From IMG/VR virus record IMGVR_UViG_3300009788_005228, positions 1 through 39,693 of that record: DNA of 39,693 nucleotides; one strand, 5' to 3'. The notes below the pieces were generated by a model. That model made no database searches and had not been told where the DNA came from. It saw only the letters and a list, made by a program, of their open reading frames with translations. Made by a program: the position numbers and the translations under genes. This DNA comes from a virus. Position 1 is the first letter of the stretch; the number at the start of each line of letters is the position of its first letter. Below are positions 1 to 39,693 of this stretch, piece after piece.

Positions 1-303
1 TTAGTTCAAAATACTTTTATTTAAATACTCTATCAAATGATTAAATGAAATACAATACATCTTTGTAATATTTATTGTTAACAAAGGAATTATTGCATCT
101 ATAAGTTTTTCATACCTTTTTCCAGTAATATAACTTTGATGTGTTATATTAAATCCCATATCATCATTTATTTCTATAAATATGTCAAAAATTTCTTCAT
201 CCTTGTCATCATTCATAGAATGTATCATATTTGTGTTAGTTTCTAAAAAATTTAAATCAACTTTACTTTTTAATAAAATACATAATCTAGTTGCAGTATA
301 CAT
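1..303 (-). CDS. hypothetical protein, 100 aa
   Basis: Complete small reading frame: ATG at 301-303 and TAA at 1-3. It is the last gene of the topoisomerase unit in this window, starting 14 nt after the gp52 stop, so it is probably co-transcribed with it. I recognise no family. The protein is mixed in character, with an acidic stretch around residues 32-48 (DDKDEE and INDD) and a hydrophobic C-terminal half rich in Ile and Leu. No signal peptide or clear membrane helix is evident. Function unknown. Coding status is supported by tight packing and strand agreement, not by homology. Confidence 0.6.
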   Translation of the reverse strand: MYTATRLCILLKSKVDLNFLETNTNMIHSMNDDKDEEIFDIFIEINDDMGFNITHQSYITGKRYEKLIDAIIPLLTINITKMYCISFNHLIEYLNKSILN

Positions 304-317
304 ATCATTTGAGTTTT

Positions 318-1673
318 TTATGAAAAATCTTTCTTAATAACTTTTTTCAATTCCATCAAATCTACTTTATACATTTCTTTTGGTACCAACGTTTTAGCTG
401 CTATTAATTCTATTTTCTTTTCCTGTAATTCTTTAATAATTTTTTCATATCTTTCTTTAGTTAAAGAATGAATTGCCATATTTAATAGATAATCAAACGA
501 ACCATCTATTTCATCAAACTTAAATGTAACCAAATTTTGAATTATATGATTTTTAGGTTGTTTATTTATTTTTAATTTGTTTTCTATGATATATTTTATA
601 AATTTTGCTCTATTACTTAAAAGTTTTACTTCTGCCTCTAATTTATTGATAACATATCTTTTACGTTTTTCATAATATGTTAATCTAAAATTAACAAAAT
701 ATTCAACTATATCAGAAGCTGTTTTAAAAATTTTAAGTTTTCCATGTTCATCCAAAGTTGTAAAATTTTCAGACATTGATTCTTCTAATTTTAAAAACTT
801 TATCAAATTATCTCTTTTCAATTCTGTTGCAAGATCCGATCTTGTCATTTTAATTGTATATGAAATACTGTTTGAACAATTATCTTCGTATGAACTTATT
901 TTTCTTTTAGCAATTAAACTTGTTAAAAACTTATCGTATTTTTCAAAGGTTTGGCCTGGGGGTAATTCATGTATCTGAACCGCACTTGTATGCAATACAT
1001 CACTTCTACCTCTTATTATCCAACGTTTATAGTTTTCTGGATCTTTTTCGAATGTTCCAGAAAAACCCTTTATCCAAGGTCTTAATTCTCTTACCTTTTT
1101 ACCATCCAACATCTTAAGACATGCATCAATCAAATCTAAAGGATTTCTGTTCAATATGTTCGTTGCAAATCCTACTGCAATCCCTTGACTCCCATTTAAT
1201 AATACAGTTGGTAGAATTGGTAGAAAGTATTCTGGTTCAATTACGCTACCTTCTTCCATTCTTGATGAAAGTAATTCAAAATCTTTATATAATAATCTAA
1301 AATTTGGATGCAACTTTGTAGATATGTATCTTGGGGCACCAGCATCAGGACTTCTTAATGAACCAAACTGTCCAAGTTCACTTAATAATGGCATACTATT
1401 TTTAAAACTTTGTGCCATACCAATTATTGCTTGACTTAAACTGGAATCTCCGTGGTGGTAAAAAGCATCTGATGCAACTTTTCCACCCAACTGAAAAACT
1501 TTTAATGGTTTTTCATTTCCTGACTTCCATATTTTGTTTGCTATATATACTACCTTTCTTGCAGTTGGTTTTAATCCATCTATTACAGAAGGTATTGCTC
1601 TATGTTCAACTACATATTTTGCATACGATAAATAATCCTCGTCACAAAACTGTGTTATTGTTTTTTGATTCAT
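318..1673 (-). CDS. 52: DNA topoisomerase II medium subunit (T4 gp52-like)
   Basis: Breakage-reunion subunit of the phage type IIA topoisomerase, homologous to GyrA/ParC; it cuts and rejoins both strands while the gp39 subunit supplies ATP-driven gating. At 451 aa it is close to T4 gp52 and lacks the large GyrA C-terminal domain. The winged-helix region is conserved: IPSVIDGLKPTARKVVY around residues 27-43, a histidine-rich FYHHGDSSL at 71-79, and GAPRYIST at 112-119, where Tyr116 is the expected DNA-linking tyrosine. The GSQGIAVGFATN segment near 160-173 is typical of the family. A coiled-coil tower region lies in the last 130 residues. It is in the same orientation as the ATPase subunit gene upstream, separated from it by three small genes. 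The ATG at 1671-1673 gives the family N-terminus; no Shine-Dalgarno is visible. Confidence 0.95.
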   Translation of the reverse strand: MNQKTITQFCDEDYLSYAKYVVEHRAIPSVIDGLKPTARKVVYIANKIWKSGNEKPLKVFQLGGKVASDAFYHHGDSSLSQAIIGMAQSFKNSMPLLSELGQFGSLRSPDAGAPRYISTKLHPNFRLLYKDFELLSSRMEEGSVIEPEYFLPILPTVLLNGSQGIAVGFATNILNRNPLDLIDACLKMLDGKKVRELRPWIKGFSGTFEKDPENYKRWIIRGRSDVLHTSAVQIHELPPGQTFEKYDKFLTSLIAKRKISSYEDNCSNSISYTIKMTRSDLATELKRDNLIKFLKLEESMSENFTTLDEHGKLKIFKTASDIVEYFVNFRLTYYEKRKRYVINKLEAEVKLLSNRAKFIKYIIENKLKINKQPKNHIIQNLVTFKFDEIDGSFDYLLNMAIHSLTKERYEKIIKELQEKKIELIAAKTLVPKEMYKVDLMELKKVIKKDFS

Positions 1674-1708
1674 ATTTCTATTACTTATAACTTATTTTAT
1701 AATATCAC

Positions 1709-1954
1709 TTAAACATCAAATGAATAAAAACCGTTTCTATGGTCAAATTCTGTTTCACACCATAAAAGAAAAGATGCACTTGAGTTTGATATAAGAAAAT
1801 AACCTATTTCATAATCATGACCCAAGGTATATGAATTTTCATCTCTATCATATTCTTCCATAAGATGTTTGGCATCCCTCGGAACCTCTCTCATATCTAT
1901 AATATCTTGTTCTTCTATAATATCTTCTAACTGGTAAATACTTAATGTTATCAT
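1709..1954 (-). CDS. hypothetical protein, 81 aa
   Basis: Small acidic protein between the two topoisomerase subunit genes. It begins with a hydrophobic/acidic segment (TLSIYQLEDIIEEQDI), has a charged middle, and ends with a Trp/Phe-rich tail. No family recognised, no membrane helix. The start ATG (1952-1954) lies 11 nt after the previous stop. A GGAGGA is present about 15 nt upstream, but it falls inside the last codons of the preceding gene and is rather far from the start. The close spacing argues for membership of the topoisomerase operon. Confidence 0.6.
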   Translation of the reverse strand: MITLSIYQLEDIIEEQDIIDMREVPRDAKHLMEEYDRDENSYTLGHDYEIGYFLISNSSASFLLWCETEFDHRNGFYSFDV

Positions 1955-1965
1955 TTACTTATTTT

Positions 1966-2520
1966 TTATCCTCCGACGTAATTGTCTTTAATACATTTAT
2001 ATATTGCTTCTCTTGTCCAAAGCTGATCAGATCTTACATTCTTGATTTTATTATATGTTATATTTTGATATGTTCTCCCATGTTTCTTTAAACTTGCTCT
2101 TAAAAATTCAAGCATTTCTCCATAGGGTTCATCTAATGAAACGAAAAATCCGTATCCAAGCGTAGGTGAACCACCACATGAAATATCATGTGCATCATTA
2201 TGTGCAACGAAAATATCAAAATGTCGTGCTTCAACTATCTCTACAAGTTTTTCTTTCTTTTTACTTGCTGGATATGATACTTCACTAAATTCAAAACTTC
2301 CTCTCTGTTTAAAACATGACATGAGTGACCAAAATTCTTTTTCATTAATATCTTCAAAGTTTACTTCTTCTAATTTCATATCGTTTTCAGTTGCTATATC
2401 ACTTAAACGTTCATCTTCTTGTATTAAAGTATAAAGATATTCACGATCATGATAACTGTATGTTACTAAATGACCATCATCATCCATAACTGCAATTACT
2501 TTTAATTTTTTTTCTTTCAT
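1966..2520 (-). CDS. hypothetical protein, 184 aa; full-length member of a tandem duplicate pair
   Basis: Unknown function. The first 90 or so residues are clearly homologous to the whole of the upstream 92-aa protein (2542-2820): both begin K-K-LKVI, continue with a DD acidic turn, a TYSY/AYSY motif, an EKEFW motif and a Lys/Glu-rich end. This copy carries about 90 more C-terminal residues containing AHNDAHDISCGGSPTLGYGF and a Trp-containing segment. The leader before this ATG repeats the end of the gp39 gene, showing that the pair arose by duplication in place. No membrane segment or catalytic motif recognised. Confidence 0.65.
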   Translation of the reverse strand: MKEKKLKVIAVMDDDGHLVTYSYHDREYLYTLIQEDERLSDIATENDMKLEEVNFEDINEKEFWSLMSCFKQRGSFEFSEVSYPASKKKEKLVEIVEARHFDIFVAHNDAHDISCGGSPTLGYGFFVSLDEPYGEMLEFLRASLKKHGRTYQNITYNKIKNVRSDQLWTREAIYKCIKDNYVGG

Positions 2521-2550
2521 AATTTTTAAAATAAAGCGTTTTTATTTTCT
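2521..2550. repeat. direct repeat, copy 1 (footprint of tandem duplication)
   Basis: Positions 2522-2542 are identical to 2822-2842 (21 of 21), and the match continues with one mismatch to 2549/2849. The copies are exactly 300 bp apart. In copy 2 these bases encode the last codons and stop of gp39; here they are untranslated leader of the paralogous gene, that is, a non-coding relic of the gp39 3-prime end. Confidence 0.85.
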
Positions 2551-2820
2551 TCTTTTTTCCTTTTTAGCTTGATATATTACTTTATCAAATTTAAAATCAC
2601 TTCGTTCTGTAAGAGGAGATATATATTGCCAAAATTCTTTTTCTGACATTTTTTTAATATTTCTTTCACCTATTTTTAATTCTTTCTCAGCTATATACGT
2701 ATTAAGATTTTCTTCATTTATTAAATAATTATAAAATTTTTTACGATTATAATAACTGTATGCTGCTAACTGAACTTCATCATCTAAAACTATAATTACT
2801 TTTAGTTTCTTTTTAATCAT
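2542..2820 (-). CDS. hypothetical protein, 92 aa; short member of a tandem duplicate pair
   Basis: Paralogue of the N-terminal half of the next gene downstream (1966-2520), ending in a very basic tail (KKEKRRK) where the longer copy continues into a second domain. It starts 5 nt after the gp39 stop codon. The 300-bp period between the two leaders (2522-2549 and 2822-2849) matches gene length plus spacer, so a single tandem duplication followed by truncation of this copy, or deletion and fusion in the other, explains the arrangement. Function unknown. Confidence 0.65.
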   Translation of the reverse strand: MIKKKLKVIIVLDDEVQLAAYSYYNRKKFYNYLINEENLNTYIAEKELKIGERNIKKMSEKEFWQYISPLTERSDFKFDKVIYQAKKEKRRK

Positions 2821-2850
2821 GATTTTTAAAATAAAGCGTTTTCATTTTCA
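2821..2850. repeat. direct repeat, copy 2 (overlaps gp39 3-prime end)
   Basis: Original copy of the 28-nt repeat described at 2521-2550. On the minus strand it contains the final codons of gp39 (ending N-A-L-F-stop) and the 5-nt spacer to the 92-aa gene. Confidence 0.85.
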
Positions 2851-4697
2851 ATTTTATGTCCTAAAATTTTTTCTTTTCGCTCTGAAGAATCTCCAGCAAA
2901 CCAGGATGCTAACGTTGAACTATAATTTTCATCCTTTGTTAACTTAACTAAGTTTGGGTTGTTTATTATCTTTTCATATTCATCATCTTCTAATGATGCT
3001 AAACCTTTCTTGTATTCAATGTCCCATTTCTTTATATCTGATATTGAATTGACCCATTGTTCATATTCATCATTTGTATAAAATTCTTTTTTAGATTTTT
3101 TGTTTTTAGCAACAACTAATGGAGTCATTACTTTGAATATTCTACCTTCATCAAATAATTCTGGCCAATACTTTGCAAAGAAATTTATTAATGAAGCACT
3201 GATTGCATCTCCATCTGGATCAGCATCTACATATATGTATATTTTACCATACCTTAAATTCTTCGGTGCTTCTCCCAACTTCAATCCAATAGAACCCATT
3301 AAATTTTTAACTTCATCATTTTGAATAACTTTAGCATTTGTAAGCTCACTTACATTTATGAACTTACCTTTTAATGGAAATGCACCCATTAATTGGGTGT
3401 TTCTAAATTTCCTTACTGCACTTAATGCTGACATACCTTCATAAATTCCAAGTATACAATATTTTCTATCATATTTCTTTTTGGCATCTATAAGTTTAAG
3501 AACCTTTGTTGATGATAAATTTTTATTTAATTTTTTAAGTTCTCTTCTTTCTTCTTCAAGTTTCTTTCTTCTAACCCATTCAAGTAAATTTTTAGTTATT
3601 TCAGATTCAAAAACTTCTTTCATGAACCTATCTGAAACTTTATGTTCAGTTCCAAAATCTGCTACACTTGATACAAGTTTTGTTTTCGTTTGAGAGTCAA
3701 ACTCACTGTTTATGATACTTGCATTTATGAATATAAAAATGTGTTGTCTTATATCAGAAGGTCTTATTTCTAATTTAAATTTTTTCTTTACTTTTTCTCT
3801 TAACCAACCGATGATTTGATTCATTATATAATCAACGTGAGTTCCACCATCCTTTGTTTCAACTGAATTAACGTATGATACATGTTTGAATCCTCTTGTA
3901 GAATATCCAATAACTATTTCCCAATCTTTTGTTTTTTCATGGTATACTTTATCCAAATAAAGTTGGGCATATTCCTTAAACGTTCTAAATCTGTATAATT
4001 CACCGTTAAGATATATTTTTAATCTTGGATTTACAGCTGCAATATCAATTATACGTTTTTTTATAAGATCAATCGAGATTTCATCAATACCTTCATCCTG
4101 CATCGAAAACCTATTAAAATCGGGATGGTATGTTATTTCTGTAAAGTTCTTTTGAGATTTTGTTATCATTGGACGTGTTCTATCTTTCATATTATTAGTA
4201 TATGTCTGATTGAACATGTTTGAACCATCTGCTGTTTTAACTACGAATTCACTACTAAAAATATTTGTTACAGTGGCTCCAACCCCATGAAGTCCTGCAG
4301 TTCTTCTTTGTTCTGTATCATCAAAATTACTACCAGCTTTAAGATTTGTAAAAATCATTTCAGGAATCCATTCTTTATGTTCAGGATGTTTTTTAACAGG
4401 TATACCTCCATTATCCCAAACTGATATTGTTCTTGTTGTTGTATCAACCTTTACTTTAATAGTATTTAATCTTGTATTTCTCGTGGATTCATCAACAGAA
4501 TTTGAAATGATTTCATCAAACAATTTTATGAAACCTGGATTAAAAGTTACATTAAATAATTTAAATTTCTTATCATCCATTAAATAAATTTCTGACTTAT
4601 GAAATTTCGTTGAACCAATGTACATCCCAGGTCTTAACAAACAATGTTCAATATCATCAAGTTTCTTGTACCTTAATAGCTCTTCTTTTTTTGTCAT
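2826..4697 (-). CDS. 39: DNA topoisomerase II large (ATPase) subunit (T4 gp39-like)
   Basis: GyrB/ParE-type subunit, 623 aa. N-terminal GHKL ATPase: N-box with Glu62, Asn66 and Asp69 (DEIISNSVDE), DNGGIP around 95-100, and the glycine lid GLHGVGATV at 135-143. A transducer domain follows, then TOPRIM with YEGMSAL (Glu420) and the metal-binding DADPDGD at 491-497. It is one uninterrupted frame, as in T2/T6, whereas T4 itself splits this subunit between genes 39 and 60. The ATG at 4695-4697 puts the RPGMYIG motif at the expected distance. A TATAAATA lies 10 nt before the start, and a second candidate motif lies further upstream. It heads an operon running to the window start. Confidence 0.95.
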   Translation of the reverse strand: MTKKEELLRYKKLDDIEHCLLRPGMYIGSTKFHKSEIYLMDDKKFKLFNVTFNPGFIKLFDEIISNSVDESTRNTRLNTIKVKVDTTTRTISVWDNGGIPVKKHPEHKEWIPEMIFTNLKAGSNFDDTEQRRTAGLHGVGATVTNIFSSEFVVKTADGSNMFNQTYTNNMKDRTRPMITKSQKNFTEITYHPDFNRFSMQDEGIDEISIDLIKKRIIDIAAVNPRLKIYLNGELYRFRTFKEYAQLYLDKVYHEKTKDWEIVIGYSTRGFKHVSYVNSVETKDGGTHVDYIMNQIIGWLREKVKKKFKLEIRPSDIRQHIFIFINASIINSEFDSQTKTKLVSSVADFGTEHKVSDRFMKEVFESEITKNLLEWVRRKKLEEERRELKKLNKNLSSTKVLKLIDAKKKYDRKYCILGIYEGMSALSAVRKFRNTQLMGAFPLKGKFINVSELTNAKVIQNDEVKNLMGSIGLKLGEAPKNLRYGKIYIYVDADPDGDAISASLINFFAKYWPELFDEGRIFKVMTPLVVAKNKKSKKEFYTNDEYEQWVNSISDIKKWDIEYKKGLASLEDDEYEKIINNPNLVKLTKDENYSSTLASWFAGDSSERKEKILGHKIENENALF

Positions 4698-4706
4698 GTA
4701 CCTAAC

Positions 4707-4714
4707 TATTTATA
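4707..4714 (-). promoter_or_regulatory. TATAAATA, T4 late-promoter-like octamer before gp39
   Basis: Exact match to the T4 late promoter core on the minus strand. It is only 10 nt from the gp39 ATG, so the leader would be just a few bases. T4 topoisomerase genes are early, so this instance is less convincing than those before structural genes. Confidence 0.35.
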
Positions 4715-4728
4715 TTTTAATAATATAT

Positions 4729-4742
4729 GTAAATATAATTAA
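4729..4742 (-). promoter_or_regulatory. candidate second-class promoter motif before gp39
   Basis: The plus-strand string GTAAATATAATTAA resembles the motif shared by 8711-8728 and 11814-11831. It sits 32-45 nt before the gp39 ATG. Suggested only by similarity and position in a very AT-rich background. Confidence 0.25.
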
Positions 4743-4775
4743 AAAGTTTCAATTTTAAAAATATTTAATACCTTT

Positions 4776-5627
4776 TTATATATCTTTTATTTTGTGAATT
4801 AATTTAAATCGTTCAATTCTTAGATGTAATGGGGTTGTACTTTTAGTATTTTCTAAATCTTTTAAAAAATTTCTTATAACTTTTAGTGTAAAGTACGGTT
4901 TATTTTCATGTATATATCTATTGACATCCTCTAAGTTAAAAAATACTTCACGTTCTTTTGATTTAAATTTTTGCATAAAATTATTATCGAATTGAGATAA
5001 AGTTCTTGAAGCATATCCCCTTGAATTATGTTGATCTAAATAAAAAATAACATTACCTGGAAATAATTCTTTACCGCTTTTAAATTTAAACAGTGGTGGT
5101 GGTGGTTCTAATTCATATATTTTAATATTAGATGTTGTTGTACGTAGAAATCGAGCCATATATACTCCTTTTATTAATCTAAAATGTGTTAAAATTCCCT
5201 GTCTGTATTGAACATCTTTACTTAAAATTTCTTTACCCATTTGTAAAGAAGTAAAATATATTTTTTTGATATGTTTTGCAATAAAATCATTGTTTACCTG
5301 TCCCATGTTTTTTAATTCATCAGGAGAAAATAATCCACTTTTATCGATCTGTTTGTATCCCTTATCAGAAGCTTTGTATGTTATTTTTTTTACATTGTGC
5401 CAACTCTGTGGATTCAATTTGTATTCAAATTCCAACACCTTTATATCACCCTCACATATAGATAATATCTTTGAAGTTAACGGTAAAGAAACAACTGCTC
5501 CCCCATCATGTTCAAAATATAACATGTTTTTACTTGAATCAGGACTTTGTACCAAAAATTCCGACACTTCTGTTCCTTTTTTATGATTAAGAAATTTTTT
5601 CTTTAAAAATATTTTTGTATCTTTCAT
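4776..5627 (-). CDS. hypothetical protein, 283 aa
   Basis: Unknown. Begins with a basic N-terminus (KIFLKKKFLNHKKG), contains a proline run (LEPPPPLF) around residue 173, and ends in a charged helix-rich segment. No catalytic motif, membrane helix or Cys cluster recognised. Its ATG overlaps the stop of the upstream 483-aa gene as ATGA, implying translational coupling, so the two products probably act together. The next gene downstream (gp39) is 78 nt away behind its own promoter-like sequence, so this pair is likely a separate unit. Confidence 0.75.
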   Translation of the reverse strand: MKDTKIFLKKKFLNHKKGTEVSEFLVQSPDSSKNMLYFEHDGGAVVSLPLTSKILSICEGDIKVLEFEYKLNPQSWHNVKKITYKASDKGYKQIDKSGLFSPDELKNMGQVNNDFIAKHIKKIYFTSLQMGKEILSKDVQYRQGILTHFRLIKGVYMARFLRTTTSNIKIYELEPPPPLFKFKSGKELFPGNVIFYLDQHNSRGYASRTLSQFDNNFMQKFKSKEREVFFNLEDVNRYIHENKPYFTLKVIRNFLKDLENTKSTTPLHLRIERFKLIHKIKDI

Positions 5628-7075
5628 ACCTGTTGTAATTTTAATGATTTATAAATTTTACGTAACGTGAGTAGACCATATCTATATTGATCTGTTAATT
5701 CATCTATCTGTTCTATTGCAAGATTAATGGGTAAATTCTTTTCAATATAAAGATTATATACCCTTTCTAAAAGTTTTCCTGACATCATACACGTATACGT
5801 TTCTGTGTATATTTTACCATCTAATGAAATAGTTATTTTATATGGATTAAGTAAAAATCCAAAAATTTTTCCATTTCTATATGTATGCGTAAGTTTAGGT
5901 TTATTATCTAAAACATCATTAATGGCTTTAAACAACCGTTCAAGAGTTTTTACCAAATCTTCTGCTCTTTTCTTCTCATGACGACATAGTTGTATTTGTA
6001 TTTTATTATAAATTCTATATGGCCAACTGTCATTAATTTTGGGTTCAAACTCTTCTATGTATGTTTTTTCTTTTCTTGTATCGAAAAGTTTTGTTTGTCT
6101 ATATTTGATATAACCCGCTCTGAATTTAATAAAATCTTTTAATAATCTATAAAATGTAAATATGGGAAATGAATAGTGTGTATAACTTCTTATACCATCT
6201 CGTTTTAAAAGTTGTATTTTTCGTTTGATTCCTAAAACTTCACCCCTGTAATTTGATTTGTGTTTTATTTCTACTTTAAATGTGTATTTACCTATCGAAA
6301 AATCTTCTGGCATCCATACATTCCTTGTTAGATTTTTACCAGATATATTAACACTTGATTCTCTACTACCTGAATTAATAGCATCATATATACCATTCAA
6401 AAATACTTCATGATCTAAATGATATGAATTATCAGAATAATCATCTTTATTTTCATCAATTTTTTTAATACCTCCATAATATTCTCCATAGTCATTCCAA
6501 CAACAATCATATAATCTTGTCACACATCCGTTTTTTGAACAAATATATTTATCTTTTAGTGATGGTGTTTCATTTGGATCACATACGTGTTCAGATAACG
6601 TTTCTAATCTTTCTTGTCCACTTACAATAAGTTTATTAAAGCATACTGGACATAACAAATTTTCTTTTTTATTTAAAGTTAATTCTGTATTTAAAGCTAA
6701 AATATCAAATCTCCTTTTTATAATTATAACTTGTTTTCTTTCATATAATGAATAATCTCTATGTTGAACATTAAGATAAATTTCTCCTGTTTCTATATTT
6801 CTTAATACAACAAAACTATCATCATATCGTTTAATATTTTCTTCTCTATTAAATAAACTATCTCTATATTTATCAAAATCTTCTTCTTTAGGGTGATAAT
6901 TATAGTAATAAAATCCTCTTTGTATAACAACACATTTTTTATTTTTAATTTCTTTTAAATAATTTGAGGTATTTGTATAATTCACTAAATCTCCATAATC
7001 TGCTTTTCCAAAAAGATAGATTGATTTTAAATAAATAAAAAATGCAGCAAGTCTATCTTCTAAATAACTTAACAT
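5624..7075 (-). CDS. hypothetical protein with Cys-rich (zinc-binding-like) region, 483 aa
   Basis: Unknown large protein. The most visible element is a cysteine cluster at roughly residues 142-193: CPVC, then a single Cys before DPNE, then C-x5-C and CC before a Trp, which could bind zinc. The rest is basic, with many Lys/Arg and Tyr, as in nucleic-acid-associated proteins (inference). It is the first gene after the hairpin terminator at 7101-7131 and is coupled by ATGA to the 283-aa gene. Start context is AATATTATG with no Shine-Dalgarno. I cannot assign it to a family; a structure search would be the best lead. Confidence 0.75.
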   Translation of the reverse strand: MLSYLEDRLAAFFIYLKSIYLFGKADYGDLVNYTNTSNYLKEIKNKKCVVIQRGFYYYNYHPKEEDFDKYRDSLFNREENIKRYDDSFVVLRNIETGEIYLNVQHRDYSLYERKQVIIIKRRFDILALNTELTLNKKENLLCPVCFNKLIVSGQERLETLSEHVCDPNETPSLKDKYICSKNGCVTRLYDCCWNDYGEYYGGIKKIDENKDDYSDNSYHLDHEVFLNGIYDAINSGSRESSVNISGKNLTRNVWMPEDFSIGKYTFKVEIKHKSNYRGEVLGIKRKIQLLKRDGIRSYTHYSFPIFTFYRLLKDFIKFRAGYIKYRQTKLFDTRKEKTYIEEFEPKINDSWPYRIYNKIQIQLCRHEKKRAEDLVKTLERLFKAINDVLDNKPKLTHTYRNGKIFGFLLNPYKITISLDGKIYTETYTCMMSGKLLERVYNLYIEKNLPINLAIEQIDELTDQYRYGLLTLRKIYKSLKLQQV

Positions 7076-7100
7076 AATATTGATTTTTTAAATTAGTGTT

Positions 7101-7131
7101 AAAAAAAGGGATAGGAAAACTCCTATCCCTT
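7101..7131 (-). terminator. rho-independent terminator after SPFH gene
   Basis: An 8-bp perfect stem (GGGATAGG at 7108-7115 with CCTATCCC at 7122-7129) and a 6-nt loop, followed on the minus strand by a run of seven U. It lies about 30 nt after the SPFH stop and before the next gene. Confidence 0.85.
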
Positions 7132-7162
7132 TCATTTGACTTTGGTAAATTAATTGTTTAAA

Positions 7163-8428
7163 TTAATTTTTCTTAATTGACATATCGAGCGATAAGTCAT
7201 CTGCATATTTCACCATCATCAAATTTATTAGATTTTGTGTGCCTAAGAATCCTGCACCAGCTCCTACATTTTTTGTTCCTGCACCAGCTCCACCATAATT
7301 GATTGATGTTTTTGATACCCAATCACCTTTATATTCAGATATTGCTTTCGCATAATTTGCATGAACTGTTACATATGTTTCAAGTTTTTGTTTCAGGGCT
7401 CCATCGGCAGTTATGATTAACTTTTTGTATTTCGCTTCACCCTCACCACGAAGAATTTTTTCTTGTTTATAGAATGTTGCTTCTTCCATTGCAAGTCTAG
7501 CAACTTCTTTTTTCTGTTCAGCTAACGTAATTTCTTTAGCTTTAACAGCTTCCTGTTTCCATTTAGCAGTTGCAGCTGCAGCTTTACCTTCCTGTTCAGC
7601 TTTAATTGCATTCTGTTCAGCTTTCTTAGTTTCAGCAATAGATGTTTGTACATCCATTATGGCTTTCTGTTGGGTTGCAATTTGATCTTCAACTAATTTA
7701 TCATAAAGAACTTTATTGATAGAAAAGTTATATAAACCAATCTTATACATTCCTATAGGAGATACTTCCTGACGGAAGTACTTTCCAGTAACAGTATCCA
7801 TTAATGGTTCTACAACGGTAACTGTTTTCTCTTTTCCAGATAATGCATCAATTCCCTTTACATCTTGTGTTACAGTTTTATAAACACCATATGAAGCTTG
7901 ATCATCAATAAAAGATATCAAATCATTTCTACGTTCTGCATATGATTCTTTTGAACTCATAAGTGGACCCGTCATATATACGGATTTTTCAATAACTGTT
8001 CTTATGAGTTGTTGTTCAACTGCAACCTGTGATCCAAATAATGTGTGAATTTTCGTCATTGAAGGTATGTCCATCGGTAATGTCCAACGAACTGAACCGG
8101 AAATTTTTGCATGACCACCATCATTAAAACGAACTTTGATACTTTGATCTGTTTTACTACCTTGATCTTCGTGTGCAGAGAACCAATATTGAGATTCTTT
8201 CTTGTAATGTGTAGGAGTTCCTAAGTTTTGATAGTATAAACCTGGCTGGAAATAAAAGTGCAGGTCACCATCAATAGGATCCTGAATTACAACGATTTCA
8301 TCGGCACCAACCTTTTCCGCTAATCTGCTTGATAAAGCAATAGCAACGATTATACCGACAAGTACTACAATTCCAAGAAAGGTCCTTGCGGCTTTTCCCC
8401 TCTTGTTTTTTGTTTGTGTTTGTTCCAT
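7163..8428 (-). CDS. SPFH/band-7 (prohibitin/stomatin-like) membrane protein, 421 aa
   Basis: N-terminal basic residues and one membrane helix (about 16-33, FLGIVVLVGIIVAIALSS) precede an SPFH-like domain of about 40-250 that starts VGADEIVVIQDPIDGDLHFYFQPGLYY, the typical strand pattern. Then comes an Ala/Lys/Glu-rich coiled coil (about 255-350, with repeated AEQ and KAE) and a Gly/Ala-rich tail (GGAGAGTKNVGAGAG). The order helix-SPFH-coiled coil matches stomatin/HflK/flotillin-type scaffolds, which form membrane-bound oligomeric rings. Its job in a phage is not known; membrane remodelling, protection of phage factors from host proteases, or exclusion of other phages are possibilities only. 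It is transcribed with a 65-aa membrane protein 51 nt upstream, and a strong terminator follows. Confidence 0.8.
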   Translation of the reverse strand: MEQTQTKNKRGKAARTFLGIVVLVGIIVAIALSSRLAEKVGADEIVVIQDPIDGDLHFYFQPGLYYQNLGTPTHYKKESQYWFSAHEDQGSKTDQSIKVRFNDGGHAKISGSVRWTLPMDIPSMTKIHTLFGSQVAVEQQLIRTVIEKSVYMTGPLMSSKESYAERRNDLISFIDDQASYGVYKTVTQDVKGIDALSGKEKTVTVVEPLMDTVTGKYFRQEVSPIGMYKIGLYNFSINKVLYDKLVEDQIATQQKAIMDVQTSIAETKKAEQNAIKAEQEGKAAAATAKWKQEAVKAKEITLAEQKKEVARLAMEEATFYKQEKILRGEGEAKYKKLIITADGALKQKLETYVTVHANYAKAISEYKGDWVSKTSINYGGAGAGTKNVGAGAGFLGTQNLINLMMVKYADDLSLDMSIKKN

Positions 8429-8479
8429 AATAAAATGAATTAAATTAAAATTAAAGTAAACAATTAAAAATAAAAAATA

Positions 8480-8677
8480 CTACTTAGTATTTTTTTTATC
8501 TTCGTTTTTTTCTGTTTCTGTTTCTTTGGTTTCTTCGTTTTTTTCTGTTTCTTCAGATTTTTTTGCAAACATTGTAAAAATTTCTTGTCCCCTTACTAAG
8601 GGTAGAAATAAATCCAATATTAAATAAATACCTCCAAGAACTGCACAAAGTATTATTAAGAATTGAAATACATACAT
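8480..8677 (-). CDS. small single-helix membrane protein, 65 aa
   Basis: Residues 3-30 (VFQFLIILCAVLGGIYLILDLFLPLV) form one hydrophobic helix; the remainder is a highly charged Lys/Glu/Thr tail of simple composition. No family recognised. It immediately precedes the SPFH gene and may be its partner, as small membrane proteins (for example NfeD) often accompany SPFH genes in bacteria. No NfeD-type domain is visible, so this is inference from position. Confidence 0.65.
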   Translation of the reverse strand: MYVFQFLIILCAVLGGIYLILDLFLPLVRGQEIFTMFAKKSEETEKNEETKETETEKNEDKKNTK

Positions 8678-8710
8678 GATTTGAATTTTTTTATGGATTA
8701 ATAATATTAT

Positions 8711-8728
8711 GGATAAATATAATAATAA
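8711..8728 (-). promoter_or_regulatory. candidate promoter motif before the SPFH module
   Basis: An 18-nt plus-strand string (GGATAAATATAATAATAA) matches 17 of 18 positions with 11814-11831 and partly with 4729-4742. It lies 34-51 nt before the start of the 65-aa membrane protein gene. Possible shared promoter or binding site; AT-richness makes chance resemblance possible. Confidence 0.35.
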
Positions 8729-8762
8729 AGAAATTAATTTAAAATAAAATTTAAAATTATTT

Positions 8763-8960
8763 TTACAATAAAGATATTATTCTATCAAATTCTTTTTTAT
8801 CAATTTTTTGGAATGAACATTCTCCGGAATCATGGTCTTCATAAATTTGAAACCATTCTTCATAACTTACTGATTGTAAAATAGTTAAAGTACCCACAGT
8901 ACGTCCTGCTAACTTATAGGGTATTCTGTAAACAGTTTCATCAAAATCTATTGTAGGCAT
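8763..8960 (-). CDS. hypothetical protein, 65 aa
   Basis: Small acidic protein of unknown function (begins MPTIDFDETVYRIPYKLAG). No membrane helix, no Cys cluster. It overlaps the end of the preceding 59-aa gene by 20 nt, consistent with a dense phage operon. It is the last gene of the RNA ligase unit; about 85 nt of AT-rich sequence with a candidate promoter motif separates it from the membrane module. Confidence 0.55.
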   Translation of the reverse strand: MPTIDFDETVYRIPYKLAGRTVGTLTILQSVSYEEWFQIYEDHDSGECSFQKIDKKEFDRIISLL

Positions 8961-9120
8961 AACTTTTTTTTCTTTTACTTACTTTACAACCACCAATATA
9001 AAAAAGTATATTTTTAAGTATGTTTTCACATGTTGATTGAGATAGTGTGAATGTTAGTTCTGTAAATGTACCATCAGAATTATCAATTCTTATCTTACCC
9101 TTTGAATCTATAATAGACAT
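8941..9120 (-). CDS. hypothetical protein, 59 aa
   Basis: Starts at the ATG 9118-9120, 11 nt after the RNA ligase stop. The frame is open to a TTG at 9142-9144, but that start would overlap the RNA ligase gene and is less likely. The product has a beta-rich N-terminal half (IRIDNSDGTFTELTFTL) and a basic C-terminus (SKRKKSY). No family recognised. Confidence 0.55.
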   Translation of the reverse strand: MSIIDSKGKIRIDNSDGTFTELTFTLSQSTCENILKNILFYIGGCKVSKRKKSYAYNRF

Positions 9121-9131
9121 AATTTTAATTT

Positions 9132-10343
9132 TTAATAAGTCCAAAATGGACGTTTAAATTCTGGTTTGATTTTTTCGAATATAGCAGTTTGATAATTTGT
9201 TTTATCATATATGGCAAGTATGAGACCCTTTGAAAAACCTTTATATGATTCATTAACCCAATTAAAAAAATCGTTTTTTTCTTTTTGTAATCTATTTTTT
9301 TCTTGTTCTAATCTATTATAAAAATTTTTGTCTATATTACCAATTTTTTTGAATTTTGATAATAAACTTTTAACTTCACCTAATGTAAATTGTCTTTCTT
9401 TTAAATTTTGGCATCTCTCATATTCTTTTACAATTTTAATATGTAAATTTTCTATATTACTAAATTTAATTTTTAATTCATTATATTCTTTAGAACACCA
9501 ATCATGAATTTCATCAGGTAATTCTTTTACGTATTGTTCTAATTTTATATCTTCCTTAAATGCTTTCCAAATAGTTCGACTTGATACATGAAACATCAAA
9601 GAATGTAATCTTATATAATCATCAAATTTAATTTTTATTCTATGTCCATCTTCGAATAAAATTACGAAACCTTCTTTATTTTCAAGATTTAGTTTTTGTA
9701 ACTTTGTTATTTTTTCTGTTAAAGAAAGATCATTAAATTCTTGTTTCATTTTGTATTCTTTTGAGAGTTCAAATCCAGGATTGTAATGTTCCAGATCCAT
9801 TTCTTTTCCAGTTTTTGTTTCTATTATTGCTAACAAAACCAATTTTTCTTCTTCACCATAATTAACAACTATTCTATTCTCTGGAAATATGATTTCAAAA
9901 AGATAAGTATATTTTGGCTTCATTGCAAACAAAGCATCAACATTATCTCTATAAAGTATCTCATTTGCTTTATCTGCAAAATCAGAATCGAATGAACCTC
10001 TAGATGCTATATACCATTTATCATTTAATGTATAAGATATTCCCATTGAACCATCCATTTTATTGAATAGTTTATATTTCAAGTTAACCCTATCCCGAAC
10101 TGGTTGTCCATTAAATTCATCATAATTAAAAAACTTTTTAAAGGGTCTTGAAATAACATTTAAATTTTCATCAAGAATCAATCCTCGACATTGTAATGTT
10201 ATATCGTTCCAATGTCTATCATATTGACAATGTTTTGTATAATTATAAATGTATAGGGAAGTTTCTGGATGTTTATTGATTGATATGTATCTATCCTTTA
10301 TTAGTTGTTTTAATTCTTCTTCTTTACCTTCAAAGAATTTCAT
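9132..10343 (-). CDS. rnlA: RNA ligase (T4 Rnl1/RnlA family), 403 aa
   Basis: ATP-dependent RNA ligase that seals 3-OH/5-phosphate ends through a lysyl-AMP intermediate; in T4 it repairs tRNAs cut by host anticodon nuclease. Nucleotidyltransferase motifs are visible: motif I KMDGS with Lys95 as the adenylated residue, upstream CRGLILD and SRPFKKFFNYDE as in T4 Rnl1, SRGSFDS, the FEIIFPENRIVVNY segment (motif III/IIIa region), and motifs IV/V EGFVILF and IKIKFDDYIRLH. The frame is open further upstream to 10394, but the ATG at 10341-10343 aligns with the T4 Rnl1 N-terminus and reduces the overlap with the CCA-adding enzyme gene from 65 to 14 nt, so I prefer it. Lys-rich C-terminal domain. Confidence 0.9.
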   Translation of the reverse strand: MKFFEGKEEELKQLIKDRYISINKHPETSLYIYNYTKHCQYDRHWNDITLQCRGLILDENLNVISRPFKKFFNYDEFNGQPVRDRVNLKYKLFNKMDGSMGISYTLNDKWYIASRGSFDSDFADKANEILYRDNVDALFAMKPKYTYLFEIIFPENRIVVNYGEEEKLVLLAIIETKTGKEMDLEHYNPGFELSKEYKMKQEFNDLSLTEKITKLQKLNLENKEGFVILFEDGHRIKIKFDDYIRLHSLMFHVSSRTIWKAFKEDIKLEQYVKELPDEIHDWCSKEYNELKIKFSNIENLHIKIVKEYERCQNLKERQFTLGEVKSLLSKFKKIGNIDKNFYNRLEQEKNRLQKEKNDFFNWVNESYKGFSKGLILAIYDKTNYQTAIFEKIKPEFKRPFWTY

Positions 10344-11535
10344 TATTTTTTTTGCTTTTAACATATTCCAATAACTTATTTCTATCATTATCAATCTGTC
10401 TTGATAATATCATTCCAACTATTTCATTAAGTATAATTCCAACAATTTCAGATTCTTCACCAATTATATCAATTACATCTTTACCATCGATTTTTATTTC
10501 TGACATCTTTTTTGGAAATTCACCACTTCTAAATTGATTGATTGGACCTTCAAAAATAGAATCTATTGAAATATAATCTAAAATATCTTCTACTACAGCT
10601 ATTGATTGCCATAACAATATTCTATTTTTAAATCTAACTTTTTCAGAGTTTAAATTCAATGTTTGAATAAGTTTCAATCTTTTAGCAGTATGTTTGTCTC
10701 CCTTTAATTTTTCGATATAAAGTTGAGATATATCTCCTTTTGCATGACTTATTAACTGATAGAAAAAATCTACTTTGTTATTTGTTGTCAACGTTCGAGT
10801 CTTACTACTACGGCTTCCAAATATAACATTAAACAATCCAGTATTTAACAATATGTTTATACCCTTAAAATGATCTCCTTTTTCAAAGATTTTTTCCAAT
10901 TCATCATATATTCGTTCAGACTTTATTTTAGATATCAATCTTACATTATTTACTATAAATCTATAAGTTTTTGAATCACATCTAAAATTCAATCTAGCCA
11001 TAAATTGAACGCATCTTAAAAGACGTAATGGGTCATCCAAAAATGCATCAAAGTTTGTAGCCTTTATTATTCCACTAATTGTATCATAAACTCCTTTAAA
11101 AGGATCAATTACTTTACCTGTAAGATCAACAGCAATTGAATTCATCGTAAAATCTCTACGTCCAAGATCTTCTTCAATCGTTAAATTTGGATCTGAAAAT
11201 ACATCAAAGTTTGTGTGGTCAATTTCTCCTTCTCCCTTATTTTCTTTTCTAGGTAATGATATATCTATACTTTCACTTTCTCCTGTAGGTATAAATTTTA
11301 AAACTCCAAATCTATCACCAACATTTGTTCTTTTTACTGAACCGTATTTTTTAAGGATATTTTCTATTTCAGTAAATGTTTTCTTTCGTACAAGAATATC
11401 AATATCCTTAGAATCTTTTTTTATTATTGTATCTCTAACACAACCACCAACAAAATAAATATCAGAAGGATTTCCCAATTCTTTTACAAATTCTTTATCG
11501 GAAAAACCTTCTGTTAATTTTGAAAAATCCATCAT
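10330..11535 (-). CDS. cca: CCA-adding enzyme / tRNA nucleotidyltransferase family, 401 aa
   Basis: Class II polymerase-beta-type nucleotidyltransferase. Visible motifs: GGCVRD (30-35), catalytic DID (44-46), RRDFTMNSIA (126-135) with DPFKG after it, the DPLRLLR motif (168-174), and SERIYDELEKI before the C-terminal helical region. These define the tRNA CCA-transferase/poly(A) polymerase family; the sequence alone does not separate CCA addition from poly(A) addition. Expected role (inference): repair of tRNA 3-prime ends. Its stop overlaps the RNA ligase start, so the two are likely co-translated. No tRNA gene is seen in the window. Two ATGs begin the frame (MMDF); I use the first. Confidence 0.88.
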   Translation of the reverse strand: MMDFSKLTEGFSDKEFVKELGNPSDIYFVGGCVRDTIIKKDSKDIDILVRKKTFTEIENILKKYGSVKRTNVGDRFGVLKFIPTGESESIDISLPRKENKGEGEIDHTNFDVFSDPNLTIEEDLGRRDFTMNSIAVDLTGKVIDPFKGVYDTISGIIKATNFDAFLDDPLRLLRCVQFMARLNFRCDSKTYRFIVNNVRLISKIKSERIYDELEKIFEKGDHFKGINILLNTGLFNVIFGSRSSKTRTLTTNNKVDFFYQLISHAKGDISQLYIEKLKGDKHTAKRLKLIQTLNLNSEKVRFKNRILLWQSIAVVEDILDYISIDSIFEGPINQFRSGEFPKKMSEIKIDGKDVIDIIGEESEIVGIILNEIVGMILSRQIDNDRNKLLEYVKSKKNNEIL

Positions 11536-11542
11536 CTAATTA

Positions 11543-11782
11543 TTAATTTAATTCTGTTACTTCCTTAAATATTAAGTCATTCATCTTTACAAATTCTCCA
11601 CTGTATACTGCACTTACAAATTGTGTAGAATCATTGTTTTTATTTTTATCCTTTACAAAAACAACATTATCTATAACAATAACAAGATCTCCTATATGTT
11701 GCGAAATGGTTTCATTAACTTCTACAGGAGTATTGAAGTCCTGCAAAAATTTAAATATTTGAATTTGTTTTGTTTGAATCAT
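11543..11782 (-). CDS. hypothetical protein, 79 aa
   Basis: Small protein of unknown function that leads the CCA-adding enzyme/RNA ligase operon (7-nt gap to the next gene). It begins with several Gln and Phe residues and has a Val/Ile-rich middle (DLVIVIDNVVFV), suggesting a small beta-rich fold. The ATG at 11780-11782 is preceded by a three-codon mini-ORF and an unusual GCGCGC stretch. No family recognised. Confidence 0.55.
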   Translation of the reverse strand: MIQTKQIQIFKFLQDFNTPVEVNETISQHIGDLVIVIDNVVFVKDKNKNNDSTQFVSAVYSGEFVKMNDLIFKEVTELN

Positions 11783-11795
11783 TTTACGCGCGCAT
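11783..11795 (-). promoter_or_regulatory. possible three-codon leader ORF (ATG CGC GCG TAA)
   Basis: On the minus strand ATGCGCGCGTAA ends 1 nt before the ATG of the 79-aa gene. CGC and GCG stand out in this AT-rich genome. It might act as a translational brake or coupling device, or be chance. Confidence 0.2.
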
Positions 11796-11813
11796 TTATT
11801 ATATTATTATATA

Positions 11814-11831
11814 GGGTAAATATAATAATAA
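11814..11831 (-). promoter_or_regulatory. candidate promoter motif before the RNA-repair operon
   Basis: GGGTAAATATAATAATAA on the plus strand, 17/18 identical to 8711-8728. It lies 32-49 nt before the 79-aa gene that heads the CCA/RNA ligase unit. On the minus strand a TATAAT-like string follows it. Confidence 0.35.
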
Positions 11832-11856
11832 TGATTTATTTTAAAAAATGTTAAAA

Positions 11857-12321
11857 TTATTCGTCTACTCTTTTTCTTATATTAATAAAACTATCATTAC
11901 TGGCATCTACTGCATCAAATGAAATAATATCAGTTACTTTAGCAATACCGTTTTCGTCAACATGACCTATACATCTTGGTCGTATTACTACATAATCTTT
12001 ATCAATAAGTTCAGAAAGTATTTTACCAGATGGAGTAGCCAGTATTTCTATTTCACCCTTTATCTTACTTTTAAAAACTTTTATTTTAGTAATTTTGTGA
12101 GAAACATATTTCAAAGCAATTGAACCAAAATCATTTCTTTCTACAAGATTATTTTTATCTGTATGTAACAATTCACCAAGGGCTGTTTTGTTTTCTATTT
12201 TTAATTTGTAATCATTAATTATGTTTTCATCTATACTATCTTCTGTATATGTTCTATTATTTAAATTTTTTTTATTGAAATAAAGAAATGTTCTAGTTTT
12301 TTTATTCTTTTTATTTTTCAT
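11857..12321 (-). CDS. prohead protease gp21-like protein, catalytic serine not evident, 154 aa
   Basis: Resembles part of T4 prohead core protease gp21 (family S80): NRTYTEDSIDENIINDY followed by ALGELLHTD matches the gp21 block around NRNKRLYP...ALGELNHP, where the His is a catalytic residue; a later GEIEILATPSGKILSELI and a closing FDAVDASNDSF match the gp21 order. At the expected nucleophile segment (VSSRGLG in T4) this protein has IRPRCIG, so no serine is present. It is also shorter than gp21 (about 212 aa). It could be an inactive structural relative, a divergent Cys enzyme, or a different protein sharing the fold. It has its own TATAAATA upstream. Confidence 0.5.
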   Translation of the reverse strand: MKNKKNKKTRTFLYFNKKNLNNRTYTEDSIDENIINDYKLKIENKTALGELLHTDKNNLVERNDFGSIALKYVSHKITKIKVFKSKIKGEIEILATPSGKILSELIDKDYVVIRPRCIGHVDENGIAKVTDIISFDAVDASNDSFINIRKRVDE

Positions 12322-12352
12322 AATATTAATTTTAATGCCTTTTGAGAAAAGC

Positions 12353-12360
12353 TATTTATA
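12353..12360 (-). promoter_or_regulatory. TATAAATA, late-promoter-like, before gp21-like gene
   Basis: Exact T4 late-promoter octamer on the minus strand, 32 nt before the start codon, leaving a plausible leader of about 25 nt. It lies in the 96-nt gap after the 103-aa gene. Confidence 0.55.
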
Positions 12361-12417
12361 TTATATATGGTACTATATAAATTAGTTTCGCGTATACCGT
12401 TTGTAACCTAATGTTTA

Positions 12418-12729
12418 TTAGGATTCATAAATATCACTTGGATGTATTATGATTTGTTCGTCATAAACAGCTTGTTCATAACCAAATTCCGTCTCAAGAA
12501 TAAAGCCAGTTTTTTTCCATCCTGGTTCTCCTTGAATATGATATGATTTGATATATTTTTCTTCAAATTCTTCATCACCTGCAACCCATACTCGTCTACC
12601 ATTATCAAATTTAGATGGTTTTAACTTATTGTTTTTAATTCCATTCCAAATGTAATAGGGAATGCCAATTGTGTTTTTAACTAAAATTGTCTCCATTTGA
12701 ATCTTCTTTAATTTTACTCCATTAACCAA
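12418..12729 (-). CDS. hypothetical protein downstream of tape measure, about 103 aa
   Basis: Unknown protein. It contains IPYYIWNGIKNNKLKPSKF followed by RRVWVAGDEEFEEKYI and GEPGWKKTGF, Trp- and Gly-rich and well-formed for a folded domain. The start is uncertain: the listed start is TTG (12727-12729), the first ATG is 11 codons later, and the frame stays open with protein-like sequence upstream to a TGA at 12793-12795, overlapping the tape measure stop at 12783-12785. By position after the tape measure it may be a tail or baseplate protein (inference). Confidence 0.6.
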   Translation of the reverse strand: MVNGVKLKKIQMETILVKNTIGIPYYIWNGIKNNKLKPSKFDNGRRVWVAGDEEFEEKYIKSYHIQGEPGWKKTGFILETEFGYEQAVYDEQIIIHPSDIYES

Positions 12730-12782
12730 AACAGTCTCTGTATTTTTATATAATGCCGGCTGTGTTTTGTTTCGAAAAAAAA

Positions 12783-15700
12783 TTAACCAATTTCAAAATT
12801 TTCATTGACAATTCTTACGGTCAATTCTGTATCAAGTTTATTGATAACGGCTTGCATCTTATCAGCCAATACTTTAGTGTCAGAAGTTATTCCAGAATCT
12901 GTTCTTCCAGTTGTATCATTAGCTGCATAAATTTCTTTTCTAACTTCAGGAATAATTTCAAGTTTCTTATCTGGATTTTCTTTTTTGATGAATCTTTCAA
13001 TAAGTTCAAGAGCCATTTCAATTCCAGTTTTAATACCTTCAGCAATCTGTTCCCCAATATCGGCATCATCACTGAATTTATAAATTTCTGCAAGTGTAGA
13101 AAATGTTTGATTCATCTTATCTAATTTCACATCATCTAAAGTATCTACAGCAGCAGAGAATTTTTGCATCGATACTGCCATATCTGCGAAGTTTTTCGCT
13201 ATGTTATCTATCTTATTATCTTTTTTAGATAATTTAACGATTGCATTTACAAAATTTTCTGGTATTCTACTCAAGAAATTCAATCCAACGTTTGCTGCAT
13301 CCATTTCTTTGGATAACATAGAACCAGCTTTAACAAAAGCAGAAGGTATTGCTAATATGACATCTTCTATTGTTTGTTTTATTCTATTTACATCAGGTAT
13401 ATCTAATATTGTTCTTACAAAATCAGCCAATTCAAACAAACCATCTGTTATATTACTAACAACCTTTTTACCTTTATCTATGGCACTTTTACCCAAGAAC
13501 CATTTTCTTTTTGCATTTGGATCTTGTCCTAATTCTCCAAGTGTACTAGAAAGTGAACTAACTATCATTTTAATATTAGCACTAACTTTTTCCATATCTG
13601 CTGGTGTTAAAGCAACTGAAGTTCCTTTAGAATCTATGAATGTTAAATTAGCAAAATCTTTAACACCCATAGCTATCTCAGTAAGTACGTTACCCATACC
13701 TTTAACCATTCTGATACCCTTAGATACATCATCAGTTCCTGTAATAGCCATTATTGCTCCAACCAATCCTGAACCTCCAAACTTTTTACCTATTGCTCCA
13801 AATGAATCACTAACTTTACTTAACACAATATCTATCATATATGTTAGATCATTAGGATCTATAGTTTTCATGATATCTGCAAAACTCTTTATACCCTTTC
13901 CTATAAGAACAAGAGCACCTCCTGCCATTATCATTACAGCAGAACCGATCAAAATAGCTGGTGATATCAATCCTGCTCCTGCCATTGCCAATCCTACTGC
14001 TCCAATAAGTGCAGCAATCTGTCCAATGAATTCCCAAGGTTTATCTACTATAGAGAATGATTTAGCAAATTTATTTACTCCTACACCTACCAATATGAGA
14101 GCCAATCCTGCAACTACCATTGCTGCTGAACCCAATGTAATGAATCCAGGTAATGGTCCCAATCCAGCTATTGCCATAACAACTCCTAATGTAAGAATTA
14201 CTGCTCCCATTATCGCAATCATCTGCCATGGTTTATCAATCATAGAAATAGCTTCTGCAAACTTTTTAACTCCAATTCCTATAAGTACTATTGCTGCACC
14301 TGCAAACATCATTGCCAGTGCTCCAGTAATAACTGCTTTTTTACCCAATTTACCAATTACCCAAAATGCTATTCCAAATACCATCATCGCTAATGCTGTA
14401 GGTAAGATCCATTCTATCGGTATGCTTTTAAACTTACTCGGTAGAAGTGAAAATTCCCATGCTATAGCAACAACTGCACCTGCTATAAGTGCCAATATAC
14501 CAGCAGCTTTACCTGCTTTTTTAATATTCAATTGTTGATTGATTTTCATCAATAATGCAATAGATAGAGCAAAAAGAACCATCGTTATTCCAGTAGATAT
14601 AACCCATATAATTGGAGGAGCTTTCATTTTATTTCCAGGTGGTAACAACATGAATTCCCATGCTATGATAACTACTGCTGCTGCAAGTATACCCATCATT
14701 GCACCTGCTTTAAATATATCTTTCCATTTTCCTTTTATAGCAGTTGACATGAGTTTAACAGAAAATGCAAACAGTGCCATTGTAATGCCTGCCCTAAGTG
14801 TCCATACTAAAGGTGGAGATTTCATCTGATTATCTGGTGGTAAAAATTTAAATATCCATGCTGTCGCAACTATACCAGTAGCTAATGCTGCCATAGCTAA
14901 ACCTGCTAATACAACACCAACAAGAGTCATTTTGTTCTTACCTGCAGTTAATGATTTTGCGATAGCTTTTAATGAATATGAAAATAACAACACTGCAATA
15001 CCTGCTTTAATAGTCCACCAAAGTGGAGGAGCTTTTAAAACATTATCTTCAGGAAAAGTCTGAAAAATTTCAGCTACTGCTCTAACTGCAAGTGCAGTTA
15101 ATACCAAAGCAAATGCAGAAAGTACAATATCTTTTGCCGTTACTCTTCCTTTCATAGGTACATCCAATATTTTATTACCAGTTTTAACGGCAGATTTTCC
15201 ACTTAATGCTGATATAATTATAGAAATAGCTTTTGAAAATATAATTAATGTTAAACCTGTAAGAATAATCCAACCAAGTGGTGGAGCTTTATATTTACTT
15301 TCCTCTGGAAGTTTCTGTAGTATATGTGCTACTCCAACAATAGATAATGCAATCAATGGTATAGCAGCAACTGCCATAACTAAAGCAGCAGGTTTAATTT
15401 TTACAGGTTTAAAGGTACTTCTTATCGAAATTGCTGATTTTTTACCTTGAAATGACGATATTAATGAACCAATTGCAGTTGCATATAAATACATTGCTAA
15501 ACCTACTCTTATGATCCACCAATACGGTGGAGCTTTAAGTTTATCTTCATTTGGAAACAACATGAATATCCATGCTGTTGCAACAACTGATGCAGAAAGT
15601 GCCATCATCATTCCAAACATTCCAGCAGCTTTTCCCCCAGCAAATTTTTTCTTTTTAATTTCTTCTCTTGTTGTTATACTAAATACTCCAGTACCAGTTT

Positions 15701-16871
15701 CTTTACTTAAAACTTCTAAATGTTTTGACATTCTTAAAAATGACATAGAAAAAAACAATAACGATAAACCAACCTTAAATACCCAATCAATTGGAGGCGC
15801 TTTAAATTTATTTGGAAGTGCCATGAATATCCAAGCAGTTGCAACTACTGTTATTGCAAGCACTGGTATAATAAGTAATGATGCACCCAACGATTGCATC
15901 ATACTCATTGGTTGTACAAGTGAACCGGATACCTTACCTGCTATACTTGAAACAGTTCTTATTGCAACTGTGAAAGCATCTCCCCTAAGTGCTCTTAATA
16001 CATTTTTAAATATCATTACTATTGGAATCAATGATGCTGCTACAACTGCTGCAATAGCCAATTTCTTAAGATCAATGCTAGGCATCAATTTTAAAACATT
16101 TGCAGTTGCTACCAATGAAAGAGCTATCATGGGAAATATCAACAATGCTCCCATAGAAGATACTGCAATTATTCCAGCATTTATAACATTGCCCAATGCT
16201 CCCATTATGCCCTTACCTGTTAACATTGAACTCAACGATTTAATAAAATATGCTGTTATTGGTACAAAAATTGCTGCAATAGCAATTCCTGTTATCATCT
16301 GTTTGGTTGATACATCAGGCATATCTGAAAATATCCTAGATATAGACTGTACAGTCATTGCCAACATAACCAGAGTCAGTGATAGTATGGCTGATTGTGC
16401 AATCGATATATCGTATCCCTTAGAATAGATCATTGCTATTGATCCAAACATTGTTAACATTACTAGGGACATCGTTATTGCCTGTTCCTTACTTATTTCT
16501 GAAAGTTGTCCAAGACCCTTTCCAAATGCAAAGAATGCACCACCAAGTATTACCAATATCTTTCCAAAATCTACTATTTTATCACCACCTATATCACCTG
16601 ATATAATACTTTTAGTAATATCACTATCATCCCTTTTGGCCTTTATTGCTTTTCCGCCAAGTGATTTAAGAATACCATTAAGAATTTTTGTTTGTGTCTG
16701 TAATTCGCTTTTTATAGAAGTAATCCCACTTATAATGTTTTCAGAAATATTCAGCTGTATAGTTTCTACATTTTTCTCTGATTTAGAAGCTAACTTCTCA
16801 ATTTTATCCAATACATTAATTATAACTTCTTGGTTCTTAATTATAGTTTTATCACCACTACCTCTTGCCAT
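12783..16871 (-). CDS. tail tape measure protein with hydrophobic repeats, 1362 aa
   Basis: Longest gene of the window; sets tail length and is ejected with DNA in tailed phages. N-terminal about 70 residues are helical and polar; residues about 100-1000 are very hydrophobic, full of paired membrane-like helices; the last 350 residues are polar and helical. A repeated unit, AWIF-x-LP followed by K-A-P-P-x-x-W and another hydrophobic helix, occurs seven times, with the KAPP element near residues 357, 446, 528, 613, 684, 750 and 815. A related ID/VDKPW unit recurs near 876 and 941. Position after sheath, tube and gp26-like genes supports the call. At about 0.15 nm per residue the tail would be near 200 nm (inference). 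A coiled-coil protein gene lies 34 nt upstream. Confidence 0.85.
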   Translation of the reverse strand: MARGSGDKTIIKNQEVIINVLDKIEKLASKSEKNVETIQLNISENIISGITSIKSELQTQTKILNGILKSLGGKAIKAKRDDSDITKSIISGDIGGDKIVDFGKILVILGGAFFAFGKGLGQLSEISKEQAITMSLVMLTMFGSIAMIYSKGYDISIAQSAILSLTLVMLAMTVQSISRIFSDMPDVSTKQMITGIAIAAIFVPITAYFIKSLSSMLTGKGIMGALGNVINAGIIAVSSMGALLIFPMIALSLVATANVLKLMPSIDLKKLAIAAVVAASLIPIVMIFKNVLRALRGDAFTVAIRTVSSIAGKVSGSLVQPMSMMQSLGASLLIIPVLAITVVATAWIFMALPNKFKAPPIDWVFKVGLSLLFFSMSFLRMSKHLEVLSKETGTGVFSITTREEIKKKKFAGGKAAGMFGMMMALSASVVATAWIFMLFPNEDKLKAPPYWWIIRVGLAMYLYATAIGSLISSFQGKKSAISIRSTFKPVKIKPAALVMAVAAIPLIALSIVGVAHILQKLPEESKYKAPPLGWIILTGLTLIIFSKAISIIISALSGKSAVKTGNKILDVPMKGRVTAKDIVLSAFALVLTALAVRAVAEIFQTFPEDNVLKAPPLWWTIKAGIAVLLFSYSLKAIAKSLTAGKNKMTLVGVVLAGLAMAALATGIVATAWIFKFLPPDNQMKSPPLVWTLRAGITMALFAFSVKLMSTAIKGKWKDIFKAGAMMGILAAAVVIIAWEFMLLPPGNKMKAPPIIWVISTGITMVLFALSIALLMKINQQLNIKKAGKAAGILALIAGAVVAIAWEFSLLPSKFKSIPIEWILPTALAMMVFGIAFWVIGKLGKKAVITGALAMMFAGAAIVLIGIGVKKFAEAISMIDKPWQMIAIMGAVILTLGVVMAIAGLGPLPGFITLGSAAMVVAGLALILVGVGVNKFAKSFSIVDKPWEFIGQIAALIGAVGLAMAGAGLISPAILIGSAVMIMAGGALVLIGKGIKSFADIMKTIDPNDLTYMIDIVLSKVSDSFGAIGKKFGGSGLVGAIMAITGTDDVSKGIRMVKGMGNVLTEIAMGVKDFANLTFIDSKGTSVALTPADMEKVSANIKMIVSSLSSTLGELGQDPNAKRKWFLGKSAIDKGKKVVSNITDGLFELADFVRTILDIPDVNRIKQTIEDVILAIPSAFVKAGSMLSKEMDAANVGLNFLSRIPENFVNAIVKLSKKDNKIDNIAKNFADMAVSMQKFSAAVDTLDDVKLDKMNQTFSTLAEIYKFSDDADIGEQIAEGIKTGIEMALELIERFIKKENPDKKLEIIPEVRKEIYAANDTTGRTDSGITSDTKVLADKMQAVINKLDTELTVRIVNENFEIG

Positions 16872-16905
16872 TTAGGATTACAATAATTTTATCTTTGTTG
16901 GGATT

Positions 16906-17427
16906 TTATTGATTCTTTTCGAATTCTCTTTCTTTATCCAACCATTCTTTTTCTTTCTTTTCCCAATCTTTTTGTTTTTCTTCAAATTTGTTTTCGAGAT
17001 TTTTTACAGTTTCTCCCATTATCTGAGATGCATCTTCAACAAAACTTTTTCCATATTTATTTATTCCATCTTTAAACATCTTTGCTACCTTAGGATTTTT
17101 CTTTAATATATCACTAACACCCAACATTATACCTCTTCCCAAACGTTTGAATGCTTTTCCAAATCCCATTTTTCTTATATCAGCTAATATAGATTCATCT
17201 ATACCTTCTAATGTTTCATAAAATTCATTCTCTAAAACATCATCTTCATTTAATTCAGATTTTATTTCAAAGTCATTGAATTTTTTAAGATAAGTTTTTT
17301 TAAGTATACCTGATTCTCCTGGTTCTCCCTTTTCTCCAACTGGACATCCTTTATTCTTTTTTTCCTTAATTGATTCTACAACCTTTTCTTTTTCTACAGG
17401 TACTTCAAAATTTGCAAATTTTTCCAT
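16906..17427 (-). CDS. coiled-coil protein upstream of tape measure, 173 aa
   Basis: No family recognised. Layout: short leader with an acidic/basic patch, a collagen-like triplet stretch (GEKGEPGESG near 32-41), an acidic region with LNEDDVLENE, a basic glycine-containing segment (GFGKAFKRLGRGIMLG), and a long Lys/Glu-rich coiled coil from about 135 to the end. It is the first gene after the terminator at 17488-17517 and the TATAAATA at 17444-17451, and it precedes the tape measure by 34 nt, so it is likely a late tail protein, perhaps a tape-measure partner (inference). Confidence 0.7.
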   Translation of the reverse strand: MEKFANFEVPVEKEKVVESIKEKKNKGCPVGEKGEPGESGILKKTYLKKFNDFEIKSELNEDDVLENEFYETLEGIDESILADIRKMGFGKAFKRLGRGIMLGVSDILKKNPKVAKMFKDGINKYGKSFVEDASQIMGETVKNLENKFEEKQKDWEKKEKEWLDKEREFEKNQ

Positions 17428-17443
17428 GATGATAACTTTTATT

Positions 17444-17451
17444 TATTTATA
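17444..17451 (-). promoter_or_regulatory. TATAAATA, late-promoter-like, before tape-measure operon
   Basis: Exact octamer 17 nt before the ATG of the coiled-coil gene and about 37 nt after a strong terminator. This terminator-promoter-gene order recurs at 31217-31160. Confidence 0.6.
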
Positions 17452-17487
17452 TATTTATTTCAATAACTTTTTCTATTAATTCATGAC

Positions 17488-17517
17488 AAAAAAAAGGAGC
17501 CAATTGGCTCCTTTTTT
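17488..17517 (-). terminator. rho-independent terminator, perfect 16-nt palindrome
   Basis: GGAGCCAATTGGCTCC at 17496-17511 flanked by A8 on the left and T6 on the right, so it can act on both strands; on the minus strand it directly follows the stop of the 103-aa gene. The identical palindrome occurs at 31202-31217. Confidence 0.85.
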
Positions 17518-17827
17518 ACATCTTTGGTATTTTTATGTTTGGCATCTTTGGTGATTTGAATTTACCTGCCATTTTAGAATAATTCGGTATCGAATCTTGT
17601 TGGGATTTATTTGCACCTTTCTCTGCATCGTGTTTTTCTTTCAATAACTCTTGTAAATTTTCAAGTGTCATTTCATATTCATAATATGGCATGTTTTCAA
17701 TTTCACTCGGTTGCATCCTTAAATGGTAATAAAGAGCCAATTTAGCTTTAAAAAAATTCTCCAAATTTATCTTAAACATTGATAATATAGATTTTTTATC
17801 TACACTAATACCTGCAACTGCTTTCAT
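17516..17827 (-). CDS. putative tail/baseplate assembly protein, 103 aa
   Basis: Contains YYHLRMQPSEIENMPYYEYE followed by a helical Glu/Lys segment, a pattern that reminds me of small tail assembly chaperones encoded near the tape measure. The C-terminus is Lys/Pro-rich (KSPKMPNIKIPKM). It follows the gp26-like gene by 4 nt and ends a unit at the terminator. In T4 the corresponding place holds gp51, a baseplate hub assembly factor, but I see no convincing sequence match to it. Function inferred from context only. Confidence 0.5.
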   Translation of the reverse strand: MKAVAGISVDKKSILSMFKINLENFFKAKLALYYHLRMQPSEIENMPYYEYEMTLENLQELLKEKHDAEKGANKSQQDSIPNYSKMAGKFKSPKMPNIKIPKM

Positions 17828-17831
17828 ATTT

Positions 17832-18869
17832 TTAAATTAATTCTTCTTCAATATTACTTCCTACAAATAATGATTTAATTCCACCTGGAAAAGAAACTGG
17901 CATCTCAATATTTGATTGACATTTTTCACATGATTGTACGAATTCTGTTTTGACACCTATTTTCATCTTCTCAGCTAATCTATAAACAACAGTATATTTA
18001 GCAGTACTCCATCCCTGAAATTCCACTTTGTTATCAAATATAGATTTTTCGTTAAATCCTCTCCATTCCTGAACCATGTAGGGAAGAACCTGTAAAAATG
18101 CTTTATCCCATTTTTCTCTCTTTTCCTCTTTCTTTTTTATATATGATGTAACTTCTTTCATAACACCTATACTTGGAGGACGCATTGCAAAATTACCTGC
18201 AGTTTTAGTTCTTATGTTAAAAACTTTTTCTTCATCATCATAATATTTTCCAAGATCAATTTCTTCATCATAATACTGTAAAGAATTTGTTCTTAATTCA
18301 TAAGAATTTTCATGTTGGCATTGATCACAAATAACTGGTATCATTAATTTATTTTCACCCTTACTAAATGTTAATTCTCTTACAGATAAAATAACGAATA
18401 TTCTATCTTCTTCTAATATATCTTTATATGTTCCCTTTCTATCTCCTAATTGAACTTTAACGCAAAAAGCTAAAATGTTATTTAATTTATCATCAACATC
18501 AAAAAGATTTGTTTCTTCTACTGTTGAAAAATCTCTAACCTCTTGAACACTTGCTGATCTTATAGATATTACTGTACCATACGGATAAAACTTACCCTTT
18601 GACGGTAAATTTTCTGTAACTATATCAATGTATCCCATTTTTTCTTCAAGAGCTTTTAATTCATCAGTAATACCATCTTCTTTTTTATACTTATGCATTT
18701 TAGCTTTTCCCAATGATTTATATTCTCCTTCTGTTTTAGATTCGGGTTCAACCTTTTCAGATTTAATGTCTTTTACATTTCCTAAAGATTTTTCTTTATC
18801 TTCAGTATCTTTTAAGATAGCTCTTTTTGCAGCTTCTTCAAATTTATCTTTCTCTTCTTTTTTAGCCAT
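17832..18869 (-). CDS. baseplate protein, T4 gp26-like, 345 aa
   Basis: The N-terminal 90 residues are charged and disordered-looking (Lys/Glu-rich). The domain begins at about 100 with ENLPSKGKFYPYGTVISIRSASVQEVRDFS, a pattern I associate with the T4 baseplate (gp26) family. Two Cys pairs, CDQC near residue 180 and CEKC near residue 317, may form a zinc site. Role in T4: baseplate hub assembly. Position between tail tube and tape measure fits. The start overlaps the GIY-YIG gene end by 8 nt. Assignment to gp26 rather than another baseplate family member rests on memory of the family pattern. Confidence 0.6.
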   Translation of the reverse strand: MAKKEEKDKFEEAAKRAILKDTEDKEKSLGNVKDIKSEKVEPESKTEGEYKSLGKAKMHKYKKEDGITDELKALEEKMGYIDIVTENLPSKGKFYPYGTVISIRSASVQEVRDFSTVEETNLFDVDDKLNNILAFCVKVQLGDRKGTYKDILEEDRIFVILSVRELTFSKGENKLMIPVICDQCQHENSYELRTNSLQYYDEEIDLGKYYDDEEKVFNIRTKTAGNFAMRPPSIGVMKEVTSYIKKKEEKREKWDKAFLQVLPYMVQEWRGFNEKSIFDNKVEFQGWSTAKYTVVYRLAEKMKIGVKTEFVQSCEKCQSNIEMPVSFPGGIKSLFVGSNIEEELI

Positions 18870-19365
18870 TTTTTACTTTTTTTGTTTCTTTAATAATTTT
18901 TTTAATGTGATCACCTGCATAACTTTTTTGTTCTTTCGTTTCTTCTTCTATATGCATCTTAATTAAATCTCTAATATAAGATGATAGGGGAGGTGGTTTT
19001 CCACCTTCAGCAAAAGTCTTTCCTACTATTATATTATACAATTTTTCAATATCCTCTTTGGTCAATAATACTTGAATTTTTTCTGCTAATTTATATTTTC
19101 CTTCGATTTGAGATGGATGATTTCCACTACCTGCATTTTTATTTCTTAATTTTTCTCCTATATGAGTATAGTGTGCAATAAAATATTGCTCCCATTTTAT
19201 ACGTTGGGATTCAGGTATTTCTTTCAATACTTTAACCTTAATGTCGTTTTCATTAAATACTTTTTTATGAGCTTCTAATCTATTTTCTTCCTTAAATGCA
19301 GAACCTATATATTTATCTCCATTGGAAAAACTAAGCTCATAGATTTTAACTATCTTTTTTCCCAT
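18862..19365 (-). CDS. GIY-YIG endonuclease, probable free-standing homing type, 167 aa
   Basis: Residues 1-85 fit the GIY-YIG nuclease core: KIYELSF with Tyr9, KYIGSA with Tyr19, Arg29 in NRLEAH, Glu59 in WEQYFIAHY, and the closing LRNKNAGSGN with the Asn and Gly typical of phage enzymes. All expected catalytic positions are present. Residues 95-150 form a helical region (SSYIRDLIKMHIEEE) reminiscent of a small DNA-binding domain. T4 carries similar free-standing GIY-YIG enzymes (Seg) between its genes. Here it interrupts the tail-gene cluster between gp19 and gp26-like. Upstream lies a terminator hairpin; its stop overlaps the next gene by 8 nt. Confidence 0.75.
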   Translation of the reverse strand: MGKKIVKIYELSFSNGDKYIGSAFKEENRLEAHKKVFNENDIKVKVLKEIPESQRIKWEQYFIAHYTHIGEKLRNKNAGSGNHPSQIEGKYKLAEKIQVLLTKEDIEKLYNIIVGKTFAEGGKPPPLSSYIRDLIKMHIEEETKEQKSYAGDHIKKIIKETKKVKNG

Positions 19366-19448
19366 TATATTACAATATTATAGTTTATATTATTATATTA
19401 TATATCATTGAATATCGAGCAATTGTATTAAATTGACATAAAATTTAA

Positions 19449-19476
19449 ATAAAAAAGCTCCAATTAAGGAGCTTTG
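19449..19476 (-). terminator. rho-independent terminator after the 128-aa gene
   Basis: Stem AAAGCTCC (19454-19461) with GGAGCTTT (19468-19475), loop AATTAA, then a U run on the minus strand (A-run at 19451-19456). It separates the tail-tube side from the GIY-YIG/gp26-like unit. Confidence 0.8.
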
Positions 19477-19478
19477 TT

Positions 19479-19865
19479 TTATTCGGTTGGTATTTCTTCT
19501 TCTGGTGGCATAATGCCAAACATCAGTTCTTTTTGTTTCTTTTTCTCTTTTTTATCTTTTTCAATTTCTTTATGATCTTTATCTAGTTCTTTATCAGTAT
19601 AAAATTCTAGTTTTATACTTTTATTGCCTTCTTTTTTTACAGCTTCTACTCTATATTTATCTTTGTTATCAACGATAAAATCAACAAAATCATCTCTCAA
19701 TTCTATATCTTCAGTTTTGATTAGAACCGATTTATTTTTTACGTCAACTACTTTATGTGTAAAATCAGAATCGATATCTTTTAAATCTTTTACCAATTCT
19801 TTAAGATTATTCTGTAATTCGTTATCCTTTTTTGTAAACTCTTCGTATTCTAAAAGATGTTCCAT
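19479..19865 (-). CDS. hypothetical protein, 128 aa, charged
   Basis: Unknown. The N-terminus (MEHLLEYEEFTKKDNE) resembles the leaders of the 64-aa and 238-aa proteins described here and T4 capsid-targeting peptides, but no clear L/I-x-E cleavage site follows. The middle has alternating hydrophobic strands (KSVLIKTEDIELRDDFVDFIVD); the end is a Lys/Glu-rich stretch then PPEEEIPTE. It lies 50 nt after the tail tube stop, between two terminator hairpins, so it may have its own transcript or be reached by read-through. Confidence 0.65.
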   Translation of the reverse strand: MEHLLEYEEFTKKDNELQNNLKELVKDLKDIDSDFTHKVVDVKNKSVLIKTEDIELRDDFVDFIVDNKDKYRVEAVKKEGNKSIKLEFYTDKELDKDHKEIEKDKKEKKKQKELMFGIMPPEEEIPTE

Positions 19866-19884
19866 GTTTTAAATATTTTAATCT

Positions 19885-19906
19885 AAAAAGGGAGATAATA
19901 TCTCCC
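19885..19906 (-). terminator. rho-independent terminator after tail tube gene
   Basis: GGGAGA (19890-19895) pairs with TCTCCC (19901-19906), 5-nt loop, followed on the minus strand by five U. Starts about 10 nt after the gp19 stop. Confidence 0.8.
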
Positions 19907-19915
19907 TCTGAAAAA

Positions 19916-20464
19916 TTATGTCAACTCTTCTGTCCAGTGATCGGATCTAAATGCTATAGTCATCTCCTGTGGATCTGCAGTGTCGTAATCGAGAGCATCA
20001 AGTGTTTCCAATGTTCCAGTTGGGAAACAATCTTTAAATGTTACCTTTCTAAAAATATCACCCTTTCTGTTGTATTGAACAACTATCATTGTTCCAACAT
20101 ATTCTGTCTTTAATCCCATTTCACCAGTATGAGGATTGTAAATAATCGTGTACCAATCTCTAAATTGTTTGTATAAATACATTTCATTTGCAATATTAAG
20201 GTTTAACGTAAATACAACACTTAAATCTACAAATGTTTGAGCAGGCATACCTGCAAAACTTCTATCAGTGAACTTGAACCTTTGACCAACTGGATCTATC
20301 GATGGATTAACACCCTGCATACCTGATATACTTTTTACATGTTCTAATATAAGAGCAGCATCATGGTTTAATGGTGTCAAAAATGTTATTTCGAATAAAT
20401 TTGAGTGAACTACTTCAGATAAATTTATCGATGCTTTAGATTGGTCATAGTGTGGTAATGGCAT
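19916..20464 (-). CDS. 19: tail tube protein (T4 gp19-like), 182 aa
   Basis: Major subunit of the inner tube of the contractile tail. Length and sequence fit the T4 gp19 family (T4: 163 aa): the N-terminal SNLFEITFLTPL strand, the GMPAQTFVDLSVVFTLNLN segment, YKQFRDWYTIIYNPHTGEMG, and the C-terminal FKDCFPTGTLETLDALDYD followed by EMTIAFRSDHW, all typical of tube proteins. It lies downstream of the sheath gene as in T4, with one 64-aa gene between. A terminator follows, so high-level expression of a defined unit is likely. The start ATG has AGATAGAG upstream, one of the few weakly SD-like contexts. Confidence 0.93.
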   Translation of the reverse strand: MPLPHYDQSKASINLSEVVHSNLFEITFLTPLNHDAALILEHVKSISGMQGVNPSIDPVGQRFKFTDRSFAGMPAQTFVDLSVVFTLNLNIANEMYLYKQFRDWYTIIYNPHTGEMGLKTEYVGTMIVVQYNRKGDIFRKVTFKDCFPTGTLETLDALDYDTADPQEMTIAFRSDHWTEELT

Positions 20465-20514
20465 TTCTCTATCTTTTTTTTATTTAATTATATATTCGTT
20501 ATTGAATACTAATT

Positions 20515-20709
20515 TTATTTTGTAGCATTCGCTTCATCAAATTCTTTCTTAGCAGCTAATACTTCATCTACTTTAGCCTTAACCTCGTCTTCTTTCAATA
20601 CTTTAGAAAACAATGCTGTAAGTTCTTCTTCATTTAATTCAAAATCATAATTTTTAGAATTTATAGATTCTACTAAATTATATTCTTCAAATGTTAATAT
20701 TTTTTTCAT
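20515..20709 (-). CDS. small protein with capsid-targeting-like leader, 64 aa
   Basis: Begins MKKILTFEEYNLVESIN: hydrophobic/aromatic plus EE/Y, ending in L-V-E before Ser, which fits the (L/I)-x-E cleavage rule of T4 prohead protease and resembles the leader of T4 internal head proteins (MKTYQEFI). The rest is a short, acidic, Ala/Lys/Glu-rich helix. It may be a packaged internal or scaffold-type peptide, or simply a small helical tail protein; no homology recognised. Located between sheath and tube genes, just after the sheath terminator. Confidence 0.55.
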   Translation of the reverse strand: MKKILTFEEYNLVESINSKNYDFELNEEELTALFSKVLKEDEVKAKVDEVLAAKKEFDEANATK

Positions 20710-20741
20710 TTTATTTTTTATTTTTAGTTTTAATATTTTAA

Positions 20742-20771
20742 GAAAATGCTAGCTTTTATACTAGCATTTTC
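20742..20771 (-). terminator. rho-independent terminator after tail sheath gene
   Basis: Perfect 11-bp stem, GAAAATGCTAG (20742-20752) with CTAGCATTTTC (20761-20771), 8-nt loop. It lies 13 nt after the sheath stop. The U tract is built into the stem. Confidence 0.75.
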
Positions 20772-20783
20772 ATTAGTTTAATT

Positions 20784-23700
20784 TTAAATAAATTCTCCAG
20801 TTGAAATTACACCAGTTTTAAGAATAGTTGTTCTATGAACAAGTATTTCTAAGCCTTTAACTGGTTCAACATAAGTATCTAAGATACCAATATTTTTATC
20901 AATCACTTCAGAAGTATTATTTGTTTCATCCATTATGTTTCTAAAATCATATACTCCATTATCTGCTTGTATTTGATTCATAAAATTATCTGCAAGAGTT
21001 TTAATCTCTAATCTTGTTTGAGGTGTGTTGAATTCAAAGATGAAATTCTTAAGAATTGCTTCTATACCATCTTGAAGATATATCAATACTTCTCTTACAT
21101 GTATACTTGACAATGCAGATTTGATATTTTGTTGTCCTGTTTTATTTGCAAAAATAACTATTCCAGTTCCATTTTGGAATATAATTGGATTAATACCAAA
21201 TGGTTCTAACCAATCTCTATCAATTCTATCGAAATTGTATTCAATTCCAACAACTCCTCTACCTGCAATTATGCCTCTTCTTGCACCTGCAACAATTGAC
21301 CATGGAAGAGCTGCTACATATTTATCAATAAAATTATTTGATATGTAACCTGCTGGTGGAACTGTTACGTTTCTACCTCTATCTCTTACCACTAAGTATG
21401 GTGCATAATATCCTGCAAAGTTTGAACCAGATGTGATACCTGGTAGTGTATAAAGTAAAGTTGGATTTTTTGTTAAATCTCCACCTTCTGAAATCATTTT
21501 AGTACTTACCAATCCATTTGCATCCAAGAATAATGGAGTTGTTGAATCAGAAAAGTTTTTCATAGATGGTGCATTAAGAATAGCAAAAGCATTTTGTCTT
21601 TCTTTTGCAAGATTTGCTAAAATAGCTTTTGAACTTGATTCTATACCCAATCCAAATGAATCTACAATATATCTAAATGTGATATTATCTTTATCAATTA
21701 ATGCATTGAATAATTGAGTTCCTGATAATGTATCATAAAGAATATTGTTTTGTTGATCCATTGTATTATTTGGTAAATGATATGATGTATGTGTAAATCC
21801 ATTCATTGAAGTTAATGTATAATAATCTACCCAATTTGTGATAGCATCATAAACTTCTATAGAATCTACACTTGCAATATCTTTAACAAGAACTGGACCA
21901 ACAGTTGTAACTGTTAGAACTGTTCCAGTTTTAGATATTGTAACTATTCTAGTTAATCTAGATGGTCCAGTTGTTCCACCATCATCACCAACCAAGAACA
22001 TTCCTGGAGCTAAATCAGCTTCATAATCAGTATGTACTGTTACAACATTTGCTAATGTACCTGAAGTAGCCGGTATAGTTTTATTTAAAGCTCCTTTAAG
22101 TGTTTGAACATTAAGTGTTCCAAGAGCAAGAGCAACATCACTTGAATCAAAGAATATTTCCAAATAATCATAAGCAATAGCTCCTGTAAAATCTGCAGTT
22201 TGATATGCAGTAACATTTACAACAGGAATTGAATAAGTAGTATCTGAAATTAATGATTCAGTATAACCTGCGGTATTCATAATTTTTGTACTTGTTGATA
22301 TATTGAAATCTAAGTATCCAACTTCTCCTACTTGAGCATCTCCACTACTATCAGCATCCCATACTATTCTATCTCCATCAGTTAATGTACCCAATGTATA
22401 TGCAGTATATAAACTGTTAGAATAAGATGACATGAGTGTGCTTGAAGCAGCTCCTGTAGAACTATCAACATTATAATCTATATCTCCGTAATTAACATAT
22501 TTTAAAGAATTACCTGCTAATGCACTATCAAATGCTGAATCTGTTACTCCACCAGTTGCACTGAATTCAATTAATGCAGTAGTTGCAGTAACTTGTTTTG
22601 TAATTACTGGAACAAATGTACCAGCATCACTCAAGAAATAAGAACCAAGTACTCTAGGGCTTAGTGTATTTGCTCTAAAAGTAGATGCAACAATTGCAGC
22701 ATAAAAATCTGGATTAGTTGCAATATCAATTGTCATCAAAATATTTCCAGAAGTTGCAGTTGTTGGTGATATACCAATAGTATCTGTTATTGTGTTAGAT
22801 GTAACATATGTTTGATCATATTCCAAATCTGATTTGATAGTTTCTTTATAAGAAAGAAAATCAATTGTATTTGGTTGTTCAAATTCTAGATTGTGTCCTA
22901 TTAAATCAAGACCTCCATCAATACCTGAAACAAGTGTTCCAGCATCATATGCTTCTTTATTTACTGCACAGAACATTCCTGTTTTGGGAGTATCAGCATT
23001 TATGATATCCTGTATAAATACGTTTGTTCCATTTAGATCAATAAAATCTGGTAGTAAACAACCTGTATAAGTTGCAAGATGTTTAACTTCAGTTTTTTGT
23101 AAAAACTGTTCCAATGAACTATCATTTGAATCTGCAACAGAAATTTTTCTTTTGATACCCTTTGAAGTATCAAAATAAGCTGCAAATATTGGATCAGATG
23201 CTAATCTTTCGTATGGTGTACTATCAGTAGTACTTGGACCATAATCTCCTTCTAATAAAATAACATCAATCATAAAATCAGAAATATAATCATCCTTGTG
23301 TAAATAATCTGGAATATCAGATAATCCAAACCATTCTTTAGCAGTGATATCAAAACCTGAAATTGATGATGTAGGCGCTTTTCTTACAATTACTGTAAGA
23401 GGTTTTTTACTTAAATTAACTAAATTAAATAATTTATTTCCTGATGAACTTATGTTTCCTAAAAACGATTCATCTTCTGGATACCAAAATTTTTCTCTAT
23501 TATAAAAACCTGAGAAAAGATCGGTTGCTAACACATCATTTGTTGTGGTAGCGGCAGTTGAAAATGATATATTTTCTACCATATCACCTGTATCAACATT
23601 AGTATCTAATCTCCAAAGGTTCAATGCTAAGATTGGACCTCTTTCTAATGCAGCTAAACAGGTTCTATGAAAATAAGAACCTTTTCTTTCCATAGCTCTG

Positions 23701-23894
23701 TCAATATCGCCAAACACATCAGTAAAAAATCCAGAATCAGGTACGAATACAGGAGTATTGAATGGTCCTGTTTTACTAAAACCAACTATCAATCTAATTT
23801 GTTCAGCTGGTATACTAACTGTCTGGCTTTTATCGAATGTTAATCTGTATGATCCGCTAGACTTAAGAGCCTCTATTTGTGGTATTAAAGCCAT
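20784..23894 (-). CDS. 18: tail sheath protein (T4 gp18-like), 1036 aa
   Basis: Contractile sheath subunit. The N-terminal part contains VGFSKTGPFNTPVFV and the LEQFLQ segment typical of sheath starts; the conserved C-terminal core (about 720-1036) has KYVAALPWSIVAGARRGIIA, GVVGIEYNFDRIDRDWLEPFGIN, NGTGIVIFANKT and SSIHVREVLIYLQDGIEAIL. T4 gp18 is 659 aa; the extra length lies mainly between residues 330 and 700, which is Thr/Ser/Ala-rich and beta-like and probably forms additional surface domains (inference). It has a TATAAATA 24 nt before the start and a terminator after the stop, so it may be a single-gene late unit. Located directly downstream of gp17, as in T4. Confidence 0.93.
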   Translation of the reverse strand: MALIPQIEALKSSGSYRLTFDKSQTVSIPAEQIRLIVGFSKTGPFNTPVFVPDSGFFTDVFGDIDRAMERKGSYFHRTCLAALERGPILALNLWRLDTNVDTGDMVENISFSTAATTTNDVLATDLFSGFYNREKFWYPEDESFLGNISSSGNKLFNLVNLSKKPLTVIVRKAPTSSISGFDITAKEWFGLSDIPDYLHKDDYISDFMIDVILLEGDYGPSTTDSTPYERLASDPIFAAYFDTSKGIKRKISVADSNDSSLEQFLQKTEVKHLATYTGCLLPDFIDLNGTNVFIQDIINADTPKTGMFCAVNKEAYDAGTLVSGIDGGLDLIGHNLEFEQPNTIDFLSYKETIKSDLEYDQTYVTSNTITDTIGISPTTATSGNILMTIDIATNPDFYAAIVASTFRANTLSPRVLGSYFLSDAGTFVPVITKQVTATTALIEFSATGGVTDSAFDSALAGNSLKYVNYGDIDYNVDSSTGAASSTLMSSYSNSLYTAYTLGTLTDGDRIVWDADSSGDAQVGEVGYLDFNISTSTKIMNTAGYTESLISDTTYSIPVVNVTAYQTADFTGAIAYDYLEIFFDSSDVALALGTLNVQTLKGALNKTIPATSGTLANVVTVHTDYEADLAPGMFLVGDDGGTTGPSRLTRIVTISKTGTVLTVTTVGPVLVKDIASVDSIEVYDAITNWVDYYTLTSMNGFTHTSYHLPNNTMDQQNNILYDTLSGTQLFNALIDKDNITFRYIVDSFGLGIESSSKAILANLAKERQNAFAILNAPSMKNFSDSTTPLFLDANGLVSTKMISEGGDLTKNPTLLYTLPGITSGSNFAGYYAPYLVVRDRGRNVTVPPAGYISNNFIDKYVAALPWSIVAGARRGIIAGRGVVGIEYNFDRIDRDWLEPFGINPIIFQNGTGIVIFANKTGQQNIKSALSSIHVREVLIYLQDGIEAILKNFIFEFNTPQTRLEIKTLADNFMNQIQADNGVYDFRNIMDETNNTSEVIDKNIGILDTYVEPVKGLEILVHRTTILKTGVISTGEFI

Positions 23895-23917
23895 AATTTT
23901 TTGTGTTTTTTTTCTTT

Positions 23918-23925
23918 TATTTATA
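23918..23925 (-). promoter_or_regulatory. TATAAATA, late-promoter-like, before tail sheath gene
   Basis: Exact octamer 24 nt before the sheath ATG, in the 106-nt gap after gp17. A GGAGGTGA string lies just upstream of it, too far from the ATG to act as a ribosome site. Confidence 0.6.
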
Positions 23926-24000
23926 TATCACCTCCAGTATCATTAATATTTCTAATTATAAATAAACTTTAATGAATGATGCTATTTAAATATATATCTT

Positions 24001-25830
24001 CTAAAATATATCTAATTCATTTTTATCGAATTTGCTTGTATCTTGATCATTTAATAGTTCGTAAATATCGAAATACATACTACCATCCCCCTTAGTTCCT
24101 TTATCTATTTCATCTTCAATACCTTCAATTATATCATGCTCTAACAGATCCTGGATTTCTTCAATAAAATCAGAATAATCCATTGTACCAAAAAATTCAC
24201 TTACATTAATACAAGTCATTATTATATCATCATGATCTTTTAAAGCTTTATATATACCAGTTGGCATTCTCCCAAACTGTTTTGCCTCTTCTACTGTATT
24301 GTATTCTGAAATTATCATTCTATTTTCTCTAATATATTTTCTAAACTTTTGACACATTATTCCTTTGTTATCATTCTTAACTTTTAAACCGAATTTAGCA
24401 ACTTTGGAATCTATTCTGTGTTTAAATTTAACAACAAGTTCTTCATCAAATTCATTTCTTTGTGGAAATATTGTTTGTAAATTTTTAAGTAATTCACCAC
24501 CATAGTTATTCCATTCAATTATCATTTTAATGTTTTCAGCATAAAAAATATCAAAGGTTAACGTGTACAATATCTTAGAAAAATCCTCTATGTTATGTTC
24601 ATTGCTTCTAAATATTCCGACCTGTTTAAGAGCAAAGAAATCGGATATTGTTCCAGGTTGGTGTAGATGTTTAAAATTTTTTTTATCCAAAATTTCTATT
24701 TTAAAAATATTAATAATTGAATAATCCCTTAAAACACCTTCTGCTATATCAATAGAAAATGCCCAAAAATTTGTATCTTCACCAGCTTCCTCTATATCAA
24801 AACTTGGATGAAATTTTAAGAATCTTTCATACTCTATATCTATATCATCAAGTTCTGGAAAATTATGAGTGTTAAATTCTGTTTGAATTTTTTGTATTTT
24901 TTTAACTTCATCTGGACTTAAGAGAAGATTGTCACTTGATACAAACATGTTACCATACTGTCTATTAAAAGCATCTAAAGAACCAAGTGAACCAATTTCT
25001 CTATGCATCCATGCATCATCTCTATCTGGAACCTGCCACCAATCTACCCTAAAGGGTTTAAACTCATTCTTACCTTCAATAGCAGCTTTATAAATATCAT
25101 GGAATTTATTGAAACCTGAAGGTGTACTCGTTATGATAATTTTTGAAATTTTAGATGATGAAAGTGTTGGAAAAACATTTTCATAAAAACTATTCACAAA
25201 ATTTTGATGTATATGTGCAAACTCATCTAAGAATAAAAGGTGAATAGTAAAACCGATACCTGCTTTTTTAGTGGTACTTTGTGCTACTATCCTACAACCA
25301 TTATCGAATTTCATATTAAAAACATCATTCTTGACGGTTCCAGGTTTCATGAAAAATGGAAGACTTTCTAATATTACTTTTGTTTTATCAACGATTTCTC
25401 TTGTTGTTGCACCCTTATTTGAAAGTACCAATACGTTTTTATCAAAACTAAATAAAACAAACCAAGCAATATAAATAGAAGAACAAATAGTTTTACCTAT
25501 TTGTCTACTTGCTAATACAATTGAAAATCTTTCATTAACAAAATGATCTAGCATGTCTTCTTGGTAATCTCTAAGTATTATTGTTTGTAGACCTTCATCA
25601 GTCATTACAGTACAATAATTATTTGCAAAATATTTTATATCATTTATACATTTTTTCATTTCTGAAATTTCGAATTCTGTATAATCGAATATAATATTTC
25701 CTTTTCTTATTATTGGATTTCCTTCATAAAAGGGAGTCATTTTAGGTCGCTCACCAGTATCCATAGCAAGCATAAGATCTTCATATCTTTTAGTACTCCA
25801 TATTAAGGCCTCAGTCTTCTCATCAAACAT
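24001..25830 (-). CDS. 17: terminase large subunit (T4 gp17-like), 609 aa
   Basis: DNA-packaging motor: ATPase plus headful nuclease. T4 gp17 is 610 aa. ATPase motifs: ASRQIGKT Walker A (107-114), LLFLDE Walker B and catalytic Glu (198-203), TSTPSG coupling motif (234-239). The RNase H-fold nuclease half has acidic residues in FSIDIAEG (Asp361), MIIEWNNYGG (Glu439) and KDHDD (Asp534/535). The preceding gene codes for a peptidoglycan hydrolase and the one before that for a gp16-like protein, so the T4 order 16-17-18-19 is kept with an insertion. The start ATG has only TTAGGT nearby. Confidence 0.95.
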   Translation of the reverse strand: MFDEKTEALIWSTKRYEDLMLAMDTGERPKMTPFYEGNPIIRKGNIIFDYTEFEISEMKKCINDIKYFANNYCTVMTDEGLQTIILRDYQEDMLDHFVNERFSIVLASRQIGKTICSSIYIAWFVLFSFDKNVLVLSNKGATTREIVDKTKVILESLPFFMKPGTVKNDVFNMKFDNGCRIVAQSTTKKAGIGFTIHLLFLDEFAHIHQNFVNSFYENVFPTLSSSKISKIIITSTPSGFNKFHDIYKAAIEGKNEFKPFRVDWWQVPDRDDAWMHREIGSLGSLDAFNRQYGNMFVSSDNLLLSPDEVKKIQKIQTEFNTHNFPELDDIDIEYERFLKFHPSFDIEEAGEDTNFWAFSIDIAEGVLRDYSIINIFKIEILDKKNFKHLHQPGTISDFFALKQVGIFRSNEHNIEDFSKILYTLTFDIFYAENIKMIIEWNNYGGELLKNLQTIFPQRNEFDEELVVKFKHRIDSKVAKFGLKVKNDNKGIMCQKFRKYIRENRMIISEYNTVEEAKQFGRMPTGIYKALKDHDDIIMTCINVSEFFGTMDYSDFIEEIQDLLEHDIIEGIEDEIDKGTKGDGSMYFDIYELLNDQDTSKFDKNELDIF

Positions 25831-25893
25831 ATACCTAACCTATTTTTAATATATATCACTTAAAAATAGATTAAGGTAATGTTTTAAAACACG

Positions 25894-26622
25894 TTATAGT
25901 TTAACGTAATAACCGGAAAAATCTCGTAGATAATCAGATAAGCTTGTTCCAAGTGGATCTTTTGGATTATACTTACCATTAGTTTTAAAATATTTTTTAA
26001 CTCCATAGGCACCTGAAAGATGTGCAGCAGCTAACATTCCAGATTCTGTTACATATATATCATTAAATGTTGTTTTATTATATTTAGTAATATAATATTT
26101 AAGAATCCTTTTATTTCTTCTTAGAAGTTTAACCATTGCAATATCTTGTTCATGTTCTGGCCATATAGATGGATTTGCTTTAAACTTTCGATAAGTTATA
26201 TCGGATCTACCAACATCCTTCAATGCAGCATTTCCAAACTGAAACTTTCCAGCATAACCTTTAATTGATACAACATTCCATCTATTACTGGATTCTCTTA
26301 TTGCTAGATGCCTTAAGTAAATCCATGTACTTTTATTAAGATTGAGATCCAACCTAGCTTTAATAATCATCATACGCTCAAGTTCTTTCTCTTCTCGTTC
26401 ATTCTTTACTCTTAATTCTTCAGCTTCTCTTTCGATTCGAATTGCTTCCAATCGTTTCATTTCTTCGTGTTCTTTAACTCGTTCGATATTATAATCTCTT
26501 TCTATCGAACCCTGTTTACTCTTTGCAGGTAAAAAAAGCATTAATCCAACTAGCAAGACGAACATAAAATATTTCATCTTGAAAAATGTGTTTTTTTCTG
26601 CTTCGTTTGTCTGTGTTTCCAT
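25894..26622 (-). CDS. membrane-anchored lytic transglycosylase-like peptidoglycan hydrolase, 242 aa
   Basis: N-terminal membrane anchor (about 17-31, YFMFVLLVGLMLFLP), an Arg/Glu-rich coiled coil (about 40-90), then an SLT-type lysozyme-like domain: LRHLAIRESSNRWNVVS with probable catalytic Glu110, GYAGKFQFG (an SLT-like GxxQF motif), and the later GMLAAAHLSGAYGVKKYF. It would cut the glycan backbone from the periplasmic side. Inserted between the two terminase genes, it could be the endolysin (signal-anchor type) or a virion-associated hydrolase; the coiled coil favours neither clearly. Start context TTTAATATG, no Shine-Dalgarno. Confidence 0.75.
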   Translation of the reverse strand: METQTNEAEKNTFFKMKYFMFVLLVGLMLFLPAKSKQGSIERDYNIERVKEHEEMKRLEAIRIEREAEELRVKNEREEKELERMMIIKARLDLNLNKSTWIYLRHLAIRESSNRWNVVSIKGYAGKFQFGNAALKDVGRSDITYRKFKANPSIWPEHEQDIAMVKLLRRNKRILKYYITKYNKTTFNDIYVTESGMLAAAHLSGAYGVKKYFKTNGKYNPKDPLGTSLSDYLRDFSGYYVKL

Positions 26623-26754
26623 ATTAAATATTTAATTTACAAAACTTTATAAGCATTAAGTATTTTTATATATCTTAATAATTTTTCCTAAAATTTAAAG
26701 TTAATTGTTTAAGGTAGGTTTAATTTAATTTTTCTAGTTTCTCTAAAAATGAAA

Positions 26755-26776
26755 AACGAATGGATTGCCATTCGTT
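26755..26776 (-). terminator. rho-independent terminator after gp16-like gene
   Basis: Perfect 9-bp stem AACGAATGG/CCATTCGTT (26755-26763, 26768-26776) with a 4-nt loop, then UUUU on the minus strand. Begins 1-2 nt after the stop of the gp16-like gene. Confidence 0.8.
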
Positions 26777-26777
26777 A

Positions 26778-27452
26778 CTATTGATTTTCAGGTTCATCGG
26801 ATATATCCGTCACATCCGTTATTTCATCAATATTATTATCAGTTTTATTCTCCTTTGATTTCATTTCCTGTAGAGCTTTCATTAAATCTTTAGTTCCTCT
26901 TGTTTTTATGTTCTTATTTGAAACACTTTTGTTTCCTTTAATAGCAGGTTGACCCTGATACATCTCGTAATCTCTTCCTATTTTTTTAGCACCTTCTTCA
27001 GCTGCCATCATATACATTGTTTGACTTTTAATTATGTCCAACATTGTTTTTTGTAAACCTGCTAATACCTCAAACATCCTCGGTTCAAGTGATCCTGCAT
27101 CTATAGTATTTAATAATCTAGTCATTGCTTTTTCAGATGTTTCCATTAAATAAATCAAATTAGTTAAAGCCATCTGTTCTATTTCCATCTTAGAAGATAC
27201 ATATTCATCATTACTTATAATATCTTCAGATACATAAAATTTCAAAAGACTGTTTAAGGTTTTTTTCGCCTTACCTTCCGATCTTTTTAAAATACTATCG
27301 TATACCTGATTTGTTGTTGTTTGAGGCAATGCTTTATTTGCATCATCTGTTCCAGTTATTTCATCAGGCAGGCCTTGGGCTATCAAATCAGTTATAGATA
27401 ACCGTATTATATCTTTATCATCATTAGGTATATTACTATCGTTTTCACTCAT
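26778..27452 (-). CDS. probable terminase small subunit (T4 gp16-like), 224 aa
   Basis: DNA-recognition partner of gp17. The central region (about 85-165) is helical, with EPRMFEVLAGLQKTMLDIIKSQ, a pattern I associate with the coiled-coil core of T4-like small terminases. Both ends are charged and low-complexity: the start is Asp/Asn-rich and the tail carries KTDNNIDEITDVTDISDEPENQ-like acidic sequence, as expected for flexible arms. T4 gp16 is 164 aa. It lies two genes upstream of gp17 in the same direction. A terminator follows directly, so gp17 may depend on read-through or another promoter. Confidence 0.6.
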   Translation of the reverse strand: MSENDSNIPNDDKDIIRLSITDLIAQGLPDEITGTDDANKALPQTTTNQVYDSILKRSEGKAKKTLNSLLKFYVSEDIISNDEYVSSKMEIEQMALTNLIYLMETSEKAMTRLLNTIDAGSLEPRMFEVLAGLQKTMLDIIKSQTMYMMAAEEGAKKIGRDYEMYQGQPAIKGNKSVSNKNIKTRGTKDLMKALQEMKSKENKTDNNIDEITDVTDISDEPENQ

Positions 27453-27502
27453 ATTAAATAATTAATAAAATTATATAAAAAGAACCAGAAATGTTTATTT
27501 TT

Positions 27503-28219
27503 TTATAATAAATGTAACGGTTCAAACTTATTTACAAATTCTATTTTAAATTTTTCAGTAGTATCATCAACTGTTAATAATGCAAGAAAAAATGCTCCAA
27601 GTTGGTTTTGATCTAACATAACACCTTTTTCGCTTTCTTCCATAATATCTACTCTATGAATATATTTGTTTATTCCAACCAAATCATCGCATAAAACAAT
27701 TTCATCACAATCAAATTCACCCTTGAATGGTCTTATCTTGAAATTTTCACTCAATTTATCTCCATCTATAACTATTCTAACTTCTTGACCTTTTCCGTTA
27801 AAATCCCTAGTAAATGGTACGTAATTTTTGTTTAACTTTTTATCAAAAATTGATTCTATTGAATTGTTTTCTAAAATCTTTTTGAAATTTTCTATTGTTG
27901 TAAAATAATATAAATTTCCAACTTGTTTTGATTCATTCAGTTTTTCTTTCAATTTTATAGATGATTTAAAAGGTTTAACAAATGAAGAATCTACATCTTT
28001 AAATATCTTTCCCCAATAATCATCAATAATATCGTAAAGTACTTTTGCTTTAGTAAATCTAACAGCAGATATTGTTCCATAAGAATCTTCTCTAACTATT
28101 TTCATATCATCTGCCTGTTTTGCACTAGGTATAAATATAACCTTATCATCTATCCCAAACAGACTTGGAAATTCTACCATTTCATTTATGAATTCATCAT
28201 AATCTTTTAAATATTTCAT
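27503..28219 (-). CDS. putative packaged internal head protein with ADP-ribosyltransferase-like domain, 238 aa
   Basis: N-terminus MKYLKDYDEFINE closely resembles T4 capsid-targeting leaders (MKTYQEFI-x-E) and ends in I-N-E, a gp21-type cleavage site. A second such site, L-N-E before Ser97, precedes the C-terminal domain. That domain runs LYYFTTIENFKKILENNSI, VPFTRDF, VRIVIDGDKLSENFKIRPF, then EIVLCDDLVGINKYIHRVDI; the order of YxFT, TRD and a late acidic strand recalls ADP-ribosyltransferase folds such as DarT/Alt (inference, no family match claimed). Residues 20-75 look like a small beta-barrel. In T4 the packaged Alt enzyme modifies host RNA polymerase on entry, so the combination is suggestive. 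Located in the head-packaging gene cluster. Confidence 0.5.
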   Translation of the reverse strand: MKYLKDYDEFINEMVEFPSLFGIDDKVIFIPSAKQADDMKIVREDSYGTISAVRFTKAKVLYDIIDDYWGKIFKDVDSSFVKPFKSSIKLKEKLNESKQVGNLYYFTTIENFKKILENNSIESIFDKKLNKNYVPFTRDFNGKGQEVRIVIDGDKLSENFKIRPFKGEFDCDEIVLCDDLVGINKYIHRVDIMEESEKGVMLDQNQLGAFFLALLTVDDTTEKFKIEFVNKFEPLHLL

Positions 28220-28232
28220 AATTTTCTTTTTA

Positions 28233-30170
28233 TTATCTAACTTCTGTTCTTTTTAACAATCTAATACCTGGTATACCATTATCTACCAATACATGTAAAT
28301 GAGAATCTTTAACAACATATTGAGAAAGAACTAATGATTGTTCCTCTATTTCAATAGGTACTGTAAATATTCTAATATTAGTAAGATCTATATTACAAGA
28401 TACTATTTTCCAATTCAAACTATCTGCTACTGAATAAGTTTCTGTTAATGATATTGTTTTGTTATACATATTAACCATTTCAGAACCCTTATTAAACTGA
28501 GGTGATCCTGTTATCTTATCTATGTTCCATACAAATGCACTTAATTGTTTAAATGTATTAGATAAATTAATAACTATACCATACCAATTTTCATTTGTAA
28601 ATGTTTTACCTTCTAATGATAAATCAAAGACAAAATTATTACCAGCTACCGTTATGATAAGAGCATCAATAATCAATGTGACCGCAAAATCGGTATTTCC
28701 ATAATTAAAATATTTGCATTGCTCGTACATTTTGGATTTCCCGTTTGACACTTCTCCACTGATATATATGGTATTAATTACATAGCTGTCACTATTAACC
28801 GAGGACACGGTATGCACACCATTATAATCTATGGTTCCCTTTATTCTAATAATATCACCAACACTATAACCATGATTAGCTAAAGTGAATTCTGTATTTC
28901 CATCTGTTGTTTGATTAATTTCTGTTATAAGAGAATATGAATAACTGTTAACAATATGGGGTCTTACCCAAAATGTAAATGCTCTATTTTCCATTGTAGT
29001 AAAACCCTTGTTATATTTATAAATAACAACATCTTGATCTCTGGTAACACTATTTAATTTATAATAATTTTTCGATATCACTGTAAAGTTATTTCTAATT
29101 TTTTCTTCTGAAATTATCAAGTTAGGATCTATTTGATCTCTTAAATAATCGCTATCACCTGCAGAAATTGTATTGTACTGTTCTGGTTTTCTAGCAACTG
29201 CTTCTTCAGCTACTGTTTCTTCTCCAAATACATCATTTGAACTTACTGTTATTTCATCAATTTCTTCTATTGCTTCAGGAGCATCATCGTAATATCTATC
29301 CTTTCTATCTTGGTAATCAGTTAACATTACTCTATAGTATGTAGATGCATTCAATGATTCATCTGCTTCTGCGATCGAATTAATTTCAAATACCCTTTCT
29401 ATTTCTGGAAAATAAAGATAATCTCTTTCCCCAGGTCTTGTACCTGTTCCAAATACTGTTTGAAAATGTGTTTTAACTATATGAACTTCAAACATATCTG
29501 GTGATAACAAACCATCAGGTGAAAATGCAATCTCTCTTGTTGGAAATTCGTTATCAGGAAGAACTATTTTTAAATTTTCTACACTTCTTACGTTATATAA
29601 AGAATATTCTTTTAATATGACATCTTCTGAATCTGATCTAGGATCATGCTTATAATAATTAACAGTATGACCAAAAAGATCTGAAACCAAACATGATAGT
29701 TGTTCAAGATTCTTTTTACCCTGATCCAACATATCATATGGTTTAAAAACATCATCTTCACAACAATCTGATATGATCAAATTTTCATTAGGGGCACATT
29801 CACCATCTCCACAATATTCAAGACACGGCATTTCAACAATATTTCCTTCAACTGTAACTATTTCTAATGATATAGAAATAAATTCCAATTCATTACCCGA
29901 TTCTAATGCTTCAACTTCATACTTATACTGTATCCAAAATTCATTACTAGAATCTAATGTCAATACAACAAGATTTTCATTAGTCAAAAATTCCCAATCT
30001 GAATAAGATTCATTATCAATTGACCATCTAAAATATTTGTAAAAATAATTTGCAGTATTCTCACCATTTACTACATCTTCATAAGATAAAATGTTTTCAA
30101 CATCAACGTATGGTGATGTAAGTTTTATTAATAAAATATCTCCTACATTATTTGCTATTCTTCCATCCAT
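28233..30170 (-). CDS. neck-like virion protein (gp14-type segment) with lectin-like C-terminus, 645 aa
   Basis: Apparent mosaic structural protein. Residues 1-110: beta-rich, with YFYKYFRWSIDNESYSDWEF. Residues 116-137: five Cys in a short acidic stretch. Residues about 215-290: SPDGLLSPDMFEVH then RPGERDYLYFPEIERVFEI, resembling the T4 neck protein gp14 segment with GDLIYFP...LFEI. Residues about 385-600: RAFTFWVRP and NWYGIVINLS, a concanavalin/LamG-type pattern, interrupted by a small insert with HGYSVGDIIRIKGT. T4 gp14 is only 256 aa, so this would be a gp14 relative extended by binding domains. Position upstream of gp16/gp17 matches T4 gene 14. Confidence 0.5.
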   Translation of the reverse strand: MDGRIANNVGDILLIKLTSPYVDVENILSYEDVVNGENTANYFYKYFRWSIDNESYSDWEFLTNENLVVLTLDSSNEFWIQYKYEVEALESGNELEFISISLEIVTVEGNIVEMPCLEYCGDGECAPNENLIISDCCEDDVFKPYDMLDQGKKNLEQLSCLVSDLFGHTVNYYKHDPRSDSEDVILKEYSLYNVRSVENLKIVLPDNEFPTREIAFSPDGLLSPDMFEVHIVKTHFQTVFGTGTRPGERDYLYFPEIERVFEINSIAEADESLNASTYYRVMLTDYQDRKDRYYDDAPEAIEEIDEITVSSNDVFGEETVAEEAVARKPEQYNTISAGDSDYLRDQIDPNLIISEEKIRNNFTVISKNYYKLNSVTRDQDVVIYKYNKGFTTMENRAFTFWVRPHIVNSYSYSLITEINQTTDGNTEFTLANHGYSVGDIIRIKGTIDYNGVHTVSSVNSDSYVINTIYISGEVSNGKSKMYEQCKYFNYGNTDFAVTLIIDALIITVAGNNFVFDLSLEGKTFTNENWYGIVINLSNTFKQLSAFVWNIDKITGSPQFNKGSEMVNMYNKTISLTETYSVADSLNWKIVSCNIDLTNIRIFTVPIEIEEQSLVLSQYVVKDSHLHVLVDNGIPGIRLLKRTEVR

Positions 30171-30172
30171 AT

Positions 30173-30577
30173 TTATCTGTTTTCTTCTTGTTCTACTTTC
30201 TTCTTACCAGATGTTCGATACGTTTCTCCTATAATATAACCTCCAACAAATGGAGTAAGTGCAGCAAAATATGCTGATATTTGTAATATAGATGCACCTT
30301 TTATAATTGCATATGAACCTGTCGCTGCCCATAGTAAAATTATAACATACATCATTATTTCTCTTTTAGATTTTCTAGGTTTATTACTTCCATTTGTTTT
30401 CTCAGAACCTCTTACTGATTCTCCCCATAAATATGCACCAACAAATCCTGTTAATGCAACATAATAACCTGCAAGTTCTGCAAAGTTAGAATCAAAAAAA
30501 ATGCCGAGTAGACCTATTGCTACCCACATAAATATAACTGAATATATCATTCTTTCTCTCTTACTAGCTTTTAACAT
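30173..30577 (-). CDS. four-helix membrane protein built of two repeats, holin candidate, 134 aa
   Basis: The protein is an internal duplication: residues 5-57 (SKRERMIYSVIFMWVAIG... GAYLWGESVR) and 69-122 (SKREIMMYVIILLWAATG... GGYIIGETYR) match position by position. Each half has two membrane helices, a basic N-terminal cap, and a conserved AxYxAALTxFVG-x-Y-xx-GE motif. A four-helix membrane protein of this size next to a single-helix protein could be a holin or an inner-membrane exclusion factor; nothing in the sequence decides between them. It is separated from the neck-like gene by only 2 nt. Confidence 0.7.
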   Translation of the reverse strand: MLKASKRERMIYSVIFMWVAIGLLGIFFDSNFAELAGYYVALTGFVGAYLWGESVRGSEKTNGSNKPRKSKREIMMYVIILLWAATGSYAIIKGASILQISAYFAALTPFVGGYIIGETYRTSGKKKVEQEENR

Positions 30578-30590
30578 AACTTTTATTTAT

Positions 30591-31160
30591 TTAATCTAAC
30601 GGTTCTATCCAATGTCCCCTACCCTTAAAATCTATATAATAATATTCTCTTTTGTCTAAATAAAATGTTGCAGAATATACTTTAGCATATCCATCTTCTA
30701 TAAATAAAAATACATCTCCACTATCCATTTCTCTTAATTCTCCTTCTATCATTTTTATTTCTAATTTACCATCCAATTTATTTTTAACAATCAATTCAAC
30801 TCCAAATTTTGTGTGTCCATCATATGTAACTTTTTTACTATTTGCTTTAATTATATAAGTAAGTATACTATGATATTGATCTAAATTTTTAACTGTCTCT
30901 CTTAAAACTTCATATTCAAACATTATTTCTTTCGTATGTTGCATAATCAATGTATCAACATTTTTTTGTAATTCAACTGCTTCAGTTTGAAATTTTAAAA
31001 AATCTTTACTCTGTTTTATAAATGTTTTTACTTTTGGCTGTAAATAACCAATTGATACAATCAAAGTTATTAATATACCCAATCTAGTTCCAGTTTTTCC
31101 CAATTTATCAAAGATCCAACCAATACTCCATTTCTTTTTTTCTATCGATTCGTCGGCCAT
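30591..31160 (-). CDS. single-pass membrane protein with coiled coil and C-terminal domain, 189 aa
   Basis: N-terminal basic cytoplasmic segment, one membrane helix (about 25-42, RLGILITLIVSIGYL), a coiled coil (about 48-105), then a beta-rich domain (about 110-189) with VELIVKNKLDGKLEIKMIEGE and a C-terminal HWIEPLD. No family recognised. It opens a unit behind the terminator at 31202-31217 and the TATAAATA at 31174-31181 and is followed within 13 nt by the four-helix membrane protein; the two may act together in the envelope, for example in lysis or exclusion (inference). Confidence 0.65.
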   Translation of the reverse strand: MADESIEKKKWSIGWIFDKLGKTGTRLGILITLIVSIGYLQPKVKTFIKQSKDFLKFQTEAVELQKNVDTLIMQHTKEIMFEYEVLRETVKNLDQYHSILTYIIKANSKKVTYDGHTKFGVELIVKNKLDGKLEIKMIEGELREMDSGDVFLFIEDGYAKVYSATFYLDKREYYYIDFKGRGHWIEPLD

Positions 31161-31173
31161 TACTTTTTTAATT

Positions 31174-31181
31174 TATTTATA
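31174..31181 (-). promoter_or_regulatory. TATAAATA, late-promoter-like, before membrane-protein pair
   Basis: Exact octamer 14 nt before the start codon and about 20 nt after a terminator, as at 17444-17451. Confidence 0.55.
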
Positions 31182-31193
31182 TATCATTAAAAT

Positions 31194-31218
31194 AAAAAAA
31201 AGGAGCCAATTGGCTCCT
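31194..31218 (-). terminator. rho-independent terminator, same palindrome as 17496-17511
   Basis: GGAGCCAATTGGCTCC (31202-31217) followed on the minus strand by a run of eight U. It lies about 40 nt after the stop of the 228-aa gene. The match to the other hairpin is exact over all 16 nt and extends into the A-run. Confidence 0.85.
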
Positions 31219-31255
31219 TCAAAAATAATTGGTATAATATGAGAAACGAAACATA

Positions 31256-31942
31256 CTATATTTTGAAATCTGTTTTTATTATTATTATAGTTCCATCTTC
31301 TTCAAGTTTTGGTTCTATTAATTCATATGTTATATTTACAATATCATTGCATTTTTCTAAAAAGGTAGGATCAATCTGTTCCAATGAAGTTACAGCATTT
31401 ATAAAATTAGAAGCCTTTTCTATATAATAAGAATCCATTTTATGTCGATTTTTATGAATTCCTATCTTAAGTAACAACTGATTCAATCGTTCCATCTGTT
31501 CACTATTAAGATACAACGGATAATCTAAAATACCCTGTTTGATTTTGTATTCAAATCCTATTATATTTTGATCGTTTAATTTGAATACTCTTGAAAATCT
31601 TCTGTTATTAGAAATATAAACATTTATCATTTCTAAATTAACATATTTTTTAAATATAGTATTCAAAAAATAAATACTGTTTACTTTATTATAAAGTACA
31701 TCATTTGACGTACTTTCAAACTTATTGATTTCTCTAAAAAATTTTCTTGTTATAATTTTTTCAAACTCTTCCGCTCGTATCGAAAATCTATTTTTTTCTG
31801 ACGTTACAGGCATTACAAAAGCATCTTTTTTTAGTTCACCTATTATAATATTATCTATATAATTATATCTATAAAGTGTTATATCAATAACAAGAGGTAC
31901 ACTAAAAAACTTTGAGTCCCTTTTAATTTCCATATTAAACAT
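31256..31942 (-). CDS. hypothetical protein, 228 aa
   Basis: Unknown. Begins with a beta-rich segment (FFSVPLVIDITLYRYNYID), has a basic middle with RAEEFEKIITRKFFREINKF, and an acidic C-terminal end (EPKLEEDGTIIIIKTDF). No membrane helix or catalytic motif. Two starts are possible: ATG at 31940-31942, overlapping the upstream gene by 8 nt, or ATG at 31931-31933, directly after the upstream stop and in the TTTAATATG context seen at other starts here; the second may be the real one. Last gene of the replication unit, closed by the terminator at 31194-31218. Confidence 0.65.
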   Translation of the reverse strand: MFNMEIKRDSKFFSVPLVIDITLYRYNYIDNIIIGELKKDAFVMPVTSEKNRFSIRAEEFEKIITRKFFREINKFESTSNDVLYNKVNSIYFLNTIFKKYVNLEMINVYISNNRRFSRVFKLNDQNIIGFEYKIKQGILDYPLYLNSEQMERLNQLLLKIGIHKNRHKMDSYYIEKASNFINAVTSLEQIDPTFLEKCNDIVNITYELIEPKLEEDGTIIIIKTDFKI

Positions 31943-32384
31943 TCTTTTTTCTTCTTTTAGAAATCATTTCCATATGTTTGGTTAGTTTTGTTAAGTAATT
32001 TTCCAATAATTCTGGTTCTAATTCCATAGCATCATTAAATTCTCTGATACCAATTTCATTAATCTTTATGTATTCATCTATAACTTCTTGATCAAATTTT
32101 TTTGTATTAATTGTTTTTTTCTTATTAATTTTTGTATAAATCCATCCTGGTACTTTCTTATATCTTTTTGCTACCAATCTCCAACTTTCTATCGTTCCTA
32201 ATTGATTCATACCAACATAATTAAACAACTGTGCCTGTTTAGGAAAATAGATCGACATCAATCTATTAACCATAAAAAAATGTTTAGACTTTTGAGCATT
32301 ATTTAAATTATCAAAATCTGAATTCTGTGTAAACATCATGTTAATAAAATCAAAAAGTTTATCTGGGTCCTTTATTCTTGCCAT
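31935..32384 (-). CDS. hypothetical protein, possibly clamp loader small subunit (gp62-like), 149 aa
   Basis: Helical, basic protein. The segment KHFFMVNRLMSIYFPKQAQLFNYVGMN followed by a conserved Trp and a YKKVPGWIY stretch recalls the pattern of small clamp loader subunits in T4-like phages (VNR-x-LS-x-FP ... N-x-MN ... RF-x-KW). T4 gp62 (187 aa) itself is too divergent for me to align by eye, so this is a guess supported by the nearby gp44 gene and the lack of another candidate in the window. It overlaps the 62-aa gene upstream by 13 nt. Confidence 0.4.
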   Translation of the reverse strand: MARIKDPDKLFDFINMMFTQNSDFDNLNNAQKSKHFFMVNRLMSIYFPKQAQLFNYVGMNQLGTIESWRLVAKRYKKVPGWIYTKINKKKTINTKKFDQEVIDEYIKINEIGIREFNDAMELEPELLENYLTKLTKHMEMISKRRKKNV

Positions 32385-32560
32385 AATTTTATCATCTTCT
32401 TTATAACGTTTTCAAATTCTATATAATCATCTAAGTTCCCAATAATCTTTCCCAAATAAGATAATTTTTCAATATCAAGTTCCAAAATTCTTTGTATAAT
32501 AAGCTCTCGAGCCTTATTGACACTTTGTTCTAAAAGTTCATAGTCATCGTTAATACTCAT
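32372..32560 (-). CDS. hypothetical protein, 62 aa
   Basis: Small acidic helical protein (LLEQSVNKARELIIQRILELDIEKL). Unknown family. It opens a short unit with the 149-aa and 228-aa genes, each overlapping the next, which suggests coordinated translation of three interacting or co-regulated products. A TATAAATA lies about 53 nt upstream, inside the end of the RNase H gene. Confidence 0.55.
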   Translation of the reverse strand: MSINDDYELLEQSVNKARELIIQRILELDIEKLSYLGKIIGNLDDYIEFENVIKKMIKLWQE

Positions 32561-32612
32561 TATTTTTAATTATATATTTGAAAAATAAATTGTTTAAATA
32601 GAAAATTAATAG

Positions 32613-32620
32613 TATTTATA
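32613..32620 (-). promoter_or_regulatory. TATAAATA, possible promoter at the RNase H gene end
   Basis: Exact octamer overlapping the RNase H stop codon, 53 nt before the start of the 62-aa gene. The overlap with coding sequence lowers its weight. Confidence 0.3.
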
Positions 32621-33812
32621 TTCCTTTAAAAATATCTTTAATATCATCTTCTAATCCAGAATCTGAATTATTACCAAATACATTATATTGATTAGGTACA
32701 TAAGTATCCTGTTCATAATCGGTACCCTTAAGAATCTTATTCATATCCTCTAATGTATCTATCGGTTTAATATCCAATTTATAATTTTCTTCAACAGTTT
32801 TAAACATACTTTCCAAAATTTCATGTGGTATAGTTTTAGTATGTAAAACCATTAATGTAATATTTCTTTCTACATTATCCAATATTTCCTGATACGTCAT
32901 ATGAATAGCATTCATTTCATGAATTATCATATGAACAATATCTTCTCTATAATCCTTATTAAATAAATAGATTGCTTTAAAATCTTTATGTTTTTCTATA
33001 AATGCAGTATGGATTTTTTCAGCTTTCTTTTCACTTATTCTATAAGTTCTATCATTCTTTTTATACCAATATGCAGAATCAACATTATCACCTCTATCAC
33101 CCTGTAATACTTTTATAAATATGAATTTATCTGAATCTAAATTTATAACATTTAATCTATATTTTTTAATCAAATTCTTTAATAATTCTTTAACATAAGT
33201 ATCACCCTGAACTGTTTGTTTTAAATTAAAAATATCTGTTACAGATGAATCACTTTCATCCATCAACCAATCGACGTATCCAGGATAAGCTGCTAATTTT
33301 TTACCAGTATTCGTATAAAATAATGTATATGATTTCGTTGAATTATTGTTATCAACCAATTGCATCAAATCTTTATCACCTGAAACAATTATGACATTAA
33401 CACCTTTAAGATTTAGATATTTTGACCATGCATAAACTATATCATCACCTTCTGCACCAGGTGTTTGATGATGAATTACATTATTTTGTTTTAAAATTGT
33501 TACAAAAATTTCAATACATTCATAAAAACCATCCCAAAATATTTCACTATCAGGAACTCTTTGTGCTTTATATGTTGTATTAAAATCTTTTCTCCATGAT
33601 TTAGAATCTACAGTAAACACAACTCTATTTACAATACTTTTAAATCTTCTCATTTCAGCTGCAAAATCCATTGCAAGCTTTCTGATATAAATCTTTCGAT
33701 TTGAGTCTGTTTCTAATATTTTTTTACCACGTTCCTTTGGTATGACATACATCGTTTTATATAGAAAATAGTTTCCATCAAAAACTAATGTGTGTTGTCT
33801 ATTATTTGACAT
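32616..33812 (-). CDS. rnh: RNase H / 5-prime-3-prime exonuclease (T4 Rnh, FEN family), 398 aa
   Basis: Removes RNA primers from Okazaki fragments and degrades 5-prime flaps. FEN/PIN-type acidic residues are visible: FDGNYFLYK (Asp12), FTVDSKSWRK (Asp69), PGAEGDDIVYAW (Glu121, Asp123, Asp124) and VSGDKDLMQLV (Asp146, Asp148). A helical region with a GDRGDN segment follows the core, as in T4 RNase H (305 aa); this protein is about 90 residues longer, mostly at the C-terminus, which ends in a short acidic tail. It is in the same direction as gp44 and the DEDDh exonuclease, forming a replication block. It starts 9 nt after the deoxyribosyltransferase-like gene. Confidence 0.9.
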   Translation of the reverse strand: MSNNRQHTLVFDGNYFLYKTMYVIPKERGKKILETDSNRKIYIRKLAMDFAAEMRRFKSIVNRVVFTVDSKSWRKDFNTTYKAQRVPDSEIFWDGFYECIEIFVTILKQNNVIHHQTPGAEGDDIVYAWSKYLNLKGVNVIIVSGDKDLMQLVDNNNSTKSYTLFYTNTGKKLAAYPGYVDWLMDESDSSVTDIFNLKQTVQGDTYVKELLKNLIKKYRLNVINLDSDKFIFIKVLQGDRGDNVDSAYWYKKNDRTYRISEKKAEKIHTAFIEKHKDFKAIYLFNKDYREDIVHMIIHEMNAIHMTYQEILDNVERNITLMVLHTKTIPHEILESMFKTVEENYKLDIKPIDTLEDMNKILKGTDYEQDTYVPNQYNVFGNNSDSGLEDDIKDIFKGI

Positions 33813-33821
33813 AGTTTAAAT

Positions 33822-34355
33822 TTATTTTTTTGTTGGTTTTCCAATAGGTACTCCGTACGTTCCAGTAGTTGTTTTATTTCCTGAATCCATTCCAATTCCA
33901 ATGTTACCATTTTTATCAACTTGAATACCTCCATTAAGATATGATATTGTCCAATCAAGATCTTCAAACCATTTTCCACCATTCTTTTGTACCGTTTTAC
34001 CAACAGCTTTTAATGATTTTAACTGTGATTTATTAAATTTCTTATCACCTTCTTTTTCTAAAACACATAGAATGGTTTTTTCTGGTCTTTTATTTGAATC
34101 ATCAACAACTTCCGCAATTGAATAAACTCCTTCCATATGTGGAGTTATCGTATACAAACAAAAATCACAATTTTCTCTTTCTTCTAATTCTTTTTTATAT
34201 GCTTCTTCATTCCAATCATCAACTACTGGATTAAAATAATCTATATTCAATTTTGATATAACATAATCTCTCCATGTAGATTTACCACATGTTCCACCCA
34301 AGAAAACTTTTTTCTTTGCTTGAAGTGCATCTTTATATTCTGTTATTGTTTCCAT
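33822..34355 (-). CDS. nucleoside 2-deoxyribosyltransferase-like protein, 177 aa
   Basis: The N-terminal domain (about 14-110) matches the deoxyribosyltransferase-like fold: KVFLGGTCGKSTWRDYVISKL, YFNPVVDDWNEE, CDFCLYTITPHMEGVYSIAEVV with a probable catalytic Glu82, and ILCVLEKEG. Such enzymes cleave or exchange the N-glycosidic bond of deoxynucleosides or nucleotides. A Gly/Asn/Thr-rich tail (about 140-177) follows and looks flexible. In this replication-gene context it may salvage or remodel nucleotides, or hydrolyse a host signalling nucleotide (inference). Substrate cannot be read from the sequence. Confidence 0.75.
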   Translation of the reverse strand: METITEYKDALQAKKKVFLGGTCGKSTWRDYVISKLNIDYFNPVVDDWNEEAYKKELEERENCDFCLYTITPHMEGVYSIAEVVDDSNKRPEKTILCVLEKEGDKKFNKSQLKSLKAVGKTVQKNGGKWFEDLDWTISYLNGGIQVDKNGNIGIGMDSGNKTTTGTYGVPIGKPTKK

Positions 34356-34359
34356 TTTA

Positions 34360-34953
34360 TTAATTTTTTATTCTTAAAAGTACATAATTTTTATGATAAA
34401 ATTCTCCTAATGTTATTATTTTAAATTTATCTTTACTTCTTATTAATAATAAACCTGGTTCCATTATTTCATGTTGCTTTCTTACTACTAATATATTATC
34501 ATCCTGAATATCTTCTCTAACTATAATTTTAAGACTTACTGGTATTTCATAAAAATCTAATATGTTTGCAATTTTAGAACTAACTATAACAAAATTTGCT
34601 TGTCCTCTTCTACAACCTATTGCTATAAGATTACTTGCTAATAATATTTTTTGTAATAATTTTCTAGCTTTTATTGTAGTTTCATCTTTTTCATTTATTT
34701 CAAAAGTTTTTAAAGTTTTTAATTCTTCTGATTCATTATGATTTTTAAAACCTGCTTCCATCGCAAAAGAAAAGTATCTTTTATCTAAAGTATATTCATC
34801 TTCATATTCTTCTACAAGTTCATAAGGTTTATTTTTAAGTTCTAAACCTATTTGAGATATATCATCTTCAGGTTTTTTTTCTTCATAAACAAAATCTAAA
34901 TATGATATCATACCAGTTTCATTTTCCGTTTCTATTTGATTTATCCATTCCAT
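34360..34953 (-). CDS. small protein resembling fragments of the major capsid protein (gp23), 197 aa
   Basis: Segments recall T4-type capsid proteins: N-terminal GMISYLDFVYEEKKP, and ARKLLQKILLASNLIAIGCRRGQANFVIVSSKIANILDF, where RRG-x-x-NF-I/V-V-S corresponds to the TRRGxGNFIIxS motif of gp23. The length is less than half that of gp23 (521 aa in T4), and the middle is missing. It could be a degenerate capsid paralogue, a decoy that binds capsid factors, or a distinct virion protein sharing the motif. Tightly packed among replication genes (2-4 nt gaps). Assignment is by motif memory and needs a profile search. Confidence 0.45.
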   Translation of the reverse strand: MEWINQIETENETGMISYLDFVYEEKKPEDDISQIGLELKNKPYELVEEYEDEYTLDKRYFSFAMEAGFKNHNESEELKTLKTFEINEKDETTIKARKLLQKILLASNLIAIGCRRGQANFVIVSSKIANILDFYEIPVSLKIIVREDIQDDNILVVRKQHEIMEPGLLLIRSKDKFKIITLGEFYHKNYVLLRIKN

Positions 34954-34955
34954 AA

Positions 34956-35216
34956 CTAATTATTTTTTCTACTATTTCTTTCTAAAGATATAATCCTTTG
35001 TTCCAAATCTATAACTGTTTGTTTCAAATAATATACTAATTTTTTTTCTGAATTTTCATTCATATTATCTTCTGCATAAACTGTTGTTAATGTGTTTTTA
35101 AACACAACATCGTCATCTACTATAAGATTTCCTTTTATATGTACATTATTAAAATCTTTATTTTGATTCTTTAATGCTTTTTTATAAACATCACTTTCAT
35201 TTTTACCACCAATCAT
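34956..35216 (-). CDS. small fibre-like protein, 86 aa
   Basis: Contains NNVHIKGNLIVDDDVVFKNTLTTVYAED, a repeat style common in phage tail fibres (KGNL-x-V ... T-TT-V-x-A), then a C-terminal coiled coil (KLVYYLKQTVIDLEQRIISLE) like those at fibre C-termini. At 86 aa it lacks a shaft or head domain, so it may be a fibre remnant, a trimeric whisker or capsid decoration piece. It starts 2 nt before the gp44 stop region and sits immediately upstream of the capsid-like 197-aa gene; the pair looks like a virion-derived insert in the replication block. Confidence 0.5.
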   Translation of the reverse strand: MIGGKNESDVYKKALKNQNKDFNNVHIKGNLIVDDDVVFKNTLTTVYAEDNMNENSEKKLVYYLKQTVIDLEQRIISLERNSRKNN

Positions 35217-35217
35217 T

Positions 35218-36177
35218 TTATTTTGTGTTTACTATCGTTTGTAATTCGTAAATAGTTGACAACATTACGATATTAGAATCAATTACCTGATATCTTATTG
35301 CTTGATTATCCTTTACACATTTTATAATTTTAGGGATATAAGGCATATGGGCATGTTGTTCAGATACAATATATTCTATGAATTCTGTACCCAAAGAATT
35401 AAGAACTTCATCACATCTATTTGCATAATCAGACATTAAAAGTTTGTAATTTGTGATAGGATCTACTGTATTAAAAATGATTTTATAAATATCTTTGTAT
35501 ATACTTGCAAATCTTTTTACATTTTCAATCTTTATCAATTCCAAATTTTCTTTTTTCAATGATTGCATAGTATTCAACATGCTTCTCATATCTGGAAATT
35601 TCTTTCTAATCATTTCAAACATTGCTTCTTTTTCAAAAGTCATTCCTTCATTTTTAGCAATTTTCCATAATCTCATAAAATAACTTTTAATAAGACCCTC
35701 GTATTCTTCTTTATCAAAATCAAAATTTATGGTATCGAATCTAGAAATTATTGCATCATCCAATTTATTGATATAATTTGATGTTGCTATGAATCTTGAA
35801 GTCATGTGAAATTCTTCCATAGAAGCTTTAAATGCTTTAAAAAACTGTTGTGATGCTCCATCAATTTCATCCAATATAACTATCTTTAGTTTCTTAGAAT
35901 CATATGTAAGTGCTTGAGTAGAACAAAAATCTGCTATTCTTGTTCTTATGATTTCAACACCAGTTTCTTTTGATGCATTTATATAAATATTTGGAAGATC
36001 ATAATGTTTCACATACGCTTTTGCTAAAGACGTTTTTCCGGTTCCAGGTGAACCATAGAGTAAAAGATTTGGAATTTCAGTTGTTGTAAATATTTTTTTT
36101 ATTGAATCTGGTATAACAACATCATCCAAATTTCTAGGTCTGTATTTTTCCGTGAATAGTAATTTTTCTATTTTCAT
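35218..36177 (-). CDS. 44: sliding clamp loader large subunit (T4 gp44-like), 319 aa
   Basis: AAA+ ATPase that opens and loads the sliding clamp. T4 gp44 is 319 aa, identical in length. It begins FTEKYRPRNLDDVV, then Walker A GSPGTGKTS (42-50), Walker B VILDEIDG (Asp103, Glu104), sensor 1 region ATSN (131-134) and the SRF arginine finger (Arg146). The only in-frame ATG near the family N-terminus is at 36175-36177, which forces a 44-nt overlap with the exonuclease gene upstream. gp45 clamp is not in the window; a possible gp62 lies at 31935-32384. Confidence 0.93.
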   Translation of the reverse strand: MKIEKLLFTEKYRPRNLDDVVIPDSIKKIFTTTEIPNLLLYGSPGTGKTSLAKAYVKHYDLPNIYINASKETGVEIIRTRIADFCSTQALTYDSKKLKIVILDEIDGASQQFFKAFKASMEEFHMTSRFIATSNYINKLDDAIISRFDTINFDFDKEEYEGLIKSYFMRLWKIAKNEGMTFEKEAMFEMIRKKFPDMRSMLNTMQSLKKENLELIKIENVKRFASIYKDIYKIIFNTVDPITNYKLLMSDYANRCDEVLNSLGTEFIEYIVSEQHAHMPYIPKIIKCVKDNQAIRYQVIDSNIVMLSTIYELQTIVNTK

Positions 36178-36784
36178 ATTTTTTTGAGTAATATTTCTTT
36201 ATTAAACGTATGATATCTTTCGCATCATCTAATGCGTCATGACTAACTGTATCTTCTAAACCTGCTCTTCTTTTACATTCTGATAAATTTGGTATTACTT
36301 TATCCTTTTTAATATCTAAAAATAAAACACCAGGATCAAATGTTCTTTTATTAAAATCTAAACTACTAAATCTGATATGATGTTCCAAAAATGGAATATC
36401 AAACCTGTCAATATTTTTGCCTGCTAATGTTATATTATTACCGGCTATTTTGTTTCGTAATAAAAAATAATGAAAGAACGAAAACAAATCACTTATATTA
36501 CAAATAATACCTTCCTGAAACTCCTCATCGTTTAAAGCAAATTTAGTGGGTTGTTTTGTTCTTTTTTCATTATTTTCCAATATGTATTTAAATATGTGTT
36601 GATTCATATTTATAGCATAAGTATCACCCTTTATATAAACATTATCAACATACATTTTAAAAGCAGGCATCTTATCAACATGCATAGATTTAGATGAATC
36701 ATAATAAACAGCTCCTAACTGTAGTATTTGATCTCTACTTGGGTGAATTCCAGTAGTTTCAATATCTATTGCTAATATTTTCAT
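36134..36784 (-). CDS. DEDDh 3-prime-5-prime exonuclease (DnaQ/DexA-like), 216 aa
   Basis: Exonuclease of the RNase T/DnaQ superfamily. ExoI: AIDIETTG with Asp7 and Glu9. ExoII: GKNIDRFDIPFLEHH with Asp126/Asp129. ExoIII: SHDALDDA, with His182 and Asp187 giving the DEDDh pattern. T4 DexA has the same fold, and 216 aa is close to its size (227 aa). Likely roles are host DNA degradation or 3-prime end processing during replication and recombination (inference). The C-terminal 14 residues are encoded within the start of the gp44 gene in another frame; the start overlaps the stop of the 66-aa gene as ATGA. Confidence 0.85.
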   Translation of the reverse strand: MKILAIDIETTGIHPSRDQILQLGAVYYDSSKSMHVDKMPAFKMYVDNVYIKGDTYAINMNQHIFKYILENNEKRTKQPTKFALNDEEFQEGIICNISDLFSFFHYFLLRNKIAGNNITLAGKNIDRFDIPFLEHHIRFSSLDFNKRTFDPGVLFLDIKKDKVIPNLSECKRRAGLEDTVSHDALDDAKDIIRLIKKYYSKKYENRKITIHGKIQT

Positions 36785-36981
36785 TCGTTTTTATCAAGAT
36801 AATTTTCATTATTATTACTTAACAATCCAAGATCGTTTAAAAACGCTATTTTTATATTAATATCATTTGAAATAGTATCATTTAACATTGAATATACACA
36901 ATCATGAACAAAACCTTTCATTTCCATAGAATTTGATTCACTCATTAAATATTTGTTTAATTTTTTTGTATCTATTTGCAT
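36781..36981 (-). CDS. hypothetical protein, 66 aa
   Basis: Small acidic protein (MQIDTKKLNKYLMSESNSMEM...), helical, ending NNNENYLDKNE. No family recognised. Coupled by ATGA overlap to the DEDDh exonuclease gene, so it might be a modulator of that enzyme, but there is no direct evidence. Confidence 0.55.
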   Translation of the reverse strand: MQIDTKKLNKYLMSESNSMEMKGFVHDCVYSMLNDTISNDINIKIAFLNDLGLLSNNNENYLDKNE

Positions 36982-36993
36982 AACTTTATTTTT

Positions 36994-37683
36994 TTAATCA
37001 AAATATTCTAATGTTTCTATTGTTGATTCTGCACCAGTTTTGACATCATCAAGTTTTTCAGTTATATCTTTTCCCTTATCTACTTGATATTTGAAATTAA
37101 CTGTTCTAGTAAAATCACCAACTTTAATTTCACATTCCTCCTTAACCTTTTCACCCATATCTATTTTAATCTGGTCTGCAAGATCACAAATGATCTTTTG
37201 TTTAGTACACGCGGCATCCATCATTTTAGTTAATATTTCAACTTTATCTGTTGGAATTGAAACATCGAATAGTTCTTTCCAAAGTTTTTTAACCTTTTTA
37301 GATCTTTTTTCATCCAATTCCCAATCAGCTTCTGCTAACAATTCATCTTCATGGTATGAAGCTTTGATAGGTTCTAATCTTAAACCCCTATCAGCTAAAT
37401 ATCCAACAAGTTCATCTGCTTCACCAATGTATGATAATACTGAATGTGCATCAGCAATTCTATTTGCTAGAGATTGTGCTCGTGGGGGAGTATCTTCACT
37501 TGGCCAACCACCAAGATAGTATTTGATATCCTTAGCATATCTAAATTCTTTCGATTGTCTTCCAAATAGATTTTGAAACAATTGACCTAATGCTCCCAAA
37601 ATAGGAGCATGGTCTTCGTTTATTTCATATCTAACGAGACTACCATCTTGAACATTTTCTTCAAAAACTTTTTCGTTTTTCAT
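36994..37683 (-). CDS. hypothetical protein partner of vWA, 229 aa
   Basis: Unknown family. Mostly helical: RAQSLANRIADAHSVLSYIGEADELVGYLA around 68-97, and a C-terminal half with DVSIPTDKVEILTKMMDAACTKQKIICDLAD followed by a beta-like segment. No membrane helix. Its ATG overlaps the vWA stop as TAATG, a hallmark of translational coupling, so the two proteins probably form a functional pair. vWA domains commonly bind partner proteins through metal, and this may be the ligand or an ATPase-free adaptor; no catalytic motif is visible. Confidence 0.65.
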   Translation of the reverse strand: MKNEKVFEENVQDGSLVRYEINEDHAPILGALGQLFQNLFGRQSKEFRYAKDIKYYLGGWPSEDTPPRAQSLANRIADAHSVLSYIGEADELVGYLADRGLRLEPIKASYHEDELLAEADWELDEKRSKKVKKLWKELFDVSIPTDKVEILTKMMDAACTKQKIICDLADQIKIDMGEKVKEECEIKVGDFTRTVNFKYQVDKGKDITEKLDDVKTGAESTIETLEYFD

Positions 37684-38432
37684 TATGAATTGTCTTTAGT
37701 ATCTTTAGTATCTTTAGTATCTTCTTTTACATCATCAACAAGTTTTTCCATATCAGTATCATTCAACTCATCCATTTGACCGAGTGTCATATAATTAGCA
37801 CCACTTCTAGTATTAGCATAATATGAAGACATTTTTGCCATTACATTAGCTCCTCTACTTTTAGATCCCATTTTACCTTTTGAAAATACAACACTTTGTG
37901 CTGCTGCAATTCCATAATTTCTACTTTGTGCAAATGCTGCTTCATCTGCTCCCAAGAATACAAAATCCCAACCTTCAGATTTTTTCTTTCCAATCATTTT
38001 TTTAATATCATCTGTAGTAAATTCTGAACTTGCATTTTCTTGACCATCAGTAAGAATCATAACAATAAATTTAGAAGGAACTTTATCAGCTTTTAATGTT
38101 TTAATTCTATTTTCGATATTTATAATAGTTTTACCTATTGAATCATTTAAAGCTGTACTTCCACCAATTCTATAAGTTTCTCTTAAACTTTTTACATTAT
38201 CCAATGGTTCTCCATTATGAATCAATTGATAATTGTTATCAAATAATGCTAGTGTTATATTAGCTTCACCTTTAACTTGTTTTTGTTCTTCAATAAAAGA
38301 ATCAAAAGATCCGATAGTTTCATCTACCACATCATACATTGAACCTGATTTATCAACAATACAAACAATTTCTGTTAAATCATTGTTAATAACGACATTT
38401 TTTTCTTTTTTAGTACTTTTTTTCTTTGCCAT
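37683..38432 (-). CDS. von Willebrand factor A (vWA) domain protein, 249 aa
   Basis: MIDAS metal site complete: DKSGS (27-31), Thr93 in GGSTALND, and Asp129 in ILTDGQE. The core fold spans about 18-185; after it come ANYMTLGQMDELNDTDMEKL and a low-complexity end made of repeated D-T-K. vWA proteins are adhesion or assembly modules in many phages and mobile elements, with roles still poorly known. A basic tail at the N-terminus (MAKKKSTKKEK) could bind nucleic acid. First gene of the replication-side operon, with a TATAAATA 22 nt before its start and a downstream partner coupled by TAATG. Confidence 0.85.
   Translation of the reverse strand: MAKKKSTKKEKNVVINNDLTEIVCIVDKSGSMYDVVDETIGSFDSFIEEQKQVKGEANITLALFDNNYQLIHNGEPLDNVKSLRETYRIGGSTALNDSIGKTIINIENRIKTLKADKVPSKFIVMILTDGQENASSEFTTDDIKKMIGKKKSEGWDFVFLGADEAAFAQSRNYGIAAAQSVVFSKGKMGSKSRGANVMAKMSSYYANTRSGANYMTLGQMDELNDTDMEKLVDDVKEDTKDTKDTKDNS
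37693..37723. repeat. 9-bp tandem microrepeat (TCTTTAGTA, about 3.4 copies)
   Basis: Three perfect copies (37693-37701, 37702-37710, 37711-37719) plus a partial one. In frame within the vWA gene they encode D-T-K repeats, so copy number changes would alter the tail length without a frameshift. Confidence 0.8.
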
Positions 38433-38453
38433 TTTCTTATTATTTTATATACA

Positions 38454-38461
38454 TATTTATA
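38454..38461 (-). promoter_or_regulatory. TATAAATA, late-promoter-like, before vWA gene
   Basis: Exact octamer 22 nt before the vWA ATG, in the 108-nt divergent region shared with the plus-strand gene at 38541. A TATAAACT at 38511-38518 on the plus strand might serve that gene. Confidence 0.5.
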
Positions 38462-38540
38462 ATTATATTATCGGATTTAAAAATGTTTAACCGCCATGTG
38501 ATATATAATATATTATAAACTTTTATTTTTATATGTTGAA

Positions 38541-39326
38541 ATGAAAAATCTCGTAACTAAGAATAATAAAAAAATGCATCAACAAGTCGCAAAAATAAAT
38601 CCGATATCAACTAAAACTACCAAAGAAATTAAACCAAACAATAGACCTGATCGTAATATGCCTAAAAAAACAATAAAGCAACCACATGATAGAGGTAAAC
38701 CACACCAACAATACAAAAAAATAGATACAATACAACCGATATTTAAAAATCAAACTGTCTATTTATTAGGAGGTGGTCCATCATTATTAGATTTTGATTG
38801 GAATAAATTAAAAGGAAAAAATGTTATAGCAATAAATAAAGCATTTTTATCTTATCCAGATGCTGATATATTATATTGGACTGATACTAGATTTTGGAAA
38901 TGGTTCAAAGCAGATATAGATAAATTCAAAGGAATAAAGGTTACAAACAAAGCAAAGATAATACAAAATGACATACTAATTCTAAGAGATAGTGGAAGAA
39001 TAGGATTAGATACAAATCCAAGTTCTTTAAAACATGGAAACAATTCAGGATATGCAGCAATCAATTTAGCATTTCATACAGGTGCAAATAGAATAATGTT
39101 ACTTGGATACGATATGAGTATGTTAAATGGTAAAAGTCATTTTCATGATGGATATGCTATAAGACACAATCCTAAAATTTATAAAGATAATATGATACCT
39201 CATTTTGATGCATTAGTAGAACCTTTAAAAGAACATGGTATAGAAATTTGGAATGCTTGTCCTACTAGTGCATTAGAAGCTTTTCCTAAATGTACAATAG
39301 ATGAAGCTTTTAGATTTAATAAATAG
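38541..39326 (+). CDS. DUF115/MptE-like Rossmann-fold protein, 261 aa; only plus-strand gene
   Basis: The N-terminal 60 residues are basic and Asn/Gln/Pro-rich, probably flexible. The domain starts VYLLGGGPSLLDFDW (GGGPS at 77-81), then NVIAINKAFLSYPDADILYWTD, GNNSGYAAINLAFHTGANRIMLLGYDMS and FHDGYAIRHNP. This order matches a widespread phage and bacterial family related to MptE/DUF115 and sialyltransferase-like proteins; some members are thought to transfer sugars or pyrophosphate, most are uncharacterised. Single orientation opposite to everything else suggests separate control and perhaps later acquisition. It ends 1 nt before the stop of the convergent 113-aa gene. Confidence 0.75.
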   Translation: MKNLVTKNNKKMHQQVAKINPISTKTTKEIKPNNRPDRNMPKKTIKQPHDRGKPHQQYKKIDTIQPIFKNQTVYLLGGGPSLLDFDWNKLKGKNVIAINKAFLSYPDADILYWTDTRFWKWFKADIDKFKGIKVTNKAKIIQNDILILRDSGRIGLDTNPSSLKHGNNSGYAAINLAFHTGANRIMLLGYDMSMLNGKSHFHDGYAIRHNPKIYKDNMIPHFDALVEPLKEHGIEIWNACPTSALEAFPKCTIDEAFRFNK

Positions 39327-39327
39327 T

Positions 39328-39669
39328 TTATCTTCTATTATTTATTCTTATATATTTCATAAAATCCCATTGTTCCTTTTTTAGAATTTTTTTACAATGA
39401 TCTAAAAATTTTAAAGATGATTCTAATATTTGTTTATCTATTTTTTCATCATTTAAAAATTCAATTGCACATTCTTTACAACAAAAATTCTCGGGATTAT
39501 TTCGTCCCATTTCCACCTGGATAAATTTTTTACAATATGCACATTTCCAGTCTATCATTCGGTATTCTTTTTCTATCGAATCATATAGGGTAACTTCTTC
39601 AGAATAGGGATTGTACCAATATTTTCTAGAATTTTTGTTAACACTTTCCATGTGTTTTATTTTAAACAT
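39328..39669 (-). CDS. hypothetical protein with Cys4-type zinc finger, 113 aa
   Basis: Central WKCAYCKKFIQ followed about 16 residues later by CCKECAIEF gives a C-x2-C...C-x2-C arrangement likely to bind zinc. N-terminal residues are basic and aromatic (RKYWYNPYSEE), the C-terminus is Lys/Ile-rich and helical. Family not recognised; small phage zinc-ribbon proteins of this kind often act in transcription or as nuclease cofactors, but nothing here shows which. The 24 nt beyond its start to the window end hold no further gene. Confidence 0.65.
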   Translation of the reverse strand: MFKIKHMESVNKNSRKYWYNPYSEEVTLYDSIEKEYRMIDWKCAYCKKFIQVEMGRNNPENFCCKECAIEFLNDEKIDKQILESSLKFLDHCKKILKKEQWDFMKYIRINNRR

Positions 39670-39693
39670 TATTTGAAGTGCCTGATCATTATC

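What the first reader, a model, noticed from the sequence alone, without database searches (positions are those of the whole stretch)
27503..28219. Capsid-targeting leader on an ADP-ribosyltransferase-like protein: candidate Alt-type injected effector
Seen: MKYLKDYDEFINE at the N-terminus, closely like the T4 internal-protein leader, plus two sites fitting (L/I)-x-E cleavage (after residues 13 and 96). Known: T4 gp21 removes such leaders, and T4 Alt is packaged and modifies host RNA polymerase. Inference: the C-terminal domain (YYFTT...PFTRD...EIVLCDD) may be an ART-like enzyme delivered with DNA.
Basis: partly seen in the sequence, partly recalled or inferred. Interest (0 to 1): 0.65.

Follow-up and report, generated by a model that had tools for sequence, protein, structure and literature searches.

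The report
Leader-tagged phage protein with ART fold
A huge phage encodes, among its head genes, a protein carrying the short tag that phage T4 uses to load proteins into its capsid, fused to a virus-only relative of ADP-ribose-transferring enzymes; in this copy the key catalytic residues are altered, so it is probably an injected binding protein or weakened enzyme.

Summary
The ORF is real, and MKYLKDYDEFINE matches a portable 13-residue leader carried by at least 25 mostly unrelated proteins of the related 462-kb phage LR756500. It keeps the four residues (Y, F, I, E) that matter in the T4 capsid-targeting sequence. Residues 97-238 do have an ADP-ribosyltransferase (ART) fold, nearest to Tpt1/KptA and DarT and not to T4 Alt/ModA/ModB. 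They belong to a family with no Pfam, NCBIfam, PADLOC or PDB match; 213 relatives were found in viral contigs and none in the bacterial and archaeal genome collection. In this family an (L/I)-x-E|(A/G/S) prohead-protease-like site sits directly before the ART domain, usually closing a 10-residue leader (MIKLxDILNE|AKQVG). The window protein keeps both: the N-terminal leader and, at residues 87-96, a relic of the family's own leader. The ART His is Tyr, the Ser is Pro, and both ExE glutamates are Asp, so ordinary catalysis is unlikely. The gene fills a variable slot between head-closure and small-terminase genes. Best reading: a capsid-packaged, probably injected ART-fold protein whose activity is lost or changed. 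Packaging and processing remain unproven.

The parts
27503..28219 (-). Whole gene: 238-aa leader + middle region + ART-fold protein
   Evidence: Open frame; sits between head-closure-like and TerS-like genes
28181..28219 (-). N-terminal leader MKYLKDYDEFINE (residues 1-13), ends I-N-E|M
   Evidence: 28.0 bits against the LR756500 leader matrix, next Met in window 0.2, 0/400,000 shuffles; T4 ipII/ipIII leader comparison
27962..28180 (-). Middle region, residues 14-86; no reliable homologue or model (low pLDDT)
27932..27961 (-). Residues 87-96 SIKLKEKLNE: relic of the family's own leader (MIKLxDILNE), ends L-N-E|S with conserved SKQVG after it
   Evidence: BLAST and HMM alignments begin here; E96 97/97, L/I94 92/97, A/G/S97 95/97
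27506..27931 (-). ART-fold domain, residues 97-238
   Evidence: HMM without this protein E 2e-30; AF2 pLDDT mostly 84-95 over residues 101-190, VIA Z 10.3 to Tpt1 and 9.8 to DarT
27905..27907 (-). Tyr105 in place of the motif-I His (His in 96/97)
   Evidence: His also in the 20 relatives not selected for it in which the motif could be read
27815..27817 (-). Pro135 in place of motif-II Ser (Ser 89/97, Ala 7/97)
27704..27712 (-). Asp170-Cys-Asp172 in place of the ExE motif (E 77/97 and 93/97); Glu173 kept
28233..30170 (-). Upstream neighbour: head-closure-like protein, conserved in relatives
   Evidence: phrog_679 E 0.0014; synteny
26778..27452 (-). Downstream neighbour: small terminase-like protein, conserved in relatives
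   Evidence: phrog_445 E 0.0017; synteny
11857..12321 (-). T4 gp21-like protease homologue lacking the Ser of the S-S-R motif (IRPRCIG): probably an inactive paralogue
   Evidence: phrog_207 E 4e-18; alignment

Best explanation
The gene makes a late, head-operon protein that is loaded into the prohead by a T4-type capsid-targeting leader. The phage's gp21-like prohead protease then trims it at I-N-E|M (after residue 13) and probably also at L-N-E|S (after residue 96), and it enters the cell with the DNA. The mature part (residues 97-238) has an ART fold of the Tpt1/KptA-DarT type, and most of its family are probably NAD-dependent modifiers of nucleic acid or protein. This copy has lost the motif His and Ser and has Asp for both ExE glutamates. 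It therefore most likely works by binding (ADP-ribose, NAD, nucleic acid or a host ART/defence factor) or has a changed activity, rather than as a standard ADP-ribosyltransferase. Shown by computation: the leader, its portability, the family, the fold, the conserved site and the substitutions. Inferred: packaging, cleavage, injection, loss of catalysis and binding role.
For: Leader: at least 25 of 626 LR756500 proteins versus 1 of 1819 internal Mets (Fisher 2e-14). Cargo is unrelated: LRR, metallopeptidase-VWA, PNK 3' phosphatase. Selection is on the peptide, since third codon positions vary more and conservation stops at codon 14. The four T4 key residues are kept. Site: in relatives found without asking for it, L/I 42/42, E 42/42, A/G/S 39/42. 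The ART domain lies behind each phage's own portable leader in several lineages: MIKLxDxLxE, MKIDxLYESLLEE, MKIQLAVA and, in huge phage LR756504, MKYIKIFENF. Head context: between head-closure-like and TerS-like genes; two relatives just upstream of a major capsid gene. Fold: Foldseek E 2.6e-4 to Tpt1, VIA Z 11.6 for a typical member and 10.3 for this domain. Intact gp21-like protease in LR756500 and L079.
Against: No virion proteomics for any leader-bearing relative was found. The protease copy in the window lacks its Ser; an active one must lie outside this 39.7-kb fragment. P1' is Met at site 13. The model borrows from the family alignment, and residues 1-100 are poorly modelled. Loss of catalysis rests on one metagenomic sequence.
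Confidence: 0.55

Rival explanations
1. The leader is a sorting tag for something other than head packaging, for example a scaffold, a membrane or chaperone site, or an intracellular compartment; the proteins act inside the infected cell.
For: Tagged cargo includes a metallopeptidase-VWA gene next to a MoxR ATPase, a pair proposed to be an assembly chaperone (PMC7824862); several tagged genes lie far from head genes.
Against: Exact match to the T4 rule at all four key positions; leader ends in the protease motif; ART relatives beside head genes.
Confidence: 0.2
2. An active ART effector like T4 Alt: Tyr105, Pro135 and the Asp residues tolerate or retune catalysis.
For: Fold and most other conserved residues (K98, G101, Y104, R138, D152, G153, K155, S157, E173) are kept.
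Against: Replacement at every one of the three motif positions that are near-invariant elsewhere.
Confidence: 0.2
3. A decaying accessory gene without function in this phage.
For: Absent from all close relatives; fills a variable slot; catalytic motifs lost.
Against: 238-codon frame intact, leader and site 96 kept.
Confidence: 0.15
4. The leader conservation is a DNA or RNA element (promoter, ribosome site), not a peptide signal.
For: Some AT-rich conservation 9-14 bases upstream of the start.
Against: Codon positions 1/2/3 conserved 75/81/57%; synonymous codons mixed; upstream mean identity 38%.
Confidence: 0.03

Closest known systems
Phage T4 internal proteins IPI-III and their capsid targeting sequence (CTS)
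   Same: Short N-terminal leader with Y/F, F, I/L, E at the key positions, ending in (L/I)-x-E; portable between unrelated proteins; gp21-like protease in the lineage
   Different: 13 residues instead of 10; at least 25 carriers in one phage; packaging not shown
T4 Alt (packaged ADP-ribosyltransferase)
   Same: ART fold behind a probable packaging propeptide
   Different: No detectable sequence similarity; Tpt1/DarT-type fold; motif residues replaced in the window protein
Tpt1/KptA RNA 2'-phosphotransferase
   Same: Nearest solved fold (VIA Z 11.6 for family member, 10.3 for window domain); LYHxT motif aligns
   Different: Only the ART lobe matches; 12-27% identity for the family member; no shared family assignment
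DarT DNA ADP-ribosyltransferase
   Same: Fold, VIA Z 9.8-10.1
   Different: 11-14% identity; no PADLOC match; no antitoxin partner seen
Phage ARTs inferred to be virion-packaged (Iyer et al. 2022, PMC9503650)
   Same: ARTs in myoviruses encoded near terminase, portal and capsid genes
   Different: In the passages and term searches read, no leader, propeptide or conserved cleavage junction is described there

Membership tests
Virus-only LxE|AKQVG ART family (this work) | Detected by family HMM built without the protein | tested here: met
   E 2e-30, 103 bits; no other window ORF or shuffle scores
Virus-only LxE|AKQVG ART family (this work) | (L/I)-x-E|(A/G/S)KQVG junction before the domain | tested here: met
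   L94-N-E96|SKQVG
ART superfamily | ART fold | tested here: met
   Foldseek E 2.6e-4 (family member), VIA Z 10.3-11.6 to Tpt1
ART superfamily | Motif residues His/Arg, Ser, (E/Q)xE in this protein | tested here: not met
   Y105, P135, D170-C-D172; met in the rest of the family
T4 Alt/ModA/ModB | Sequence homology to T4 Alt, ModA, ModB | tested here: not met
   hhalign probability 0.1% with Alt and 0.4% with ModA; hmmsearch scores for Alt, ModA and ModB near 0 bits
T4 Alt | Present in virions and injected | not testable with these tools
   -
T4-type CTS (internal proteins) | Key residues Y4, F7, I8, E10 | tested here: met
   Y7, F10, I11, E13 (rule from PMC9026906)
T4-type CTS (internal proteins) | Same leader on unrelated proteins of one lineage | tested here: met
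   25/626 in LR756500, cargo
T4-type CTS (internal proteins) | Active gp21-like protease in the same genome | tested here: inconclusive
   Window copy lacks Ser; intact copy in LR756500; window genome is a fragment
T4-type CTS (internal proteins) | Leader sufficient for packaging and removed | not testable with these tools
   -
Tpt1/KptA | RNA-binding lobe and Arg-His-Arg-Arg tetrad | not tested
   Only the ART lobe aligns; the tetrad residues were not mapped
DarT | DarT/PADLOC model match | tested here: not met
   No PADLOC match at E 1
Pfam Tox-ART-HYD1 (PF15633) | Score above gathering cut-off | tested here: not met
   Relatives reach 22.2 of 25 bits; window protein no hit

The most novel reading that the evidence does not exclude
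Huge phages run a capsid-loading system on a proteome scale: one 10-13 residue leader tags some 4% of all proteins (LRR proteins, peptidase, RNA/DNA end-repair, nudix, kinase and ART-fold proteins) for packaging, trimming and injection. Within it a virus-only ART family is always released by a conserved cut before its domain, and this window carries a catalytically dead ART-fold decoy.
Probability: 0.4. Interest if true: 0.82.

Novelty: new variant of a known kind. Interest (0 to 1): 0.62.

Why it matters
Which proteins a phage injects is usually unknown. A readable N-terminal tag that predicts virion cargo from sequence would turn hundreds of orphan genes in huge phages into testable injected effectors. 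A large ART family with no database entry, linked to that tag by a conserved cleavage site, is a good first test set, and a member with broken motifs points to a binding or decoy role in NAD/ADP-ribose conflicts.

Tried and rejected
Single-protein searches of Pfam, NCBIfam, PDB sequences, phage records and IMG/VR gave nothing usable; the family was reached through one 17-residue match and then a motif pattern. The 0.06 hit in MT836427 is antisense to a glycosidase-like ORF, so chance. The Fusobacterium phage 'portal' hit to residues 18-94 (E 5e-3) was not accepted. The PTm1 gp177 hit lacks the motifs. Foldseek with the full-length window model gives no significant hit because half of it is poorly modelled; VIA-align on the same model gave the ART matches. 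Other ART families absent from the fold lists are not thereby excluded. A DNA/RNA-element origin of the leader was tested and largely rejected. Homology to Alt, ModA and ModB was tested and not found. The paper library holds none on jumbo-phage leaders among those searched.

Full report
What is there. The window is a 39,693-base viral record, apparently a fragment of a larger genome, with T4-like genes: large terminase 24001-25830, tail sheath 20784-23894, a small-terminase-like gene and a head-closure-like gene. Its nearest annotated kin by terminase is the 462-kb uncultured phage LR756500, then Tenacibaculum phages PTm1/PTm5 and phage PAU. The ORF at 27503-28219(-) is 238 codons, on the same strand as its neighbours and tightly packed between them.

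The slot is variable. Relatives that carry both flanking genes differ there: nothing in L004-L009 (gaps of 148 bp or less), a 221-aa phosphatase-like gene in L010/L011, two unrelated genes in L014/L015, and an AAA ATPase plus a metallopeptidase-VWA gene in LR756500. The window gene is in none of them. It is therefore an accessory gene inside a conserved head block.

The leader is real and portable. In LR756500 at least 25 of 626 predicted proteins start with MKY(I/L)xxYxxF(L/I/V)xE or close variants, against 0 of 73 rejected ORFs and 1 of 1819 internal methionines (Fisher 2e-14). A matrix from those leaders scores the window protein at 28.0 bits; the next Met in the window scores 0.2, and no shuffle in 400,000 reaches it. 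Conservation is at peptide level: codon positions 1, 2 and 3 are 75, 81 and 57% identical, synonymous codons are mixed, DNA upstream is only 38% identical on average, and conservation stops at codon 14. Cargo that Pfam can name includes five LRR proteins, a polynucleotide kinase 3' phosphatase and a metallopeptidase-VWA protein.

Link to T4. T4 ipII and ipIII begin MKTYQEFIAEA. The review PMC9026906 states that the first 10 residues of IPIII suffice for packaging, that residues 4 and 7 matter for targeting and 8 and 10 for processing, that Asp at 10 blocks processing but not targeting, and that gp21 cuts after (L/I)-x-E. The window leader has Y, F, I, E at the matching places. LR756500 leaders end in E or, rarely, D. 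This is strong resemblance by rule and by sequence; it is not proof of packaging.

The C-terminal family. Library searches with the protein alone found nothing. A short domain query gave one relative, whose junction EAKQVGxLYH served as a DNA pattern and gave 68 stretches. An alignment then found 213 relatives in viral contigs and none in the bacterial and archaeal genome set. A family HMM built without the window protein finds it at E 2e-30. More distant members occur in Bacillus SP-15, Dickeya JA11, Pseudomonas Lu11 and HRDY3, Alishewanella Slickus01 and huge phage LR756504. Pfam points repeatedly but below cut-off to Tox-ART-HYD1.

Fold. AlphaFold2 on a typical 141-aa member gives mean pLDDT 86.5, pTM 0.81; Foldseek's best match is yeast Tpt1 (E 2.6e-4) followed by archaeal Tpt1 and DarT; VIA-align gives Z 11.6 (2.5 A over 108 residues) to Tpt1 and 10.1 to DarT, above the bacterial ART toxins at 6-7. 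The window protein's domain is well modelled (pLDDT 84-95 over residues 101-190) and gives Z 10.3 to Tpt1 and 9.8 to DarT. Residues 1-100 are poorly modelled, and residues 14-86 have no accepted homologue.

The junction. In the 97-sequence alignment E96 is 97/97, (L/I)94 92/97 and (A/G/S)97 95/97, while residues before it vary. Because the first scan asked for E-A, I checked relatives found only by the second scan, which did not: L/I 42/42, E 42/42, A/G/S 39/42. In 53 of 101 proteins the junction lies in the first 15 residues, closing a leader such as MIKLIDILNE. The same leader starts 80 non-family ORFs in the same contigs, among them nudix, zeta-toxin-like kinase and nucleotidase-like proteins; a few of the 80 look like spurious frames (control 18 of 4346 internal Mets). 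In Slickus01, Lu11 and LR756504 the ART domain stands behind a different leader, shared with neighbours or other proteins of that kind of phage. In the window protein, homology to the family begins at residue 88: SIKLKEKLNE|SKQVG aligns with MIKLxDILNE|AKQVG. So it carries two leader-like segments, one functional-looking at the N-terminus and one internal relic that still ends in the cleavage motif. Six (L/I)-x-E sites occur in the protein against 3.2 by chance, so only the family conservation makes site 96 meaningful.

The catalytic residues. The motif-I His is present in 96 of 97 aligned sequences, in the 20 not selected for it in which the motif could be read, and in the isolates; only the window protein has Tyr. 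Motif-II Ser (89/97) is Pro. The ExE glutamates (77/97, 93/97) are both Asp; the next Glu is kept. I therefore expect ordinary ART chemistry to be lost or much changed. This is inference from residues, on one metagenomic sequence.

Protease. The window holds a gp21-like gene (11857-12321; phrog_207 E 4e-18), but alignment with T4 gp21 shows the GVSSRG segment replaced by VIRPRC; LR756500 has a similar degenerate copy and a separate intact one (GELDHP...ISSRAAG). The active enzyme of the window phage presumably lies outside the fragment.

Known versus new. Iyer et al. 2022 (PMC9503650) already infer that many phage ARTs are packaged in heads, from fusions and gene neighbourhood; T4 Alt is the prototype. 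New here, as far as the searched library goes, are the ART family itself, its conserved cut site, the portable leaders in huge and environmental phages, and a member with broken motifs.

Noticed in passing
LR756500 (L028-L051), e.g. L028:11706-12197, L037:975-1730: Thirteen proteins share a C-terminal motif ...KYEHLxNADDFG(F/L)(F/L)DN-COOH; nearly all also carry the N-terminal leader, across LRR and non-LRR proteins.
   Followed up: partly
11857-12321; LR756500 154915-155148: gp21-like protease paralogues that have lost the catalytic Ser (and His in LR756500), beside an intact copy elsewhere in LR756500: possible regulatory pseudo-proteases.
   Followed up: partly
L013-L016, L012: Large terminase gene split near residue 115-121 by about 1.1 kb, and the clamp-loader gene split near residue 105 in LR756500: probable introns or inteins.
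   Followed up: no
L210 (Pseudomonas phage Lu11 154097-162492): A leader MKIQLAVA or close variants starts unrelated proteins, including a topoisomerase I-like protein and three ART-family paralogues.
   Followed up: no
L208 (Alishewanella phage Slickus01): Five clustered ART-family paralogues, each with MKIDxLYESLLEE-type leader shared by unrelated neighbours.
   Followed up: no
L131:3323-6247, L098:5752-8319, L074:631-4077: Long proteins combining cytidylyltransferase-like, ART, DUF6934 or nucleotidase-like domains, with the (L/I)xE|AKQVG junction before the ART domain: polyvalent proteins perhaps cut into parts.
   Followed up: partly
19479-19865 and 20515-20709: Two more window ORFs start with weaker leader-like sequences (MEHLLEYEEFTKK, MKKILTFEEYNLVES); the first has an LR756500 homologue with MKNILSLEDYIIES.
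   Followed up: partly
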